Shown one piece after another: positions 1 through 64,000 of a DNA stretch of 64,000 nucleotides (position 1 is its first letter; every line of letters starts with the position of its first letter). The position numbers and the translations under genes were made by a program. Under the pieces are notes generated by a model. The model was not told the DNA's origin and made no database searches. It saw only the letters and a list, made by a program, of their open reading frames with translations. The DNA comes from Bacillota bacterium (lineage in GTDB: Bacteria > Bacillota > Clostridia > Oscillospirales > Acutalibacteraceae). The stretch is taken from positions 1-64,000 of the forward strand of contig JAETSA010000006.1 in assembly GCA_021769885.1 (NCBI GenBank), written 5' to 3'.

Positions 1-47
1 TCTGACGGTATATAGAAATACAGAGATTAAAACCATCTATTTACATT

Positions 48-111
48 CATTCCATTCCAATCCTATCAGAGATATTTTCGGCGGGAAAACCCGCCGGAAA
101 GGAATGGAATG
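48..111. repeat. Nested inverted repeat at end of DUF5348 gene
   Basis: An outer inverted repeat (CATTCCATTCC at 48-58, GGAATGGAATG at 101-111) encloses an inner hairpin (CGGCGGG at 79-85, CCCGCCG at 90-96). The 3' end and stop codon of the minus-strand DUF5348 gene lie inside it, so the last codons of that gene come from the palindrome. Nothing else is seen in bases 1-65. It may act as a terminator or be a small mobile hairpin. Confidence 0.55.
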
Positions 112-260
112 GGGAACTCTATTCGAGTAGGGATCCATTTTCCATCAATATATACTTCGAGGCATTCTCCGCAGTGAAGCCCTCCATAAAAATCCAATAA
201 TCCAAACCGGATATCCATTCGATCACTTTCATGATCGTAAATAAGTACACCTTCTCTCAT
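66..260 (-). CDS. DUF5348-like small protein, C-terminus altered
   Basis: A 64-residue protein that I recognise as DUF5348-like from its core (RMDIRFGL, YGGLHCGECLEV, DGKWIPTRIE). The function of the family is unknown; members are common on Clostridia accessory DNA. I chose the ATG at 260 because GGAGG lies just upstream; a TTG at 278 would sit before this site. After IPTRIEF the sequence no longer resembles the family and becomes PIPFLSGGFSRRKYL, encoded by a palindromic element. The gene is therefore probably truncated at its 3' end and capped by the hairpin, and may be non-functional. Confidence 0.6.
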   Translation of the reverse strand: MREGVLIYDHESDRMDIRFGLLDFYGGLHCGECLEVYIDGKWIPTRIEFPIPFLSGGFSRRKYL

Positions 261-300
261 ATTATTGCCTCCGTACAAACTCTATAATATAATTGTATAG

Positions 301-331
301 AAAAAAGCCAGACAGGGAAAACTGTCTGGCT
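301..331 (-). terminator. Rho-independent terminator
   Basis: Perfect 10-bp stem AGCCAGACAG / CTGTCTGGCT with a 6-base loop, followed on the minus strand by a T run. It lies downstream of the truncated spoVAC gene and is placed to end its transcript. Confidence 0.8.
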
Positions 332-418
332 CTGTGGCAGTCACCTTTTGGGTGAATTGAATACATGCTCCTTTCCATAGTGTATTGTGGACTAAATCAT
401 CATACTCACCCGAAATTG

Positions 419-784
419 TTATGGGGCTTTCCGACTGAGTCCTATTATATCACGCTCATCCGACTGAAATTCCATCGCGGGAGAAACAATGGAATTTGCA
501 AATCCTGTAATGGGCACGACCGTGCCTGCGCCTGCGTGTTTGGCAATCTTATCAAATACGCCGATGCCCGTGAGTATCGCCGTCAGGACAATCAGCGTAA
601 TCGGCACAGCCGCCTTGACCTCTTTTTCGGAAAGTCCTGCCATGGTATAGAGGGCGTTCAACGCTTGCCCGATTAAGCAAATCAACCCGCCGATGAGAAA
701 GGCTTTTACGATATCCATCACCTTCGGCGACGGCGGCGACGCCTTTTTTGTCATTTCGTCATATTCTTTTCCGGTTGTAGACAT
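419..784 (-). pseudogene. spoVAC: SpoVAC-like protein, 3'-truncated
   Basis: Residues 20-103 match stage V sporulation protein AC, an inner-membrane protein of the SpoVA channel that moves dipicolinic acid during sporulation and germination. Two membrane segments are visible (FLIGGLICLIGQALNALY and the VPITLIVLTAILTGIGVF stretch), then the conserved GTVVPITGFANSIVSPAMEF. Family members go on for about 30 more residues with a last membrane helix. Here the protein ends with SDERDIIGLSRKAP and a stop, so the last helix is missing. The start ATG at 784 follows AAAGGGG. The usual spoVAD and spoVAE partners are not next to it. It is probably a remnant of a lost or rearranged spoVA locus. Confidence 0.7.
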
Positions 785-861
785 AATTCGTCAACCCCTT
801 TATTTCTTTTTTGTCTTCCTTAGAATAGCCGATTTTCACGGAAAAATTCACAATTTATACA

Positions 862-890
862 TTGAAAAAGCCCGCGTGATGCTGTAACAT
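862..890 (+). promoter_or_regulatory. Putative sigma-A promoter for ABC ATPase
   Basis: TTGAAA at 862-867, a 17-base spacer and TAACAT at 885-890 lie about 28 bases before the ATPase start. The -35 box is good and the -10 box is weak. Confidence 0.45.
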
Positions 891-918
891 TATCCTTATA
901 GAAAAGGCGGTGTGTCAT

Positions 919-1623
919 ATGAGCTTGATTGAAGTAAAAGACCTTTATAAAATTTATAATCCCGGTGAAAATGAGGTGCGTGCGCTCGACGGTGTGACGC
1001 TCAAAATGGAACGCGGGGATTTCATCGCGATTATCGGGCAGTCGGGCTCGGGTAAATCTACGCTTATGAATATGCTCGGACTTTTGGATGTGCCGACAAG
1101 CGGGGAATATTATCTCGACGGCGAGGATGTTGCACATATGACCGACGATCAGCTGTCGGAAATCCGCAATAAACAAATCGGCTTTATTTTCCAGGGCTTT
1201 AATCTGATTTCCAGTTTAACTGCGCAGGGGAATGTCGAACTGCCGCTGGCGTACCGCGGTATGCCCAAAGAGGAACGGCACAAGCTTTCTTTAGAGGCGT
1301 TGGAACGCGTCGGGCTCGGGCACAGACTTGACCATTTGCCGAAGCAGATGTCGGGCGGTCAGCAGCAGCGTGTTGCCATAGCGCGTGCCGTTGCCGCACG
1401 TCCGCCGATTATTTTGGCGGATGAGCCGACGGGCAATCTGGACAGCCGCTCGGGCAAGGATGTTATGAAAATCCTGCACGAATTGAACGAAGAGGGCAGA
1501 ACGGTGATTTTGATTACGCACGACAACGGCATTGCCGAAGAAGCCAAGCGCGTCATTCGCATTCAGGACGGCAAGGTCGTGGAGGATTACCGCAACGAAC
1601 CGCTGTCCGCTTCGAATAAATAA
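919..1623 (+). CDS. ABC transporter ATP-binding protein, LolD/MacB type
   Basis: This 234-residue protein is a complete ABC ATPase of the MacB/LolD (lipoprotein or antimicrobial-peptide export) class. It has Walker [10 protein letters not shown] (residues 40-48), the signature MSGGQQQR, Walker B with [11 protein letters not shown] and a switch histidine in LITHD. The ATG at 919 is preferred over the GTG at 910 because AAGGCGG ends 8 bases before it. These ATPases normally act with an FtsX/MacB-like permease encoded next door. None is present here: the upstream gene is divergent spoVAC and the downstream gene is ireB. The ATPase family is clear; the substrate is not. Confidence 0.9.
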
Positions 1624-1640
1624 AATTTTTGATAAAATGA

Positions 1641-1669
1641 TTGTATTTTGGTTTCGCTTAGTATATAAT
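1641..1669 (+). promoter_or_regulatory. Sigma-A promoter for ireB
   Basis: TTGTAT at 1641-1646, a 17-base spacer and a consensus TATAAT at 1664-1669 lie 37 bases before the ireB start. Confidence 0.65.
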
Positions 1670-1706
1670 ATACTTTAGATTTTTGGAAAAGCAGGAGGTG
1701 GCTGCT

Positions 1707-1973
1707 ATGTTAGACCCGAACAAGACCATTCAGTTTTCTATCAAGGATGAACACGAAGAGGTGATGCGCCAAACCATTTTGACGGTATATAACGCGCTTC
1801 GGGAAAAGGGGTATAATCCCATCAGTCAGATCGTCGGTTATATTTTATCCGAAGACCCGACATATATTACGACACACAATAACGCCCGCAGCCTGATCCG
1901 CCGATTGGACCGCGACGAGCTGTTACAAGCGTTGGTGAAAAATTATTTGCACCTCGGCGCGGACGAGAAATGA
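1707..1973 (+). CDS. ireB: IreB family regulatory phosphoprotein
   Basis: An 88-residue protein that matches the UPF0297/IreB family over its whole length (core [43 protein letters not shown]). In Enterococcus IreB is a target of the Ser/Thr kinase IreK and affects cephalosporin resistance. In other Firmicutes it often precedes ruvX. The ATG at 1707 follows an excellent AGGAGGTGG. Here ruvX is absent and the next gene is a 97-residue protein of unknown function 16 bases downstream, probably in the same transcript. Confidence 0.9.
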
Positions 1974-1989
1974 GGAGAAGTAAGATACT

Positions 1990-2283
1990 ATGGCAGAAAA
2001 AGCAAAAAATGATTTTTTGACCTATAAGGGCAAGCCTTTGGTTCGGAACGGCGATGTCATTTATTACGGCAATATGTCTGACGACTATGTGATTATGATG
2101 CGCATTACTTCCAAAAAGGAGTTCGAGGGCTTGGAGCTTGCCTCCAAGGTGACCGTACAGCTTTTAAAGACGGATCCGGATGCAAGTGCTAAGGAGCGCG
2201 TTGTGAAGACCAGCGAAAAGAAAGGTCTGTTTGCCGCAATGGATATTGCCGAAATTTGGCTGGACCGTGCACTGCGCGGGTAA
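1990..2283 (+). CDS. Small conserved protein of unknown function
   Basis: A 97-residue acidic-basic mixed protein without a signal peptide or membrane helix. I do not recognise a named family. The N-terminal half (FLTYKGKPLVR, DVIYYGNMSDDYVIMMRI) suggests a small beta-rich fold and the C-terminus an amphipathic helix (AAMDIAEIWLDRAL). A ribosome binding site GAGGAG lies before the ATG. It follows ireB by 16 bases and is closed by a terminator, so the two genes form a short unit. Inference only: it may act in the same envelope-stress or cell-division setting as IreB. Confidence 0.6.
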   Translation: MAEKAKNDFLTYKGKPLVRNGDVIYYGNMSDDYVIMMRITSKKEFEGLELASKVTVQLLKTDPDASAKERVVKTSEKKGLFAAMDIAEIWLDRALRG

Positions 2284-2296
2284 CGGAATCAAACAT

Positions 2297-2331
2297 AAAA
2301 ACCGCTTGAGTTGTTTCTCAGGTGGTTTTTT
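2297..2331 (+). terminator. Rho-independent terminator
   Basis: Stem AAAACCGCTTGAG / CTCAGGTGGTTTT, with G-T pairs, followed by a T run. It ends the ireB transcript. Confidence 0.75.
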
Positions 2332-2400
2332 ATGTTTCAAATGCATTTTGTAATCGTTTTGTAAAATTATAAACGTTTTGTGAAATATACACACCTTGAA

Positions 2401-2429
2401 TTGACAGTTTTCGACTTTGGTTGTATAAT
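2401..2429 (+). promoter_or_regulatory. Consensus sigma-A promoter for LCP gene
   Basis: Perfect TTGACA (2401-2406), 17-base spacer, perfect TATAAT (2424-2429). Transcription would begin about 50 bases before the LCP start codon. It is the strongest promoter match in the window. Confidence 0.85.
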
Positions 2430-2485
2430 CAATGCAATTGTATAATTTGTTCCGTTCGGAACAAGACAATATATTGAGGTGTGTT

Positions 2486-3958
2486 ATGAAAAGAGAAAGA
2501 GCGCATTCGGAAGAACGCGAGATTCGTTTAGATAAAAAATTGGACGAAAAAGTCGATAAAAAACTGAAAAAAGAAGCGGACAAGGCAGAAAAGCGGAAAA
2601 ACAGCAAATTCCGCAACAGCAAATTCGGCAAAAAATGGTTTGCTTTGAAAAAATGGCAGCGCGGGATTGTCTATGCGGTGATTGTGCTTTTGGTGCTGTG
2701 CCTTGCAGTGTTCGGTGTGGTTTACGGCGTATACAGCGGGTTTCACAACAAAATAGATGAAGGCGAATTGGGCATTTCCAGCGAAATTGCCGACAAATAC
2801 GGTGATACGGATATCTTCAATGTTGCGCTGTTCGGCTTGGATACACGGGATGAAGACTCGTTTACCGGCCGCAGTGACTCTATCATCATCGTCAGCATTG
2901 ACCGCAAGAACAATACCGTAAAGCTTTCCTCCATTCTCAGAGACAGTTATGTGGCGATTGACGGGCATAAGGATCAAAAAATCTGTCACGCCTATGCTTT
3001 CGGTGGTGCACAGCTTGCAGTTAAGACACTGAATCAGAATTTTAATATGAATATTACCGACTATGTGTCCATAAACTTTGCAAAGCTCGGCAAGGCGATT
3101 GATATGCTCGGCGGTATTGACATCGAGGTTACCGAAGAAGAGCGTGCGCATCTGAATGATATCGGTGACGATGAAAATCCGAATTTCCATTATTTGGAGC
3201 AATCGGGGCAGGTGCATCTGACGGGTGAGCAGGCAGTCGTATATGCGCGGCTTCGTAAAATCGACTCCGATGTGGCGCGTTCCAACCGTCAAAAACGTGT
3301 AATCGAAGCACTTTTGGTGCAGGCGCGCAAGGTCAGCCCCTCGAAATACAGCGAACTCTTAAAGCAGGGGATGTCGCTTTGCGAAACCTCGCTTTCGTTC
3401 TCGGAAATTATGTCCTTTGCACCGATGATTAAAGCGGATTTGGAGATCGCGATGACCAATATCCCCGGGGATGAGGACAATGCTATCGGCGGCATTTATG
3501 ACGGTGCGTGGGTGTGGCGCTACGATTTGCAAAAGGCAAGCGAACGTCTGCATTTGTTCATTTACGGTGAAGTGCCGCCCGAGCCTGTGACGAAAAAAGG
3601 GTCAAAGCCGAATAAGCCGAAAGACAGCACAAGCACTACAACTAAGCCGAAGAAGGATTCCTCCACTTCAAACAGTGATACCGTGCAGAAGCCGAACAGT
3701 CCGAACAACGCAAACAACAATACGCCGCCTAACGATGTAAACAATCAGAATCCCGGTGTGAATGACCCGAATAATACACCTGCCGATCCGAATACACCGA
3801 ACAATCCGGGCGGGGAGAATCCCCCCGAAAACCCCAGCGGTGGTTCCGGCGGGAATGAGAATCCGGATAATCCCGGCGAAGATACGCCCCCGGAAACGCC
3901 GACGGGCGGCGATAACAAGCCCGAAACGTCCGATGTGCCGCAGGAACCTGCCGCATAA
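2486..3958 (+). CDS. LCP (LytR-CpsA-Psr) family cell-wall ligase
   Basis: LCP enzymes attach undecaprenyl-linked teichoic acids or polysaccharides to peptidoglycan outside the membrane. The 490-residue protein has a highly charged cytoplasmic head (residues 1-55, Lys/Glu-rich), one membrane helix (about 61-82) and an LCP domain (about 105-360) with the conserved GRSDSIIIVS, LSSILRDSYV and HAYAFGG motifs. The last ~115 residues are a low-complexity tail rich in Pro, Asn, Gly and Thr, with no membrane anchor. This tail probably spans the wall. The ATG at 2486 follows TTGAGGTG; an in-frame ATG at 2432 lies at the promoter and is rejected. Confidence 0.92.
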   Translation: MKRERAHSEEREIRLDKKLDEKVDKKLKKEADKAEKRKNSKFRNSKFGKKWFALKKWQRGIVYAVIVLLVLCLAVFGVVYGVYSGFHNKIDEGELGISSEIADKYGDTDIFNVALFGLDTRDEDSFTGRSDSIIIVSIDRKNNTVKLSSILRDSYVAIDGHKDQKICHAYAFGGAQLAVKTLNQNFNMNITDYVSINFAKLGKAIDMLGGIDIEVTEEERAHLNDIGDDENPNFHYLEQSGQVHLTGEQAVVYARLRKIDSDVARSNRQKRVIEALLVQARKVSPSKYSELLKQGMSLCETSLSFSEIMSFAPMIKADLEIAMTNIPGDEDNAIGGIYDGAWVWRYDLQKASERLHLFIYGEVPPEPVTKKGSKPNKPKDSTSTTTKPKKDSSTSNSDTVQKPNSPNNANNNTPPNDVNNQNPGVNDPNNTPADPNTPNNPGGENPPENPSGGSGGNENPDNPGEDTPPETPTGGDNKPETSDVPQEPAA

Positions 3959-3974
3959 AACGGTTACAAAGCCT

Positions 3975-4010
3975 TTGCCGCAGATGTGTGTTTGCATCTG
4001 CGGCAATTTT
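3975..4010 (+). terminator. Rho-independent terminator
   Basis: Perfect 12-bp stem TTGCCGCAGATG / CATCTGCGGCAA followed by TTTT, 16 bases after the LCP stop codon. Confidence 0.85.
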
Positions 4011-4024
4011 GCGTTTTGTAGAAA

Positions 4025-4440
4025 ATCAACGGCGAATCGCAAATCGTAGGGGCGGATGTTCTCGCCTGCCGGCTCGGTCGGTGCTTCTGCATACTTCCGT
4101 ATGCAGAGGTCTCCGCCGGAGACCCGCACCATCATCCGCCCGCCGAAGTCTGATGAAATTTTCGGAACGACACAGGGGTCGTTCCCCTACGTCTGTAGGG
4201 GCGATTCACGAATCGCCCGAGCAAGGTTGAAATTTGCACAAACCTAACGACGAAGCGCAGACCCTGTAGGGGCGGGTTTCCACGCCCGCCCGAACAGACG
4301 TAAAAATTTGCGCAAACAAAAACGGCGGGAGCAAGCCCCCCGCCCTACCTCGTAGGGGCGAACCGCGTTCGCCTGCGGACGGACGAGATAAACTCCCCCA
4401 GTCACGCCTACGGCGTGCCAGCCCCCTCAACGAGGGGGCG
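4025..4440. repeat. GTAGGGGCG multi-hairpin repeat cluster A
   Basis: Several units of a palindromic repeat lie in tandem. Cores begin GTAGGGGCG and close with CGCCC. Stems are visible at 4198-4218 (GATTC/GAATC tip), 4086-4107 (TCTGCATAC / GTATGCAGA) and 4109-4123 (GTCTCC / GGAGAC). A separate GC hairpin with GCCCCCTC / GAGGGGGC closes the cluster near 4420-4440. Units are joined by linkers resembling AAATTTGCACAAACC-TAACGACGAAGC. No coding potential is credible. Bases 4441-4636 hold no gene or clear repeat that I can see. Confidence 0.85.
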
Positions 4441-4636
4441 TTAAATGGATTGCAGATTATAGCGTCCCTGCGCGCAAATCAAATGGATTTCGTACGATGG
4501 GAAACTCTGCGACGAGAGCAGGCCTTCACCGCAAATGCACAGCGCGGCAGGAGATACTTTACCTCTGTTTCTCCGTCCGAGCAACTTTTTGGGCTTGGAA
4601 ATTTCTGCCGAGCATATAGATTTTTAAAAGAAGTTA

Positions 4637-4718
4637 TGGTAAAATAAGCGCAAGCGTTTATTTTACCGCTGATTTTATGATCCTTTGCCTCTGCCTTGCG
4701 GCATACCGGCAAAGATGG
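4637..4718. repeat. 82-bp two-hairpin repeat, copy 1
   Basis: Nearly identical to 15901-15982 (about 8 differences). It contains an AT-rich hairpin (GGTAAAATAA ... TTATTTTACC) and a GC-rich hairpin (TTTGCC ... GGCAAA). The -10 box of the following lipoprotein gene lies just beyond it. It may be a small mobile hairpin or a shared regulatory element. Confidence 0.7.
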
Positions 4719-4734
4719 GCTTATCTGAAAGTAT

Positions 4735-4740
4735 TATAAT
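4735..4740 (+). promoter_or_regulatory. -10 box upstream of peptide-binding lipoprotein
   Basis: A perfect TATAAT lies 18 bases before the start codon. No good -35 box is found at 16-18 bases upstream, so promoter identity is tentative. Confidence 0.4.
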
Positions 4741-4758
4741 CGGAAAGGTGTGGATGAA

Positions 4759-6405
4759 ATGGGCAAAAAAATCATTGCAGTGTTTTTATTGCTTGTAATG
4801 CTTTCTTTATCCCTTACGGGTTGTTTCGGCAAAACGAAAGCCGATGAGCCGTTTTCTATGCCGATTACCGATGAACCGCAAAGCCTCGACCCGCAAATCG
4901 CCGATTCCAATGCCGAACGCTTGGTTGCCTCAAACTGCTATGAGGGATTGGTGCGCGTGGCGGCAGACGGCTCGATTCAAAACGGCGTGGCGACAGATTA
5001 TGCCGTTTCCGCAAACGGATTGGTGTATACGTTCCACTTGCGTAAGGATGCACAGTGGGCGCTGTTTTCGGGGCAAAAGAGCGTGCTGGGCGAAAAATAC
5101 GGGGAAAAGGATTTTAAAGAGAAGTTTGATAAAACCGTCTATGCAGAGGATTTTGTATTTGCCCTGCGGCGCGCGGTTGACCCGCAAACAGGGTCTGCGG
5201 ATGCATTTCTGTTTTCCTCGATTGCAAATGCCAAAGAGATTATGGCGGGGCAGGCGGCGGTTTCTGCACTCGGCGTGCGGGCTGTGGATGCCTTCACGGT
5301 AGAAGTCACACTGGCGCATGCGGATGAAAATTTGCTGTACGCCCTGACTGCGCCTGCGGCAATGCCCTGCGATAAAGAATTTTTCACACTTACGAACGGA
5401 CGCTACGGCTTGGAGGCAGGGTATACACTGTGCAACGGACCGTTGCATATTTCCCGCTGGACCGAAAAAACCTCCTTGAAAATGATTCGGAATGATGACT
5501 ATCACGGGGAACAATCTGTAAAGCCTGCATCCTTGACACTGTATTACAATGACGACGGTGACAAAATCCCGGAAAAGATGGCGGCGGGCACGTATGACGC
5601 GGCTTTCTTAACGAAAGCACAGTATGAAAGCCTGTCCGATACTTCCGAGTTGACCGTGCAAAGCTTAGAAAATACAGTCTACTCGTTCCTGTTCCATCCG
5701 CAAAACAGTATACTTTCCAACGAAAATCTTCGTAAAGCTTTATGCCTTGCCGCCGATTTTACGAAAATCGAAATCCTCGGCGAGCAGGTGACCCGTGCGG
5801 ACGGGCTTGTTCCGCCGTATTGCCGCATCGGTGCGGGGGCATACCGCACAGATACCGCCGCGGCAATGCTGCCTTACAATCCTGAACAGGCAAAAATCGA
5901 TTTTTCCGAAGCTCTTTTGGAGCTTGGCGCGTCCTCTGCGGAGTTAGAGGTGCTGTGCGAAGAAAGGTATGCGGATTTTGTACGCGCGGTGGTGCAGTCT
6001 TGGCAAAAAACGCTCGGCGTAAAATTCGTTGCCGCCGTGAAAGCGGTCAGTGCCGATGCACTGCGGGCGGCGGTGACCGACGGCAATTATGAGATTGTGT
6101 TTTATCCGTTGACTGCCGATTCCGTAATGACCTCGACATTCCTGGAAAGCTTCGGAAGCGGCGGAAAATTCGGAATCGATTCTGCGGAATATGCACAAAA
6201 GCTTGCCGCTGTGCGCTCGAATGCCGGAAACTTTACCGCGCTGCGCGCGGCGTGTATGGATGCGGAAAATTATCTTTTACAGCACGCGGTTTTACTGCCG
6301 GTGCTGTGGGAGGGGAACTATTTTGTGACCTCTAAAGATGCAAAGGACATTTATTTCTACTCGTCAAAGGATTATGTTTACTTTATCAATGCAACCAAAA
6401 AATAA
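4759..6405 (+). CDS. Peptide ABC transporter substrate-binding lipoprotein
   Basis: A 548-residue extracytoplasmic solute-binding protein of family 5 (OppA/DppA type) that would capture oligopeptides for import. It begins with a lipoprotein signal ending LSLTGC (lipid-modified Cys near residue 22). The family signature follows (ITDEPQSLDPQIADSNAER, ANGLVYTFHLRKDAQW). The ATG at 4759 is preferred over the GTG at 4750 because AAAGGTG sits 8 bases before it. No permease or ATPase genes are adjacent, so it is an orphan binding protein that may share a transporter encoded elsewhere. The next gene overlaps its 3' end. Confidence 0.9.
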   Translation: MGKKIIAVFLLLVMLSLSLTGCFGKTKADEPFSMPITDEPQSLDPQIADSNAERLVASNCYEGLVRVAADGSIQNGVATDYAVSANGLVYTFHLRKDAQWALFSGQKSVLGEKYGEKDFKEKFDKTVYAEDFVFALRRAVDPQTGSADAFLFSSIANAKEIMAGQAAVSALGVRAVDAFTVEVTLAHADENLLYALTAPAAMPCDKEFFTLTNGRYGLEAGYTLCNGPLHISRWTEKTSLKMIRNDDYHGEQSVKPASLTLYYNDDGDKIPEKMAAGTYDAAFLTKAQYESLSDTSELTVQSLENTVYSFLFHPQNSILSNENLRKALCLAADFTKIEILGEQVTRADGLVPPYCRIGAGAYRTDTAAAMLPYNPEQAKIDFSEALLELGASSAELEVLCEERYADFVRAVVQSWQKTLGVKFVAAVKAVSADALRAAVTDGNYEIVFYPLTADSVMTSTFLESFGSGGKFGIDSAEYAQKLAAVRSNAGNFTALRAACMDAENYLLQHAVLLPVLWEGNYFVTSKDAKDIYFYSSKDYVYFINATKK

Positions 6406-6847
6406 GGCGCGCACCCGCCGAACGGTGTGGCTGGTACTTTCGTGGGCGGCGGTCGCTTTGTGTATGGCGGTCATTTTCGCGCTTTCACACGAAACAGCGG
6501 CGGTTTCTTCCGGCAAAAGCAACGGTGTGCTTTCTATGCTGTTGGAGCAATTCGGCATTGTTGTTTCTTCCCATACCATCCGAAAAACTGCGCACGCACT
6601 GGAATACTGCGGGCTTGCCTTACTGTTGTATCACGCTTACTTTCAATCGTTTCGAAAGGTTCAGCCGCTTTTGACAATGCTGACGGCGGTGCTGTATGCG
6701 GCGAGTGATGAAATTCACCAGTATTTTATTGCGGGGCGGGCTTGTCAGCTGCGCGATGTATTTGTAGATTTCGTCGGTGCGGCAGTCGGTGTGGCTGTCT
6801 GTACTGTCGTTTGGTATATTTGGCATCTTCAAAAAAGTGAGGTATAA
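6374..6847 (+). CDS. VanZ family membrane protein
   Basis: A 157-residue membrane protein with about four helices and the VanZ signatures: FALSHE after helix 1, KTAHALEYCGLALL in the middle, and SDEIHQYFIAGRACQLRDVFVDFVG split across the third region. VanZ proteins contribute to low-level teicoplanin resistance in some enterococci, but most family members have no proven role. The start is uncertain: ATG 6374 overlaps the upstream gene by 32 bases and has a closely spaced AAAGG; ATG 6389 is an alternative. It forms an operon with the lipoprotein before it and the DUF1015 gene two bases after it. Confidence 0.85.
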   Translation: MFTLSMQPKNKARTRRTVWLVLSWAAVALCMAVIFALSHETAAVSSGKSNGVLSMLLEQFGIVVSSHTIRKTAHALEYCGLALLLYHAYFQSFRKVQPLLTMLTAVLYAASDEIHQYFIAGRACQLRDVFVDFVGAAVGVAVCTVVWYIWHLQKSEV

Positions 6848-6849
6848 TT

Positions 6850-8106
6850 ATGGCAATTTTCAAACCGTTTCGGGCAGTCCGTCCTGCGGCAGCGTTCGCC
6901 GATAAGGTTGCGGCACTCCCGTATGATGTAATGAACTCCGATGAGGCACGCAAAATGGCATTCGGCAATCCGTATTCCTTTTTGCACGTAGATAAGGCAG
7001 AAATCGATTTGCCGAAAAGCGTTGATATTTATGACGAAAAGGTTTATTTAAAAGCAAAAGAAAATCTCGGTAAGCTGATTTCGGCGGATGTTTTGCAAGC
7101 GGACGAAAAACCGTGCCTGTATATTTATCAGCAGGTGTTCGAGGGCCGCACGCAGACGGGTCTTGTCGGTTGTGCATCGGTGGATGACTATTTGCAGTCT
7201 GTCATTAAAAAGCACGAGTTTACCCGTGCCGACAAGGAAGCCGACCGTATCCGCCACGTAGATACATTGGATGCAAACACAGGACCTATTTTCCTGACCT
7301 ACCGCGGCAGAGCGGAGATCACATCCCTTTTGGAGCAGTGGAAAGCCGCGCACACGGCGGTGTATGATTTCACCTCGGGCGAGGTGCGCCAAACCGTTTG
7401 GGTGATGGATGATGACGCGGTGATTGCACAGCTGACAACCCTTTTCGGGGAGATTCCTGCACTGTATATTGCCGACGGACATCACCGTGCCGCTTCGGCG
7501 GTCAAGGTGGCGCAGAAACGCCGTGCCGAGCATCCCGATTATGACGGCAGTGAGGAGTTTAACTTCTTCCTGTCGGTGCTCTTCCCCGCAGAGGAGCTTG
7601 CGATTATGGACTATAACCGTTTGATTTTGGATTTGAACGGGTACAGCGCGGAAAAGTTTTTAGAGCGCATTGCGGCGGACTTCACTGTGGAAAAAGCGCC
7701 GACCGCGCCTTACCGCCCGACACAGAATCATACCTTTGGACTGTATCTCGATAAAATGTGGTACCGCTTAGCGGTCAAACCCGATTCCGTAGACGAAAGC
7801 GACCCTGTAAAGCGTTTGGATGTTTCGATTTTACAGGAGAAGCTGATTGCGCCCGTGCTTGGCATCGATGACCCGCGCACCGACAAGCGCATTGACTTTG
7901 TCGGCGGCATTCGCGGACTCTCGGAATTGGAGCGCCGTGTGGACAGCGGCGAAGCGAAAGCGGCGTTCTCGATGTTCCCCACCTCGACAGAGGAGCTGAT
8001 GTCTATTGCAGATGCAGGGCAGGTTATGCCGCCCAAATCCACTTGGTTTGAGCCGAAATTGTTGAGCGGTCTGTTCATACATTTTCTGTCAGATGCGCAA
8101 AATTGA
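6850..8106 (+). CDS. DUF1015 family protein
   Basis: A 418-residue soluble protein that matches DUF1015 from end to end (IFKPFRAVRPAAAFADKVAA, ALPYDVMNSDEARKMA, YIADGHHRAASA). The function is not established; in many Clostridia it is encoded with serine biosynthesis genes (serA, serC), but here it follows a VanZ gene by 2 bases. The IADGHHR motif is the most conserved part and suggests a catalytic or metal site. No signal peptide is present. Confidence 0.88.
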   Translation: MAIFKPFRAVRPAAAFADKVAALPYDVMNSDEARKMAFGNPYSFLHVDKAEIDLPKSVDIYDEKVYLKAKENLGKLISADVLQADEKPCLYIYQQVFEGRTQTGLVGCASVDDYLQSVIKKHEFTRADKEADRIRHVDTLDANTGPIFLTYRGRAEITSLLEQWKAAHTAVYDFTSGEVRQTVWVMDDDAVIAQLTTLFGEIPALYIADGHHRAASAVKVAQKRRAEHPDYDGSEEFNFFLSVLFPAEELAIMDYNRLILDLNGYSAEKFLERIAADFTVEKAPTAPYRPTQNHTFGLYLDKMWYRLAVKPDSVDESDPVKRLDVSILQEKLIAPVLGIDDPRTDKRIDFVGGIRGLSELERRVDSGEAKAAFSMFPTSTEELMSIADAGQVMPPKSTWFEPKLLSGLFIHFLSDAQN

Positions 8107-8239
8107 TTGCTGTAGGCGGGAATTACGCCGTTTTCTCACAAAATCTAAAAAAAATTTGTGATTTATACGCACTTTTTCACATATGACGGAAAATATCTAT
8201 TATAATGTGAATAGATAGATAAAAAGGGTGATAAAAGCT

Positions 8240-8650
8240 ATGATGAAAAATCCCGAGCTCGCCAAGCAAATGCGAACACTTCGTACCGTCAATCATTTTA
8301 CGCAGCAACAGGTTGCCGATATTTTAAATATCGACAGAACGACGTACACGTCTTATGAAATTTCGAAAAACACGCCTGACATTATGCTGTTGGACGCATT
8401 CGCGAAGATTTTCTCGGTCAGCATCGATTTTATTTTGAATATCGACACGAAGCATCCTGAAGCGCTTTGTGACGAAGTGGATGAATATGAAACCTCGCGC
8501 AGTGAATCGCTCGTGTCACAGCTGAGCCGTGCGGAACGCACACTGTTGGCGGAATACCGCGTTTTGAGCGAAGAGGATCAGCAAAAGGTGCAGGAGTTGG
8601 TTTCTTCGTGCAACCCGATGAAAAAGCAAAAGGCGAAAAGCAAGAAATGA
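8240..8650 (+). CDS. XRE-type helix-turn-helix regulator
   Basis: A 136-residue DNA-binding protein. Residues 6-60 form a classic XRE/HTH_3 domain (MRTLRTVNHFTQQQVADIL, RTTYTSYEISKNTPD). The acidic C-terminal half (about 75-120) is likely a dimerisation helix. The start at ATG 8240 follows AAAGGGTG; ATG 8243 is equally possible. A TATAAT at 8201-8206 lies about 35 bases upstream but lacks a clear -35 box. It stands alone as a transcription unit with its own terminator. Its target is unknown; no phage genes are nearby. Confidence 0.88.
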   Translation: MMKNPELAKQMRTLRTVNHFTQQQVADILNIDRTTYTSYEISKNTPDIMLLDAFAKIFSVSIDFILNIDTKHPEALCDEVDEYETSRSESLVSQLSRAERTLLAEYRVLSEEDQQKVQELVSSCNPMKKQKAKSKK

Positions 8651-8673
8651 ATTGTGCGTAAAAGCAGATTTCG

Positions 8674-8707
8674 AATCCCGCAATGCAGTGTTGCGGGATT
8701 TTTTTTG
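8674..8707 (+). terminator. Rho-independent terminator
   Basis: Perfect stem AATCCCGCAA / TTGCGGGATT followed by a run of T, downstream of the XRE regulator. Confidence 0.88.
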
Positions 8708-8789
8708 TGCACAGAGGGGATTTGGCAAATTAGGCAATTTTATTTAGAAAACGGCAGTGAATTTTATCGCATATACGACCGTTGGAGAA

Positions 8790-8818
8790 TTGACATCCAC
8801 CTTTTCGTGCAGTAAAAT
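8790..8818 (+). promoter_or_regulatory. Sigma-A promoter for feo operon
   Basis: TTGACA at 8790-8795, a 17-base spacer and TAAAAT at 8813-8818 lie 40 bases before feoA. I could not identify a convincing Fur or DtxR-type operator by eye. Confidence 0.7.
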
Positions 8819-8858
8819 ATTTATCGTATAAAAGTTTACGGTGCAAAAGGGGATTTGT

Positions 8859-9092
8859 ATGACAATTCCGTTGACAAAACTGAAAATCGGACAAAAAAGC
8901 CGTGTGGTTTCATTGAACTGCTCGGGCGCTGTGCGGCGGCACATCATTGATATGGGCATTACGCCGGGCGCGGTGGTGATTATGCGCAAGGCGGCACCGA
9001 TGGGCGACCCGATTGAAATCAATGTGCGCGGGTATGAACTGAGCCTGCGCAAATCCGAAGCGCAGGAAATTACCGTAGAAACGGAGGACTGA
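8859..9092 (+). CDS. feoA: FeoA, ferrous iron transport accessory protein
   Basis: A 77-residue SH3-like protein with the FeoA pattern (LTKLKIGQKSRVVSL, RRHIIDMGITPGAVVIMRK, GDPIEINVRGYELSLRKSEA). FeoA is a cytosolic partner needed for FeoB-dependent Fe(II) uptake. The ATG at 8859 follows AAAAGGGG at good spacing; the GTG at 8841 is an in-frame extension that would place this site inside the gene. It is three bases upstream of feoB, so the two are translated together. Confidence 0.92.
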   Translation: MTIPLTKLKIGQKSRVVSLNCSGAVRRHIIDMGITPGAVVIMRKAAPMGDPIEINVRGYELSLRKSEAQEITVETED

Positions 9093-9095
9093 CAA

Positions 9096-11156
9096 GTGGG
9101 CTACCGATATGCTTTGGCGGGCAATCCCAACTGCGGAAAAACCACGCTGTTTAATGCCGTGACCGGTTCAAATCAATATGTCGGCAACTGGCCGGGGGTC
9201 ACGGTTGAGAAAAAAGAGGGCAAAATCACGCACGACAATATGGATGCATCGATTGTCGATTTGCCCGGTATCTATTCGCTCTCTCCGTATTCTATGGAAG
9301 AGATTGTGACCCGAAATTATATTTTGGACGAAAAGCCTGACTTAATCGTCAACATTGTAGACGCAACCAATATCGAGCGTAACCTGTATTTGAGTATGCA
9401 GTTGGCGGAATTGGGTATTCCGATGGTTATTGCGCTCAATATGATTGATATGGTCGAAAAAAACGGTGACAGCATTGATACGGATATGCTGTCGGCAATG
9501 TTAGGTATTAAAATCGTACCGATTTCCGCCGCGAAGGGCGTGGGCATTCATAAGCTTCTGCACGCGGCGAATCATGAGGCTATGCACGGCGCAGACAGTA
9601 AGGGTCGGCATATGGATAAGCACTGCAATATGTGCGCGCCGCCCGATATTTACACAGGGCTTGTGCGCAAAGCGATTTTACGCATTGAAGAGCTGATCGG
9701 CGATGTGTGCCGTCAAAAGGGACTGCCGCTTCGGTGGTCTGCCGTGAAGCTGATTGAGGGTGACGAGCCGACGATGCAGACGCTCGAATTGAGCGACACG
9801 ACGCTCTCTTGTGTGGAATCCATCGTTTCCGAATTGGAAACACAAAATATAGACCGTGAAATGGTCATTGCAGACCAAAAATACAAATACATTTGCTCCG
9901 TGACGGAAAAATGCGTGAAGCGTGCCCACGAAGCGGGGCATTTGACGCTTTCCGATAAAATCGACCGCGTGGTCACCAACAAATATCTTGCCATTCCGCT
10001 GTTTTTTGCACTGATGCTGTTGATTTTTTACATCACCTTCGGTGCGCTCGGTGCAAATTTGACCGATTGGGTCGATTCGCTGATTAACGAAACCTTTGCA
10101 TCTTGGGTACGGGAAATGCTCGTAAACGTCGGCGCGTCCGATTGGGCGGTCGGGCTTGTGTGCGACGGCGTCATCGGCGGCGTCGGTGCGGTGCTCTCGT
10201 TCTTTCCGCAGATTCTTCTGCTGTTCTTCTTCCTTTCCGTATTGGAGGACAGCGGCTATATGTCCCGCGCGGCATTTATTATGGACAGAGCGCTCCACTC
10301 CATCGGGCTTTCGGGAAAATCCTTTGTGCCGATGATGATGGGCTTTGGCTGTTCCGTCCCTGCAATTATGGCGACGCGAACGCTGGAAAATGAAAAAGAC
10401 CGCCGCATCACTATGATGCTCATTCCCTTTATGTCGTGCAGTGCCAAAATGCCCGTGTACTCTATGTTTATCCTGGCATTTTTCCCGAACCGACGCGGCT
10501 TGGTGGTCGCGAGCCTGTATCTTTTGGGTCTGCTTGTCGCAATCGCTTCGGCGTTTATTTTGCAAAAAACGGTTCTCAAGGGCGGGCACGCCCCGTTTGT
10601 GATGGAACTGCCGCCGTACAGACTGCCCACCGTAAAGACCTTGGGTCTGCATTTGTACGATAAAATCAAGGACTTTATGACCAAAGCGGGCACGGTGTTG
10701 TTGGGCGCAAGTATTGTCATTTGGTTCTGCCAGTATTTTAGCTTCTCCGGCTTCTCTTTACATCACGTGGAAAACTCTGAAGAAAGCATCCTCGGTGTTG
10801 TGGGCTCTGTAATTGCACCGATTTTCGCGCCCTTGGGCTTCGGCGACTGGAAATCCTCGGTTTCTATGCTGACGGGGTTGATTGCGCGTGAATCCATTGT
10901 CAGTACGATGGGCATTTTGCACGGCGCGGGTGAATCGGGCGCAATTTCCGAAATTATTTCGTCTGTGTATACACCTGCGGCGGCATATTCGTTTATGGTG
11001 TTCAGCCTGTTGTTTATTCCGTGTATGGCGGCGGTCGCCACCTTGCGGCGTGAAATGAATTCCAAAAAATGGACGGCGATTGCACTCGGATTTCAAGCTG
11101 TCACCGCTTGGGTGATCACTTTCATAGTATATAATATATGTAAAGTGATTCTGTAA
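9096..11156 (+). CDS. feoB: FeoB, ferrous iron transporter
   Basis: FeoB (686 residues) imports Fe(II) across the membrane. The N-terminal G domain shows G1 GNPNCGKTT (residues 8-16), G3 DLPGIYSLSPYS and G4 NMID. It is followed by a helical bundle and a large membrane region with the paired gate motifs (SFVPMMMGFGCSVPAIMATR and related Cys-Pro helix, then a second gate). The start is GTG at 9096, supported by GGAGG 11 bases upstream. It sits between feoA and a Cys-rich FeoB-associated membrane peptide, a standard Clostridia order. Confidence 0.96.
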   Translation: MGYRYALAGNPNCGKTTLFNAVTGSNQYVGNWPGVTVEKKEGKITHDNMDASIVDLPGIYSLSPYSMEEIVTRNYILDEKPDLIVNIVDATNIERNLYLSMQLAELGIPMVIALNMIDMVEKNGDSIDTDMLSAMLGIKIVPISAAKGVGIHKLLHAANHEAMHGADSKGRHMDKHCNMCAPPDIYTGLVRKAILRIEELIGDVCRQKGLPLRWSAVKLIEGDEPTMQTLELSDTTLSCVESIVSELETQNIDREMVIADQKYKYICSVTEKCVKRAHEAGHLTLSDKIDRVVTNKYLAIPLFFALMLLIFYITFGALGANLTDWVDSLINETFASWVREMLVNVGASDWAVGLVCDGVIGGVGAVLSFFPQILLLFFFLSVLEDSGYMSRAAFIMDRALHSIGLSGKSFVPMMMGFGCSVPAIMATRTLENEKDRRITMMLIPFMSCSAKMPVYSMFILAFFPNRRGLVVASLYLLGLLVAIASAFILQKTVLKGGHAPFVMELPPYRLPTVKTLGLHLYDKIKDFMTKAGTVLLGASIVIWFCQYFSFSGFSLHHVENSEESILGVVGSVIAPIFAPLGFGDWKSSVSMLTGLIARESIVSTMGILHGAGESGAISEIISSVYTPAAAYSFMVFSLLFIPCMAAVATLRREMNSKKWTAIALGFQAVTAWVITFIVYNICKVIL

Positions 11157-11168
11157 GGAGTGACCGAG

Positions 11169-11360
11169 GTGTCTTTGGCGGATATCATTATTTTAGCGGC
11201 GGCAGTGGCGGCTGTGATTGTATTTATTGTTCTGCGGGTGAAAAAATTCCGCAAGCAAAAAGCGAACGACAGCTGTTGCGGCGGCTGCAAGGGGTGTGCA
11301 GGGTGCAGTTTTCAAACGGACTGCGGCACTTGCGAAAAAAAGGAAAAGGATGAAAAGTAA
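11169..11360 (+). CDS. FeoB-associated Cys-rich membrane protein
   Basis: A 63-residue protein with one N-terminal membrane helix (LADIIILAAAVAAVIVFIVL) and a Cys-rich tail (CCGGCKGCAGC, then two more Cys). This is the small FeoB-associated family found after feoB in many Firmicutes. It may handle iron or play the FeoC role. The start is GTG at 11169, 8 bases after AAGGAG; an upstream GTG at 11160 overlaps that site. Its stop codon abuts the next start, so translation is coupled. Confidence 0.85.
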   Translation: MSLADIIILAAAVAAVIVFIVLRVKKFRKQKANDSCCGGCKGCAGCSFQTDCGTCEKKEKDEK

Positions 11361-12581
11361 ATGACACGGGTGGCGATTGTCGGCGGCGGTGCGTCGGGCT
11401 TTGCCGCGGCAATCACGGTTGCGCGTGCAGGAAAAGCCTTTCAGGTTACAATTTATGAGCGGCTGCAAAAGCCGTTAAAAAAGATATTGGCAACGGGCAA
11501 CGGGCGATGCAATCTCAGCAATGTGGAATTAAGTCCGACCGATTATTTCGGGGATACCGATTTTGCAGAAAATGCACTGACGCGGTTTTCGCCGCAAAGC
11601 AATATAGAATTTTTCGAATCGCTCGGACTGCTTACAAAAACCGAAGAAATGGGACGCGTGTATCCGCTGTCGGGGCAGGCGGCGTCCGTGCGGGAAGCCT
11701 TGCTTTCAGAAGCGGCTCGGCTCGGCGTGCGCATTTTAACTGATTGTGAAATTACCGAAATTCAACCGAGAAACGGCGGATTTTTACTGAATGGGCAGTA
11801 TGTCTGTGACAAGCTGATACTGTGCGCGGGCGGGTCAGCCGCGCCGAAGCACGGCACGGACGGCGGTGCGTTTCGGCTGTTAGACAATCTGCATATTCCG
11901 ATAAAAACACCCGCACCCGCGCTGACGGCACTCACTTGTGCCCATTTTCCGAAATCCTTAAAGGGCGTGCGGCAAACGTGTTTTGTGCGCCTGTTTTACG
12001 AAAACAGTGAAGTGTATGCGATACAGGGCGAGGTGCAGTTCACCGATTACGGGCTGTCGGGGATTCCGATTATGCAGCTCTCAAGGCTTGTATCTACAAA
12101 TCCGAAAGCAAGGTTTACAATTCAGTTGGACTGTCTGCCGCAAATTTCCGAAACGGATTTGTGTCGGTTTTTAGAAACCGAGGCAAAGCGTGACGGTACC
12201 AAATCCGCAGGTACGCTTTTACTCGGCATTTTGCCGCAAGCGCTCGGGAACGCGCTTTTGCTCCGCCGACGCATTCCGAAAGATACGCCTTGCGAGGCTG
12301 TATCCGCACGCGATTTCGGTGCGCTCGCAAAAGAAATCAAGGGCTGTGTGTTTTCCGTTTCGGGCGTGCGCGGATTTGATTTTGCACAGGTGACGGCGGG
12401 CGGTGCAGACTGCGCCGCATTCTCTGCGCAGTCGATGCGTGCAAAGCAATACCCGAATTTATATGTGTGCGGTGAAACCCTGAATGTGGACGGCGGCTGC
12501 GGCGGATACAATCTGCAATGGGCGTGGAGCTCGGGACGCGCCGCAGGCGAGGCTGTTGTAAAGGAGCAATCTGCTTGTTAA
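11361..12581 (+). CDS. NAD(P)/FAD-dependent oxidoreductase, HI0933/BaiN type
   Basis: A 406-residue flavoprotein with an N-terminal FAD-binding Rossmann motif (VAIVGGGASGFAAAI), the family marker GNGRCNLSN (about residues 47-55) and a C-terminal FAD site (GETLNVDGGCGGYNLQWAW). The HI0933 family includes BaiN, which takes part in bile-acid 7-dehydroxylation, but most members have unknown substrates. It starts at ATG 11361 directly after the preceding stop codon. It overlaps the next flavoprotein gene by 7 bases, so both belong to the feo transcript. Confidence 0.9.
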   Translation: MTRVAIVGGGASGFAAAITVARAGKAFQVTIYERLQKPLKKILATGNGRCNLSNVELSPTDYFGDTDFAENALTRFSPQSNIEFFESLGLLTKTEEMGRVYPLSGQAASVREALLSEAARLGVRILTDCEITEIQPRNGGFLLNGQYVCDKLILCAGGSAAPKHGTDGGAFRLLDNLHIPIKTPAPALTALTCAHFPKSLKGVRQTCFVRLFYENSEVYAIQGEVQFTDYGLSGIPIMQLSRLVSTNPKARFTIQLDCLPQISETDLCRFLETEAKRDGTKSAGTLLLGILPQALGNALLLRRRIPKDTPCEAVSARDFGALAKEIKGCVFSVSGVRGFDFAQVTAGGADCAAFSAQSMRAKQYPNLYVCGETLNVDGGCGGYNLQWAWSSGRAAGEAVVKEQSAC

Positions 12582-14173
12582 GAATACAGGAAATTAAACT
12601 GCCGCTTGACGCGGACGAAACCGAATTGCCGCGCTTAGCGGCGAAGACGCTGAAAATACCGCAGACGGCATTAAAAAGCGTGTCGGTGTTTCGGAAATCT
12701 TTAGATTGCCGAAAGAAAAATGATATCAAATTCATTTTTGCACTCGACGCGGAAGTGGACGGCAGCGAAGAAAAAATTCTTGCCAAAATACATAATCCGA
12801 AGGTCTCTAAAACCGAAATTTACCGCTATGAGATTCCCGAAAACCGCCGCAAAACAAATTTGCGCCCCGTGGTGGTCGGGTTTGGTCCTGCGGGAATGTT
12901 CGCCGCGCTTACCTTGGCGCGTGCGGGGCTTTGCCCGTTGGTCGTGGAGCGCGGCGAGCCTGTTGAAAAGCGACAGCAGTCTGTGCAGGATTTTTGGAAA
13001 ACCAGAAAGCTCAATCCCGAATCGAATGTGCAGTTCGGCGAGGGCGGCGCAGGGACGTTTTCCGACGGCAAATTAAACACGGGAACAAAGGATTTCCGTC
13101 AGCGCGAGGTGCTTTTGCAGTTCGTACAGCACGGCGCGCCCGAGGAGATTTTATACAGTGCAAAGCCCCATATCGGCACGGACAAGCTGTGTGCGGTGGT
13201 GCGCTCTATACGTGAGGAGATTATCCGCCTCGGCGGTGAGGTGCAATTCGAAACAAAGCTTGCGGATATTCTTGTGTATAACGGTGCGGTGCAGGGCGTT
13301 ACTTTGGAACGCAGAAACGGCAAGCAAACCGATTTCGAAACGGATGCCGTGATTCTCGCAATCGGGCATTCCGCGCGCGACACGGTAGAGATGCTGTACC
13401 GCAAAGGCTTTACAATCACGCAAAAAGCCTTTTCTGTGGGTGCGCGTATCGAGCATAAACAGGAAATGATTAACCGTTCGCAGTACGGCGCATTTGCAGG
13501 TCACCCGAAATTGGGCGCGGCAGATTATAAGCTTGCCTGCCATCCGCAGGGCGGGCGCGGCGCATATACGTTTTGTATGTGCCCGGGCGGCACGGTCGTT
13601 TGCTGCCCGAGCGAGGAAGGCACAATCGTTACAAACGGGATGAGCGAATATGCGCGTGACGGTGAAAATGCCAATTCCGCACTGCTTGTAGGGATTGAGC
13701 CCGAGCAGTTTCCAAGCGAACATCCGCTTGCGGGGATGTACTATCAGCTGGAAATCGAAAAAAAGGCGTTTCAGCTCGGCGGTGGGGATTATACTGCGCC
13801 TGCAACCTTGGTCGGCGATTTTCTGAAAGGCGAAAGCTCCCGTAAATTGGGCACGATTCACCCGACCTGCCCGACGGGCGTTGCGCTTTGCAATTTGCGC
13901 GAAGTTTTACCCGCACGCGTCACGGAAACGATGTGCGAAGCGCTTCTCAAAATGGACAAAATGCTGGAGGGCTTCGCGTGCCCCGAAGCGGTGCTGACAG
14001 GTCCCGAAACACGTTCTTCCTCGCCCGTGCGCATTGTGCGTGATGAATTTTTCCAAACCGCAACCAACGGCGTATTCCCTTGCGGCGAGGGCGCAGGGTA
14101 CGCGGGCGGCATCATTTCCGCCGCCGTAGACGGCATCAAATGCGCCGAAGCTGTGTTGCGGGACGAGCATTGA
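12575..14173 (+). CDS. FAD-dependent dehydrogenase, COG2509 type
   Basis: A 532-residue protein that matches the uncharacterised FAD-dependent dehydrogenases of COG2509. A ~90-residue N-terminal domain (LRIQEIKLPLDADE) precedes a Rossmann FAD site (VVVGFGPAGMFAALTLARAG, about residues 96-115) and the GEGGAGTFSDGKLNTG motif. The C-terminus has a second FAD-contacting segment (GVFPCGEGAGYAGGI). The start is TTG at 12575, supported by AAAGGAG 8 bases upstream; the in-frame ATG/GTG further upstream lies within the previous gene. The pairing with an HI0933 flavoprotein is frequent in Clostridia; the reaction is unknown. Confidence 0.87.
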   Translation: MLRIQEIKLPLDADETELPRLAAKTLKIPQTALKSVSVFRKSLDCRKKNDIKFIFALDAEVDGSEEKILAKIHNPKVSKTEIYRYEIPENRRKTNLRPVVVGFGPAGMFAALTLARAGLCPLVVERGEPVEKRQQSVQDFWKTRKLNPESNVQFGEGGAGTFSDGKLNTGTKDFRQREVLLQFVQHGAPEEILYSAKPHIGTDKLCAVVRSIREEIIRLGGEVQFETKLADILVYNGAVQGVTLERRNGKQTDFETDAVILAIGHSARDTVEMLYRKGFTITQKAFSVGARIEHKQEMINRSQYGAFAGHPKLGAADYKLACHPQGGRGAYTFCMCPGGTVVCCPSEEGTIVTNGMSEYARDGENANSALLVGIEPEQFPSEHPLAGMYYQLEIEKKAFQLGGGDYTAPATLVGDFLKGESSRKLGTIHPTCPTGVALCNLREVLPARVTETMCEALLKMDKMLEGFACPEAVLTGPETRSSSPVRIVRDEFFQTATNGVFPCGEGAGYAGGIISAAVDGIKCAEAVLRDEH

Positions 14174-14181
14174 GAAAATAC

Positions 14182-14221
14182 AAAAGCACACCAACCCTCT
14201 TGAGGTTCGGTGTGCTTTTTT
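14182..14221. terminator. Bidirectional terminator
   Basis: Stem AAAAGCACACC / GGTGTGCTTTT with A run on the left and T run on the right. It can end both the feo-flavoprotein transcript and the convergent GH28 gene. Confidence 0.85.
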
Positions 14222-14242
14222 CTGTCTAAGGTGTCTAAGAGG

Positions 14243-15760
14243 TTAATTGCTTTCGAAATTCTCAACTTCCGTTAAGCGGATGCCGCCACGTTTTGTATCT
14301 TCGCGCGGCACAACCGTAAAGTTTTCTAGCTTTACACCATCTGCGTACCGTGCAAACAGCCCATAGGCATTCAAGTTGCGCATACGGTTGCATTCGGGGT
14401 AGGTGTCGTCGTAAGCGGGCACAAACGGGCGGTAATCGTAGTAGTCTTCGCCTGCGGCATAGCGCACGTCAAAATTCCGAAGTGTGACATTGCGCACGGT
14501 CAAATCCTTTGTCCCTGTGATAATGACGGGGATTTCCGCATCCTCTGCAATGACATTTTCCACGGTGATGTTTTCGAGCGCACCCGCCAAGTCGAAATCC
14601 TTGTCGCGGTTGCGATTGTTGAGGCTTATGAACAGCGGGCAGGCTTCGCCGCGCATTTGAATATTGCGCACGGTTACATTCTGCACCCGCGCACCGTCGG
14701 CGGATTCCAGGGAAATGCCCGATACGCCGCCGGGGTAAATGTCATCCAAGAAAAATTCGCAGTTTTCTACCAACACATTTTGCACGTCAAAGCTTGTTTC
14801 CGTGCCGATTTTAAAGGCGTTTGTGCAGGAACTTACCTTGCAGTCCCGCACGGTGATATTTTCCATTGCCGCCTGCACACCTAAGGACTTGCTGTTTTTC
14901 AGCACGATACCGTCGTCGCCTGTGGAAACAAAGCAGTGCGTGATCTCCACATTGGATGAGCCCGCAACATCAATGCCGTCGGTATTTGCGACGTGGCGGT
15001 TGTTGTCGATGACGAAATCCCGAATCTGCACGCCGTCACAGCCGTTTAGCTCCAGTGTCCACGCCGCCGAATTTTGCAGCATAAAGTTTTCAATCGTGAC
15101 AGTGTTACAGCGCACCAGCCGCACAAGGTTGCCGTATTTGTTTTCTGCCGCAAACCGTACGCGTTTGCGGTATTCCTGCCGCATTTCCCATACACCGAGC
15201 GTATCCTCGAACGGCTCGGTTTTCGGTTCGTATTTCGGGGCTAAGGAATAAAAATTCCCCTCGCCGCAAATCGCACCGCCGCCAGTCAGGGTGATGTTTT
15301 CGGCATCTTCGCAGAACAGCAGACAGCCGAGCTCCATATCGGACTGCTCGTGCGAGGCGACCAAGGCGGCATCTTTTTCAATAAATAAAGTCGTGTTGCC
15401 GCCCATTTTCAAACTGCCCGTTACGTATCTGCCGCCGCTGACCAACACAATACCGCCGTTTTGGGCGGCTTTGTCGAGCGCGGTTTGCACAGCGTCGCGG
15501 TTATTGCGGCTGTCAGGGGATGCGCCGTAATCCCGAATATCGAAAATATTTTGTTCAGTCGGAACAGCACCGACGGATAAATAATCGTCATAGGGGAGAG
15601 CTTCGTAAAAATCCCCTTTATAAACTTCTGAGAATATGTCACCCTTTGTGACCTTGAAATCCTTTGTATACGACCCGAAATACCAGCCTGCCGCACCGCC
15701 TGCGGCAAGAGAAACGCAGAGCACCGTCGCACCCGCTTTAAAAAGACCGTTGTTTTTCAT
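14243..15760 (-). CDS. Glycoside hydrolase family 28 protein (polygalacturonase-like)
   Basis: A 505-residue protein anchored by an N-terminal membrane helix (about 7-28), followed by a right-handed parallel beta-helix. GH28 enzymes hydrolyse pectic or related glycans. Catalytic-site motifs present are NTDGID (general Asp) and STGDDGI (Asp pair). The usual GHG histidine motif is not seen; its position holds NAFKIGTET, a variant found in many bacterial GH28-like proteins. The canonical RIK is also not evident. Activity is therefore likely glycosidic but the substrate is uncertain. The ATG at 15760 follows TGAGGATG. It forms its own unit and ends at a shared terminator. Confidence 0.82.
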   Translation of the reverse strand: MKNNGLFKAGATVLCVSLAAGGAAGWYFGSYTKDFKVTKGDIFSEVYKGDFYEALPYDDYLSVGAVPTEQNIFDIRDYGASPDSRNNRDAVQTALDKAAQNGGIVLVSGGRYVTGSLKMGGNTTLFIEKDAALVASHEQSDMELGCLLFCEDAENITLTGGGAICGEGNFYSLAPKYEPKTEPFEDTLGVWEMRQEYRKRVRFAAENKYGNLVRLVRCNTVTIENFMLQNSAAWTLELNGCDGVQIRDFVIDNNRHVANTDGIDVAGSSNVEITHCFVSTGDDGIVLKNSKSLGVQAAMENITVRDCKVSSCTNAFKIGTETSFDVQNVLVENCEFFLDDIYPGGVSGISLESADGARVQNVTVRNIQMRGEACPLFISLNNRNRDKDFDLAGALENITVENVIAEDAEIPVIITGTKDLTVRNVTLRNFDVRYAAGEDYYDYRPFVPAYDDTYPECNRMRNLNAYGLFARYADGVKLENFTVVPREDTKRGGIRLTEVENFESN

Positions 15761-15900
15761 ATGTACACATCCTCAATTGTTTTTTGGGATTTGTTTTCTA
15801 AAACTATAGCATATTTCAGCCCGAAAGAGAAGTACTGTATGTCAAAATTGTAAACATTCTCAGCATCGACACGATTTTATTTGAAATGTGCCTGAAAGCG

Positions 15901-15982
15901 TGGTAAAATAAACGCAAGCATTTATTTTACCGCTGATTTTATGTCCCTTTGCCTCTGCCTTGCGGCATACCGGCAAAGATGG
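15901..15982. repeat. 82-bp two-hairpin repeat, copy 2
   Basis: Second copy of the element at 4637-4718, in the same orientation: AT-rich hairpin followed by the CCTTTGCC / GGCAAAG hairpin. Both copies precede a plus-strand gene, here the zinc-ribbon/TPR gene. Confidence 0.7.
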
Positions 15983-15987
15983 ACGGA

Positions 15988-16024
15988 TTTTACCATAACA
16001 ACGCTCCGCGTTTTTATGGTAAAA
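15988..16024. repeat. Long palindrome upstream of zinc-ribbon/TPR gene
   Basis: Arms TTTTACCATAACAACGC and GCGTTTTTATGGTAAAA form a 17-bp stem with one mismatch and a 3-base loop. The outer ATGGTAAAATAA sequence also occurs at the start of repeat copy 1 at 4636. It could be an operator or a terminator-like hairpin. Confidence 0.6.
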
Positions 16025-16057
16025 TAAATTAAGATTGAAATACAAGGAGGTATTGCC

Positions 16058-17542
16058 TTGGACGAACATAAAGAAAAAGACGGTGCTTTGCCTGAAGCGG
16101 AGCAGTCGGCTTCGGAGTCGCAGGCACTGCACGATGAATTGGAGGACCTGGCAAAGGTCTTTCAGGAGGAGCTGGACCGTGCAAAGACGCAGGCACGGGA
16201 GGTCGCCGAAAACGGTGTCGAAGAGCCTGAAATCCTGATTCAGGGATTAGAGGATATTGCGGAACGCCCCGCACACAGAGAGTCCGTTTCGGAAGAGCGC
16301 GTTCCGAAAGAGGAGCTGTGCGAATGCTGCGGCGAAAGACGGCGCGGCACGGTGAACAATCCGAACTCCCTTTATTGCGACGAATGCGATGCCGGCTTGC
16401 GGCACTATCCGTTTGATTGGCTTAATGTGCTGATTGCCTTGGCGGCGGTCTGTTTGGTATTTTTCGGCGGTTATGTGTTCGCAACGCATACGGAAGGGTT
16501 TGTTGCCGTTTGCAAGGCGGAGGAATATCGGCGGGAGAATCAAAAGTATTCCGCATTAGACGCCTATGCAGAGGCACTTACGGTTTTGGAAAGCAACAAA
16601 ATCAATGCGGAAAATGTTTATAAACGCGAAATTTTGGTGGCATCCTCACTCGGCATTGTTGCCGGAATTGAGGAGCCTGCACAGCATATTCAAGCGTGGG
16701 AAATGTCTTTGCCGCATTTTTACAAGGTGAAGCGTGCGCTCCAAAGCGGTGCGGAATTTACAGAAACCGTAACGGCGGCAGAGGAGATTATCGGTCCGTA
16801 TAAAACCACGGCACCCGAAAAAATCCCGTATGACGATTTACTCGCCCGGCTGGAAGCACTCAAAACGGCGGCTGTGCCCGAATCCGAGGATACGCAGTCT
16901 GCACGCAAAAAAGGCTATCAGGCAAAAGCGGAAAAATACAGCCTGTCCGGTGTTTTGTTTTATCAGTATTATCTTGCGCTTATGAGCGAACGTGACCTTG
17001 AGGTACAGCTTGGATTTGTGGAAGAAATTCGCGAAACAGCCCCCGAGGAGGTTTGGCTTTACGGGCATTTCCTCGGCGATTTGTATGCGAAAACAGGCCG
17101 TGATGTCGAGCCGGTTTGCAAACTGCTGGAGGAGGCAAATGCCGAGGACGGCTCACCTTTGCTGATTCGCGCGACCGCTTTGCGAATGCAGAAAGACTAC
17201 GACGGCGCAATCGCGCTCTGCGAGGAGCAAATTGCGAAGGGCAGTGACGTCAGCGATGATTTATACCGCCAAATCGGACTTTGCTATCTTTTAAAGGGCG
17301 AATATGAAGCGGCATATACTGCTGTGAACAACGGTTTCCAAAGCTCGAATAATCCTTCCGTTCAAATGTGCAATACGCTTGCGCTCACTGCGCTTGCGGC
17401 AGGGCAGGCAGGGGCGTACGGAGAAGTGAAAAGTCTGCTTGAAAACAGCGGGTTTACATTGTCCGCTGAGGTTACGCAGTATCAAAGCGGCGCACTGACG
17501 GTGGAACAAATCTTGACGGAAGGGGATTGTGATATTTCATGA
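16058..17542 (+). CDS. Membrane protein with zinc ribbon and TPR-like region
   Basis: A 494-residue protein I cannot assign to a named family. Residues 1-85 are acidic and probably coiled. A zinc-ribbon-like pair follows (CECC near 88-91 and CDEC near 108-111). A single membrane helix (about 122-142) comes next, then about 350 residues of helix pairs resembling tetratricopeptide repeats (QIGLCYLLKGEYEAAYTAV). Zinc ribbon plus one helix plus repeats suggests a membrane scaffold. The start TTG at 16058 has AAGGAGG 7 bases upstream. Its 3' end overlaps the next membrane protein gene by 4 bases. Confidence 0.7.
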   Translation: MDEHKEKDGALPEAEQSASESQALHDELEDLAKVFQEELDRAKTQAREVAENGVEEPEILIQGLEDIAERPAHRESVSEERVPKEELCECCGERRRGTVNNPNSLYCDECDAGLRHYPFDWLNVLIALAAVCLVFFGGYVFATHTEGFVAVCKAEEYRRENQKYSALDAYAEALTVLESNKINAENVYKREILVASSLGIVAGIEEPAQHIQAWEMSLPHFYKVKRALQSGAEFTETVTAAEEIIGPYKTTAPEKIPYDDLLARLEALKTAAVPESEDTQSARKKGYQAKAEKYSLSGVLFYQYYLALMSERDLEVQLGFVEEIRETAPEEVWLYGHFLGDLYAKTGRDVEPVCKLLEEANAEDGSPLLIRATALRMQKDYDGAIALCEEQIAKGSDVSDDLYRQIGLCYLLKGEYEAAYTAVNNGFQSSNNPSVQMCNTLALTALAAGQAGAYGEVKSLLENSGFTLSAEVTQYQSGALTVEQILTEGDCDIS

Positions 17543-18114
17543 GAATCGTATATTTAGCGGTGAAATACATCACGGTCATCGGCACATTTTTACAGGCATT
17601 TTTTGAGCATTTGACCTGCCGTGCCTATGAAATACTCATAGAGGACGGTCGGTACTTACGCCAAAACGAAATGTGCGGCCATATTGAGCACGAAATTCTC
17701 CGGAAGCGTTCCACGTCGTTTGCGATGTGCTTTTTCCCGTTCCTCTTTAATTTGCTGATTGGTCTTGTGACGGTTTCGGTGGGCTCGGTCAATGTGTATT
17801 ATCTCGGGGAGTTTTTTACATCGAAAGGATTCCCGAATTTCCTCAACTTCCTGTTCCTGTGGGTCGGTATTTCGGCACTGACGAATTTGTTCCCGCAGTG
17901 GGAGGATGCCTTGACGCTCAAAGAGCAGATTTACGGGAAGGGCAAATCCAACCTATTTGTGAAAATCATTGCCGCGCCGATTTTCGGAATTTTATACGCA
18001 GGCGCATATTTGCAGCGCTACGGGCTGACGCTGGTGACTTCCATCGCATTTTCGTTTGCTGTACCGTATATTTTGAGCACCTTTGTGCCCGCACTTTACA
18101 ATCTGGTCAAATAA
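17539..18114 (+). CDS. Multi-pass membrane protein of unknown function
   Basis: A 191-residue protein with about four hydrophobic helices. An N-terminal stretch contains Cys, Glu and a HIEHE segment (about residues 48-52), followed by helices in FPFLFNLLIGLVTVSVG, FLNFLFLWVGISALTNL and two more near the C-terminus. I do not recognise the family. The HxxHE-like pattern is not the HEXXH of metalloproteases. The ATG overlaps the previous stop (ATGA), so it is co-translated with the zinc-ribbon/TPR protein and the two probably work together. Confidence 0.6.
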   Translation: MRIVYLAVKYITVIGTFLQAFFEHLTCRAYEILIEDGRYLRQNEMCGHIEHEILRKRSTSFAMCFFPFLFNLLIGLVTVSVGSVNVYYLGEFFTSKGFPNFLNFLFLWVGISALTNLFPQWEDALTLKEQIYGKGKSNLFVKIIAAPIFGILYAGAYLQRYGLTLVTSIAFSFAVPYILSTFVPALYNLVK

Positions 18115-18129
18115 ATGTAAATAAAGCAA

Positions 18130-18175
18130 AAACACAACCGTGAAGCAGAAATGCTTTTCGGTTGTGTTCTTTTTT
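18130..18175. terminator. Bidirectional terminator
   Basis: Stem AACACAACCG / CGGTTGTGTT with an inner AAGCA / TGCTT extension and flanking A and T runs. It separates the convergent membrane-protein and lipoprotein genes. Confidence 0.85.
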
Positions 18176-18182
18176 CGTCGGT

Positions 18183-18494
18183 TCAGCGCATAGCGTCAGA
18201 CGCCGCATCCTCTGCGCCTGTGACTGCATCATTTGCGACCTTGCCCGCATCGGATGCCGCTTCGCTGACAAGATTGCCTGCGCCTGTGGCGGCTTCTCCG
18301 ACAACCTCGCCCGCGCCCGTCACAACATCGCCGACGGCATTGCCCGCATTGGAAACACCGTTTGAAACGTCTGTTGCCGCATTGTTTTGCGAGGCGTGGT
18401 CAGAAACCTTGCCGTCGTCGCTCTTGCCGCAGGCAACCAGCCCCACGGCAATCAGCGCAATGATTACGGCAATCAAAAGTATACTCTTTTTCAT
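18183..18494 (-). CDS. Repetitive Ala/Gly/Val-rich lipoprotein
   Basis: A 103-residue protein. Its signal peptide ends in a lipobox LVAC (Cys near residue 22), so it should be anchored to the outer face of the membrane. After a short acidic linker the mature part consists of imperfect ~11-residue repeats (such as GDVVTGAGEVV, GEAATGAGNLV and SEAASDAGKVA) that would form an amphipathic helix. The ATG at 18494 follows AGAGGAAA; an in-frame start at 18524 is less likely. No named family was recognised. It stands alone between a terminator and an interspersed element. Confidence 0.7.
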   Translation of the reverse strand: MKKSILLIAVIIALIAVGLVACGKSDDGKVSDHASQNNAATDVSNGVSNAGNAVGDVVTGAGEVVGEAATGAGNLVSEAASDAGKVANDAVTGAEDAASDAMR

Positions 18495-18558
18495 TGCAAT
18501 TTCCTCTTCCTGATTTTCGGACAATGGTAGTGTGCCGAAAAAACTTTGATTTATGCGT

Positions 18559-18833
18559 TAGGGTTAACCGATAAATCTGAACTCGCCCAAAAGGCGCATC
18601 CTGCGGGCACTTTTGCACTTATCGCGCTTGCAAGGCGTCAGCCTTGCTGTGCGCTCTGCGCCCAAAATTGCACCACATTATACGCCTTTTGGGTCGTAGA
18701 ATTTTCGGGAGCGAGATTTTCGGTTAGCCGCGGCAAAACCGCAGGCAATCCTGTCGGATTGCCGAGGATTTTAACAAAGGATTAGCGGAAATCCAGCCCC
18801 GAAAATCGGGTTCGGATTTGTCGGTTAACCCTA
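18559..18833. repeat. Structured interspersed element, copy M1
   Basis: About 271 bp bounded by long inverted repeats (left arm TAGGGTTAACCGATAAATC..., right arm its complement with 2-3 changes), flanked by TA on both sides. It contains hairpin a at 18631-18646 (CAAGGC-GTCA-GCCTTG) and hairpin b at 18744-18763 (GGCAATC-CTGTCG-GATTGCC followed by GAGG). It shares loops and motifs with M2 (32814), M3 (39331) and, for hairpin a, M4 (49879). Its right end supplies the TAG stop of ypeB. No ORF of note. Confidence 0.75.
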
Positions 18834-20174
18834 TTTCGTCAAAACGCCGTCGTCGGAATACAGAAGCAGAAGAATGTCATCCTCATAGCCCGTTACGGTG
18901 TTGATATAGACCAAAAGCTCTGCGCCCTCGCTGTTTTTGCAGTGAAATTCATAAGCGGTGCGTTCGCCTGCACTTTCCGTAGGAATGACCGCCAAACGCG
19001 TATCGATGACCGTCAGAAGGGGGCTGACCTTTTTCTGCGCTTCCGCCGCAGGTATTGCGGGTGTGGGGTGCGTGCGCGTTTTGTGATTCATCACATAGCC
19101 GCGGCAGTCGGCAGAGAGAATTTTACCGTTTTCGAGACTGACGCTGATTTTAATCAAATCGGGATAGCAGATATATTCCCCGTCACGGTAGGCATAATTG
19201 ATGGTGCAAATGCCGTCGGATACCGTGTAGTAGCTTTCGGTCATATCTAAAAAACCGTTTTTGTTTAAAAATTCCACAGCATATTTTCGCGCGTCGGCAT
19301 ATTCCAGTTTGCTCTCGCCCGCAAAGTGACCCGACAGCAAATACAAAAGATAGCCGCCTTTTTTTGTAATCGCAACGGTACTGTCGCCGCCCGAAAAGCA
19401 ATAAGCCGCAGTTGCATCTGCCTCCTCGGAAAGAAAAGTAACGTCTTTTTCGGCAAGCCCCAAAACAGCGGCGGCTTTACGGAGCGCCTCTTCTTTTGTG
19501 ATTTCGGATTTGTCCTGCAGGAGTGCCGCATCGCGTTGGTTGATATGGTCGGAGAACGGACCGTCATACAAAAGCGAAGGATATTCCGTCAAGGACTGCT
19601 CGGCATCCTCCATATTTTTCGAAAGCGATGCAATTTGTTCACCCTTTTGCTCAAGCGTGCTTTCGGCAGTTTCAAAATCCAAATATCCGTCAAACAACTG
19701 CTCGCGCATCGCGGAAATATCCTCGGTCAGCGTTTCGGAAAATCGCAAAAGCGCAAAAAGCTGTTCACGCTCTTCTGCTGAAATGGTTTCGCCGCGCTCC
19801 ACCTTTTTGCTGAGCGCTGTCACAAAATCGCCGATTTGCGACAGGAATTTATACGTGTTGTCAAGTCTTGCTTCCGAAAGCGGTAAAACGGCAAGGCTGC
19901 TTTTGGCGCCCGTTGCTTCCCGCCGCAGCTGTGAAGCCATGGTGCCGAGCATGGTCGGGGTGTTTGCATAGACGCCTTTTTGCAAATCGGTGTGTATATT
20001 GCTGATATACGTGTCCAGCTCGCAAAGCGCGCGTTCGTGGGCGATGCGGATTTGCCGCTGACTGCGCGCGGCGCGGACGTTGCCGACAATGGAAAACGTC
20101 AGCAATACGGTAAACACCGCCAAAGTGTAGGCATACAGGCGGATTTTTCGGCGTTTGGATACGGTTTTTCCCAT
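18831..20174 (-). CDS. ypeB: Germination protein YpeB
   Basis: A 447-residue protein with an N-terminal membrane helix (about 13-35), a coiled YpeB domain and three PepSY-like domains toward the C-terminus (for example KEEALRKAAAVLGL and LVYINTVTGYEDDILLLL). In Bacillus YpeB localises and stabilises the cortex-lytic enzyme SleB in spores, and the two genes form an operon. No sleB is next to it here; the upstream gene is divergent. The ATG at 20174 follows AGAGGTGA; a long in-frame extension upstream covers a promoter region and is rejected. The TAG stop lies at the border of element M1. Confidence 0.88.
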   Translation of the reverse strand: MGKTVSKRRKIRLYAYTLAVFTVLLTFSIVGNVRAARSQRQIRIAHERALCELDTYISNIHTDLQKGVYANTPTMLGTMASQLRREATGAKSSLAVLPLSEARLDNTYKFLSQIGDFVTALSKKVERGETISAEEREQLFALLRFSETLTEDISAMREQLFDGYLDFETAESTLEQKGEQIASLSKNMEDAEQSLTEYPSLLYDGPFSDHINQRDAALLQDKSEITKEEALRKAAAVLGLAEKDVTFLSEEADATAAYCFSGGDSTVAITKKGGYLLYLLSGHFAGESKLEYADARKYAVEFLNKNGFLDMTESYYTVSDGICTINYAYRDGEYICYPDLIKISVSLENGKILSADCRGYVMNHKTRTHPTPAIPAAEAQKKVSPLLTVIDTRLAVIPTESAGERTAYEFHCKNSEGAELLVYINTVTGYEDDILLLLYSDDGVLTK

Positions 20175-20252
20175 AGATTTCACCTCTTTGTTACAATTTG
20201 CAAAAAAACGGAAAATATACCGAAAAATCTTAAAAAAATATGCGGATTTGGT

Positions 20253-20281
20253 TTGCCAAAGCAGCGAAATTCGTGTATAAT
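20253..20281 (+). promoter_or_regulatory. Sigma-A promoter for cysteine desulfurase operon
   Basis: TTGCCA at 20253-20258, a 17-base spacer and TATAAT at 20276-20281, about 48 bases before the first start codon. Confidence 0.75.
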
Positions 20282-20329
20282 AAAAAACTGAATTAAAATG
20301 CGTTATTTTATGAAAAAGGAGTGTGTGTG

Positions 20330-21463
20330 ATGGAGTGCTATTTAGACAACAGCGCGACGACCAAGCCCTGCAAAGCGGCAGTCGCGGCGGCGGTAGAAAC
20401 GGCAACCGACGTATTTGGCAATCCGTCCTCTCTGCACCGTCACGGGTTTCGTGCCTTGCAGCTTCTTGAATCGGCGCGTGCGGCGGTGGCAAAGCCGCTT
20501 TCGGCAGAATCGGGAGAGATTTATTTCACACCGAGCGGCACAGCGGCGAATAATACGGCTATCTTCGGCGCGGTGCAAAAGAATCGGCGCAGAGGCAATA
20601 AGATTGTCACCACGGCTTACGAGCATCCAAGCGTAGAAAAATGTATGGCGCGTCTGGAGTCAGAGGGATTTACGGTCGAGCGGCTTGTGCCGGACAGTCA
20701 CGGCAACATCACAGCGGCGCAGTTCGCCGATGCGATTGACGAAAATACGATTTTGGTAAGCTTAATGGCGGTCAATAATGAAGTCGGCAGTATTTTGCCG
20801 TTCGAATCGGTTGCCGCCTTAATTCGGCGCAAAAAATCCCCCGCACTTTTGCACGTGGACGCCGTACAAGGCTTTTTGAAGCTGCCGATTGTTCCGAAAA
20901 AATGCGGGATTGACCTTTTAAGCGTCAGCGCACATAAGGTACACGGCTTAAAAGGCGTGGGTGCGCTGTATATGAAAAAAGGTGTGCAGATTCCGCCTTA
21001 CATTTTAGGCGGTGGGCAGGAAAACGGGCTTTGCTCGGGCACACAGGGTATGCCTGCCATTGCCGCATTCAAAGCGGCGGTGGACGCGTGCGGCGACGTG
21101 CGGAAAAATCTGACGCACGTAAGCTCTTTAAACGCTCGCCTGCGCGAAAAGCTGACGGCGATTGCGGGTGTAACGGTGCATTCGCCCGAAAACGCGCTTC
21201 CCTATATTTTAAACATTTCGTTAGAGGGTATTCCCTCGCAGGTCAGCGTAAACTATTTGTCGGAAGCGGGCGTGTATGCTTCGGCAGGCTCGGCGTGCTC
21301 TAAGGGGCACAGAAGTCCCGTGCTGACCGCGATGGGACTTTCCCCCGCACAGATGGACAGCGCGATTCGCCTGAGTCTTTCACGCGAAACGACAGAGGAA
21401 GAAATTGATTACTGCGTGTGCGCTTTGGAAAATGCCGCCGCGCAATTACGGAAAAAGGGATAA
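20330..21463 (+). CDS. Cysteine desulfurase (NifS/IscS-like)
   Basis: A 377-residue PLP enzyme that takes sulfur from cysteine to form an enzyme persulfide. The PLP lysine lies in SVSAHKVHG and the catalytic cysteine in the flexible loop AGSACSKGHRSP. The N-terminus has YLDNSATTKP. The ATG at 20330 follows AAAAAGGAG; the GTG at 20321 overlaps that site. The gene lies directly before thiI, the arrangement known from Bacillus NifZ-ThiI, so the persulfide is probably passed to ThiI for tRNA 4-thiouridine or thiamine synthesis. Confidence 0.92.
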   Translation: MECYLDNSATTKPCKAAVAAAVETATDVFGNPSSLHRHGFRALQLLESARAAVAKPLSAESGEIYFTPSGTAANNTAIFGAVQKNRRRGNKIVTTAYEHPSVEKCMARLESEGFTVERLVPDSHGNITAAQFADAIDENTILVSLMAVNNEVGSILPFESVAALIRRKKSPALLHVDAVQGFLKLPIVPKKCGIDLLSVSAHKVHGLKGVGALYMKKGVQIPPYILGGGQENGLCSGTQGMPAIAAFKAAVDACGDVRKNLTHVSSLNARLREKLTAIAGVTVHSPENALPYILNISLEGIPSQVSVNYLSEAGVYASAGSACSKGHRSPVLTAMGLSPAQMDSAIRLSLSRETTEEEIDYCVCALENAAAQLRKKG

Positions 21464-21465
21464 AA

Positions 21466-22644
21466 ATGCAGGAAATTATTTTAATCAAAAACGGCGAATT
21501 GGCATTAAAAGGCTTGAACCGTTCTACATTTGAAAGCGTTTTGGTAAAAAATATTAAGCGCAGAATGCAGGACCTCGGCAGTTTTGTCATATCCCGTTCA
21601 CAATCTACGATTACAATAGAACCAACCGACGAAGGCTTCGATACGGATGAGGCGGTCGAACGTCTTTCCAAGGTGTTCGGCATTGCGGCGTTTCAGCGCG
21701 CGGCGGCAGTCGAAAAGGATATGGATGCGATTTTGGCGGTGGCACCCGCGTATTTGGAAGCCCAGCTTGCGGACATTTCCACCTTTAAGGTGGAGGCAAA
21801 GCGCTCCGATAAAAAATTCCCGCTGACTTCCCCCGAAATCAGCCGTGAAGTCGGCGGCGCACTGCTCGGAAGGTTTCCGCACCTGACGGTGGATGTGCAT
21901 CACCCCGACCGCGTGGTTACGGTGGAAATCCGCGAAAAGAAAGCCTATATCCGCTGCGACCAAATCAAAGGTGCGGGCGGTATGCCCGTAGGCACAGGCG
22001 GCAAGGCGGCACTGCTCATTTCAGGCGGCATTGACAGCCCCGTCGCGGGCTGGATGCTTGCAAAACGCGGCATCGTGCTCGATGCAATTCACTTTGCTTC
22101 CCCGCCTTTTACCTCGCCGCAGGCGGAAATGAAGGTACACGATTTGCTGTCGCAGGTGGCAAAATACAGCGGCGACATCGGACTTTACACCGTACCGTTT
22201 ACCGAAATTCAGGAGCAGATTCGTGACAACTGCCCCGAGGAGCTGTTTACACTGGTGATGCGGCGATTTATGATGCGCATTTCCGAGAGGATAGCGCGCA
22301 GAGAGGACTGTGCCGCGCTGATTACGGGCGAAAGTGTCGGGCAGGTGGCAAGCCAAACGATGCTTGCGCTCGGCTGTACGGATGCAGTTGTAAATATGCC
22401 CGTTTTCCGTCCGTTGATTGGGATGGATAAGGATGAAATCATTATCCGTTCGCGGCAGATTGACACCTTTGATATTTCTATCCGTCCGTATGAGGACTGC
22501 TGTACGGTGTTTACGCCGAAGCATCCGCGCACCCGCCCGAAGCTCGAATTTTTAGAGCAGGCGGAGCAGGCACTGGATGTGGAAAACCTGATACAGCGCG
22601 CCGTAGACGGTGCACGGTTCGAAATCATTCGTTGCACATTTTGA
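21466..22644 (+). CDS. thiI: tRNA sulfurtransferase ThiI
   Basis: A 392-residue protein with an N-terminal ferredoxin-like/THUMP region (about 1-165, DISTFKVEAKRSDKKFPL) and a PP-loop ATPase domain (SGGIDSPVAGW, about residue 187). ThiI adenylates tRNA uridine 8 and adds sulfur to make 4-thiouridine; it can also supply sulfur to ThiS. The C-terminal rhodanese domain of the E. coli enzyme is absent, as in Bacillus, so sulfur should come directly from the adjacent desulfurase. The ATG at 21466 comes 2 bases after the previous stop codon. Confidence 0.93.
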   Translation: MQEIILIKNGELALKGLNRSTFESVLVKNIKRRMQDLGSFVISRSQSTITIEPTDEGFDTDEAVERLSKVFGIAAFQRAAAVEKDMDAILAVAPAYLEAQLADISTFKVEAKRSDKKFPLTSPEISREVGGALLGRFPHLTVDVHHPDRVVTVEIREKKAYIRCDQIKGAGGMPVGTGGKAALLISGGIDSPVAGWMLAKRGIVLDAIHFASPPFTSPQAEMKVHDLLSQVAKYSGDIGLYTVPFTEIQEQIRDNCPEELFTLVMRRFMMRISERIARREDCAALITGESVGQVASQTMLALGCTDAVVNMPVFRPLIGMDKDEIIIRSRQIDTFDISIRPYEDCCTVFTPKHPRTRPKLEFLEQAEQALDVENLIQRAVDGARFEIIRCTF

Positions 22645-22659
22645 TTTGAGGGATACACT

Positions 22660-23139
22660 ATGACTCCGGAAGAAGAAATCGTTCAAAAGCTTACCGAAAA
22701 AGGTCTTACGCTGACCACGGCGGAATCCTGCACGGGCGGGCTTGTCGCCAAACGCCTGACGGATGTTTCGGGTGCGTCGGCGGTATTCCACGGCGGCGCG
22801 GTGACCTATTCGAATCGCCTGAAATCGGAGTGGCTCGGCGTGAAGGAAGAAACCCTGCGGCAGTTCGGCGCAGTAAGCGCGCAGACCGCGCGGGAAATGG
22901 CGGAGGGCGCACGGAAATTTGCAAAATCGGATTTGGCGGTTGCCATTACAGGGATTGCAGGTCCAAATTCCGACGATACAAATAAACCCGTCGGCTTAGT
23001 GTATATTGCGCTGGCAAGCGAAGACGGCGTCACCGTCGAAAAACACGAAAATCACTTTACCGAAAACGTGCGGGAGAATAACCGCACGGCTTCGGCATCC
23101 GATGCACTGGAACTGGTTCGGAGGTATTTGTGCAAATGA
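22660..23139 (+). CDS. pncC: Nicotinamide-nucleotide amidohydrolase (CinA C-terminal family)
   Basis: A 159-residue stand-alone CinA C-terminal domain. Conserved parts are LTTAESCTGGLVAKRLTDV, VTYSNRLKSEWLGV, GAVSAQTAREMA and AITGIAGP. PncC converts nicotinamide mononucleotide to nicotinate mononucleotide and ammonia in NAD salvage. The N-terminal MoCF domain of full CinA is absent, which is common. The start follows GAGGGA. Its stop overlaps the start of the first sortase gene (ATGA). Confidence 0.9.
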   Translation: MTPEEEIVQKLTEKGLTLTTAESCTGGLVAKRLTDVSGASAVFHGGAVTYSNRLKSEWLGVKEETLRQFGAVSAQTAREMAEGARKFAKSDLAVAITGIAGPNSDDTNKPVGLVYIALASEDGVTVEKHENHFTENVRENNRTASASDALELVRRYLCK

Positions 23140-24116
23140 GCGATAAATATGAAAAGGCAACGGATAAAGCCGTTGTCGAAAGAGCAAAGAAAAAAAAGAA
23201 AAAGAAATCGGGCGGTGTTTTTAACCGCATTGTCACGCTGATTGCCGTTTTGGTACTGCTTGTTGCGGGCGGCATTTGCGTAAAATATTTTTACGATATT
23301 TATGAAAGCAAAAAACAGGCGCAAAATATTGCAGAGCTGACTACACAGCCTGCGGAAAATTATCCCGCAGAACCTGCCTTTGTTCAGCCGCGTTACCGTG
23401 CCGCATACAACGAAAATAACGACCTTGTCGGGTGGATTACCGTGCCTAACACCGCTATAGACCATCCGGTTATGCAGTCGGAGGACAACGAATTTTATCT
23501 GCGTCACGATTTCCATAAGGAATATCTGCGCCGCGGCACAATCTATATGGATTACCGTAACGACGCCGAAAACTTCAACAAAAACACCATTTTGTACGGG
23601 CACAACTATCTCGATTCCACAATGTTTTCCGATTTGGAAAAATACAAGGACGCAGAATTTTACAAAACCGCACCCGTCATTACGTTCAACACCATTTACA
23701 AGGATTACAAGTGGAAGGTGTTCGCCGTGTTTTTGACGACGGCATCCGCAAACCTGGATAACGGCTATGTATTCAATTATATTTATCCGTTTATGACGGA
23801 CAGCAGCTTTGCGGAATTTGTTGCCGAGGTTGACAAGCGCAGTCTTTATCATACAGGCGTAGATGTTTTGCCGACCGACAAGATTTTAACGCTTTCCACC
23901 TGTACGCGCGATATGGATTTGAGTCCGCGCAAGCAGGAGGATGCGCGCTGTGTCGTGATGGCACGCTTGGTGCGCGAGGGCGAGGATCCTTATGTGGATG
24001 TTTCGGCGGTGCAAATCAATGAAAATCCGAAATATCCGCAGCTTTGGTATGACAAGCACAAAACCGCAAATCCCTTTAGAAATGATGAAAAATGGTTCCC
24101 GAGAGGAGAGGAATAA
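23136..24116 (+). CDS. Class B sortase 1
   Basis: A 326-residue transpeptidase with a Lys-rich cytoplasmic start, one membrane helix (about 31-52) and a class B sortase domain. Catalytic residues are visible: His in YGHN (about 156), Cys in LTLSTCT (about 256) and Arg in ARCVVMARL (about 271). Class B sortases attach surface proteins to the wall or polymerise pili. The ATG at 23136 follows GGAGG. It overlaps pncC and the next sortase gene. No protein with a clear sorting signal is encoded in this window, so the substrate lies elsewhere. Confidence 0.9.
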   Translation: MSDKYEKATDKAVVERAKKKKKKKSGGVFNRIVTLIAVLVLLVAGGICVKYFYDIYESKKQAQNIAELTTQPAENYPAEPAFVQPRYRAAYNENNDLVGWITVPNTAIDHPVMQSEDNEFYLRHDFHKEYLRRGTIYMDYRNDAENFNKNTILYGHNYLDSTMFSDLEKYKDAEFYKTAPVITFNTIYKDYKWKVFAVFLTTASANLDNGYVFNYIYPFMTDSSFAEFVAEVDKRSLYHTGVDVLPTDKILTLSTCTRDMDLSPRKQEDARCVVMARLVREGEDPYVDVSAVQINENPKYPQLWYDKHKTANPFRNDEKWFPRGEE

Positions 24117-25612
24117 TGTCAAAACGTGAGGAAAATCGTGAGGAAGAAATGCTTTCCTTCGATGAACTGAAAAAACAGGTGACCGCGGACGAGGCGGATT
24201 TCACCGAGGATGCAGAGGTACAGCAGCTGCTCTCCTCTTTGCGGGATATTCCCGCGCCCGACGAAGCACAGGCATCCGATTCGGAAGAGGAAAACGAAGC
24301 ACCGACGGAGTCGGAACCCCCTGACGAAGCGCAGAATTATAAAAGCATTTATGACGATGTTTTGCGTGCCGTGAGCGAGAGTAAACCCGCTGAGGAAGAG
24401 GTGACCGGCCGCCGCAGTAAATTTCTGTCGGGCAAGGGGCAGTTTGTAGACGTGACCGAGCATTATCAGGAATACGCCGACCTTACCCCGCAGTCGGAGG
24501 AAATGCCCGAAGAACCTGCCGCACAGCCGTCCGAATCGGAAGAAGAACCGCGAGCGGCAGAACCCGAAAAGCAATACAGAACCTTTAACGAGATTTTTAA
24601 GGATACTTTTTTGAAGATTTTCCCCAATCGGCACGACACGGTCGGCGAGGGAATTCGCAAAACCGTTGTAAATCTTTCCGTTCTGGCACTTGCAGGCTGT
24701 CTTGTCTACTTCGGCATTTACGGCGTGCAAAGCTATCAGGCAAGCAAACAGCTCGCCGATATCAAAGGGCAGATTATTGACGATTCCACGCCCTCTGCCG
24801 AAAATGACGTTTGGGCGGAGTTCCTTTCGAAATATCCGAATATCCGTCTGCCTGAGGGGATGATGGCGAAATATGCGTATCTTTATGCCATCAATCAGGA
24901 TTTGGTCGGCTGGATTAAAATCCCGAACTCTCTGATTGACGTACAGGTCGTGCAGGCGGCGGATAATGCCACCTATTTAAAGCAGGATTTCTACGGCAAT
25001 TACAGCCGTTACGGCTGTCCGTGTATGGATTACCGAAACGACCCGAAATATCTCAATAAAAATACCATTTTGTACGGCCATCATATGAGCGACGGATTGG
25101 TGTTCGCCGATTTAAAGAAATATAAGGATATCGAGGGCTTTCAGGCTTCTCCCGTGATTGAGTTTGACACGCTCTACCGCAGCTACAGATTCAAGGTCTA
25201 CGCCGCATTCATCACCAACAGCAAGGAATCCGATGACAACGGGTATATTTTCAACTATACGGTGACAGATTTCGGCTCGAACGACAAATTTATGGAGTAT
25301 ATGGCGGCGGTGGATGAACGCAAGCTGTATTCTACAGGGGTCGATGTGCAGCCCGATGATAAAATTATCACACTGCAAACCTGCACCTATGAATTTTCCG
25401 ACGCACGTCTGGTGGTTGTGGGCAGACTGCTGCGCGAAAATGAAAGCACGTCGATTGATACGTCCTTGGCAGTCGCCAATGAAAATCCGCGTTACCCGCA
25501 GGCTTGGTATGATAAAAACGGTAAGACCAATCCGTTTGCGGAAGCACCGAAGTGGACGATTGGTGCAGGCACGACCGATGTGATTGCGGACGATGCGACT
25601 GCGGGTGCTTAA
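24116..25612 (+). CDS. Class B sortase 2 with long acidic cytoplasmic region
   Basis: A 498-residue class B sortase. Unlike its neighbour it has a ~190-residue acidic, Glu/Ala/Pro-rich cytoplasmic head before the membrane helix (VVNLSVLALAGCLVYFGIYG). The sortase domain has His in YGHHMSD, Cys in LQTCTYEF and Arg in DARLVVVGRL. Domain similarity to the first sortase (MDYRNDP, NENPRYPQAWYDK) indicates tandem duplication. The start ATG at 24116 overlaps the previous TAA by one base. The long head could bind a cytoplasmic or membrane partner. Confidence 0.9.
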   Translation: MSKREENREEEMLSFDELKKQVTADEADFTEDAEVQQLLSSLRDIPAPDEAQASDSEEENEAPTESEPPDEAQNYKSIYDDVLRAVSESKPAEEEVTGRRSKFLSGKGQFVDVTEHYQEYADLTPQSEEMPEEPAAQPSESEEEPRAAEPEKQYRTFNEIFKDTFLKIFPNRHDTVGEGIRKTVVNLSVLALAGCLVYFGIYGVQSYQASKQLADIKGQIIDDSTPSAENDVWAEFLSKYPNIRLPEGMMAKYAYLYAINQDLVGWIKIPNSLIDVQVVQAADNATYLKQDFYGNYSRYGCPCMDYRNDPKYLNKNTILYGHHMSDGLVFADLKKYKDIEGFQASPVIEFDTLYRSYRFKVYAAFITNSKESDDNGYIFNYTVTDFGSNDKFMEYMAAVDERKLYSTGVDVQPDDKIITLQTCTYEFSDARLVVVGRLLRENESTSIDTSLAVANENPRYPQAWYDKNGKTNPFAEAPKWTIGAGTTDVIADDATAGA

Positions 25613-25641
25613 TTGCGTGAAAGACGGTTAGATGATAAGGG

Positions 25642-27765
25642 ATGATGAAGGATATGAAAATGGATTTGCTTGCGTTGTCAGTATTGCCCGAACAGCAAAA
25701 TTCCGGGTTGTTGGCGCGGATTTCAGGTGCGCTGAGTGCTTTTTCCGAAAGTGATACGGCGTTTTACACCTTTCCGACGTTAAAGAGTATGCTGCCCCGA
25801 TTTTCGGCGGTGCTCAAGGTCAGCCCGTGTATTGTTTTGGCAATCGACAAGGCGAAATACAATACCGTGCGCGAAAAGCTCTGCTCGGCATTGGGGCTTA
25901 AAACAGAGCAAAATGAAGAAGCGTACCGCCGCCTGTCGGAAAATACGGCACTCCCCGTGGAGGAAATCGTTAAAAATGCCGCTGTGCCGAAAAATGCGAC
26001 AGCCTTTTTGACAGAGGACGGTATGTATCCGGGCTTCGCGGTAGAAAAAGGGAGACAAACCATTATTTTCCTGCCGCTGGATGAAGAACGGCTGGACAGC
26101 GTATTGAAGCACGGCATCGTGCCCTATTTGATGCAAAAGGAAGTGCTGACACAAGATGCGGAAACGCCCGTAGAGAAGACGTCGGCGGCTGTGCCGACGG
26201 AATCCTCCGAAGTCGTACAGCACACCGTAAACGTTTTACGCGAGGTCGGCGCAAAGGTTGCGGTCAGCAGTACGCCTGCCGCAGAAATCCTGAAAAATTT
26301 CGGTGCAGGCTGTACGGGTTTTGACGAGTATTTCATCTTTACGCCGCACGTAGAGGACAAAGGTGATTACAATCTGACCGATTACGTTGCCATTACTGCG
26401 AAAGCAGCAAAGGAACTGTCAGGTGCGACCTACGGGGCGAGCATCTCCGAAATCGGCAGAAGTGACGGCGGCGATTATATTTGCATCACCGTTGCCGATG
26501 ATAAAACAGCGGTTGTACGCAAACTGTACCGTGAGGATGATGAATCCGAGGCGGACTTCACACAGGATGCCGCCGAAGAGCTTGCCGAGCTGATTGGCGA
26601 AAAAGCATCGGGTAAGGGCGCAGTCGGTATTGAGGTTGCAGGCCCTGCCGCAGAGCCGCAGGGCTTCTTCTCGGGAAAATCGGGCAAGGTTTTGATTTCT
26701 GTAATTGCATTGGTGCTTGTGGCGGCAATTACCGTCGGCTGCATCTTCTTTGTACGGGAAAAGAAAAAACGCGACGCCGAAAGCCTCGCGCAGAGTTCAA
26801 CACCGATTCAGTCAGAGATTCCGTCCGTCAGTGAGCCGCCCGCTGTGTTGGATACGGTAGTGCTTTCGCAGTTTATCTATAACGAAATGCGAAACGGGAT
26901 TCAGGAAACACCTGCCGAAGTGACTACGGCTTCTGCGGCAGGTACGGCAATTGACACGACAGTTGCCGACCCCGCAGCACAGGAAATTCCCTCTGAAATG
27001 CTTGTGAACGGCAAAACAATGGATGCCAAAGAAGCGGTTGCACGTATGATTGCGGCGGAAGCGAACGGCAACGAGCAGGAGGAAGCTCTGAAAGCGCAGG
27101 CGGTTGCGGTGTATACCTATTTGAAATACCGCAATACGAATTGGAAAATTACGGGCGTAACGCTTGCGGAGGAATACAGTGATGAAATTTACAATGCGGT
27201 TCGTGCAGTATTCGGCGAATATTTGAGCTTCGGGGATGCACCCGCATTTACACCGTTCCACAAGCTGTCCGCAGGCAGAACCACAGCGGCAGATGCTGTG
27301 TTCGGGCAGAATTTCCCGTATCTTCGCGCGGTGGATTCCCTCAGCGACAAAACGCAGGAAAGCTATAAAACCGAACGCATCTATTCTGCGGACGACGTCC
27401 GCGCTATGCTGACTGCTTATGACGGTACGCTGGCTTTCTCGGAAAATCCTGAGGAATGGATACAGGTGCTTCGGCACGACGGTGCTGTCGATACGGGTGT
27501 TGGCTATGTGGAAGCGGTTTCGGTTTGCGGCAAAGAGATTTCGGGCGTGGAATTTGCAGAACGCGTGATGGCGGGCAAAAATATGCCCTCCCACTGCTTC
27601 GCGGTGACCTACAGTGCGCAGACCAATGAATTTATGTTCGAAATGTACGGCGTTGGGTGCGGCGTCGGTATGAGTCTTTACGGCGCGGACAGAATGGCGG
27701 CAACAGGCTCTACTTATGCGCAGATACTGTCGAAATTCTACAGCGGTGCACAGCTTACTGCGTAA
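25642..27765 (+). CDS. SpoIID/LytB-domain membrane protein with large cytoplasmic part
   Basis: A 707-residue protein with three parts. Residues 1-345 are cytoplasmic and of unknown fold; two weak repeats (around [14 protein letters not shown] and [10 protein letters not shown]) suggest a duplicated domain. One membrane helix lies at about 350-370 ([20 protein letters not shown]). The extracellular C-terminus is a SpoIID/LytB domain with [16 protein letters not shown] and [16 protein letters not shown]. SpoIID cuts stripped peptidoglycan during engulfment; homologues outside sporulation also exist. The start is ambiguous among ATGs at 25642, 25645, 25654 and 25660. It follows the two sortase genes in the same direction, suggesting a wall-remodelling unit. 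Confidence 0.78.
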
Positions 27766-27818
27766 AGCAAGTCAGCATTACATTATATACAGATACATTT
27801 TTTAGGAGGCAGATTTTT

Positions 27819-28838
27819 ATGGCAATCTTGGTAACCGGCGGTGCGGGCTTCATCGGCTCTCACACTTGCGTCGCATTGACGCAGGCGGGGTATGAGGTAA
27901 TTATTGTAGATAATTATTACAATTCCAGCCCCAAATCCTTGGCACGCATTTGCGAGCTTTGCGGGAAGGACATTCCGCTTTACGAGTGTGATATCCGTGA
28001 CCGCGCGGGGTTAGATAAAATCTTTAAAGAAAACAAGATTGAGGCAGTCATCCACTTTGCGGGTCTGAAGGCCGTCGGCGAATCCTGCCAAAAGCCGATT
28101 GAATATTATGACAACAATATCGGCGGCACACTGACGCTGTGCGACGTTATGCGTCACAACAACTGTAAAAATATCGTGTTCAGCTCGTCTGCAACGGTCT
28201 ACGGTATGCACAATGTTTCGCCTTTAAAAGAAACTATGCCCGCAGGCGGTACAACGAATCCTTACGGCACTACGAAATATATGATTGAAATTATTTTAGA
28301 GGATATCGTGAAATCCGACAGCGATTGGAATGTGACACTGCTTCGTTACTTCAATCCCATCGGTGCACACAAGAGCGGCCGCATCGGTGAAAATCCGAAC
28401 GGGATTCCCAATAATCTGATGCCCTACATCACACAGGTTGCCATCGGCAAACTGCCTGAGCTGTCCGTGTTCGGCGACGATTATGATACCCACGACGGTA
28501 CAGGCGTGCGCGATTACATCCACGTTGTGGACCTTGCCGAAGGGCACGTGAAAGCACTGAACAATATTTTAGAGGGCAAAAAAGGCGTGCAGATATTTAA
28601 CCTCGGCACAGGTCACGGCTACAGCGTGTTGGATATCGTAAAGGCGTTCGAGCAGGCGAGCGGCAGAAAAGTGCCTTATAAAATCGCACCGCGCCGCCCC
28701 GGGGATATCGCGACCTGCTATTCCGACCCCACCAAGGCAAAAGAAGTGCTCGGTTGGGAAGCAAAGCGCGGACTCGAAGAAATGTGCGAGGATTCCTGGC
28801 GTTGGCAGAGTATGAATCCGAACGGTTTTGAAGACTGA
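27819..28838 (+). CDS. galE: UDP-glucose 4-epimerase
   Basis: A 339-residue short-chain dehydrogenase-fold enzyme with an NAD-binding GGAGFIGSH at the N-terminus, the catalytic Ser in SSSATVYG and Tyr-Lys in YGTTK. It interconverts UDP-glucose and UDP-galactose for galactose metabolism or surface glycans. The ATG at 27819 has TAGGAGG 9 bases upstream; an in-frame upstream extension overlaps the previous gene and is rejected. Confidence 0.95.
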
Positions 28839-28877
28839 CGGACAAATCCCCTTTTTCTTTAAAGAAGGAGCATTATT

Positions 28878-29450
28878 ATGAAAAACAAGAAAGTATGGAT
28901 TGTTTTAGCGGTTGTTTTGGTTTTGGTTATTGCCGTGGTCGGCAAAGGTATTTCTGCCTATAACGGGCTTGTGGAATCGCGCGAATCCGTTGCGGCGGCA
29001 CAGTCTGAGGTGGAAACCAATTTACAGCGCCGAGCGGATTTGATTCCAAATTTGGTCAGCACCGTGAAAGGCTATGCCGCGCACGAGGAAGAGGTTTACA
29101 CCGCTCTTGCCAATGCGCGTGCGGCGCTTTCAGGTGCAAAAACGGTGGACGAAATGAACGAAGCCAACAGTGCGTTGGATTCCGCCATTTCCCGATTGCT
29201 GGTTGTTGTGGAGAATTACCCCGAGTTAAAGGCGGATGCGCAGTTCATCAACTTGCAGGATGAGCTGGCGGGCACAGAGAACCGCATTGCAAAATCTCGC
29301 CAAAATTATAACGAGATTGCAAAAGAATATAACACAGCAATCAAAAAGTTCCCGACTTCTGTTTTTGCGAATATGTTTGGGTTCGATGCGGCGGAATATT
29401 TTGAAGCGACTGCCGAATCACAAACCGTGCCGACCGTAAATTTTGACTGA
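28878..29450 (+). CDS. LemA family protein
   Basis: A 190-residue LemA protein: one N-terminal membrane helix (about 5-24) and a long helical hairpin with ETNLQRRADLIPNLVSTVKGYA and TENRIAKSRQNYNEI. LemA proteins are membrane-anchored and their role is unknown, but they are regularly encoded with TPM-domain proteins, as here. AAGAAGGAG precedes the start. It follows galE by 39 bases. Confidence 0.92.
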   Translation: MKNKKVWIVLAVVLVLVIAVVGKGISAYNGLVESRESVAAAQSEVETNLQRRADLIPNLVSTVKGYAAHEEEVYTALANARAALSGAKTVDEMNEANSALDSAISRLLVVVENYPELKADAQFINLQDELAGTENRIAKSRQNYNEIAKEYNTAIKKFPTSVFANMFGFDAAEYFEATAESQTVPTVNFD

Positions 29451-29471
29451 TAAAGGCTTTGTGGGTGTGTT

Positions 29472-30278
29472 ATGAAAAAGACAGCATCTTTTTTGTGCGC
29501 TTTGGCGTGTCTTTTGTGGCTGTGTCTGCCCGCAGCGGCAAAAACAAGCTATCCGCAGCCGACTCAGGACTTCTTTGTCAATGATTTTGCGGATTGCCTA
29601 AATGCGGCGGATGCGGCAGAAATGCAGAAAATCGGGGAAGCACTGTATCAGGAGACAAAAGCGCAGGTGGTTGTCGTCACCGTATCCTCTTTAGACGGCG
29701 AGGAAATCGAGGATTACGGCTACGATTTGGCAAATGCCTGGGGCATCGGCGAGGAAAAGGCAGATTCCGGTGTGCTTTTATTGCTTTCCACCGGCGACCG
29801 TCAAGTACGTATCGAGGTCGGCAAAGGCTTAGAGGGGCGTTTAACCGATGGCAAAACAGGCAGAATTTTAGACAATTATGCCCTTCCGCATTTAAAAGAA
29901 AATGATTATTCCACAGGTCTTACGGAAACCTATAAAGCGATTGTCAACGAGGTCTACGCCGAATACGGCGTGACACCGCAGGACGGCATAGAGGTGTATG
30001 ATGTTCCCGAGGATAACAATTCGATGGAGTTTATTCGCTTCAGCGGTATGAGCTTTCCGATTGTACTCGTCATCATTCTGATACTGATTAGTGCTTCCCG
30101 CGGCGGCAGAGGCGGGCATCACCGCAGACGCTATTACGGCAACGATTTTCCGCCCGGCGGCTTTGGGGGCGGCTTCGGCGGCGGACATTCCTCGGGTGGG
30201 GGATTCTCCGGCGGTGGCGGCGGCTTTTCGGGCGGCGGAGGCTCGTTCGGTGGCGGCGGTAGTTCTCGCGGATTTTAA
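29472..30278 (+). CDS. TPM-domain protein (YgcG family)
   Basis: A 268-residue protein with a signal peptide (about 1-23), an extracellular TPM domain (about 32-160, VNDFADCLNAADAAEM, RQVRIEVGKGLEGRLTD), a membrane helix (VLVIILILISA, near 200) and a Gly/Ser/Phe-rich tail of about 50 residues (GGGFSGGGGGFSGG). This order is typical for the YgcG-like partner of LemA. TPM domains have been linked to phosphatase activity and photosystem repair in plants; the bacterial role is unknown. A terminator follows. Confidence 0.9.
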   Translation: MKKTASFLCALACLLWLCLPAAAKTSYPQPTQDFFVNDFADCLNAADAAEMQKIGEALYQETKAQVVVVTVSSLDGEEIEDYGYDLANAWGIGEEKADSGVLLLLSTGDRQVRIEVGKGLEGRLTDGKTGRILDNYALPHLKENDYSTGLTETYKAIVNEVYAEYGVTPQDGIEVYDVPEDNNSMEFIRFSGMSFPIVLVIILILISASRGGRGGHHRRRYYGNDFPPGGFGGGFGGGHSSGGGFSGGGGGFSGGGGSFGGGGSSRGF

Positions 30279-30299
30279 AATTAAATAGTGACCAAATCA

Positions 30300-30340
30300 A
30301 AAACAGCCCTGCTTCTATATTCGGGAAGCAGGGCTGTTTT
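30300..30340 (+). terminator. Rho-independent terminator
   Basis: Strong stem AAAACAGCCCTGCTTC / GAAGCAGGGCTGTTTT, ending the galE-lemA-TPM run. The arms are flanked by A and T, so it may work in both directions. Confidence 0.85.
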
Positions 30341-30352
30341 GATTGTAGACTA

Positions 30353-31080
30353 GTAGGGGCGGATGTTCTCGCCTGCCGGCTCGGTTGCGCTTCTAAGCTT
30401 CGCTTAGAGGTGTCCACTGGACACCCGCACCTTCATCCGCCCGCGAGCAATCTTGCAAATCCGCGAAAGCCCAACGGTTGCCCACCAATTGTAGGGGCGA
30501 CGACCTCGACCCCCGAGCACAGCCGAATTTTTGCACAAATCCAACGGCGAATTGCAACTCGTAGGGGCGGATGTAGATTCCCCTTTTAGGGGAAATGGCG
30601 CGAAGCGACAAAAGGGTAATGGCGAAGCCGTAACCACATCCGCCCGAGCACGGTCAGATTTTGTACCAACCCAACGGCGAAGCGCAACCCGTAGGGGCGC
30701 GCATTGCGCGCCCGCGGAATGGGCAATGCCCATTCCCTACGTGCAAATCCAATTTACGTTGTGCGATGGAAGATTTCGCGGCGCGAGCAAGCCCGCGCCC
30801 TACACCTGCATTCACCATTTGGTCTCTAGGGACGATTCACGAATCGCCCGAGCACGGTCGGATTTTGTACAAACTCAACGGTGAAGCAAAACCCGTAGGG
30901 GCGGGAAGCCTCACCCAAAATCCACGCAAACCCAACGGCGGACATGGAAGTCCGCCACTACGCGCATACCCAATTTGTTTTGTATAAATTTCACGGAACA
31001 ACACAGAGGTTGTTCCCTACGTATGCACCCAATTTACATTGTATTTACAAAAAACGAACAGCGTGCCCGGGCTATCCCTA
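30353..31080. repeat. GTAGGGGCG multi-hairpin repeat cluster B
   Basis: The longest cluster, about 730 bp, between convergent genes. At least eight cores beginning GTAGGGGCG or a close variant occur. Nested hairpins include TCTAAGC / GCTTAGA (30392-30408) and GTGTCC-ACT-GGACAC (30410-30424), plus the module with GGTAATGGCGAAGCCGTAACC near 30614. Linkers resemble GGTCGGATTTTGTACAAAC followed by CCAACGGCGAAGC. Small open frames crossing it are artefacts of the repeats. The whole stretch holds no credible gene. Confidence 0.85.
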
Positions 31081-31106
31081 TAAGCTTGTTTCTTGTGCTG
31101 AAAATA

Positions 31107-31148
31107 CAAAATCTCGAACAGGCATTGTTTGCCCATTCGAGATTTTTT
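31107..31148 (-). terminator. Rho-independent terminator of pyrG
   Basis: Stem AATCTCGAA / TTCGAGATT with flanking A and T runs, 4 bases beyond the pyrG stop codon. Confidence 0.8.
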
Positions 31149-31151
31149 GCT

Positions 31152-32759
31152 TTATTTCCGTTTTTCTCTGTATTCGACCGCCGCACCAATCAGCCCCGAA
31201 AACAGGGGATGCGGGCGGGTCGGGCGCGATTTAAACTCCGGGTGCGCCTGACTTGCCACGAACCACGGGTGGTCGCGAAGCTCTATCATTTCCACAATAT
31301 GCTTGTCGGGCGAAACGCCGCAGATGTGCATACCGTTGACCTCCAAAGAGGTGCGGTAATCATTATTGACCTCGTACCGATGGCGGTGACGCTCGTGGAT
31401 GAGCTGTTTGCCGTAGGCGGCATAAGCCTTGGAATTTTCATCCAGCATACACGGGTACTGCCCCAAACGCATCGTACCGCCGAGATTTTGAACATCGTGC
31501 TGGTCGGGCATTAAATAAATCACAGGATGCTCTGTATCGGGGTCGATTTCTGTCGTGTTCGCATCTTGGAGGCCTAACACGTTCCGTGCAAATTCAATCA
31601 CTGCAATTTGTAACCCTAAGCAAATGCCGAGATACGGGACTTTATTTTCACGCGCATATTTCGCCGCGCAGATTTTGCCTGCAATGCCGCGTGTGCCGAA
31701 GCCCCCGGGGACGAGGATGCCGTCCGCCGCACCAAGCAGTTCTGCAACATTTTCCTCTGTAATGGTTTCGGAGTCCACCCAATCAATATGGACGTGCGCG
31801 TCGTGGTCCAGTCCGCCGTGCTTCAGTGCCTCGTTGACGCTCAGATAGGAATCGTGCAGTTCTACATATTTGCCGACAAGTGCGATGTTTACCTGCTTTT
31901 TCAAAGAAGCATTTCGCTCCATCATACGAAGCCAATCCGTGTGGTCGGGTTCGCCGCAGGAAAGATGCAGGCATTGGACAACGATATCGGCAATGCCTTC
32001 TTTTTCGAGTGCAACGGGGATATCGTAAAGCGTGGGCAGATCGCGGTTTTCAATGACGTGTGCAGAAGGCACATTGCAAAACAGTGCAATTTTATCCTTA
32101 ACCTCTTGCCCAAGCGGATGCTCTGTGCGCAAAACGATGATATCAGGTCGAATGCCAATGCCCAACAGCTCTTTGACAGAGTGCTGTGTCGGCTTGGTTT
32201 TCAGCTCCATAGATGCGCCGAGGAAGGGTACGAGCGTGACGTGCACAAACATACAGTCTCCCGGACGCTCCTGTGCGAATTGGCGGATAGCCTCTAAAAA
32301 CGGCTGACTTTCAATGTCGCCGACCGTACCGCCGATTTCCACCAAAACGATATCTGTATTTTCGGTTTCGTTGAGTGCAATACGGCGTTTGATTTCATTG
32401 GTGATATGCGGAATAATCTGAATGGTTTGTCCGCCGTAAACGCCCTTGCGCTCATTGGAAAGCACGTTGTAGTACACACTGCCCGAGGTGCAGGAGCTGT
32501 TTTTGGTTAATGAAACGTCAATAAACCGCTCGTAATGCCCCAAATCCAAATCGGTTTCCGCACCGTCGTCGGTTACGAATACTTCGCCGTGCTGTATGGG
32601 ATTCATTGTGCCGGGGTCGATGTTGAGATACGGATCCAGCTTTACGACGGTGACCGTCAGACCTCTGTCTTTGAGAAGCCGACCCAAGGATGCGGCAGTG
32701 ATGCCTTTGCCAAGACCTGAAACCACGCCGCCCGTGACGAAAATGTACTTTGCTGCCAT
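31152..32759 (-). CDS. pyrG: CTP synthase
   Basis: A 535-residue enzyme that aminates UTP to CTP with glutamine. The N-terminal synthetase domain has the phosphate loop ([19 protein letters not shown]), metal/UTP sites ([24 protein letters not shown]). The C-terminal glutaminase has the catalytic Cys in YLGICLGLQ and His-Glu in SQAHPEF. Length is normal. The ATG at 32759 follows AAAGGGGC; an in-frame upstream start is not needed. It lies downstream of DUF1846 on the same strand, separated by element M2. Confidence 0.96.
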
Positions 32760-32813
32760 AAAAATTGCCCCTTTTGCAGAAACTCTGCGAAAATTACCCA
32801 TTCATTTTATTAT

Positions 32814-33091
32814 TAAGCTGAGGAGAGTTGAACACAATATGCCGAAAACTTGTTTTTGCGGCGGCTTTTCACTTTTTCACCGTTGTCGGGCGTCAGCCCG
32901 ACTGCCGTCTTAAAAGCAAAAATCCATCCGCAACTCCTGCGTTTTCGGTGCTTCGCAGTTTAAAATAGTCATATTTTTGATGAAACAAGGCATAAAATCG
33001 ATGGCATACTGCCGTATGCCGAGATTTTTAACGCAGTTTCAGCGGAAATAGGGCATTTTAAACCATATCGGGTTCGGCTCTCCTCAGCTTA
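32814..33091. repeat. Structured interspersed element, copy M2
   Basis: About 274 bp with inverted ends (AGCTGAGGAGAG at left, its exact complement at right) and TA on both sides. Hairpin a is at 32886-32901 (TCGGGC-GTCA-GCCCGA) and hairpin b at 33003-33020 (GGCATA-CTGCCG-TATGCC followed by GAGA). The segment ATCGGGTTCGG near the right end also occurs in M1. It begins 1-2 bases after the DUF1846 stop codon and fills the gap to pyrG. Confidence 0.75.
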
Positions 33092-33092
33092 T

Positions 33093-34574
33093 TTATTTGT
33101 GATATAGCGCCTTGCTTTGCCGCATCGGCTCGCAGGTGACGTGCACACCGAGCTTTGCGAAGGTGTGCATATCCACATCAGCCAAAATGACCGTGGAATG
33201 CATCTCACAGCCGCGAAGGAGAGAGAGTGCCTGCATCGCCTTTTCCGCAGTCGGATTGGTTGCCGCCGAAATCGAAAGTGCCAAAAGCACCTCATCGGTG
33301 TGTAAGCGCGGATTTTTGTTGCCGAGATGGTTGACCTTCAAATCCTGAATCGGCCCGATAACAACGGGGGAGACAAGGTCAATATCTTCGCAGATATTCG
33401 CCGAAGCCTTCAAGGCATTGAGTAAAAGCGCTGAGGATGCGCCGAGCAAATCGCTGGTTTTGCCCGTGACGATGCGTCCGTCGGGCAGTTCCATTGCCGC
33501 CGCAGGTGCGTCGGTCTTTTCCGCTGTATCTAAAGCGGGCTGTACACAGCGCCTCGAGGTCGCCGTTACGCCGAGCTGTTTCATCAACAGTTCTAACGAG
33601 AGAATTTCATTTTGTACGGTTTCACCGTTTTTCGCCGCGACCAACGCCTTATAGTAACGGCGAATTACTTCCTGTCGTGAAGCCTCACAGCAAATGTCAT
33701 CGTCCACAATGCAGTTTCCCGCCATATTTACGCCCATATCCGTGGGAGATTTGTAGGGAGAAGCACCGAAAATCCGCTCGAAAATCGTGTTGAGCACCGG
33801 GAAAATCTCAATATCACGGTTATAATTGACCGTTGTTTTTCCGTAGGCTTCCAAATGGAACGGGTCAATCATATTGACGTCGTTCAAGTCTGTGGTTGCC
33901 GCCTCATAGGCGAGGTTGACAGGGTGCTTGAGCGGCAGATTCCAAATCGGGAAGGTTTCAAACTTCGCATAGCCTGCTTGCACGCCGCGCTTGTGCTCGT
34001 GATACAGCTGGGAAAGACAGACCGCCATTTTGCCGCTGCCGGGACCGGGCGCAGTCACGACAATCAACGACCGCGAGGTTTCAATGTAATCGTTTTTTCC
34101 GAAGCCCTCGTCGCTTACAATCAGCGGAATGTTCGCAGGGTAGCCCTCAATCGTGTAGTGGCGGTAGACGCGCATACCGAGCTTTTGCAGCTTTTGTTCA
34201 AATGCAACCGCAGAGGGCTGTGCCGCATATTGCGTCATCACCACGCCGCAAATGGAAAGCCCGAAAGAGGAATAAATATCCGTCAGGCGCAGAATGTCCT
34301 GCTCATAGGTGATGCCGATGTCGCCGCGTACCTTGCTTTTTTCGATGTCGTTGGCGTTAATGGCAATGATGATTTCCGCTTCATCGCGCAATTCCAAAAG
34401 CATTTTCATTTTGCTGTCGGGCAAAAATCCCGGAAGTACGCGAGAGGCGTGGTAATCGTCAAAAATTTTGCCGCCGAATTCCAAGTAAAGCTTGCCGCCG
34501 AAGGACTCAATGCGCTCTTTGATGTGCGCAGACTGCATTTTTAAGTATTTGTCGTTGTCAAAACCGATTTTCAC
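33093..34574 (-). CDS. DUF1846 family protein
   Basis: A 493-residue protein that matches DUF1846/UPF0371 over its full length (KIGFDNDKYLKMQSAHIKER, VVTAPGPGSGKMAVCLSQLY, NLPLKHPVNLAYEAATTDL). The PGPGSGKMA segment resembles a nucleotide-binding loop. The biochemical role is not established. Its transcript appears to start at a strong promoter and to pass through an attenuator-like hairpin. GCAGGAGAAATAAGC upstream contains the ribosome binding site. The stop codon touches element M2. Confidence 0.9.
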   Translation of the reverse strand: MKIGFDNDKYLKMQSAHIKERIESFGGKLYLEFGGKIFDDYHASRVLPGFLPDSKMKMLLELRDEAEIIIAINANDIEKSKVRGDIGITYEQDILRLTDIYSSFGLSICGVVMTQYAAQPSAVAFEQKLQKLGMRVYRHYTIEGYPANIPLIVSDEGFGKNDYIETSRSLIVVTAPGPGSGKMAVCLSQLYHEHKRGVQAGYAKFETFPIWNLPLKHPVNLAYEAATTDLNDVNMIDPFHLEAYGKTTVNYNRDIEIFPVLNTIFERIFGASPYKSPTDMGVNMAGNCIVDDDICCEASRQEVIRRYYKALVAAKNGETVQNEILSLELLMKQLGVTATSRRCVQPALDTAEKTDAPAAAMELPDGRIVTGKTSDLLGASSALLLNALKASANICEDIDLVSPVVIGPIQDLKVNHLGNKNPRLHTDEVLLALSISAATNPTAEKAMQALSLLRGCEMHSTVILADVDMHTFAKLGVHVTCEPMRQSKALYHK

Positions 34575-34602
34575 TGCTTATTTCTCCTGCTGTAAGTAAA
34601 AT

Positions 34603-34659
34603 AAAAAAACAAAAACACACTTCAGAGCGGTGGCTGCACCCCAACGCCGAAGTGTGACA
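34603..34659 (-). ncRNA. Short leader RNA with intrinsic terminator (putative attenuator)
   Basis: Just downstream of the promoter at 34666-34694 the minus strand carries CACACTTC (34649-34656) pairing with GAAGTGTG (34616-34623), with a GC-rich inner region, followed by TTTTTGTTTTTTT. This is a full intrinsic terminator inside the 5' leader of DUF1846, about 30 bases before the gene's ribosome binding site. Transcription could end here to give a ~57-nt RNA, or read through under some condition. No anti-terminator was identified. Confidence 0.6.
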
Positions 34660-34665
34660 CTATTT

Positions 34666-34694
34666 ATTATACAGAAAGCTTATCCAAAAATCAA
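34666..34694 (-). promoter_or_regulatory. Sigma-A promoter of DUF1846 leader
   Basis: On the minus strand TTGATT (34694-34689), a 17-base spacer and TATAAT (34671-34666). Confidence 0.8.
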
Positions 34695-34737
34695 GGGGAC
34701 GAAAAAATTTTTTGTAAAAATTTGTAGAGGGTGTAGG

Positions 34738-35013
34738 TGAACAAAATGTAGGGGTCGGCGTTCTCGCCTGCCGACTCGGTCGCGCTTCTAAGCTTCGCTT
34801 AGAGGTGTCCGCTGGACACCCGCACCCTCGGCGACCCGAGCACGGTCAGATTTCGCACGACCTTACGGTGATATACAAATCATAGGGGTCGGCGACCCGA
34901 GTACCTTACAAATTTGCGCCCCCCGATGATAATGCACCAAACGTAGGGGCGTGCATTGCGCGCCCGCAGCAGACTGCAAAAATTATGCGGGACGCTGAAA
35001 ACAGCGCCCCGCA
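34738..35013. repeat. GTAGGGGCG multi-hairpin repeat cluster C
   Basis: Cores appear as GTAGGGGTCGGCG (near 34748 and 34884) and GTAGGGGCGTGC (near 34944). The nested module with TCTAAGC / GCTTAGA and GTGTCC / GGACAC is repeated almost exactly from cluster B. The cluster lies between the DUF1846 promoter and the 3' end of the GPH transporter. No gene is present. Confidence 0.8.
34985..35013 (-). terminator. Repeat-derived terminator of GPH transporter
   Basis: TGCGGGGCGCTG-TTTT-CAGCGTCCCGCA on the minus strand, followed by TAATTTTTG, 28 bases after the transporter stop codon. The same GGGACGCTG module occurs in cluster D (43788-43810), so a repeat unit seems to serve as terminator. Confidence 0.6.
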
Positions 35014-35040
35014 CATAATATAGATAGATTAAAATTTTAT

Positions 35041-36741
35041 TCAAACCGACAATTCCGTTTCTAAAATAGTCTGAATACAGTCATATTTCAAAAGTTCTTC
35101 CGAAACCATAGGCGCATTCGCTTTCTCGGCATATGCGACGATTTCCTTAAGATATGTAACATCCTCTGCCTGCAATACGTTATCGTTAAAATTATCCACC
35201 GCACTTCGGATGCGCAGTACGCGTACAATGTCGGCGTGTTTTTCTTCGGTTAAGTCATAGAAGAAAAACGGAATCGCCACAATGACCGCGCCGATTAAGG
35301 AAAGCAGGGACTGATAGAAGAAGATGTTATTTCTAAGCTGTTCGTTTTGCAGTGCAAGCGAAATATCATCCGAAAATCCTACGCCGCCGAACGAGAGGAA
35401 TAACGGCGTCAGCATCCCTGTAAATATGCCGATGACGGTTGTAATAATCGCCATATAATTTTGCCAAAATCCTTCAAGGCGCTTGCCGGTTTTCATTTGA
35501 ATGTCGTCCAAAATGTCCGAGGTCATAATACCGGTGACAAAATAGAAGCCGCCGAAGAACTGCTCAAAGAAAGATACGACCAAAATCAACGCGGGACTTT
35601 TGTGGAAAATCACCTGCAGAGCAATCATCACAACATAACCGACGCAGGAGAGAAACATAACATTCTTTTTGCCCAATTTTTTAATTAAAAGCGGACCGAC
35701 CAGCAGCGCAACGGCAATGGCGTTCATCAGAATTGTGGAGCAATAAAGCCCAACCCAAGTCTTTGCCGTATCGGAAACGAAGCTGTATTGCGTAATCCAG
35801 GTTGTGATATTTGCAAGATTCCGAATGGCGTTAAATGCATTGAATATGGTGATAATCCAAAAATATTTGCTTTTGCTCAGAAGCTTCATCCCTTCCGTGA
35901 AGCGAACCTTTGCAACATATTCCTGCTTTACGACGGTGCGTTCCTGCACGCCTTTCACCAACAGAAGCACCATAAAAACACCAATCACGCCGCAAATCGG
36001 GAATATGATTCGATACATATTTACGGCGTTCCAGCCGCCCTGCTGTGCAAAAAGCGTTCCCGCTAAAATCGGCAGAATGATATTGACAATCGAGCTCGGC
36101 AGACCCGATACCAAGCCTTTAATCGAGCCGATATTGGCTCTTTCCTGCGCGACGGTGGAAATAGTTTGCTCAATGCCCGCAATACATTGATTGAGCAGTG
36201 TGATGAAAAACTGCCCGATTTGAATCAGCAGGAATGCCAAAAGAATACCGAGATTAAAGTCAATCGTGGATGCCTCAAAAACGCCCATAATCGGAATGGC
36301 GGGCAGGGGAATGCTGAACAGATGCACATCCATCCAAGCGGCGGGAATATACGGCACAAACGAAAAGCTGACCGCCGTGCCGATGGCGGACCACAGTAAA
36401 AACGGCTTGAATTTGCCGTTTTTGCCGTTCGAATTGTCAATCATCATCGAGAGAATCGGGGAACGGATAATCGCAATGACGGAAGCCAATATCGTCAGCA
36501 GCCAAGCCATACCCGTGGACATTCGGAAATAGGAAATCATCAAATGCACGCTGGTTGCAATGGTCGTGTACTGCGTCAAAACGCCGAGTAGATTCGGACT
36601 GCCGCAGCCGGCGGAAAAGGCGGCAAATTCCTTGTATGCAACCTGATAGCCTTCCGGCGGCCGATTCCAGTGCGCGCGGAACTTGCCGATGCCGCCCACG
36701 AGCTTTGTTTTTAAAGATTCTTTCTTTTTTGCGGATTCCAT
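35041..36741 (-). CDS. GPH-type sugar/sodium symporter (MFS)
   Basis: A 566-residue transporter with about 11-12 membrane helices. It resembles the glycoside-pentoside-hexuronide:cation symporter family (SPILSMMIDNSNGKNGKFKPFLLW loop between helices is diagnostic: Asp, Lys-Phe-Lys-Pro). A ~70-residue cytoplasmic C-terminal helix-rich tail is longer than usual. The ATG at 36741 follows AAAGGAAAC. It is 37 bases downstream of the GT2 gene on the same strand. Substrate unknown, probably a glycoside or uronide given the nearby hydrolases. Confidence 0.85.
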   Translation of the reverse strand: MESAKKKESLKTKLVGGIGKFRAHWNRPPEGYQVAYKEFAAFSAGCGSPNLLGVLTQYTTIATSVHLMISYFRMSTGMAWLLTILASVIAIIRSPILSMMIDNSNGKNGKFKPFLLWSAIGTAVSFSFVPYIPAAWMDVHLFSIPLPAIPIMGVFEASTIDFNLGILLAFLLIQIGQFFITLLNQCIAGIEQTISTVAQERANIGSIKGLVSGLPSSIVNIILPILAGTLFAQQGGWNAVNMYRIIFPICGVIGVFMVLLLVKGVQERTVVKQEYVAKVRFTEGMKLLSKSKYFWIITIFNAFNAIRNLANITTWITQYSFVSDTAKTWVGLYCSTILMNAIAVALLVGPLLIKKLGKKNVMFLSCVGYVVMIALQVIFHKSPALILVVSFFEQFFGGFYFVTGIMTSDILDDIQMKTGKRLEGFWQNYMAIITTVIGIFTGMLTPLFLSFGGVGFSDDISLALQNEQLRNNIFFYQSLLSLIGAVIVAIPFFFYDLTEEKHADIVRVLRIRSAVDNFNDNVLQAEDVTYLKEIVAYAEKANAPMVSEELLKYDCIQTILETELSV

Positions 36742-36778
36742 AAGCTGTTTCCTTTCATACGGTACTTGCTTTGTATAG

Positions 36779-37732
36779 TTATTTCTGTTCTTTTTCCTTT
36801 GCCTGCTTTTCGGCGGCATCTGTCCGTGCCGCAATCAGGAATTTCGGTCTTTGCTTGATTTCCTCATAAATTTTGGAAACGTAAAAGCCGATAATCCCAA
36901 GACTTACCATAATAATACTGCCGATGAGCAAAAGCAGAAGAATCACGGTCGTGAAGCCCTCCACCGCCGTGCCGCTGAAATACTGAATCAAAGCGATTAA
37001 GCCAAAGACAACAGCGACCAAAAACACAATGCCGCCGAGTACGGTAATCAAATTCAGCGGTATGGACGAAAAGGCGGTGATATTGGTTACGGCGTACTTT
37101 ATCAGCGCGCGGGTGGACCATTTGGATTTGCCGACTTCCCGTTCGGCAACATCGTATTCCACAGCGGCGGATGGATACCCGACCCATTCCGAAAGTGCGC
37201 GGAAAAAGTAGTTGCGTTCGGGCATTCCCAAAAGCACCTCGACGACCTCACGGTCTAAAAGCTTGTAATCCGACGCTTTGGTCATATCAATTTTGACGAT
37301 TGCCGACATTGCGGCATAAAACGCCTTGGCGGCGAATCGGTGCAGTGCGCTTTCTTTGCCACGGCTGGATTTTACACCGTTTACAACCTTATAGCCCTGC
37401 TCCCAAAGGTGATACATTTCTACCATAGCCGCAGGTGGCTGCTGTAAATCGCAGTCAATCACGGCACAGCAGTCGCCTTTTGCTTCCGAAAGTCCTGCCA
37501 AAATAGCGGATTCCTTACCGAAGTTTCGCGAAAAGCTGATGCCGCGCACACGGGGGTTCAATTTTGCAGCTTGTTGAATTTTCTCCCAAGTACCGTCCCT
37601 TGAGCCGTCGTTTACAAACAGAATTTCAAATCGGATATCCGCCGCAGACAACGTGTCGGAAATCACAGCGGCGGTTTTTTCCAGAATATCCTGTTCATTA
37701 TAGGCAGGGACAACAATCGATAATAAGGGCAT
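36779..37732 (-). CDS. Family 2 glycosyltransferase (GtrB/DPM-like)
   Basis: A 317-residue membrane glycosyltransferase. The N-terminal GT2 domain has LSIVVPAYNEQDILEK, FVNDGSRDGTW and the metal-binding DCDLQQPP. Two C-terminal helices (about 230-285) anchor it. Proteins of this type move a sugar from a nucleotide donor to polyprenyl phosphate, feeding surface glycan or teichoic acid decoration. TAGGAG precedes the ATG at 37732. It lies between the esterase/transporter pseudogene and the GPH transporter on the same strand. Confidence 0.92.
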   Translation of the reverse strand: MPLLSIVVPAYNEQDILEKTAAVISDTLSAADIRFEILFVNDGSRDGTWEKIQQAAKLNPRVRGISFSRNFGKESAILAGLSEAKGDCCAVIDCDLQQPPAAMVEMYHLWEQGYKVVNGVKSSRGKESALHRFAAKAFYAAMSAIVKIDMTKASDYKLLDREVVEVLLGMPERNYFFRALSEWVGYPSAAVEYDVAEREVGKSKWSTRALIKYAVTNITAFSSIPLNLITVLGGIVFLVAVVFGLIALIQYFSGTAVEGFTTVILLLLLIGSIIMVSLGIIGFYVSKIYEEIKQRPKFLIAARTDAAEKQAKEKEQK

Positions 37733-37817
37733 AGCTGTTTCTCCTAAAAAAGTTCGTTTTATGTATTGTTTAGTATACAGTTTTTTCGGAAGACTATCAA
37801 GACGGAAAACAAAAGCT

Positions 37818-38414
37818 TTAAGCCTTGGTCTGTGACGCTTCCAGCTGTTCGCGCAGTTTTTGAAGCTCAGATTTCGACAGCTTATACGCGAATGTCAGCA
37901 GTAAGAACATACCGAGCAAAATGACGGCGGGAACCAATGTGGCGGCGGTATACAGCTTGTCGGTGACCTCAGGTGTCTGCACGGCAAGTGCGCCGTCATA
38001 GCCGATGAACCCGAGCAAAGCGGACACGCCTGCGCCTGCGGCGGTTTGCCCCTCATCGGCACTGCCGCCCGTAAAGCTCCCACCGTGAATATACAAAATT
38101 ACAGGGCGGTTTTCGGCGGCTTTCGGTGTCCGGATATTTAAAAACAGGCAGTCCTCGCTGTAGGTAAAGGAAAGCCCTTTTCGAAATTCCTTATGATAAA
38201 ATGCATTAACCGTTGCGTCGTCCTCAAATGCACGGTGCTGAAAGGCACAGGCGCGGAACGCCGTCGCGTCATATACACCGTCTCAATGCGTGACAGGTGT
38301 CGGCAGTCCGAAGCGCTCGGCGGTTGCATAGCGAATCCCGCGAAATTCAAAACAGGACTCGTTTTCAAGTCCGCGAACCGTGCCGCAGTCGGTCTTCAAT
38401 TCAACACAATTCAC
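37818..38414 (-). pseudogene. Chimeric pseudogene: carboxylesterase N-terminus fused to GPH transporter C-terminus
   Basis: Reading from a GTG at 38414, the first ~125 codons match type B carboxylesterases (ELKTDCGTVRG, FEFRGIRYA, SEDCLFLNIRTP, RPVILYIHGGSF). At 38284 a TGA stands where the family has a Trp (THxDGVYDA), giving a premature stop. About residue 130 the sequence switches in frame to a transporter C-terminus (LGFIGYDGALAVQTPEV, then a membrane helix and KLSKSELQKLREQLE), which is typical of GPH symporters. A deletion joining two neighbouring genes explains this best. The catalytic serine region of the esterase is lost. Confidence 0.75.
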
Positions 38415-38446
38415 AAAAACATCTCTCCAAAGTTTGTAATAAAGGT

Positions 38447-38475
38447 AGTATAACACAATTATTTCGTTCTCGCAA
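38447..38475 (-). promoter_or_regulatory. Promoter of the esterase/transporter pseudogene
   Basis: On the minus strand TTGCGA (38475-38470), 17-base spacer, TATACT (38452-38447). It faces the araC-type gene, so this gap probably held the regulator's binding sites. Confidence 0.6.
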
Positions 38476-38582
38476 TCGGCTTTCGGAAATTCAAAAATAC
38501 CAAAAAACCGATATTTTTATAGTAATTCTTTAAAATATATGTTATACTGTAGCAGGACAGCTAAAGTGAAAGGGTGGTGTTT

Positions 38583-39344
38583 ATGCAAGTCAACTTGAAG
38601 AGCATTCAAATTGTGCCGAAAACGGCACAGGGCATCGGCTATGCACAGCGCGAAGGGGGACTCAGCCATACGCCCTATCAGCTCGAAACCGAATTTTTCA
38701 ACTGCATCGAACGCGGCGATGTCGCACTTTTGAAAGACAAAATGCAGGAATATTTCCAAAACGGCTTTGTAATCGGGCGGCTTTCGGACAATGATTTGAG
38801 TCAAATGCAGTATTGGGCGGTCAGCGGGATTACGCTCGCCGTGCGTGCCGCGATGCGGGGCGGATTGGATGAGCTGTATGCCTACAACCTGAGCGACCGA
38901 TACATACAGCAAATGGATGTGTTGCAAAGTGCGGAGCAAATCGTGTCGTTTCTGACGCAAAAGGCTGTGGAATTGACGGAACTCGTGGCAAAGGTGCACG
39001 GAAGGCTCGAGTATTCCCCGCACGTGCGGCGGTGTATGGGCTATATTGAGCGGCATTTGCACGAAAAGCTGACTGTGGCGGCGCTCGCGAAAAACGGCGG
39101 GATTTCCGCGGATTATCTTTCTGCGATTTTTAAAAAGGAAACAGGCGAATCTTTAAGTGCCTACATACTTTCCCGCAAGCTGCGGGAAGCACAGCTTCTG
39201 CTCGAAAACGGCTGCAGCTGTGAGCAGGCGGCATACACACTGGGCTTCTGTTCGGAATCTTATTTTATTGCCTGTTTTAAAAAGGCGTTCGGCACAACGC
39301 CGCGCAGCTTTGCGGCGGCGCATAGCCAGGCGGCGCGAATTTGA
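38583..39344 (+). CDS. AraC family transcriptional regulator
   Basis: A 253-residue regulator with a C-terminal AraC DNA-binding domain of two helix-turn-helix motifs (LTVAALAKNGGISADYLSAIF and EQAAYTLGFCSESYFIACFKKAFG, with TPRSF). The N-terminal ~150 residues are helical and lack a cupin signature. The ATG at 38583 follows AAAGGGTGG. It is divergent from the esterase/transporter pseudogene and probably controlled that lost carbohydrate locus. The last codons and the TGA stop (39331-39344) lie in the left arm of element M3, so the native C-terminus may have been changed. Confidence 0.88.
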   Translation: MQVNLKSIQIVPKTAQGIGYAQREGGLSHTPYQLETEFFNCIERGDVALLKDKMQEYFQNGFVIGRLSDNDLSQMQYWAVSGITLAVRAAMRGGLDELYAYNLSDRYIQQMDVLQSAEQIVSFLTQKAVELTELVAKVHGRLEYSPHVRRCMGYIERHLHEKLTVAALAKNGGISADYLSAIFKKETGESLSAYILSRKLREAQLLLENGCSCEQAAYTLGFCSESYFIACFKKAFGTTPRSFAAAHSQAARI

Positions 39345-39587
39345 ATCCGGTTTTGCGAGATATCTTTTCCCCTGCACGGCGTCAAAAATGCTCGCAATCC
39401 GACAGGATTGCTGTGCTTTTTTTCTTGTTCAGGAAAAAATCTATTCCCGCAAAACTCTGCGACCTAAAACGGATGAGATTTTCGCCGATTTTTGGTGCAG
39501 AGGGCGACGGTTGGCTGTCGCCAACCGAGACCGTACGCTAAAAAGCGGCAAAAGACCGCCGTTTTAGGCGGGTTCAAATTCGCGCCG
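39331..39587. repeat. Structured interspersed element, copy M3
   Basis: About 257 bp with inverted ends (CGGCGCGAATTTGAATCCG at left and its near-perfect complement at 39569-39587). Hairpin a at 39394-39411 (GCAATCC-GACA-GGATTGC, followed by TGTGC) and hairpin b at 39508-39527 (CGGTTGG-CTGTCG-CCAACCG, followed by AGA) correspond to those of M1 and M2. No TA dinucleotides flank it. Bases 39588-39689 hold only the approach to rmuC. Confidence 0.7.
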
Positions 39588-39689
39588 TCCGGCTGCACAA
39601 AAGTAATATCGGAATTTTAATGTTTTCAACGGTATTTTGATAGAATTTTATTTCTGTTTTGATTACAATACAAATGAAGTGAGGCAATT

Positions 39690-40991
39690 ATGGATATTTT
39701 TAACGGGATTCTTTTGGTTTTATCGGGGCTTGCATTTCTCGGCACAGCGGCGATTCTGCTTTTGCTGTTACGCAAAAAAGACGACGGCACAAAGCAGTCG
39801 GTCGAAAAGCTTTCCGAGCGGCTTGATGCCGTGCAGAAAACCACGGCGGATGAATTTGCACGCAATCGTATGGAGCTTTCCGCTAGCTTGAACGAAATGC
39901 GCAAACGCTTGGAAGAAATGACAAAGGCGAACTTCGAACAGCGTATAGAGCTTTCGGAAACGGTTACAAAGTCTATGCATGATATTCGCGACCGCACGCT
40001 TGAGCAGAATGAGAAGCAGTCCAAAACCGTGGAAGCCGCGATTGTGAAAATGCAGGAAAGCAACGAAAAGAAGCTCGACGAAATGCGAATGACGGTGGAT
40101 GAGAAGCTGACCTCTACCTTAACGACCCGCTTAAATACTTCCTTTAAGACTGTATCCGACCAGCTCGAAAAGCTGTATACCTCTTTAGGCGAAATGAAGG
40201 AGCTGTCTGTCGGGGTGACGGACAATGTCGGCGCACTCAATCGGGTGCTGACGAACGTAAAGGCGCGCGGCACTTGGGCAGAGGTGCAGTTAGAGGCGAT
40301 TCTTGACCAGACGATTCCTAATATGTATGAAAAGAATGTCGCGACAGGCGAAAAGGACACCGAACGCGTAGAATTTGCCATCCGCATTCCCGCAAATGAT
40401 GACAAAAATAAAATCACTTATCTGCCTGTCGATTCCAAATTTCCGTTGGAGGATTACGTGCGCCTGTGCACGGCGGCAGAGCACGCCGATGCGGAAGCCG
40501 TAAAAGCCGCACGCAAGGAACTCGAAAACCGCGTGTACGGCGAAGCAAAGCTGATTAAGAAATACATAAACGTCCCCAAAACCACGCCGTTCGCGATTAT
40601 GTATCTTGCAACCGAAGGCTTGTATGCGGAAATCGTTTCCTCGCAGTCGGGCGTGCTTGAAAAAATTCAGAATGACTGCAACGTGATGGTTGCAGGGCCT
40701 TCCACGATTACCGCGCTGTTAAATTCGCTTTCTATGGGCTTTAAAACGGTTGCCATCAATGAAAAGGCGAACGAGGTACGCTTGCTTTTGGGTGCGGCAA
40801 AGGCGCAGTATGAAAACTTCGGCACGATTCTCGAAAAGGCGAAGAAAAAAATCGACGAAGCGGGAAAAACGCTCGACGATGCCCAGCACCGCAATTCCAT
40901 TATCCGCAAAAAACTGCGCACGGTCGAGGATTTGGAACAGGGAGAGTCCGCCGATATTTTAGGGCTTGGCACAGATGCGTTGTCGGATTGA
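39690..40991 (+). CDS. rmuC: DNA recombination protein RmuC
   Basis: A 433-residue protein: an N-terminal membrane helix (about 4-27), a long coiled coil (about 35-190) and the conserved RmuC domain (NVKARGTWAEVQLEAILDQ, YLPVDSKFPLEDYVRL, TPFAIMYLATEGLYAEI, AGPSTITALLNSLSMGF). RmuC has a PD-(D/E)XK-like fold and limits inversions at short inverted repeats in E. coli, which is notable given the palindrome content of this genome. The ATG at 39690 follows GTGAGG. It is a single-gene unit. Confidence 0.93.
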   Translation: MDIFNGILLVLSGLAFLGTAAILLLLLRKKDDGTKQSVEKLSERLDAVQKTTADEFARNRMELSASLNEMRKRLEEMTKANFEQRIELSETVTKSMHDIRDRTLEQNEKQSKTVEAAIVKMQESNEKKLDEMRMTVDEKLTSTLTTRLNTSFKTVSDQLEKLYTSLGEMKELSVGVTDNVGALNRVLTNVKARGTWAEVQLEAILDQTIPNMYEKNVATGEKDTERVEFAIRIPANDDKNKITYLPVDSKFPLEDYVRLCTAAEHADAEAVKAARKELENRVYGEAKLIKKYINVPKTTPFAIMYLATEGLYAEIVSSQSGVLEKIQNDCNVMVAGPSTITALLNSLSMGFKTVAINEKANEVRLLLGAAKAQYENFGTILEKAKKKIDEAGKTLDDAQHRNSIIRKKLRTVEDLEQGESADILGLGTDALSD

Positions 40992-41020
40992 TTTCGTTTG
41001 GCTGTTTTTCATAAAAATTC

Positions 41021-41049
41021 TTGCAAAATCACAGGCTTTGCATTACAAT
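41021..41049 (+). promoter_or_regulatory. Putative promoter of GH3 gene
   Basis: TTGCAA at 41021-41026, 17-base spacer, TACAAT at 41044-41049. A TATAAT overlaps at 41050-41055 but has no matching -35 box. Confidence 0.5.
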
Positions 41050-41107
41050 TATAATATTGGATTTTAGAAATTTTATAAAATCATAAATTTTTCTATGGAG
41101 GAGAAAT

Positions 41108-43540
41108 ATGAAGCATCCTGAAATTCTTGCCAAAATGACTTTGGAAGAAAAAGCCAGCCTTTGCTCCGGCAAAGACTATTGGCACACTGAAGAGATTCGC
41201 CATGCAGAGGTTCCGTCGATTATGCTGACCGACGGCCCGCACGGCATCCGCAAACGTGTGGAGGAGAAAACCAGCAAGGATGAAAAAATGTCCTTGAAAG
41301 GCGTTCCCGCCATCTGCTATCCGACCGCCTCTGCGACCGCTTGCTCGTGGGACACAGACCTCATTTATAAAATGGGCGAGGCACTCGGTGAGGAATGCTT
41401 GAAAGAGCAGGTTTCCGTTCTGTTAGGGCCGGGTACCAACATTAAGCGTTCGCCTTTGTGCGGCAGAAACTTTGAGTATTTCTCAGAAGACCCGTTGCTT
41501 GCAGGCGAAATGGCGGCATCGTTCATCAACGGCGTGCAGAGCAAGGGCATCGGTACTTCCGTAAAGCATTTTGCGGCAAACAACCAGGAAACCCGCCGTA
41601 TGACGGTCAACACGGTTGTAGATGAGCGCACTTTGCGTGAAATCTATTTAAGACCGTTCGAAATTGCGGTGAAGAAGGCACAGCCGTGGACAATTATGGC
41701 GGCATATGAGCGTCTGAACGGTACATATTGCGCCGAGAACAAGTGGTTGCTTACCGATGTTTTGAGAACCGAATGGGATTTCCAAGGCATCGTTGTGACT
41801 GACTGGGGTGCAGAAAATGAGCGCGTGCCGGGTCTTTTGGCAGGGCAGGAACTGGAAATGCCCTCCTCCAACGGCGTTGGCAACAAACAGATTGTCGAAG
41901 CAGTCAAACAGGGTCTTGTGGAGGAAAGCTATCTGGACGAATTGGTTGACCGCTTGATTGATATGGCGCTCAAGGGCAAAGCCGTCCTCGGCGAGCACAC
42001 CTATGACGCCGCCGCGCACCACAAGCTCGCACGCGAAATTGCGGGTCAGTGTATGGTGCTTATGAAAAACGACGGCGATATTCTGCCACTCAAGAAGACC
42101 GCAAAGCTTGCAGTTATCGGCGAAATGGCGAAAAAACCGCGCTATCAGGGTGCAGGTTCGTCGCTGATTAATCCGATTCAACTGGATTCCGCATTTGAAA
42201 CCTTGGTGCAGATGGGCGTAGAGTTCCAGTATGCACCCGGTTATTCGACCGCGAAAAAGAACAAAACTTCTGACGATACCTTTGTGGCGGAAGCGGTTGC
42301 AAAGGCAAAAAATGCCGAAACCGTGCTGATGTTCATCGGTTTGACGGATGCTTTCGAAACCGAGGGCAACGACAGAAAGCATTTGAATATTCCGCCGCTG
42401 CATAACCGCTTGGTCAATGAGGTGCTCAAGGTCAACAAGAACGTGGTCGTTGTGCTTTCGGGCGGTGCGGCTGTGGAGATGCCGTGGGCGGATGAAGTGC
42501 CCGCAATTCTGAATGAATTTTTGACCGGTCAGGCGTGCGGCAGTGCAGTCTGTGACGTGCTGTTTGGCGATGTCAACCCGAGCGCAAAGCTTGCGGAGAC
42601 CTATCCCTGTGCTTTGGAGGATAACTCTAGCGCAAATTACTTCCCCGGCACACCTGTTTCCGTAGAATACAGAGAAAGCGTTTATGTCGGTTACAGATAT
42701 TACGATACTGTAAATAAGGCAGTTCGTTTCCCGTTCGGTCACGGCCTTTCCTACACGACCTTCGAATACAGCGATATCAAACTCAGTGCCGATAAAATTC
42801 AGGATACCGACACCGTAACCGTTTCCTTTAAGGTGAAGAATACAGGAGATAGAGACGGCGCGGAAGTCGCACAGCTGTATGTCAGTGATGTGGACAGCAC
42901 CATTTATCGCCCCGCCAAAGAGCTGAAAGGCTTCAAGAAGGTGTTCCTGAAAGCGGGCGAGGAAAAGACCGTAGAAATCATCCTTGACAAACGCGCATTC
43001 GCCTATTACAACGTGAATATCCACGACTGGCATGTAGAAAGCGGTGCGTTTAAGATTTTGGTCGGTGCTTCGAGCCGTGACATCCGTTTGGAAGCTTCTT
43101 TGGAAGTTGAATCCACAGTTGCGGCGGAGGTTCCCGATTATAAAGCAACCGCGCCCGAATATTACGGCGCAGATATTATGCACGTCGGCGATGCTTCGTT
43201 TGCCGCTGTGCTCGGTCACGAAATTCCGCCTTCAACCAGAGATAAGAGTCAGCCGCTGACCATCGGCAACACCATTGAGGATGCAGTGGACGGCAAATGG
43301 GGCGGCAGATTCAACCGTCTGTTTGCAAAAATGCTCGGTACGGATACTATGGCGGGCGCAATCGCCCTGCAAACACCCGTGAAGAATTTCATCTCCATGA
43401 GCTTCGGTCTGTTCAGCCCGCAAATGGCGGATGGCTTGCTGATTATCCTCAACGAAGATAAGTTCGGTAAGGGTATGGGCAAGATTCTCAAAGGCGTTCC
43501 CAACACCCTGAAGAATCTCGATAAGCTCAAAGGCATCTAA
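41108..43540 (+). CDS. Glycoside hydrolase family 3 (beta-glucosidase type)
   Basis: An 810-residue cytoplasmic enzyme without a signal peptide. The GH3 N-terminal barrel contains LTDGPHGIRK, the KHFAANNQE motif and the nucleophile Asp in GIVVTDWGAENE (about residue 232). The C-terminal GH3 domain and a fibronectin III-like domain (about 575-645, VTVSFKVKNTGDRDGAEVAQ) follow. About 130 extra residues at the C-terminus (from IMHVGDASFAAVLG) are found in gut Firmicutes relatives. It likely hydrolyses beta-glucosides or beta-xylosides. GGAGGAG precedes the start. Confidence 0.94.
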   Translation: MKHPEILAKMTLEEKASLCSGKDYWHTEEIRHAEVPSIMLTDGPHGIRKRVEEKTSKDEKMSLKGVPAICYPTASATACSWDTDLIYKMGEALGEECLKEQVSVLLGPGTNIKRSPLCGRNFEYFSEDPLLAGEMAASFINGVQSKGIGTSVKHFAANNQETRRMTVNTVVDERTLREIYLRPFEIAVKKAQPWTIMAAYERLNGTYCAENKWLLTDVLRTEWDFQGIVVTDWGAENERVPGLLAGQELEMPSSNGVGNKQIVEAVKQGLVEESYLDELVDRLIDMALKGKAVLGEHTYDAAAHHKLAREIAGQCMVLMKNDGDILPLKKTAKLAVIGEMAKKPRYQGAGSSLINPIQLDSAFETLVQMGVEFQYAPGYSTAKKNKTSDDTFVAEAVAKAKNAETVLMFIGLTDAFETEGNDRKHLNIPPLHNRLVNEVLKVNKNVVVVLSGGAAVEMPWADEVPAILNEFLTGQACGSAVCDVLFGDVNPSAKLAETYPCALEDNSSANYFPGTPVSVEYRESVYVGYRYYDTVNKAVRFPFGHGLSYTTFEYSDIKLSADKIQDTDTVTVSFKVKNTGDRDGAEVAQLYVSDVDSTIYRPAKELKGFKKVFLKAGEEKTVEIILDKRAFAYYNVNIHDWHVESGAFKILVGASSRDIRLEASLEVESTVAAEVPDYKATAPEYYGADIMHVGDASFAAVLGHEIPPSTRDKSQPLTIGNTIEDAVDGKWGGRFNRLFAKMLGTDTMAGAIALQTPVKNFISMSFGLFSPQMADGLLIILNEDKFGKGMGKILKGVPNTLKNLDKLKGI

Positions 43541-43560
43541 TTGCAATTCGCATCACAGTA

Positions 43561-43602
43561 AAAAAAGGAACTCGGAAGCCAAGGCTTTCGAGTTCCTTTT
43601 TT
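43561..43602 (+). terminator. Rho-independent terminator
   Basis: Stem AAAAAAGGAACTCG / CGAGTTCCTTTTTT, 20 bases after the GH3 stop codon; symmetrical, so possibly bidirectional. Confidence 0.88.
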
Positions 43603-43635
43603 GCAGTTATGAAAACAACCGTGTATGAACTCACG

Positions 43636-44062
43636 AAATCAGAACAACCCGACGGCGATGTCTACCCCGTAGGGGCGGGGTGCGGGTCTCCGGTGGAGAC
43701 CTCTGCATACGGAAGTATGCAGAAGCGCAACCGAGCCGGCAGGCGAGACCTTCCACGCCCGCCCGTCGAAGCCTGATGGAATTTTGCGGGACGCTGAGGG
43801 CAGCGTCCCCTACGGGTTGAGAATCAAATGCAATATTTGCATAACCGATGGCTTTGCACCAACCCCGTAGGGGCGGATGAAGATTCCCCTAATAGGGGAA
43901 ATGTCTGCGAAGCAGACAAAAGGGTAATGGCGAAGCCGTAACCTCATCCGCCCGAGCACGGTCGGATTTCGCACAAACCTACGGCGGGAGCAAGCCCCCG
44001 CCCTACACCCGTAGGGGCGAACTGTGTTCGCCCGCGGACATACATCCTCGAGGGCCGTCCCT
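43636..44062. repeat. GTAGGGGCG multi-hairpin repeat cluster D
   Basis: Between convergent genes. It contains the TCTGCATAC / GTATGCAGA plus GTCTCC / GGAGAC module of cluster A in the opposite orientation (43681-43750), a GGGACGCTG-AGGG-CAGCGTCCC hairpin (43788-43810) and the nested module ATTCCCC / GGGGAAAT, GTCTGC-GAA-GCAGAC (43903-43917) and GGTAATGGCGAAGCCGTAACC. No gene is present. Confidence 0.83.
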
Positions 44063-44066
44063 CCAT

Positions 44067-45152
44067 TCACCCCAAAACACACACGGAATTTACAGGGAAT
44101 TTTCCGTCGCTGTATTTTTGTGCGCCGGATTCGAAAATCCCCAAAATCCGTGTGCCGTCTGAATCGATTCCCTCTGCCATCGGCGGCAGGCGCAGGCTGT
44201 CCGTTTGCGCATTTTTCGAAAGGCTGTAAACCGGAATATCCTGATGCAAGTAGCTGACTGTGTATACAGGCTCCGACTTCGTGACGTCCGAAAAACGCAA
44301 AAGATGTGCGTCCGTATTACGCCCGTATGAAGTGCTCAAAGCGAATGTGCCGTCCGAAAGGCGCGCAAAGCCCTGCACAAGGTTTGGCGTGGTGAATGCC
44401 ATCGCAGGAATTGCGGGTGCAACAGGTGTTGCCGAAAATGCGTTTGCAAGGTCAGAAAGACGGTATGCATTACAGCGGGAAAAATGCAGCTCCGTCATAG
44501 AAATCTGCATATGGTGCGTGGCGTCTGTGCCGTACCGACCGTCGCTGTAATAGGTGTAAAATTCACCCGCATACAAAAATTCGCCGTCGCAGTTGATGTA
44601 AGAGCATTTCACGTCGGTCATCATCTGTTCGTCGAGCGTGAGCTGTGCGTCGTTCGAAAGCGTGGAAACCGTTGCCAGCGGCACACGGTATACGGCGTGG
44701 TCTTCACAAAGATACAAGTATTCTGCATCGTCCGCAACGCCGCCCACATGCCCTTTGAACGGTGTCCCGTCCGCATTTTGCAGGTGTACCGTTTTCGAAT
44801 GCGTGCCGCTTTCTGCGTCCGTAAAGCTTAAAACAGATGCATTTTCCGCGTGATAATAGGAAATGACGTGTAACTTCAGGGCTTCACAGAAGCAGTACCC
44901 TTGCGGAATATAGCCGTTTTCCGTTTCGGGGATACTGCAAAGCGGCTGATAGTTTTCGTAATCATTATCGCTTTTTATTGCACCGCGTACGCCCCTTGTA
45001 ACGGTTTCAGCGGTGTTTGCAAGGAATTTTCGGTATTCTGTTGCCGCACGCGGCGTATTCGCACCGCCGACAAAGTATCCTGCTGTGCAAAGCACAAGCG
45101 CAGAAAGCAATACAACGGTGATACCGCGCCGAACTTTTTTGTGTTTACGCAT
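44067..45152 (-). CDS. Secreted or membrane-anchored protein of unknown function
   Basis: A 361-residue protein with a basic N-terminus and one membrane helix or signal (about 10-30, ITVVLLSALVLCTAGYFVGG). The remainder shows beta-rich repeats such as GYIPQGYCFCEALKLHVISYY and GGVADDAEYLYLCEDHAVYRV, suggesting a beta-propeller. I do not recognise a named family. The ATG at 45152 follows GGGGGA at good spacing; GTG/ATG starts at 45158 and 45170 would overlap the upstream gene. It follows the sulfatase and its maturase, so it may bind or sense the same sulfated substrate. Confidence 0.6.
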   Translation of the reverse strand: MRKHKKVRRGITVVLLSALVLCTAGYFVGGANTPRAATEYRKFLANTAETVTRGVRGAIKSDNDYENYQPLCSIPETENGYIPQGYCFCEALKLHVISYYHAENASVLSFTDAESGTHSKTVHLQNADGTPFKGHVGGVADDAEYLYLCEDHAVYRVPLATVSTLSNDAQLTLDEQMMTDVKCSYINCDGEFLYAGEFYTYYSDGRYGTDATHHMQISMTELHFSRCNAYRLSDLANAFSATPVAPAIPAMAFTTPNLVQGFARLSDGTFALSTSYGRNTDAHLLRFSDVTKSEPVYTVSYLHQDIPVYSLSKNAQTDSLRLPPMAEGIDSDGTRILGIFESGAQKYSDGKFPVNSVCVLG

Positions 45153-45166
45153 TTCCATTCCCCCTG

Positions 45167-46267
45167 TCATATTGTTTTCGGCGGCTGTTCCGAAAGAAAC
45201 ACACGGAACAGCGGCAGACAGGCAGAGAAGAATTTTTGATACGCTTCGCAGTAGTCTGCACTCTGTCTTGTACGTTTACAGCCGCCTGCACGGCAAATCG
45301 GATAAAATCGGCAGGTGCGGCACCGCTCGGGCACGGGCAGACTTTCTTTTAAGAATCCCACAGCTGTTTTGCCTGTTGCCATAGCGCGAAAGTCTGTGTC
45401 GCGGATATTGCCGAGCAAATACTCGTCGGTGCAGTAAAAATCGCAGGGATAGATATTGCCGCCCGCCTCGGCGACAAATTGGTGCGAACAGTGTCCGGCT
45501 ACACCGCATTGCTCGGGCTGTTGTCCTAAAAACAGGCGCACCCAGTTGTCAAATTGGCGCACGCTCACATATTGCCCGCGCACGTAGTCCTTGACATACA
45601 GGTTGAATACGCGAATCAGGAAATCTGCATATTGCTCTGCGGTCATATACAATTCACTTTGTTCGTCGGAGTCAAACGGGCGCAGACACGGAATGAACTG
45701 CAAATACCGAAAGCCCTTGGAACGGAAATAGCGGTAAATGCGTTCGCCGTTCTCCGCACAGTAGCCCGTGAGTACGGTCAAAATATTGAACTCTGCGTGA
45801 TGCCGTTTCAGCGTTTCGGCGGCGGTCAGGATTTGATAAAACGAATTTTCGCCCGAAGGCTTTTTGCGGAATTTGTTGCCCTCGTAATCGCCGTCAAGGC
45901 TCAGTCCCGTTAAAAACTGATGTTTGGCGAGGAACGCCGCCCATTCGTCGTCGATTTTTGTGCCATTGGTTTGTATACTGTAAAAAATCGGGCTGTTTTT
46001 GCGGTTTTTCCGCTTGACGGATTCCACAAAATGCTGAAAATAGGGAAGCCCCGCAAGCGTCGGCTCACCGCCCTGAAAGGCAAATGCAACCGCACAGCCG
46101 TCGGCAAACTGCAATGCCTTTTCAATGAGTATATCGGCAGTTTCCGTTTGCATCACGCCGAAGCCGAGATGCTCCCGATGCGCGGAAACGTCTCGGTAGA
46201 AGCAGTATTCGCAGGAAAGATTGCAAAGTGACGATGCGGGTTTAATCATAATAGAAAGATTCGGCAT
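45167..46267 (-). CDS. Anaerobic sulfatase-maturating enzyme (radical SAM)
   Basis: A 366-residue radical SAM/SPASM protein. The SAM-binding cluster motif CNLSCEYC lies at residues 15-22, followed by FQGGEPTLAGL. The C-terminal SPASM region has the Cys set (CGVAGHC, YPCDFYC, CRTCRFYPICRAGGCKR) for two more Fe-S clusters. Such enzymes oxidise a Cys or Ser of sulfatases to formylglycine without oxygen. The neighbouring sulfatase has the matching Cys motif, so the pair is functionally consistent. It lies between the sulfatase and a secreted protein in one operon. Confidence 0.92.
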   Translation of the reverse strand: MPNLSIMIKPASSLCNLSCEYCFYRDVSAHREHLGFGVMQTETADILIEKALQFADGCAVAFAFQGGEPTLAGLPYFQHFVESVKRKNRKNSPIFYSIQTNGTKIDDEWAAFLAKHQFLTGLSLDGDYEGNKFRKKPSGENSFYQILTAAETLKRHHAEFNILTVLTGYCAENGERIYRYFRSKGFRYLQFIPCLRPFDSDEQSELYMTAEQYADFLIRVFNLYVKDYVRGQYVSVRQFDNWVRLFLGQQPEQCGVAGHCSHQFVAEAGGNIYPCDFYCTDEYLLGNIRDTDFRAMATGKTAVGFLKESLPVPERCRTCRFYPICRAGGCKRTRQSADYCEAYQKFFSACLPLFRVFLSEQPPKTI

Positions 46268-46293
46268 AGATACACGCTTTCCGATATAAGAAG

Positions 46294-48312
46294 TCAGTTT
46301 TTCGCGATACCGCGTCGGTTTTCTTTGAAATCCTTTTGGATTTCGTCTAATTTTTCGTGAAATTCATCCGAGATTTCGGGGTAGACGGGTGTGCGGTTGT
46401 AGTTTTCGCCGGGGTCATCCGTTAAAATATGCAGCCAATTTTTGCGGTATTTGTCAAAGAATGCGGAGTTGTCGTTCTGAATGCGGTCAAAATATTTGAA
46501 TGTGATATACTCGTTGTCGGTCAGTACATCGTATGTATAATCGGGATACTGCGCGCGCACATCCGCAGTCGGTACAGTGTATTGAATCGCTTTGATATCC
46601 TCGCGTTTCATATGAAGAATCGGATGCGCTTTTGTGTGAATCACCGTGTCCGATTTCAAAAGTGCGGTCATCGAAACGCCGTCAATCGTGCGGTCTGCGG
46701 GCAGATAATTCGTTTTGCCGTTTTCGCCTGTAATGCCGCAAAGTGAAACCAAGGTGGGGTAGAGATCCACAAGCGTGGCGGACTGTGTGCGCTTTGTGCC
46801 CGTTTTGCCGAGTGCACCGTCGGCATTATCCCAACGAATCATAAACGGCACTTTCTGCCCGCCCTCATAAGCGAGATATTTGCCGCCGCGCAGTTCATTG
46901 ACAGATCCCTCCAACGCGGGACCGTTGTCGCTTGTGAATACAATAATGGTATCCTCCAAAACGCCCAAATCTTCCATAGTGTCGAACAGTCGACCCAAAT
47001 ACGTGTCAAATTCCGTGACACAGTCCACATAAGTGCCCATACCGCTGACGCCGTCAAAATCATCGCCGGCGTATACAGGTGCGTGCGGCCACGGCGAGGT
47101 GTAGCAGGCGAAAAACGGTTTGTCGCTCTTTGCCTGCTCTGTGACCCAATCCTCAATTTCTTCGTGAATCCAGCGCGTTGCATTGGACTGGTCTTTGAGT
47201 TCATCTGTGCCGCGCGCGATGGTGTATTCGCCGTTTGCTTCGCGTACGTGGTAAAACGGCGTCATATCATTGACGTGGTGACTGCCGTAGAAATAGTCAA
47301 AGCCCTGATTGGTCGGCAGATATTCGCCGTAGTCGCCGAGATGCCATTTCCCGAACAGACCCGTGCTGTAGCCTGCGGCTTGAAAGGTTTCCGCAACGGT
47401 AATTTCATCGCCGAGCATACCGTCTGCATTGCCGCCCATTTCAATGGAATTGAAAATACGGGTAGAGGCGAACGGCGAGAACGTATCAAGCGTGGGGTAG
47501 ACCACATTGTCCGCATACCCGCGGTATGGGTAGCGACCCGTCATTGCGGCGAAGCGGGCAGGGGAGCAAACGGAATACGAGGAGTAGAAATTCTCAAAAT
47601 TCAAGCCGTTTTCCCCGATGCTGTCGATATTCGGCGTATTATAAATCGCACCGTTTAAGGAAACATCACCGTAGCCGAGGTCGTCCATTAAGATGACCAA
47701 TACGTTGGGATTCTCTTTCGTGGCGTTTTTGTCAATCTTACCGAGGTAGTCGTCCTGCCCGTCCCAAAGCCGCTCTGCATTCGGCTCGGAGCGCAGATTC
47801 ATCGTCAGTACATAGAAGATGCTTGTGCCAATCAGCAAAACACTCAAAAGTCCCGTGACTGTCTTTTTAGAGCCGTCTTTTTTAAAGGTATGCTTTGCTG
47901 TGAAAAACAGTCCCCACAGCGGGAGCGCAGTCGGCAGAATGAGCAGAAGATTCCCGAGAAGCCGTGTGCCGAAATTGCCCTCGCCCTGAAGCCAAGGATG
48001 TTCAGCAGAGTTAAACCCCGCAAGACCCGAGGTGAATGCACCGAAGCCCGCATCCGCGCCCCAAATGACATAATAGACCACCACACCGACACACGCGGCG
48101 GCGTAGCCGAACACCATAGGTGCATAAACTTTCTTTTTGATGAGTAAGCTCAGCAGAATCGCGGCGGACATCAAACAGCAATATGCCACACAAATTACGC
48201 TCACAATATTGAGTCGCACAATCCAAACTGCTAGCATCAGCCCGAAGCCGATGCACATTAAAATCAGTGGGAACACTTTTTTAGAAGTATCTAAGGTGAT
48301 TTTCTTTTTCAT
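46294..48312 (-). CDS. Membrane-anchored sulfatase, Cys type
   Basis: A 672-residue protein. Residues 1-175 contain about five membrane helices, which is unusual for a sulfatase and resembles LTA synthase topology. The extracellular domain is type I sulfatase: VLVILMDDLGYGDV (metal site), the maturation motif CSPAR with the Cys at about 249 (SVCSPARFAAMTGRYPYRG), GKWHLGD, and VFTSDNGP. It would hydrolyse sulfate esters on glycans such as mucin or host glycosaminoglycans. The ATG at 48312 follows GGGAGAGGC. The maturase gene follows 26 bases later. Confidence 0.88.
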   Translation of the reverse strand: MKKKITLDTSKKVFPLILMCIGFGLMLAVWIVRLNIVSVICVAYCCLMSAAILLSLLIKKKVYAPMVFGYAAACVGVVVYYVIWGADAGFGAFTSGLAGFNSAEHPWLQGEGNFGTRLLGNLLLILPTALPLWGLFFTAKHTFKKDGSKKTVTGLLSVLLIGTSIFYVLTMNLRSEPNAERLWDGQDDYLGKIDKNATKENPNVLVILMDDLGYGDVSLNGAIYNTPNIDSIGENGLNFENFYSSYSVCSPARFAAMTGRYPYRGYADNVVYPTLDTFSPFASTRIFNSIEMGGNADGMLGDEITVAETFQAAGYSTGLFGKWHLGDYGEYLPTNQGFDYFYGSHHVNDMTPFYHVREANGEYTIARGTDELKDQSNATRWIHEEIEDWVTEQAKSDKPFFACYTSPWPHAPVYAGDDFDGVSGMGTYVDCVTEFDTYLGRLFDTMEDLGVLEDTIIVFTSDNGPALEGSVNELRGGKYLAYEGGQKVPFMIRWDNADGALGKTGTKRTQSATLVDLYPTLVSLCGITGENGKTNYLPADRTIDGVSMTALLKSDTVIHTKAHPILHMKREDIKAIQYTVPTADVRAQYPDYTYDVLTDNEYITFKYFDRIQNDNSAFFDKYRKNWLHILTDDPGENYNRTPVYPEISDEFHEKLDEIQKDFKENRRGIAKN

Positions 48313-48391
48313 TTTGCCTCTCCCTTGCAAGATGATTTTGGACGGGGATTCGTCAGTTTACCCGAAGCATTCTAACAATACGTACAGAAGA

Positions 48392-48421
48392 ATTATACAA
48401 TATACAAGCCGTTTCCGTCAA
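48392..48421 (-). promoter_or_regulatory. Sigma-A promoter of sulfatase operon
   Basis: On the minus strand TTGACG (48421-48416), 18-base spacer, TATAAT (48397-48392), 80 bases before the start codon. Confidence 0.7.
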
Positions 48422-48450
48422 GGAATTTATGCAATTTGTTCGGACACTAA

Positions 48451-48590
48451 CCCGTAGGGGCGAACTGCGTTCGCCCGCGAAAACAAATGAAGCTTCACGG
48501 AACAACACAGAGGTTGTTCCCTACAAGTCGTAGGGGCGAACTGCGTTCGCCCGCCAAAACTCACGCAATAAAAATTGCGGTGGGGCACGC
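48451..48590. repeat. GTAGGGGCG multi-hairpin repeat cluster E
   Basis: A short cluster with two GGGGCGAACTGCGTTCGCCC cores (48457-48476 and near 48535), a GGAACAAC / GTTGTTCC hairpin (48499-48522) and an AT-rich hairpin CGCAAT / ATTGCG near 48570-48585. It begins 3 bases from the MmcQ-gene stop codon, on the side facing the sulfatase promoter. Confidence 0.8.
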
Positions 48591-48592
48591 CC

Positions 48593-48976
48593 TTATTTTT
48601 TAATTTTTTTCTCCGTCATCTGAAAGCTCCAATCCACAAGCGGAAAAACATCTTCTGCCGATAAACTGCCGTCCAACAGAATGGAAATCCAGTGCGCTTT
48701 GCTCATATGGTAAGCGGGCAAAAATCCTTGGCTTTTTAAAAGTGAACCGATGAGCAGCGGGTCACATTTCACATTCAGCACATCGACCGCACCGTCCCCC
48801 GAAAGCCCAAGCCTTACTTTCGGAACTTCCATCAGAATGGCGTACCACTTTCGGTTGGTTCTGTGGCGAAGCACTGCCGCCGTCGGCGTATTTGCCCACA
48901 GGTATTCTGCGGTTGTGCCGTAGAATTCGTCGGCATACTGTAAAATATCCTGCCTTGTCACTGCGTTTTTTGACAT
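48593..48976 (-). CDS. MmcQ/YjbR family protein
   Basis: A 127-residue cytosolic protein with the YjbR/MmcQ fold markers (ILQYADEFYGTTAEYLW, KWYAILMEVPKVRLGL, VKCDPLLIGSLLKSQGFLP, YHMSKAHWISILLDG). These are DNA-binding-like proteins of unknown role. Length is standard. It is followed closely by a repeat hairpin at its stop codon, and comes 27 bases after the nucleotidyltransferase gene. Confidence 0.9.
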   Translation of the reverse strand: MSKNAVTRQDILQYADEFYGTTAEYLWANTPTAAVLRHRTNRKWYAILMEVPKVRLGLSGDGAVDVLNVKCDPLLIGSLLKSQGFLPAYHMSKAHWISILLDGSLSAEDVFPLVDWSFQMTEKKIKK

Positions 48977-49003
48977 ACTTTGTAAAACCTTTCTTTTGTG
49001 CTG

Positions 49004-49684
49004 TCAGAATGCGCTGTTTTCTATATCGGTAATCCGTTTTTGCGCCCATAAAAACAGCATTTCGGTAGCTTCATCAAACTGTTTTTCCGTGATGGTGAGG
49101 CTTGCTTTCAGCACTTTTTCCTCATCTAAAATCTTTTGCTCGGCGGGCTGTACTGCTTTTCGCAGAGAAATTTTATCTTTACAGTAGCTGTCTGTTTGCA
49201 GAAAACAAATTGCCTGTATCACAAACCGTGCGGATTTGTAGAGCCCTTGCAAAATTTCGGGACTTTGCTCGTGAACAGCGTTGTGCACGCAGGCGTGATA
49301 AATATTGCAAACGCCGCTGTGCACCGCGCGTTGCACAGCCGTGCGGTCAATACGGTCTAACAGACTGTCTAAACTGCCTTGTATCGGTGCGGTATCATAA
49401 TAAAACTGAAATAAATCCGCAGGCTCCCAAAGCTGCAGTTCTGCTTCGCCCGAAAGAAACCCGCAGATTTTTTCACGGCAGGGGAGCGTTTCCAGCATTT
49501 CACGGTAGCGTGTGATGTCTTTCGGCTGTAATACATCTAAAATCACAACCACATCTATATCGCTTTCGTCGGTTGCTTCGTTTCTGCCGTAACTGCCCTG
49601 CAGGCCGACGAACCAAATACGGTTTCTGAAGGTTTCGGACAACGCCGCGCAAAAAATATTTAACCATTTTTGAATATCCGTCAT
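49004..49684 (-). CDS. Nucleotidyltransferase-domain protein
   Basis: A 226-residue protein. The N-terminal nucleotidyltransferase fold has GLQGSYGRNEATDESDIDVVVI (about residues 27-48; Gly-Ser and the two Asp of DxD are the catalytic site). The C-terminal ~130 residues are helical, as in HEPN or substrate-binding domains of aminoglycoside nucleotidyltransferases. It could modify an antibiotic or another small molecule, or act as an antitoxin-like enzyme. The ATG at 49684 follows GGAAGG and overlaps the end of the HHH pseudogene region. Specific function unknown. Confidence 0.78.
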   Translation of the reverse strand: MTDIQKWLNIFCAALSETFRNRIWFVGLQGSYGRNEATDESDIDVVVILDVLQPKDITRYREMLETLPCREKICGFLSGEAELQLWEPADLFQFYYDTAPIQGSLDSLLDRIDRTAVQRAVHSGVCNIYHACVHNAVHEQSPEILQGLYKSARFVIQAICFLQTDSYCKDKISLRKAVQPAEQKILDEEKVLKASLTITEKQFDEATEMLFLWAQKRITDIENSAF

Positions 49685-49688
49685 TTGC

Positions 49689-50117
49689 TTAATCCTTCCA
49701 ATTCCACCATTTGAGCTTTTCAGGGTCGTGCACTTCGTTTTCGGCGTAATATACCGCTGAGCGGTATACATACAGCGCGCACCGATCCTCCTGAAAGCCT
49801 TTTTTTATGCAGTCCAAATTATATAAATCGTTCGGGTCTTTGCCCTTTAAATCAGCAATACAGTGTATGCCGATATCTCCAGTACCTTGCAACGCCGAAA
49901 ACTTTGCATTATATACTGCGCCTTTTTCCGTGTAGCTGCGTTACAGTCTTTGACGGGCGTCAGCCCGTCTGCATCCTGTGCCTTGCTACGCGAAAAAATA
50001 CTTGTATCTAATTGTAAATTTTTCGGTGTTACAAGGTACTAGAAGGCTTTGCGCCATCCGTGCCCCGATACCGGGGATTTGTTGCAAATCACTTTGCATA
50101 GCAGGTGTTCCTTTCAT
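49689..50117 (-). pseudogene. Helix-hairpin-helix (Cdd1-like) gene split by element M4
   Basis: The 5' part encodes MKGTPAMQSDLQQIPGIG then ARMAQSLL. The 3' part encodes DIGIHCIADLKGKDPNDL, later CALYVYRSAVYYAENE and ends KLKWWNWKD. Together they match small HHH proteins of the Cdd1/pathogenicity-locus family, with IPGIG as the hairpin. Between them lie 160 bases of element M4. Removing 49879-50038 plus one CT copy gives ...CTT CTA GAT ATC GGC..., restoring one frame of about 88 residues. As it stands, the 5' part stops 17 codons into the element. Start is ATG 50117 or the better-spaced ATG 50102 (AAAGGA upstream). Confidence 0.8.
49879..50038. mobile_element. Structured interspersed element, copy M4, inserted in HHH gene
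   Basis: A 160-bp non-coding element with inverted ends (AGTACCTTGCAACGCCGAAA at left, near-complement at right) and CT on each side as a possible 2-bp target duplication. It carries hairpin a at 49952-49969 (GACGGGC-GTCA-GCCCGTC), identical in loop to M1 and M2, and a nearby CTGTGCC. Hairpin b is absent, so M4 is a shortened member. It encodes no protein and would need a transposase in trans. Confidence 0.7.
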
Positions 50118-50125
50118 AGGTCAAC

Positions 50126-50154
50126 AAAACCGCAATACAGCGTATCGCGGTTTT
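50126..50154 (-). terminator. Putative terminator of licD cassette
   Basis: Stem AAAACCGC / GCGGTTTT with a 13-base loop, 19 bases after the LicD stop codon. The U tract is short. Confidence 0.5.
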
Positions 50155-50172
50155 ATGGTGTAGTCTGTGCTT

Positions 50173-51033
50173 TTATTCTCCGAAATCCAAAATTTCGGGC
50201 GCGTGATTGATTCGCTTTTCGGGCGGGGGAATCTGCATATAGTCGCCGTAGACCTTTCGAAGCTCTTCGTCGTTATTGTGCAGCAGGTGAATGGTCGTGC
50301 TCTCGAACGGCACTTCGTCGAGCGGGAACATATCCGCCTTTTTAAACATCTTTTTGAGCGCTGTCGGCTGTCCGAAGCCCGTTATGTATTCGGTTTCTGT
50401 GTTGTTATATTTTTGCGAAGCCTTTTCGAACTGATTGAATATGCTTCGCGGGGGAATGTGCAAAAACTTCAGCCCGTAATGCGCTGTAAAGCAAACCACC
50501 GCCGCCAATTCGCCGACCAACCCTTTCAGCGGAATAATCGGATACGGCGTGCCGCAAAGATATAATAGGCGGTCCAAAAAGGTGGTGATCTTTAACTGCT
50601 TTTGGCGTTCCTTTTCGGTGGGCGCAACATTGTCAAACGGAAAAATATCCATAAAAATGCATTGTTCGTATTTTGCATTTTTGCTCATAGCCGAAACAAA
50701 TTTCGTGCCTCGCTTCATCAGCTTTACAACGCTTGAGGTGCAGTGCTTGTCCGTGCGCGGAGACATAATGAAGTATTTGTCACCAAGCTCTTTGTCGGCG
50801 ATTTGCAGAAATTTTTCGAAATCCGCACGAAGCATACCGACGTCAATATCATCGTCCCACGGAATGAATCCGCCGTGGCGCACCGCGCCGATTGCTGTGC
50901 CGAACAGCGCAAAATAGGGCAAATCATATTTCCTGCAAACTGCCTTGAAGTCGTTTAATATCTCAATGTGCACTGTGTGCAAATGCGCCAAAACCTCGGG
51001 GTCATAGGGCTTAGAAGTGTCAAAGGTTTTCAT
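50173..51033 (-). CDS. LicD family phosphotransferase
   Basis: A 286-residue LicD protein. The family signature is present: YFALFGTAIGAVRHGGFIPW followed by DDDIDVGM (catalytic Asp cluster, about residues 44-65). LicD enzymes transfer phosphocholine, or similar amino-alcohol phosphates and phosphonates, from a CDP carrier to surface glycans or teichoic acids. AGAGGAAAG precedes the ATG at 51033. The gene follows the opine-type dehydrogenase and the LicC-aminotransferase fusion, which would make and activate the group to be transferred. Confidence 0.9.
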   Translation of the reverse strand: MKTFDTSKPYDPEVLAHLHTVHIEILNDFKAVCRKYDLPYFALFGTAIGAVRHGGFIPWDDDIDVGMLRADFEKFLQIADKELGDKYFIMSPRTDKHCTSSVVKLMKRGTKFVSAMSKNAKYEQCIFMDIFPFDNVAPTEKERQKQLKITTFLDRLLYLCGTPYPIIPLKGLVGELAAVVCFTAHYGLKFLHIPPRSIFNQFEKASQKYNNTETEYITGFGQPTALKKMFKKADMFPLDEVPFESTTIHLLHNNDEELRKVYGDYMQIPPPEKRINHAPEILDFGE

Positions 51034-51043
51034 AGCTTTCCTC

Positions 51044-52159
51044 TTATTTCGTGTAGTATTCGGCAATCTCTTGTGCACTTTTGAAGCCGAAATTTTGCGG
51101 CAGGGGCAGTCCCTTTAGGTCTGCGCCGTCAAATCCGCTTTCGGTAAAATAGCGAACGCCCATAAATGCTTCATACCAACGCAGTACGCGGTCAATCGAC
51201 GGGCAATCGACGTTGGCGATTCGGCAAAAGCTTTTGATGATGCACAAGCCGTAGGGGAAATCCTCTAAAAAATACCGTGAGGTAAAATCCGGCACGAAGC
51301 CGTCGGGTGTTTCGCACATCGGCGAAAGAATGCCCTGAAACGCAGGAATATGACTGATTTTGTGCGTCATTTTTTCCACTGTATCCGATTCGTAATGGAT
51401 TTTCAGTGAAACAACCTGTGAAAGCTCTAACGGTAAGGTATTGCACAGCGTTTGCAGTTCCGCGTCGCACTGTATGAGCGTTTCGGAGGAAAGCGCATCC
51501 CATTCCGCATAAAAAAGGATGTTCCTCGGGTAGAAAACCCCCGCCGTATAGTCGCGGAACATCGCATACAGCCGCGCGGTGTGTAAAATCGGATTCGAGG
51601 GTGTCAGCGTGACTTCCAAATAATTGTGCAGTGCGTTGCACGGCATTTGCAAAAGCCCTCCGAGCATATTTGCAACCGCAGGCGTTTTTGCCTGCGGAAT
51701 GGCGGCAACAGAAATTTCCGACTTGTGGCTGAGCGCATAAACGCTTTTGCCGTATTCTTTTATACGCGCAATGCAGTGCACGCGTTGTAATCCGCAGAAT
51801 ACACAGCCTTTTTCAATCAACGGGCGGCAAACAAATTCACAGCCGCCGCTGCCGGGTACGATACAAATGACCGTGCCGACGCGAACATACGGCAAAATGC
51901 GTGCCACTGTTTTCGGCAGAGCGTTCGAGGGAACGGTGATGAAAATCAGCTCTGCATTCTGCACGATGGCGGCGTCATTTGTGATTTCTGTAAGCTCTGC
52001 CGTAAAAGATGTGTGCGCTTCGGAGTCAATCACTTCAATGGAGTGATGCCACTGTTCCGGGCGGGAGGTCAAAAGGGAAACGCGGTTTTCAGGAAATTTG
52101 GCAAGCTCACCGAGCAAAACCGTGCCGATGTTCCCGCCGCCGATAACGGTAATATTCAT
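51044..52159 (-). CDS. NAD(P)-dependent opine/octopine dehydrogenase-like protein
   Basis: A 371-residue protein with an N-terminal Rossmann motif (NITVIGGGNIGTVLLGEL, residues 2-19) and an octopine/nopaline dehydrogenase C-terminal domain (NYLEVTLTPSNPILHTARLY: the His is the catalytic residue of the family). These enzymes reductively join a 2-oxo acid to an amino group. In surface-glycan loci such enzymes make N-(carboxyalkyl)amino acid decorations. It lies 10 bases after the fusion gene and 10 bases before licD, in one operon. Confidence 0.85.
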   Translation of the reverse strand: MNITVIGGGNIGTVLLGELAKFPENRVSLLTSRPEQWHHSIEVIDSEAHTSFTAELTEITNDAAIVQNAELIFITVPSNALPKTVARILPYVRVGTVICIVPGSGGCEFVCRPLIEKGCVFCGLQRVHCIARIKEYGKSVYALSHKSEISVAAIPQAKTPAVANMLGGLLQMPCNALHNYLEVTLTPSNPILHTARLYAMFRDYTAGVFYPRNILFYAEWDALSSETLIQCDAELQTLCNTLPLELSQVVSLKIHYESDTVEKMTHKISHIPAFQGILSPMCETPDGFVPDFTSRYFLEDFPYGLCIIKSFCRIANVDCPSIDRVLRWYEAFMGVRYFTESGFDGADLKGLPLPQNFGFKSAQEIAEYYTK

Positions 52160-52169
52160 ACATACCTCT

Positions 52170-53981
52170 TTACAGAATTTCTTTGAGCGCTGAAACGAGC
52201 AGCTCGTTTTCCTGCGGTGTTTTTACCGCCAAACGCACATAGGATTTGCCGTTGAAGCCCTTTTTCTGCGATAAATCTTTGATTAAAATATTGTACTTGT
52301 CCAAAAGTGTTTCGGCAAGCTCGGTGCTTGTGACATTTCCTGTCAATTCGCACATCACATAGTTTGCCTGCGAGGGGATGACACGCAGATTCTGTACCGA
52401 CGCAAGCGATGTCGTGTATTCGTCCCGCACATCCTTGAACTGTGCCAGCGCGCTTTCATAATTGGATTTATATTTTTCGAAAATCTGCAAATAAAATTCC
52501 GCAAAGGAGTTGATATTCCAAATTGCAACGTCTTTTTTCATTGCGGCAATCCGTGCCGTGTCCCCGCTTGCAAGCACACCCAACCGCAGTCCGGGTACGC
52601 CGAAGGATTTGGAAATGCTTTTCACGACAATCAAATTCGGATACGCCTTGAGCAGTTCGCGTTCCAACAGGGTGGGGGATTCGGCGGTTTTTGCGAAATC
52701 CACAAAGGATTCGTCCACAACAAACAGAATACCTTTTTCCTTTGCCCAATCCGCTATACGCAGAACGTCTTTCTTTTCAATATAATTGCCTGACGGATTG
52801 TCGGGGTTAATCAGCACAAGCATTTCAATATCTTTTTCCCCGAAGAATGCCATCAGCTCGTCGGCGGTGTAGCGATAATCCCTGCCCGAAGCATAGAAGG
52901 GCACAATGTCCGCTTCCGCTTTGCGGTGCGGGTATTCCTCAAACGACGGGTAAATCATACCGACCTTGCCGCAAGTCGATTCCATCAAAGCTTTAATCAG
53001 CTCTGCCGCACCGTTGCCGACGCAGATGTCTTCCTTGTGCAGACCAAAATATTTTGCCGCGAGCAAGGCGTTAATATCCTGCCCCGAGGGATAGTCGCAA
53101 ATCAGCCGTTCAAAATTTGCCTTGATTTCATCGAGCAGCTTGCGGTTCGGGTAAAACGGATTCACAAGATAGCAAAAATCCATCATATGCGGGTAACGCC
53201 AATAGCCGCCGAAACGCTTGTTGAATTTCTGCAGTTTATCTTTGGCATTTGTGAAAATGGATTCTGCGATGTTTAAGTCCTGCACATCGTCAATTTCATA
53301 CCACAATTCGCCGTCCAAGCGTTCTGCTTTGATTTCGGGCTTGTCCAAAAGCGTAATGACCTTCAAAACCTGCTCGTAATATTCATTATTGCCGAGGGCT
53401 TTGCTGTATGCCTCTAAAAACGGCACATAGTGGCTCTGCGAAAACGCTTTGCTGAATTTGTAAATGTTGACGGTTTTATAGTAGCCTGCAATATCCTCAA
53501 ATACAAAATCCTTTTTGCCGAGGAAGTTTTTAATGTTGTCCTCTTCGTCCAGCACAACGACCGTACCGTCCATCCAGCTTTCAAATTTTGCCACCAATGC
53601 AAGACTCGGATAAGGGTTCTGAATCAGTCTTTGTAGCACAGCGTCTTCAAAAATCAAGTCGGACTCCAACAGCAAGGTGTCATCCTGTGTCAAATATTCG
53701 CGCGCAAGATACAGCGAGTAAATATTATTGGTTTTGTAATAAACGTCGTTGTCTACAAATTCGATTTTTGTAGAGATGGGCAATGTTTGCACATATTCTA
53801 TCAGCTTTTTGCTTTCATAGCCGACAACCATAATGATTTTGTTGAGCTGCAGTGCGTCCAGCTGAGAAAGCATCCGCTCAATCATCGTGACGCCGTTGAC
53901 CTCGACCATACATTTTGTGGCATTGCTGGTTAAATCCTTTAAACGCTTGCCCATACCTGCCGCTAAAATAATCGCTTGCAT
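52170..53981 (-). CDS. LicC-like nucleotidyltransferase fused to class I/II aminotransferase
   Basis: A 603-residue bifunctional protein. Residues 1-235 form a sugar/choline-phosphate nucleotidyltransferase (IILAAGMGKRLKDLTSNATK; LESDLIFED; product-site Asp). Residues ~255-603 form a fold-type I PLP enzyme (VLINPDNPSGN, VVDESFVDFA, PLP lysine in KSISKSFGVPGLRLG) resembling HisC or CobD (threonine-phosphate decarboxylase). Similar fusions are known for PntC-type activation of 2-aminoethylphosphonate. It probably forms a CDP-linked amino-alkyl phosphate or phosphonate for LicD. The ATG at 53981 follows AAGGGCAGGGG. Confidence 0.85.
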   Translation of the reverse strand: MQAIILAAGMGKRLKDLTSNATKCMVEVNGVTMIERMLSQLDALQLNKIIMVVGYESKKLIEYVQTLPISTKIEFVDNDVYYKTNNIYSLYLAREYLTQDDTLLLESDLIFEDAVLQRLIQNPYPSLALVAKFESWMDGTVVVLDEEDNIKNFLGKKDFVFEDIAGYYKTVNIYKFSKAFSQSHYVPFLEAYSKALGNNEYYEQVLKVITLLDKPEIKAERLDGELWYEIDDVQDLNIAESIFTNAKDKLQKFNKRFGGYWRYPHMMDFCYLVNPFYPNRKLLDEIKANFERLICDYPSGQDINALLAAKYFGLHKEDICVGNGAAELIKALMESTCGKVGMIYPSFEEYPHRKAEADIVPFYASGRDYRYTADELMAFFGEKDIEMLVLINPDNPSGNYIEKKDVLRIADWAKEKGILFVVDESFVDFAKTAESPTLLERELLKAYPNLIVVKSISKSFGVPGLRLGVLASGDTARIAAMKKDVAIWNINSFAEFYLQIFEKYKSNYESALAQFKDVRDEYTTSLASVQNLRVIPSQANYVMCELTGNVTSTELAETLLDKYNILIKDLSQKKGFNGKSYVRLAVKTPQENELLVSALKEIL

Positions 53982-54011
53982 AAGACCCCTGCCCTTCTTT
54001 CTAATATTCTT

Positions 54012-54040
54012 ATAGTAACATATATTTTGTCGATAAGCAA
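54012..54040 (-). promoter_or_regulatory. Promoter of surface-decoration operon
   Basis: On the minus strand TTGCTT (54040-54035), 17-base spacer, TACTAT (54017-54012), 31 bases before the fusion start codon. Confidence 0.6.
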
Positions 54041-54055
54041 CGATTATATTTCACG

Positions 54056-54084
54056 TTGCGCTCTGCCGGAATCTATGTTATACT
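54056..54084 (+). promoter_or_regulatory. Promoter of acetyltransferase gene
   Basis: TTGCGC (54056-54061), 17-base spacer, TATACT (54079-54084). It is back-to-back with the promoter of the decoration operon. Confidence 0.6.
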
Positions 54085-54133
54085 GTCTTTACAGTTATAA
54101 AACCGCGCAAAACGGTTATGAGGAAGTATAAAA

Positions 54134-54745
54134 ATGGATTTTTACAGCTTAATGCACTCCGGTGCGATATACGACCCGGGTGCAGACGATATTATGGAAG
54201 AACAGCTTAAGTGCCTTGACCGTCTGTATGATTTCAATGCAACGCGGCCTACGGAGCTTCAAAAGCGCACAGAACTGCTGAAAGAAATGTTTGCCGAAGT
54301 CGGGGAGGACTGTTACATTGAACCGCCGTTTTATGCGAATTGGGGCGGTAAGCATGTGCACTTCGGCAACAGCGTATATGCAAATTTTCACTTGACTTTG
54401 GTGGACGATACACATATTTATGTAGGCGATAACACGATGTTCGGACCGAATGTGACCGTCGCCACGGCAGGACATCCGATTTTGCCGTCACTTCGTGAGA
54501 AAGCCTATCAGTTTAATATGCCTGTGCATATCGGCAAAAACTGTTGGATTGGTGCGGGCGCGGTGATTGTTCCGGGCGTCACCATCGGTGACAATACCGT
54601 CATTGGTGCAGGCAGTATCGTCACAAAGGATATCCCCGCCAATGTGGTTGCAGTGGGCAATCCCTGTAAAGTGCTTCGAGAAATCAGCGAAAAAGACAGG
54701 GAATACTATTTCAAAGACCGCAAAATTGAATGGGATAAGCTGTAA
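54134..54745 (+). CDS. Sugar O-acetyltransferase (LacA/maltose acetyltransferase family)
   Basis: A 203-residue left-handed beta-helix enzyme. The N-terminal maltose acetyltransferase region (EEQLKCLDRLYDFNATRP) is followed by hexapeptide repeats with the catalytic His in TAGHPILPSLREK and later NCWIGAGAVIVPGVTIGDNT. It uses acetyl-CoA to acetylate sugars. GAGGAAG precedes the start. It is divergent from the LicC/LicD cassette and might acetylate the same surface sugar, though this family also detoxifies free sugars. Confidence 0.92.
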   Translation: MDFYSLMHSGAIYDPGADDIMEEQLKCLDRLYDFNATRPTELQKRTELLKEMFAEVGEDCYIEPPFYANWGGKHVHFGNSVYANFHLTLVDDTHIYVGDNTMFGPNVTVATAGHPILPSLREKAYQFNMPVHIGKNCWIGAGAVIVPGVTIGDNTVIGAGSIVTKDIPANVVAVGNPCKVLREISEKDREYYFKDRKIEWDKL

Positions 54746-54790
54746 AATACGCAAGATCAGCTGTAAAACGCTATAAGAGATACAATAAAA

Positions 54791-54835
54791 GAATCCGTGA
54801 AAAGCTTTTTCGAAAATGCATTTCACGGATTTTTT
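54791..54835 (+). terminator. Rho-independent terminator
   Basis: Stem GAATCCGTGAAA / TTTCACGGATTT followed by a T run, 45 bases after the acetyltransferase stop codon. Confidence 0.85.
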
Positions 54836-54850
54836 CTGTTGTTTTTTCTC

Positions 54851-55262
54851 GTAGAGGCGGATTTTCGCACAAACCCAACAGCGAAGCACAATCCCGTAGG
54901 GGCGCTTCACGAAGCGCCCGCGAAATCAGAACAAATTAACAGAGATAAACCACCCCGTAGGGGCGGATGAAGATTTCCCTATTAGGGAAAATGTCGCGAA
55001 GCGACAAAAGGGTAATGGCGAAGCCGTAACCACATCCGCCCGAGCACGGTCGGATCTCGTACAAACCAACGGCGAACCGCACCCCGTAGGGGCGGGTTTC
55101 CAGGCCCGCCCGAGCACAGTTGGTTTTTACACCAACCCAACGGCGAAGCGCAACTCGTAGGGGCGAACTGTGTTCGCCCGAAACGGACAGCGAGCCCGGG
55201 CTGTCCCTACGGTATGTGGACAAATAACACACAGCCCCGTAGGGGCGATTCACAAATCGCCC
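54851..55262. repeat. GTAGGGGCG multi-hairpin repeat cluster F
   Basis: Between convergent genes. Cores include GGGGCGCTTCACGAAGCGCCC (54899-54919), a GAACTG variant near 55160 and GATTC near 55241. The nested module appears with ATTTCCC / GGGAAAAT, GTCGC-GAA-GCGAC (54993-55005) and GGTAATGGCGAAGCCGTAACC. A GGACAGC / GCTGTCC hairpin lies near 55184-55205. The last core runs into the FliB-like gene and encodes its final residues and stop. Confidence 0.83.
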
Positions 55263-56230
55263 GCAAAGTCAGCGCGTTCCCCGTGCAATATCGCCAGCAA
55301 TGTATCCATATTCTCCTGCGAATACTCAATTTCTGAGGAATACAGCCTTGCAAATTCTGCCACAGCCGCAAGCGGTAAATCATCGTGCTTCCCCCAATAT
55401 AGCTTGCAAAAATAGGAAATCATCTGTACGCCGAGCATCGAAAATGCCGCACGGGCGGCAAGCGCACCGTCTTCCAATGCGCCTGCCAAATGCCGATAGA
55501 TAAAGTATACGGCGAGCTGTTCGAAAAAGATGTCTGTTTCTTTCGGCAGAGTAAGCAGTAAACTCGCCGTCGGTGCGGCTTGCAATGCTTGCAGATTTTG
55601 CGTCCACGCATCGTCCAACCGTTCTAACCGAAGAAAGATTTCTGCCCATTGCGCAGGCGATTTCTGCGGCAGTGCTGTACGGCAAAGTGTAAGCACTGCC
55701 TGCAGGCGGGCATCTATGCGCTGGGCACGGTTTTGCAGAACGGCAAATACTTGTTCGCGAAACTCGAAAAAACGCTGTTCTTCTTCAGTCAATTTTGTAT
55801 CTGTTGCATTTTCTGTGCCCACAAGCGGTACAAGCTGCATCTTTTCAGCAGAGCCGAGCAGTAATTCGCCTGCCGCTTCACAGCACAGCCCGAGCCCGAT
55901 TTCCGTGCGGTCGGAGAAAAAGTTTCGAAAGCGTGGGTGATCCCGACAAATTTGACAGAGAGCATCTTCTCCGAGTGTTAAAATGATGTCGCAAAGATTC
56001 TCCCGATTCAAAAACGGACACCGCTCCCGTGCATCCAATCGGAAGTGCGCACCGTCTCCGTCAACCTCGATGGACTCCGAAAGCCGCGCTCCGAATGCCC
56101 CCGAAATCCCTTGATATAAGGCGTGCGTGGCTTCGTCAATATCAATTTCCCATCCCATACAGCAGCTATGCCGACATCGCCCCGCGATGCAGTGAAACGC
56201 TTTATAATAATTCGGTATAATATACTCCAT
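55250..56230 (-). CDS. fliB: FliB-like (flagellin lysine-N-methylase) family protein
   Basis: A 326-residue protein with the FliB Cys pattern: CIAGRCRHSCCMGWEIDID near the start, then CPFLNRENLCDIIL and CQICRDHPRF, likely binding an Fe-S cluster. The family is named after the Salmonella enzyme that methylates flagellin lysines. No flagellar gene is seen in the window, and homologues are frequent in non-motile Clostridia, so the substrate is unknown. The ATG at 56230 follows GGCAGGAG. Its last four codons (AGDL) and stop lie inside the core of repeat cluster F. Confidence 0.85.
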   Translation of the reverse strand: MEYIIPNYYKAFHCIAGRCRHSCCMGWEIDIDEATHALYQGISGAFGARLSESIEVDGDGAHFRLDARERCPFLNRENLCDIILTLGEDALCQICRDHPRFRNFFSDRTEIGLGLCCEAAGELLLGSAEKMQLVPLVGTENATDTKLTEEEQRFFEFREQVFAVLQNRAQRIDARLQAVLTLCRTALPQKSPAQWAEIFLRLERLDDAWTQNLQALQAAPTASLLLTLPKETDIFFEQLAVYFIYRHLAGALEDGALAARAAFSMLGVQMISYFCKLYWGKHDDLPLAAVAEFARLYSSEIEYSQENMDTLLAILHGERADFAGDL

Positions 56231-56298
56231 AAATCTCCTGCCTTGAATGCGTTGGTTATGCACACGGCTTTTCTCTTGGGTGATACTGTTGTCAGCAT

Positions 56299-56327
56299 AG
56301 TGTAGCACAATTTATAAAACAACTCAA
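56299..56327 (-). promoter_or_regulatory. Promoter of fliB-like gene overlapping cas3 end
   Basis: On the minus strand TTGAGT (56327-56322), 17-base spacer, TACACT (56304-56299). The -35 box overlaps the TGA stop of the truncated cas3 gene. Confidence 0.6.
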
Positions 56328-57541
56328 GGGAAAGAATTTGAGTGCTTTGCCGTTAAAAAGACGGCCTCGCTGTTCAGTGTATCTGTAATATGTGTAACCG
56401 CCTGCAAACAGGGCTGTAAAAAATCCACAGGCATCAAATGTGCCTCATCGAAAATCAAAATACTGTCCGCCGTATTGTGGAGCTTGCGCAGTTTTCCGCG
56501 CCGATTGGCATAGACGGATTCAAAAAACTGCACGGCGGTCGTAATAATGATTTGCGCGTTCCAATTTTCCGCAGAGGACTTGAGCTGTACGCGGTAGTCT
56601 TCCTCTATATCGAGGTCATCATAAGAAAACGAGGATTGATGCCGCAAAACGGTTGCACAGTCTCCGAACAGGTCCTCAAATTCTGCGGCGGTCTGGTCAA
56701 TAATGCTGTTGTAGGGAATGATATAAATGATGCGCTTCTTGTGAAATTTTATTGCGCGTTGCAGGGCGAATTTCATACTGCAAAGTGTTTTGCCGCTGCC
56801 TGTTGGCATATTCATCAAAAAAATGTTCGCATCTACGTCTGCCTTTTGGTAAACCTGTGCCTGTAATACGGCGCGCGCCTTTTGAAGCGGCGTCCGGGCG
56901 GAAAAGCCCTGTAATTTTGCATCCAGCCTTTGCAGACATTCCTTGAAATCCGCAGTCAACTCCCGATTCGGAGGGGCTCCGCAAAATTCGGCAGTGTCTA
57001 AGGAATCGGCGTCTGTCAAGCACGAAAAACAGTATCGGGTAACAAAGGCGAATTTTTCATATAACTGCTGTCGGCTTGTGCAGTTGCAAAGCAAAAACGT
57101 ATGGAAGGCGTCCATATCGATGGCGGGCGGCGCGATTTCCTGTTCGTATGCGGAAAAATCCTCGGTTTCGCGGTTTAAACGTCCGCTGAGCGTCGCCATA
57201 TCCGCTGTGTCCACCGCCCTATTTCCGCCGTCGGGCAGACCGCTGTGATGCCCTGCAATGCAGTATTGCAGCAACAGGGCAAGCGCGTTTTCATATTTTT
57301 CACCCACAACCTTTGCACCGCAGACAGAATGCTCCACACGAATATCCTTGCCGTTTATGTGCGCTTGGAACGCAGGCTGATATTTGCCGATATCGTGCAG
57401 TAACCCCGCAGCATAAACTACATCCCGCAACGGTTCGATTGAAAATTGTGCGGCACGTTCCGCCGTGTTTTCGCAGTGCGCCGCTACACTTTGCTCGGCA
57501 CCCGTATTTTCATTTATATGTGCGATAAATTCAGTCTTCAA
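56324..57541 (-). pseudogene. cas3: CRISPR-associated Cas3, truncated after DEAH box
   Basis: A 405-residue N-terminal part of Cas3. The HD nuclease domain (about 10-190) has LLHDIGKYQPAF and AGHHSGLPD. The helicase begins with Walker A MNMPTGSGKT (about 244-252) and the DEAH box IFDEAHLM (about 373). It breaks off at motif III: AVFLTA is followed by KHSNSFP and a stop instead of the usual T-M/Q-P sequence. The second RecA domain (over 300 residues) is missing. The start is TTG at 57541 with GAGGAGG 9 bases upstream. No cas5, cas7, cas8, cas1 or cas2 and no CRISPR array are present. It is a remnant of a type I, probably I-C, locus. Confidence 0.85.
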
Positions 57542-58523
57542 GCGTCGTATCCTCCTCAAGCACCGCCCTTGCCATCGCCGTGTATTCTGCCTTCGCGTGC
57601 ACGGGCGAGAGAATTTGCATTTTCTTGCCGAACCCGAACATCCAACCGTAAAACGGGGGACTCAGTGCCACATCTACACGTACACAAAACGAATTTGTAT
57701 CGCGTTGCGTGATTTCAACATCCTCTGAAAATTTGTCAATGATGAATTTCATCAGACTGTTTTCACAGCGTAGCTCGACTGTGCACTCCTCGTGACCGCC
57801 GTACATTTGAAATGCGGATTTTGTGTATTTTCCAACCGAAAAGTCGGGTGGGGCGGGGACGGCGTTTTCCTCGAGAATCTGCGGCGTACACAAAATACGA
57901 TCCATTCTGTATGCACCGATGCCGCAGTGCTTGTCACAGTACCCGAGCATATAGTAGAAATCTCCGTTCCATACCGAGGCGTACGGGCTGAAAATATAAG
58001 GCTTTCCGTCGTTTTTCAGATGCTTTTCTTTTGAAACATCATATTCAAAATACAAAAACGAAACCTTTTTTTCAAGACGGATGGCTTGCTGTACAGTGTC
58101 TAAAATATAATAAACGTGTTCGTTTGTCGGCTTTACGCCGGAGTCGGTATACAGCTTCGGCTGTATCTCCTGCGCCTGATGTACACTTGTCAATGTTGCA
58201 AGCTTTTCAATGAGCTGGGCACTTTTCTTTTCCGTGATGAATTTTGAGGATTCCACCGCGTCGCAGAGCAGCTTTAATTCCGGCAGTTCAAACAAGCGGG
58301 ACGGGACATAATATTGATTGTTTTTGGAACGAATCTCCTCAATATCTATGCCGTAATTTTGTAAGACGGTAATATCCGATTTCACGGTTGTGCGGTGCAT
58401 CGGAATACCGTATGTATCGCGCAGCAGCGCAATCAGCTCGTTTGTGGACAGGGGATGCGCCTCATCCGTCTGCCGCTCCAAAATAGATAAAAGATATAAA
58501 ATTCGCGCCCTCGGTTCAATCAT
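57531..58523 (-). CDS. HTH-WYL transcriptional regulator
   Basis: A 330-residue regulator with an N-terminal winged helix (about 1-75, ARILYLLSILERQTDE, IPMHRTTVKSDITVLQNYG) and a WYL domain (about 140-230; FSPYASVWNGDFYYMLGYCDKH holds the signature in variant form, followed by GAYRMDRI). A WCX-like C-terminal region follows. WYL proteins bind nucleic-acid-like ligands and often precede type I-C cas genes in Clostridia. It overlaps the truncated cas3 by 11 bases, supporting an origin as the cas-operon regulator. It appears intact. Confidence 0.88.
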   Translation of the reverse strand: MIEPRARILYLLSILERQTDEAHPLSTNELIALLRDTYGIPMHRTTVKSDITVLQNYGIDIEEIRSKNNQYYVPSRLFELPELKLLCDAVESSKFITEKKSAQLIEKLATLTSVHQAQEIQPKLYTDSGVKPTNEHVYYILDTVQQAIRLEKKVSFLYFEYDVSKEKHLKNDGKPYIFSPYASVWNGDFYYMLGYCDKHCGIGAYRMDRILCTPQILEENAVPAPPDFSVGKYTKSAFQMYGGHEECTVELRCENSLMKFIIDKFSEDVEITQRDTNSFCVRVDVALSPPFYGWMFGFGKKMQILSPVHAKAEYTAMARAVLEEDTTLED

Positions 58524-58641
58524 AAAAAATCCTCCGAATATGTGGAGCTTACAGAATATTCGCCAAAATTCATCAATATTTCAGCTCTTTTTATATTATA
58601 TCTGCATATGTGTTCCTTTGCAACTATTGTTTTCAAAATGG

Positions 58642-58674
58642 AAAAAGGTGTCGATTTTTACCGACACCTTTTTT
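58642..58674. terminator. Strong symmetrical terminator
   Basis: Stem AAAAAGGTGTCG / CGACACCTTTTT with an 8-base loop. It lies between the GH16 gene end and the WYL gene start on the minus strand and could stop read-through. Confidence 0.8.
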
Positions 58675-58706
58675 CTTGAAGTATCTTTAGCGTACTGCGT
58701 AGAGAA

Positions 58707-58750
58707 ACAAAAAATCGCCTGTCCTTCCGACCGAGGCCGTGAAGGGCAGG
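58707..58750 (-). terminator. Terminator of GH16 gene
   Basis: On the minus strand CCTGCCCTTC / GAAGGACAGG (one wobble) followed by CGATTTTTTG, 8 bases after the GH16 stop codon. Confidence 0.75.
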
Positions 58751-58757
58751 GGATTCT

Positions 58758-59816
58758 TTAGTTTTTCATATCCAATTCGCCGGGAAATTTGCTGTCGTCT
58801 AAGACAAACTGCTCGTAATTTTCGTTTTGCCAGACTTTTACGTAGTCAATCAAAAATTCGCTGTCACTGCTGTGGTCAAACTGCCCGATTTTTTGTGCGT
58901 GCGGTCCCCAGCCGTCACCTGCATCGATTTCCACGGTTAAGCGCAAAAATTCTTTGACCTTGGAAACGCCGCCGCCCATTGTTGCCCAGGTCGGTTCACC
59001 GTCGATGTAGAATACATAATATTCGGGCGTCCATTTGAGCGCGTAGGTGTGGTAGCCGTCGTACAAATCCTGCTCCAAAGTATTGATGATAGTGTCCGAT
59101 TTACCGAACTCGCCGTAGCCGTTCCACAACAGCGCGTGCCCCATACGGCTGTGGCGATTTTTGCGGAATGCGCTTTCGAATACGTCGATTTCCGTGCCGT
59201 CTACACCCTCGCTGGAGATTTTTCGTTGGTTAGAGGATTGCAGCCAAAAAGCCGACCAAAGACCGTCCGCCTGCGGCAGCTTTGCACGCACCTCGAAATA
59301 TCCGAACGCCTGCGAGAAGAGCAGTTCATCCTGCGAGCCCTTGTTATTGTTGTTGTCGCCCGCGATGCGGCGTGTTTCGATGCCGCCGGTGAACCGTCCT
59401 GCCGTGGGGCAGTCACCGTCACATTCGTGATTATCCTCATAGCGTGCGCGAATGACTGCGTTGCCGTCCTTCACCTCCACAAGATTCGGACACCACCAGC
59501 AGCCGTGGTCAGGGGTGCTTTCATCATCGGATTTCCAACGAATCGCGTGCGGCGAGGTCGTCCAAATTTCCCGAGACCCCGTAAACCGTTCGCCGAAGCG
59601 AATGTTCTGATTTAAGGCATCACCCTCGAAATCATCCTCAAATACCATATACCAGCCGTTTTCATCCAAAACGGGCAGGGATAAATCAAAGCCCTTGGTT
59701 TTCCAGCTTTCATCATTTTTCGGTGCTCTGAGGGTGAGGCAAAGCACAACAATGCCCACCACACCGAGTATGACCAAAAGAATGCCGATAATTAATCCAA
59801 CTGTACGTTTCATCAT
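58758..59816 (-). CDS. Glycoside hydrolase family 16 (beta-glucanase)
   Basis: A 352-residue protein with an N-terminal membrane helix (about 5-29) that may be a signal anchor, and a GH16 jelly roll. The catalytic motif E-I-D-V-F-E lies in GTEIDVFES (about residue 213). Other markers are YFEVRAKLPQADGLWSAFWL and YHTYALKWTPEYYVFYIDGE. Such enzymes cleave beta-1,3 or mixed beta-1,3-1,4 glucans. GGGAGGGAAAA precedes the ATG at 59816 (ATG 59813 is possible). It is a single-gene unit with its own promoter and terminator. Confidence 0.93.
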   Translation of the reverse strand: MMKRTVGLIIGILLVILGVVGIVVLCLTLRAPKNDESWKTKGFDLSLPVLDENGWYMVFEDDFEGDALNQNIRFGERFTGSREIWTTSPHAIRWKSDDESTPDHGCWWCPNLVEVKDGNAVIRARYEDNHECDGDCPTAGRFTGGIETRRIAGDNNNNKGSQDELLFSQAFGYFEVRAKLPQADGLWSAFWLQSSNQRKISSEGVDGTEIDVFESAFRKNRHSRMGHALLWNGYGEFGKSDTIINTLEQDLYDGYHTYALKWTPEYYVFYIDGEPTWATMGGGVSKVKEFLRLTVEIDAGDGWGPHAQKIGQFDHSSDSEFLIDYVKVWQNENYEQFVLDDSKFPGELDMKN

Positions 59817-59847
59817 TTTTCCCTCCCTACGGTTTTCTGTATTCTAT

Positions 59848-59876
59848 ATAGTATCGGAAACTTTGGAAAAAGTCAA
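59848..59876 (-). promoter_or_regulatory. Sigma-A promoter of GH16 gene
   Basis: On the minus strand TTGACT (59876-59871), 17-base spacer, TACTAT (59853-59848). Confidence 0.7.
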
Positions 59877-59968
59877 TTTCTAAAGAAAAATATGTCGGTT
59901 GGATAGAAAAAAATGCGGATATATGCTATACTATATAAGATTTTGAAATTTGAAACGGATGTGACCGT

Positions 59969-60991
59969 ATGAAAATATTGGCTTTGGAAAGCTCCTGCGA
60001 CGAAACCGCCGCCGCCGTGGTAGAGGATGGACGGCACGTGCTTTCGTCTGTAGTGGCAACACAAATCGAACAGCATAAAATATTCGGAGGGGTCGTGCCG
60101 GAAATCGCTTCCCGTATGCATACCGAAGCGGTGTCGGGCGTGACTGCCGAAGCGCTGGCACAGGCAAATCTGACGCTTGATGAAATCGATGCGATTGCCG
60201 TGACCTATGCACCGGGGCTCATCGGTGCGTTGCTCGTCGGTGTGAATTATGCAAAGGGGTTGTCGCTTGCGAGCGGCAAACCGCTTGTGCCCGTGCATCA
60301 TCTGCGCTCGCACATCGCGGCAAATTATATTACGCACCCCGATTTAGAGCCGCCGTTTTTGTGTTTGGTGGTGTCAGGCGGCAATACCTTGCTTGTCAAT
60401 GTGCGCGGCTATACCGATTTTGAAATTGTCGGCAGAACGCGTGACGATGCGGCGGGCGAAGCACTGGATAAAGCCGCAAGGGCGATGGGTCTGCCGTATC
60501 CCGGCGGCGTAAATTTGGATAAAATTGCCAAGGACGGCAACAAAACCGCTTTCACATTCCCGCATCCGCACGTGGACGGCGCGCCGTTGGATTTCAGCTT
60601 TTCGGGACTCAAAACATCGGTGCTCAATACGATACATAATGCCGAACAGCGCGGGGAATCTATAGAGGTAAAGGATCTTGGCGCATCGTTTCTGTCGGCA
60701 GTGGTGGATTCGTTGGAGCGCAACACCGAAAAAGCACTCGAACAGTATCCCGAAACGCAAAAACTCGTTTTGGCAGGCGGTGTAAGCGCAAACTCTGTTT
60801 TGCGTGAACGGATGTTCAATCTTGCAAAACGGCAAAATGTGAAATTGTATCTTCCCGAGCTTTCTCTGTGCGGAGATAATGCGGCAATGGTCGGCGCACA
60901 AGGGTTTTACGAGTTCTCGGCGGGCAAACGCGCGGGAATGTCTTTAAACGCGTGCGCGAGTATGCCGATTGCGGAAAATGAACAAGAATAA
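59969..60991 (+). CDS. tsaD: tRNA N6-threonylcarbamoyladenosine transferase TsaD
   Basis: A 340-residue ASKHA-fold enzyme that transfers threonylcarbamoyl to A37 of ANN-decoding tRNAs, with TsaB and TsaE. Conserved segments are LALESSCDETAAAVV, the metal-binding HHLRSH (VPVHHLRSHIAANY), VVSGGNT, and LAGGVSANSVLR near the C-terminus. Full length. The partners tsaB and tsaE are not in this window. The ribosome binding site is weak (GGATGTGA). Confidence 0.95.
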   Translation: MKILALESSCDETAAAVVEDGRHVLSSVVATQIEQHKIFGGVVPEIASRMHTEAVSGVTAEALAQANLTLDEIDAIAVTYAPGLIGALLVGVNYAKGLSLASGKPLVPVHHLRSHIAANYITHPDLEPPFLCLVVSGGNTLLVNVRGYTDFEIVGRTRDDAAGEALDKAARAMGLPYPGGVNLDKIAKDGNKTAFTFPHPHVDGAPLDFSFSGLKTSVLNTIHNAEQRGESIEVKDLGASFLSAVVDSLERNTEKALEQYPETQKLVLAGGVSANSVLRERMFNLAKRQNVKLYLPELSLCGDNAAMVGAQGFYEFSAGKRAGMSLNACASMPIAENEQE

Positions 60992-61078
60992 TCCTTTTTG
61001 CCGTATGCAAAACAGGCGATTTGGGCATAGTGAATTAAAAAGGATGCGAAAATTGACAAAAAATTCACATTTTCTCTG

Positions 61079-61107
61079 TTGCTTTTCAGAGCGGAATCGT
61101 CTATAAT
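61079..61107 (+). promoter_or_regulatory. Sigma-A promoter of pckG
   Basis: TTGCTT (61079-61084), 17-base spacer, TATAAT (61102-61107), giving a leader of about 95 bases. Nothing resembling a riboswitch was recognised in the leader. Confidence 0.7.
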
Positions 61108-61208
61108 ATTTGAAAATGGAAGAATTTGTGAAATATGAATTTTTTCATTGGCAATTATGCAAAAAATGTCCGACGCTATGTCGGAATGAAAGTAAGGAGT
61201 AATGTATT

Positions 61209-62999
61209 ATGGCAGCACTGACACAAAACAAGAGCGTTCTGAGTTGGATTGACGAGAAAATCGCTCTTGTCGAGCCGGATGAAGTTGTTTGGATTGACGG
61301 CTCGGAGGAGCAGCTCGAAGCACTTCGCAAGGAAGCCTGCGAAACCGGCGAAATGGTGAAGCTCAACGAGGATTTGCTTCCCGGTTGTTATTATCACAGA
61401 ACCGCGCCCAACGACGTTGCGCGTGTGGAGGACAGAACCCTCATCTGCTCCAAGAAGGAAGAGGATGCAGGTCCTACAAACCACTGGATGGATCCCGAAA
61501 AGGCATATAAAATGCTGTATGACATTGCCCGCGGCAGCTACAAGGGCAGAACGATGTATGTCATTCCCTATTCGATGGGTCCTGTCGGCTCGCCGCTTGC
61601 AAAAATCGGTGTGGAGCTGACTGACTCTATCTACGTTGTTCTGAATATGGCAATTATGACCCGCGTCGGCAAAAAGGTTATGGATGTGCTCGGCGACAGC
61701 GAAGACTGGGTACGCGGTCTCCACTGCAAGTGCAACGTTGACCCCGAAAACCGCTGGATTTGCCAGTTCCCCGAGGACAACACCATCATTTCCGTAAACT
61801 CCGCTTACGGCGGCAATGTTTTGCTCGGCAAAAAGTGCTTTGCACTGCGCATTGCTTCTTATCAGGGCAAAAACGAAGGCTGGCAGGCTGAGCATATGCT
61901 CATTCTCGGCATTGAAAATCCGCAGGGCGAAGTCAAATACATCTGCGCGGCGTTCCCGTCTGCGTGCGGTAAGACAAACCTTGCTATGCTTATTCCGCCC
62001 GAAGGCTATCGCGCAAAGGGCTACAAGGTTTGGTGCGTCGGCGACGATATCTCCTGGATTCGCAAGGGCGAGGACGGCAGACTGTACGCTATCAACCCTG
62101 AAAACGGTTTCTTCGGCGTAGCACCCGGTACAAATGACAAATCCAACCCCAACGCGTTGGCATCCACCAAGAAGGGCACAATCTTCACCAACGTTGCGCG
62201 TAATCTCGACGACAACACCGTTTGGTGGGAGGGTCTTGACAAGAATCCGCCTGTCAATGCAGAGGAGTGGACAGGAATCAAGACAAACGGCGTAGAGTGG
62301 AAAGCAGAGGGCAAAAACCTCGCGCATCCGAACAGCCGCTTTACCGCACCCGCAGTCAACTGCCCGTGCATCAGCTCCGAATTTGAAAATCCGCAGGGCG
62401 TGCCGATTTCGGCATTCGTATTCGGCGGCAGACGTGCAAAGCTCGCGCCGCTGGTTTATCAGTCAAGAGATTGGAATCACGGTGTGTTCGTAGGCTCGAT
62501 TATGGCGTCTGAAACCACCGCAGCTGCCGCGGGCGCAGTCGGCGTTGTCCGCCGCGACCCGATGGCAATGCTGCCGTTCTGCGGTTACAATATGGGTGAC
62601 TATTGGAAGCACTGGATTGAAATCGGTGCAACACTCGATGCAGACAAAGCACCGAAAATCTTCAACGTCAACTGGTTCAGAAAAGACGACGAAGGCAACT
62701 TTATGTGGCCGGGCTTCGGCGACAACCTGCGCGTTCTCGAGTGGATTCTCAAACGCTGTGACGGCGAAGTAGACGCAAAAGAAACCGCTATTGGCTATCT
62801 GCCCTATGCAAAGGACATCAACATCGAAGGTCTGGAGGGCGAGGTTTCCCTTGACTCCCTTGAAAGCATCTTGGATGTAGACAAAGACCTTTGGGCAAAC
62901 GAAGCAGAGGGCATCGCAGAGTTCTACGCAAAATTCGGCGACAAACTGCCGAAGGAGCTTGCTGACGAGCTCGAAACCCTCAAAGCAAATCTGAAATAA
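61209..62999 (+). CDS. pckG: Phosphoenolpyruvate carboxykinase (GTP)
   Basis: A 596-residue GTP-dependent enzyme that interconverts oxaloacetate and PEP. The kinase loop is FPSACGKTN, with VWCVGDDISWIRKGEDG for metal and nucleotide binding and a mobile lid (SRDWNHGVFVGS region). In fermenting gut anaerobes the enzyme often runs toward oxaloacetate, fixing CO2 for succinate or propionate formation. AAGGAG precedes the start. The codon choice is more biased than in neighbouring genes (C-ending codons in TTC, AAC, ATC), suggesting high expression. Confidence 0.95.
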   Translation: MAALTQNKSVLSWIDEKIALVEPDEVVWIDGSEEQLEALRKEACETGEMVKLNEDLLPGCYYHRTAPNDVARVEDRTLICSKKEEDAGPTNHWMDPEKAYKMLYDIARGSYKGRTMYVIPYSMGPVGSPLAKIGVELTDSIYVVLNMAIMTRVGKKVMDVLGDSEDWVRGLHCKCNVDPENRWICQFPEDNTIISVNSAYGGNVLLGKKCFALRIASYQGKNEGWQAEHMLILGIENPQGEVKYICAAFPSACGKTNLAMLIPPEGYRAKGYKVWCVGDDISWIRKGEDGRLYAINPENGFFGVAPGTNDKSNPNALASTKKGTIFTNVARNLDDNTVWWEGLDKNPPVNAEEWTGIKTNGVEWKAEGKNLAHPNSRFTAPAVNCPCISSEFENPQGVPISAFVFGGRRAKLAPLVYQSRDWNHGVFVGSIMASETTAAAAGAVGVVRRDPMAMLPFCGYNMGDYWKHWIEIGATLDADKAPKIFNVNWFRKDDEGNFMWPGFGDNLRVLEWILKRCDGEVDAKETAIGYLPYAKDINIEGLEGEVSLDSLESILDVDKDLWANEAEGIAEFYAKFGDKLPKELADELETLKANLK

Positions 63000-63063
63000 G
63001 CTCATAGCAAACTTGAAATAAAATAAGCTTAAAGCAAGCTTTCAGACGCAGTCAGAAAAATAT

Positions 63064-63106
63064 AAAAAACGTCCGCAGTACAAATCTGTACCGCGGATGT
63101 TTTTTG
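63064..63106 (+). terminator. Rho-independent terminator of pckG
   Basis: Long stem AACGTCCGCAGTACA / TGTACCGCGGATGTT with two mismatches, followed by a T run. Confidence 0.82.
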
Positions 63107-63151
63107 TTATCTTAGGTATGAATTTCTGTTGTAGGTGTATTTATTCATATT

Positions 63152-63784
63152 GTAGGGGCGCATCACGAAGCGCCCGAGCACGGTCGGATTTCGCACTCAC
63201 CCAACGGCGGAGCACAACATGTAGGGGCGGGTCTCCGTGCCCGCCCGAGGAAGCGTAAAATTCACACAAATCCTACGGAACGACACAGAGGTCGTTCCCT
63301 ACGCCTGTAGGGGTCGGCGTTCTCGACGACCCGAGGGCAGTCGAATTTTGCACAAACCTAACGGCGATACGCGAATCCTGTAGGGGCGATTCACGAATCG
63401 CCCGAGGACGGTCGGATTTCGCACAAACCCAACGGCGATACGCGAATCCTGTAGGGGCGCTTCACGAAGCGCCCGAGCACGGCTGGATTTTGCACAAACC
63501 CAACGGTGATACACAAACTCGTAGGGGCGGATGCCCTCATCCGCCCGAGCAGACGTAAAAATTTGCGCAAACAAAAACGGCGGGAGCAAGTTACGGCTAC
63601 GCCATTACCCTTTTGTCGCTTCGCGCCATTTTCCCTATTAGGGAAATCTTCCCCGCCCTACACCAGTAGGGGCGTGCATTGCGCGCCCGCCGAAGTCTGA
63701 TAAATTTACGGAACGACACAGAGGTCGTTCCCTACACCCGAAAAATTCGCACACCCCCGCACGGACAATTCACGAGTCACCCGC
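63152..63784. repeat. GTAGGGGCG multi-hairpin repeat cluster G
   Basis: About 630 bp between pckG and the convergent partial gene. At least eight cores with different stem tips occur: GCATC, GGGTC, GATTC, GCTTC, GGATG and GTGC types. GGAACGAC / GTCGTTCC hairpins occur near 63279-63299 and 63710-63731. The nested module is present in reverse orientation (GGTTACGGC-like at 63590 to GGGAAAT at 63648). The right end passes into the coding end of the edge gene. No other gene is present. Confidence 0.83.
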
Positions 63785-64000
63785 AAAATCAACGCCGTCC
63801 TCAAATGCATCGGGTGCGCTGACATACAAATCTATATCCATTTCCGTGCCGGTGTCACAGCAAAACTGCATCACCTCTAAAGACGGCGCTAAACAAGGCG
63901 CGGGCTCGTCAAATCGGACAGTCGGCACAACAGCTAACGTAAACGTCACATCAAAATCCTGCTTGATTTTCTTTAAAACATTTACTTTTTCCAAAAGCGG
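63770..64000 (-). CDS. Partial gene at window edge, C-terminal part (DUF4279-like?)
   Basis: The reading frame is open through the right edge, so the true start lies outside. The visible 76 residues contain VTFTLAVVPTVRFDEPAPCL and SLEVMQFCCDTGTEMDIDLYV, which faintly resemble the C-terminal part of DUF4279 proteins; this is a guess. A TTG at 63994 is a possible start only if the gene is very short. The last residues DFAGDS and the stop are encoded by the end of repeat cluster G, as in the FliB-like gene. Confidence 0.5.
   Translation of the reverse strand, partial: PLLEKVNVLKKIKQDFDVTFTLAVVPTVRFDEPAPCLAPSLEVMQFCCDTGTEMDIDLYVSAPDAFEDGVDFAGDS

Follow-up and report, generated by a model that had tools for sequence, protein, structure and literature searches.

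Four folded elements, M1 to M4, lie in the window, that is, in the whole stretch of 64,000 nucleotides that was analysed, and they raise the question of how elements with a common fold can differ in most of their stem sequence, and whether such a family is a structured RNA or a piece of mobile DNA. The sequence-only reading leaned towards a structured RNA or a mobile element that depends on its folding, on the grounds that a MITE family would normally conserve its ends and that the ends of these copies differ.

Architecture and spread of the element

All four elements are present at, or within about 10 nt of, the places where they had first been noted. Their features are given below, with coordinates that include both terminal dinucleotides; R1 is a covariance model (276 positions, 74 pairs) built from 17 elements.

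18559..18833, plus strand: M1, full element, TA to TA, 275 nt, subfamily 1a; R1 match at 18559-18833, 246.5 bits; single-TA empty site in genome G014
18559..18585, plus strand: M1 terminal stem, 5' arm, 89% complementary to 18807-18833
18586..18697, plus strand: M1 arm A (ends approximate), hairpin GCAAGGC-GTCA-GCCTTGC at 18630-18647
18698..18701, plus strand: M1 central linker (approximate), family consensus about GGTCGNAGA
18702..18806, plus strand: M1 arm B (ends approximate), hairpin GGCAATCC-TGTC-GGATTGCC at 18744-18763, then GAG
18807..18833, plus strand: 3' arm of the M1 terminal stem, ending in CTA, which forms the stop codon (TAG) of a minus-strand ypeB-like ORF at 18831-20492
32814..33091, plus strand: M2, full element, 278 nt, subfamily 2a, between the genes for CTP synthase and a DUF1846 protein; R1 match, 248.3 bits
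39323..39595, minus strand: M3, full element, 273 nt, subfamily 3, overlapping the 3' end of an AraC-family ORF and followed by rmuC; R1 match on the minus strand, 249.9 bits
49883..50038, minus strand: M4, single-arm element, 156 nt, TA to TA, aligning to arm B; R1 match at 49879-50042, minus strand, 55.9 bits, arm A skipped

A full copy consists of a terminal stem bounded by TA and of two long arms, each tipped by a hairpin that is the mirror image of the other, which together give a T-shaped fold. In M1 to M3 the terminal stem measures 26-33 bp, its two arms lie about 220 nt apart, and a short linker separates the long arms; M4 has the terminal stem and one arm. The architecture first described as shared by all four copies therefore holds as a common plan for M1 to M3, with M4 as a one-arm version. 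What had been taken for two different hairpins, a and b, is one motif in mirror orientation (read outward from the linker: stem, a loop like TGTC or TGAC, stem, then GAG or AAG), and hairpin a of M3, read on the minus strand, is almost the same as hairpin b of M1. This means that M3, whose homologous orientation is the minus strand and one end of which reads TG instead of TA, had been read opposite to M1 and M2. Given the mirror-image hairpins, the element is approximately a half of about 135 nt joined to its inverted copy, the two arms having diverged.

The folds have z-scores of -10.4 (M1), -10.4 (M2), -8.3 (M3) and -8.7 (M4) against dinucleotide shuffles, and none of the shuffles folded as well. 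The shared loops are not chance matches, given that R1 finds M3 and M4 as well, both of which are outside its training set (M1 and M2 were in it and match by construction); the E values are 4e-67 to 4e-66 for M1 to M3 and 4e-14 for M4, and the other matches in the window at E < 0.04 are other-strand or partial matches to the same four elements. No ORF of 80 amino acids or more lies wholly inside M1 to M4. To judge from the flanks and from the G014 site, the stop codon of the ypeB-like ORF was probably TAA before the insertion of M1 and became TAG, with no lengthening of the protein.

In the window's own genome (2,320,414 bases, 38 contigs) the family occupies a minimum of 43 places, truncated copies included. 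These comprise 24 places of M2 type, 15 of M3 type and three of M1 type, merged by hand from 31, 23 and 12 BLAST rows respectively, together with M4. Several contigs of this genome end inside copies. The search of related genomes with the covariance model, which could have come back empty, found further copies: matches occur in 61 of 98 genomes of the order (the window's own included), a lower bound since at most 19 candidates were scored per genome under stricter filters. In an even sample of the phylum, three of 199 genomes match, namely the window's genome, G037 (from the same order) and G120, where the match is a fragment of 39 nt. A conserved 23-base pattern is found in at least 119 stretches of named GTDB genomes, and the names among the 80 matches listed are Clostridia, Oscillospiraceae, Ruminococcaceae, Ruminococcus and Eubacterium; this named set overlaps the G-numbered genomes because some appear to be identical (L139 and L066 carry the same element). 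Among 81 pattern matches examined as loci, 43 have complementary TA-bounded ends, and 38 of these 43 measure 274-278 nt, TA being there by construction since the selection required it; the 38 matches not counted as full-length lie at contig ends, carry deletions or have no complementary TA-bounded pair. One viral contig carries the element, and M1 has no plasmid match. Four loci (L003, L079, L338 and L341) are end-only remnants with a hairpin of about 30-60 nt left, most of the element having apparently been lost when short direct repeats (e.g., GGGTT or CGCC) slipped against each other.

Insertion at TA and the ends of the subfamilies

Empty sites were sought in 39 genomes of the genus with 22 joined flank pairs as queries, and 19 candidate sites were aligned. 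A single TA stands at the junction in seven of them, which represent six elements: L033, L034, L045 (the left end of which reads CA) and L010 in G016, L010 again in G014 (there flanked by small gaps), M1 in G014, and L014 in G012. The other 12 sites are less clean. TA is replaced by TG in G016 (M2, L035) and by AA in G050 (L034), the junctions of L013 in G016 and of L011 and M2 in G014 are gapped, and the remaining six lie in a host repeat in G002 or G053 and differ by about 2 nt. The L014 copy splits a glycoside hydrolase 3 gene into a left and a right piece, which correspond to profile positions 118-160 and 163-278. When the two pieces are joined with one, no or two copies of TA, only the one-TA join places both in a single open frame, and G012 has the same glycoside hydrolase 3 protein uninterrupted. 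The comparison of occupied with empty sites that had been proposed for these elements thus speaks for mobility, and the one-TA empty sites together with the restored frame indicate a transposable element of the MITE type.

The flanks of 81 elements show a weak preference, with T before TA in 47 and A after it in 44. In G002, seven of the ten copies fetched (loci L267 and L269-L274) occupy one and the same position within a larger host repeat (GTCGCAGTCCGCAGACTGCG ... AGCGCAGGAGGGGCG); this repeat occurs also without the element in both G002 and G053. Among seven copies viewed in G048 and G021, the ends often read something other than TA, and some copies are found inside loops that resemble terminators; in L280, L281 and L284 the element occupies the loop of such a hairpin with ends that depart from strict TA, and target choice may differ in these subfamilies. 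As a general target, terminator loops were rejected: a stem score of at least 9 was reached by two of 87 elements, both from G048 or G021, against 0.11% of 1740 control TA sites, the mean scores being 2.17 and 1.54 respectively.

The ends fall into the following groups.

Subfamily 2a (M2): TAAGCTGAGG
Subfamily 2b: TAAGGTGACC
Subfamily 3 (M3): TAGCCGGACG
Subfamily 1a (M1): TAGGGTTAACC
Subfamily 1b: TAACCATAGC
M4 (one copy seen): TACCTTGCAAC

Within each subfamily with several copies the ends are conserved, while between subfamilies they differ widely, each still pairing with its partner. The ends of the window copies differ because these copies belong to different subfamilies, and the argument that the family is no MITE since its ends vary therefore fails. 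The variation is nevertheless large: 25 different hexamers directly follow TA in 59 elements, and M1 and L002 have cores that are 81% identical (query 31-268) and different outer stems. Along the 5' arm the information content is 2 bits at T and at A (partly by construction), 0.58-1.18 at positions 3-8, 0.05-0.52 at positions 9-15, which are the most variable part of the stem, and 0.67-1.79 in an inner motif at positions 16-24. This profile indicates that the tip of the stem is partly constrained and its middle nearly free. In the 59 elements the 24-position ends are 90% Watson-Crick paired, a figure that is flattered because the GTDB part was chosen for ends complementary at 15 of 20 positions and because ten of 69 elements were excluded by name; no such complementarity filter was used in finding the window copies.

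These observations bear on whether the family consists of ordinary MITEs with terminal inverted repeats, the subfamilies descending from different lost transposons, the pairing of the ends reflecting two transposase sites, and the arms being incidental. This reading, a plainer version of the explanation that we prefer and overlapping with it, has about an even chance of being right. It agrees with the conservation of the ends inside subfamilies, with a TA duplication like that of IS630-like elements, with the non-random tip at positions 3-8, and with paired columns that are more conserved than unpaired ones within subfamilies (e.g., 0.026 versus 0.108). It accounts less well for the two arms, which covary too, although they are not terminal repeats, and whose length is preserved in many genomes, and for the presence of six different ends in one genome, where no partner was found for the one end searched (2a).

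Pairing of the stems and the search for a mobilising enzyme

In alignment A1, which was made without structure, 93.9% of the cells are paired and both-sided changes occur in 50 of the 74 pairs, in agreement with the proposal that structure is kept while sequence changes. The covariation score is 0.632, compared with 0.183 (sd 0.012) for shuffled alignments and 0.06-0.135 for slid partners, controls that both lean in favour of the structure, since it was taken from this alignment, whose rows are related to one another. The terminal stem and both arms covary, with both-sided changes in seven of eight helices; helix 7 (5 pairs) has none. Within the four subfamilies compared, paired columns vary less than unpaired ones (0.072/0.105, 0.026/0.108, 0.065/0.120 and 0.032/0.056), and pairwise both-sided changes number 54 in subfamily 2a and are rare in the other three (1, 6 and 3).

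Template-switch correction of palindromes has been described for RNA genes (PMC8794818) and may help to keep the stems of the element matched. One likely case, to judge from its sequence, is L038: the two sides of its arm-B hairpin region are exact complements at a place where relatives read GAT or GAC. Template switching during replication could in principle perfect the palindromes by mutation alone, with no selection on folding, as the L038 arm, a block change of the tip hairpin in subfamily 2a, the balance of mismatches between the strands overall and the published mechanism would allow. We consider this improbable as a full account, given that most changes within subfamilies are one-sided and that neither conserved unpaired motifs nor a constant length across genomes is expected from correction alone.

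Candidate mobilising enzymes, of the DDE_3/IS630 and Y1 families, were sought in the host genomes, IS630 being the initial guess in view of the TA target. The IS630 profile DDE_3 (PF13358) gave no match over its cut-off in 40 genomes, with one weak match below it, and NF033545 exceeded its cut-off in two of 98 (G061 and G064, both element-positive), the window's genome not being among them; IS630 matches of any strength at E <= 0.001 occur in 31 of the 98. IS630 was therefore rejected as the mover for the genomes searched. No larger autonomous element with the 2a end was found in the window's genome (G000), nor one with the G002 end in G002, G001 and G053, and the unpaired ends that were inspected are remnants, shortened copies or contig ends; autonomous partners can be lost. 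Among 1283 ORFs beside copies, compared all against all, the larger clusters read by eye contain no recurrent transposase, some of these clusters being inflated by duplicates of one place; no noteworthy gene recurs beside the copies either.

Y1 transposases match in 23 of 40 genomes, the window's own included, and their presence is mildly associated with that of the element (20 of 30 element-positive genomes against three of 10 negative ones; Fisher p 0.066). This association, together with the two inverted hairpins in a T or clover fold, is what an enlarged REPIN would show if inverted REP-like hairpins were moved as single-stranded DNA by a single-copy Y1 tyrosine transposase of the RAYT kind. 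The element duplicates TA, and Y1 elements are not known to make a target duplication. Ten of the 30 element-positive genomes, some of them incomplete, have no Y1 match. Moreover, 16 stretches around Y1 genes (113,414 bases) hold one weak partial element match, about 1.6 kb from the gene, whereas REPs are described as lying beside their RAYT (PMC3116915). A Y1/RAYT mover is thus not supported, and we hold this origin to be very doubtful.

A separate REP family with a GTAG head (e.g., GTAG-GGGCGATT-CACG-AATCGCCC) occurs in the window at 54900-54919, 55243-55262, 63384-63403 and 63455-63474, among other places; REPs with this head are usually tied to RAYT transposases. Another palindrome, of the ATTTTACCATAAC...GTTATGGTAAAAT type, lies at 15987-16025, and at L223 (contig C14) a stretch bounded by palindromes of this type lies inside a 2a element, apparently a different small element nested in it.

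Mismatches in the stems bear on whether pairing is kept in DNA or in RNA, given that selection on one RNA strand should make G·U exceed A·C. In the terminal stem of 59 elements there are 47 G·T and 60 A·C mismatches (p 0.25), or 48 and 60 with two duplicates retained; that count left out eight of 69 elements by name, a threshold of 17 of 24 pairs removing no more. The absence of a strand preference in the terminal stem argues against a single RNA strand being selected. When the alignment gives the two kinds of mismatch equal treatment, arm A has 181 G·T and 194 A·C (16 elements rich in G·T, 26 in A·C), and arm B 163 and 126 (34 and 18 elements), a modest excess. A consensus-fold count of arm B gives 132 versus 26, with five of the 69 elements left out, and it favours G·U and includes a conserved TT/GG wobble. 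The opposite leans of the two arms accord better with a pair of inverted halves than with a single folded RNA. Rfam gives no match at the gathering score in the window or in eight loci, and for M1 none at E <= 1. The structured RNA that had been suggested for these elements, read on one strand, is thus supported neither by the mismatches, which are symmetric, nor by Rfam, arm B alone leaning modestly towards G·T; a role for RNA in both orientations remains compatible with the data. An integron attC-like site and mimicry of a tRNA T-arm by GGTTCGGAT were dropped on inspection by eye.

That the family is a regulatory RNA also spread by copying is very improbable, since the stable fold, the covariation, the arm B counts and a weak, non-significant co-orientation with flanking tandem genes (26 same, 14 opposite, p 0.08) are set against a terminal stem with no G·U excess, an arm A that leans the reverse way as expected of mirror halves, the lack of an Rfam match and of a recurrent neighbour gene, and copies that lie also between convergent genes (16 of 66 classified) and, in L014, inside a gene.

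A MITE-type element with mirror-image arms

The family is short and non-coding, has terminal inverted repeats, duplicates its target and is present in multiple dispersed copies, as MITEs are. M1 to M4 are thus very probably members of a non-autonomous, protein-less element of the MITE class that inserts at TA and duplicates it, is mobilised in trans by a transposase, and has its palindrome kept at the DNA level. The transposase would be encoded away from the copies, or have since been lost, and would recognise two mirror-image ends, each made of an inner motif (about ATCCGAAC) and an arm with its tip hairpin. Cutting would take place at the basal TA of the paired ends. Much of the outer stem would then need only to match its partner, and the palindrome would be maintained in DNA because transposition needs two matched ends or a cruciform, with occasional template-switch repair of the stem helping to keep it. 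Movement may depend on folding, a reading that is compatible with the data. Points against this explanation are that no mobilising enzyme was found in the genomes searched, that 12 of the 19 sites are not clean, that copies in G048 and G021 often have ends other than TA, that both-sided changes are rare within three of the four subfamilies compared, and that the outer stem is under partial constraint. A MITE-type element that is moved in trans and carries unusual constraints is the safest reading.

A further proposal goes beyond this, namely that the ends are recognised by shape and internal motif and hardly by their outer sequence, so that one host-encoded enzyme would move all subfamilies across the order, acting on DNA in a T shape (cruciform or single-stranded), whose self-complementary ends co-evolve freely, and cutting at the TA at the base of the stem. 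We regard it as rather unlikely.

According to PMC2229807, bacterial MITEs are short, end in TA and fold by pairing from end to end, CIR being a two-armed exception; lengths of 70-300 bp are given in PMC3733652, and the TA-ended Correia/NEMIS, ERIC/IRU and RUP are about 100-200 bp (PMC2229807). With these last three the present element shares its non-coding nature, terminal inverted repeats, TA ends, target duplication, stable long stem-loops, and intergenic plus some intragenic copies; compared with them as portrayed in PMC2229807, it is longer, carries two mirror arms on an end-to-end stem, has many unrelated ends, and extends across many genera of an order in whose tested hosts IS630 is nearly absent. 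Two arms joined by a linker are seen also in the CIR elements of Caulobacter and Brucella, which are given in PMC2229807 without an end-to-end stem and with target duplication marked '?'; the element described here has both. REPINs resemble it in having two inverted palindromes, a hairpin or clover fold and presumed movement in trans, and CGTC REPs in having no known enzyme (PMC3733652). It differs from REPINs and REPs, as presented in PMC3116915, in the TA duplication, in the 275-nt unit with a terminal stem, and in the lack of clustering near the Y1 genes examined; the GTAG-type REPs of the window are a separate family. BOX of Streptococcus is likewise a tightly folded repeat with paired ends, there judged to be parasitic, but it is modular and ranges over 67-637 bp (PMC3049150), whereas the present element is of nearly fixed length with two mirror arms. 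For an element of the MITE type, paired ends that differ widely between subfamilies, a nearly constant length and two mirror arms are unusual. No earlier description of the family was found in the literature searched, which covered few subscription papers and preprints.

Palindromes like ERIC, Correia and BOX are common, and for most of them the mover and the reason for folding remain obscure. The present family is a large natural data set, with many genomes, subfamilies, usable empty sites and covarying stems, in gut and rumen bacteria that are nearly without IS630 as far as searched. Its covariance model helps to annotate sequence that breaks assemblies, and the family makes it testable whether the ends of such elements are recognised by sequence or by shape.
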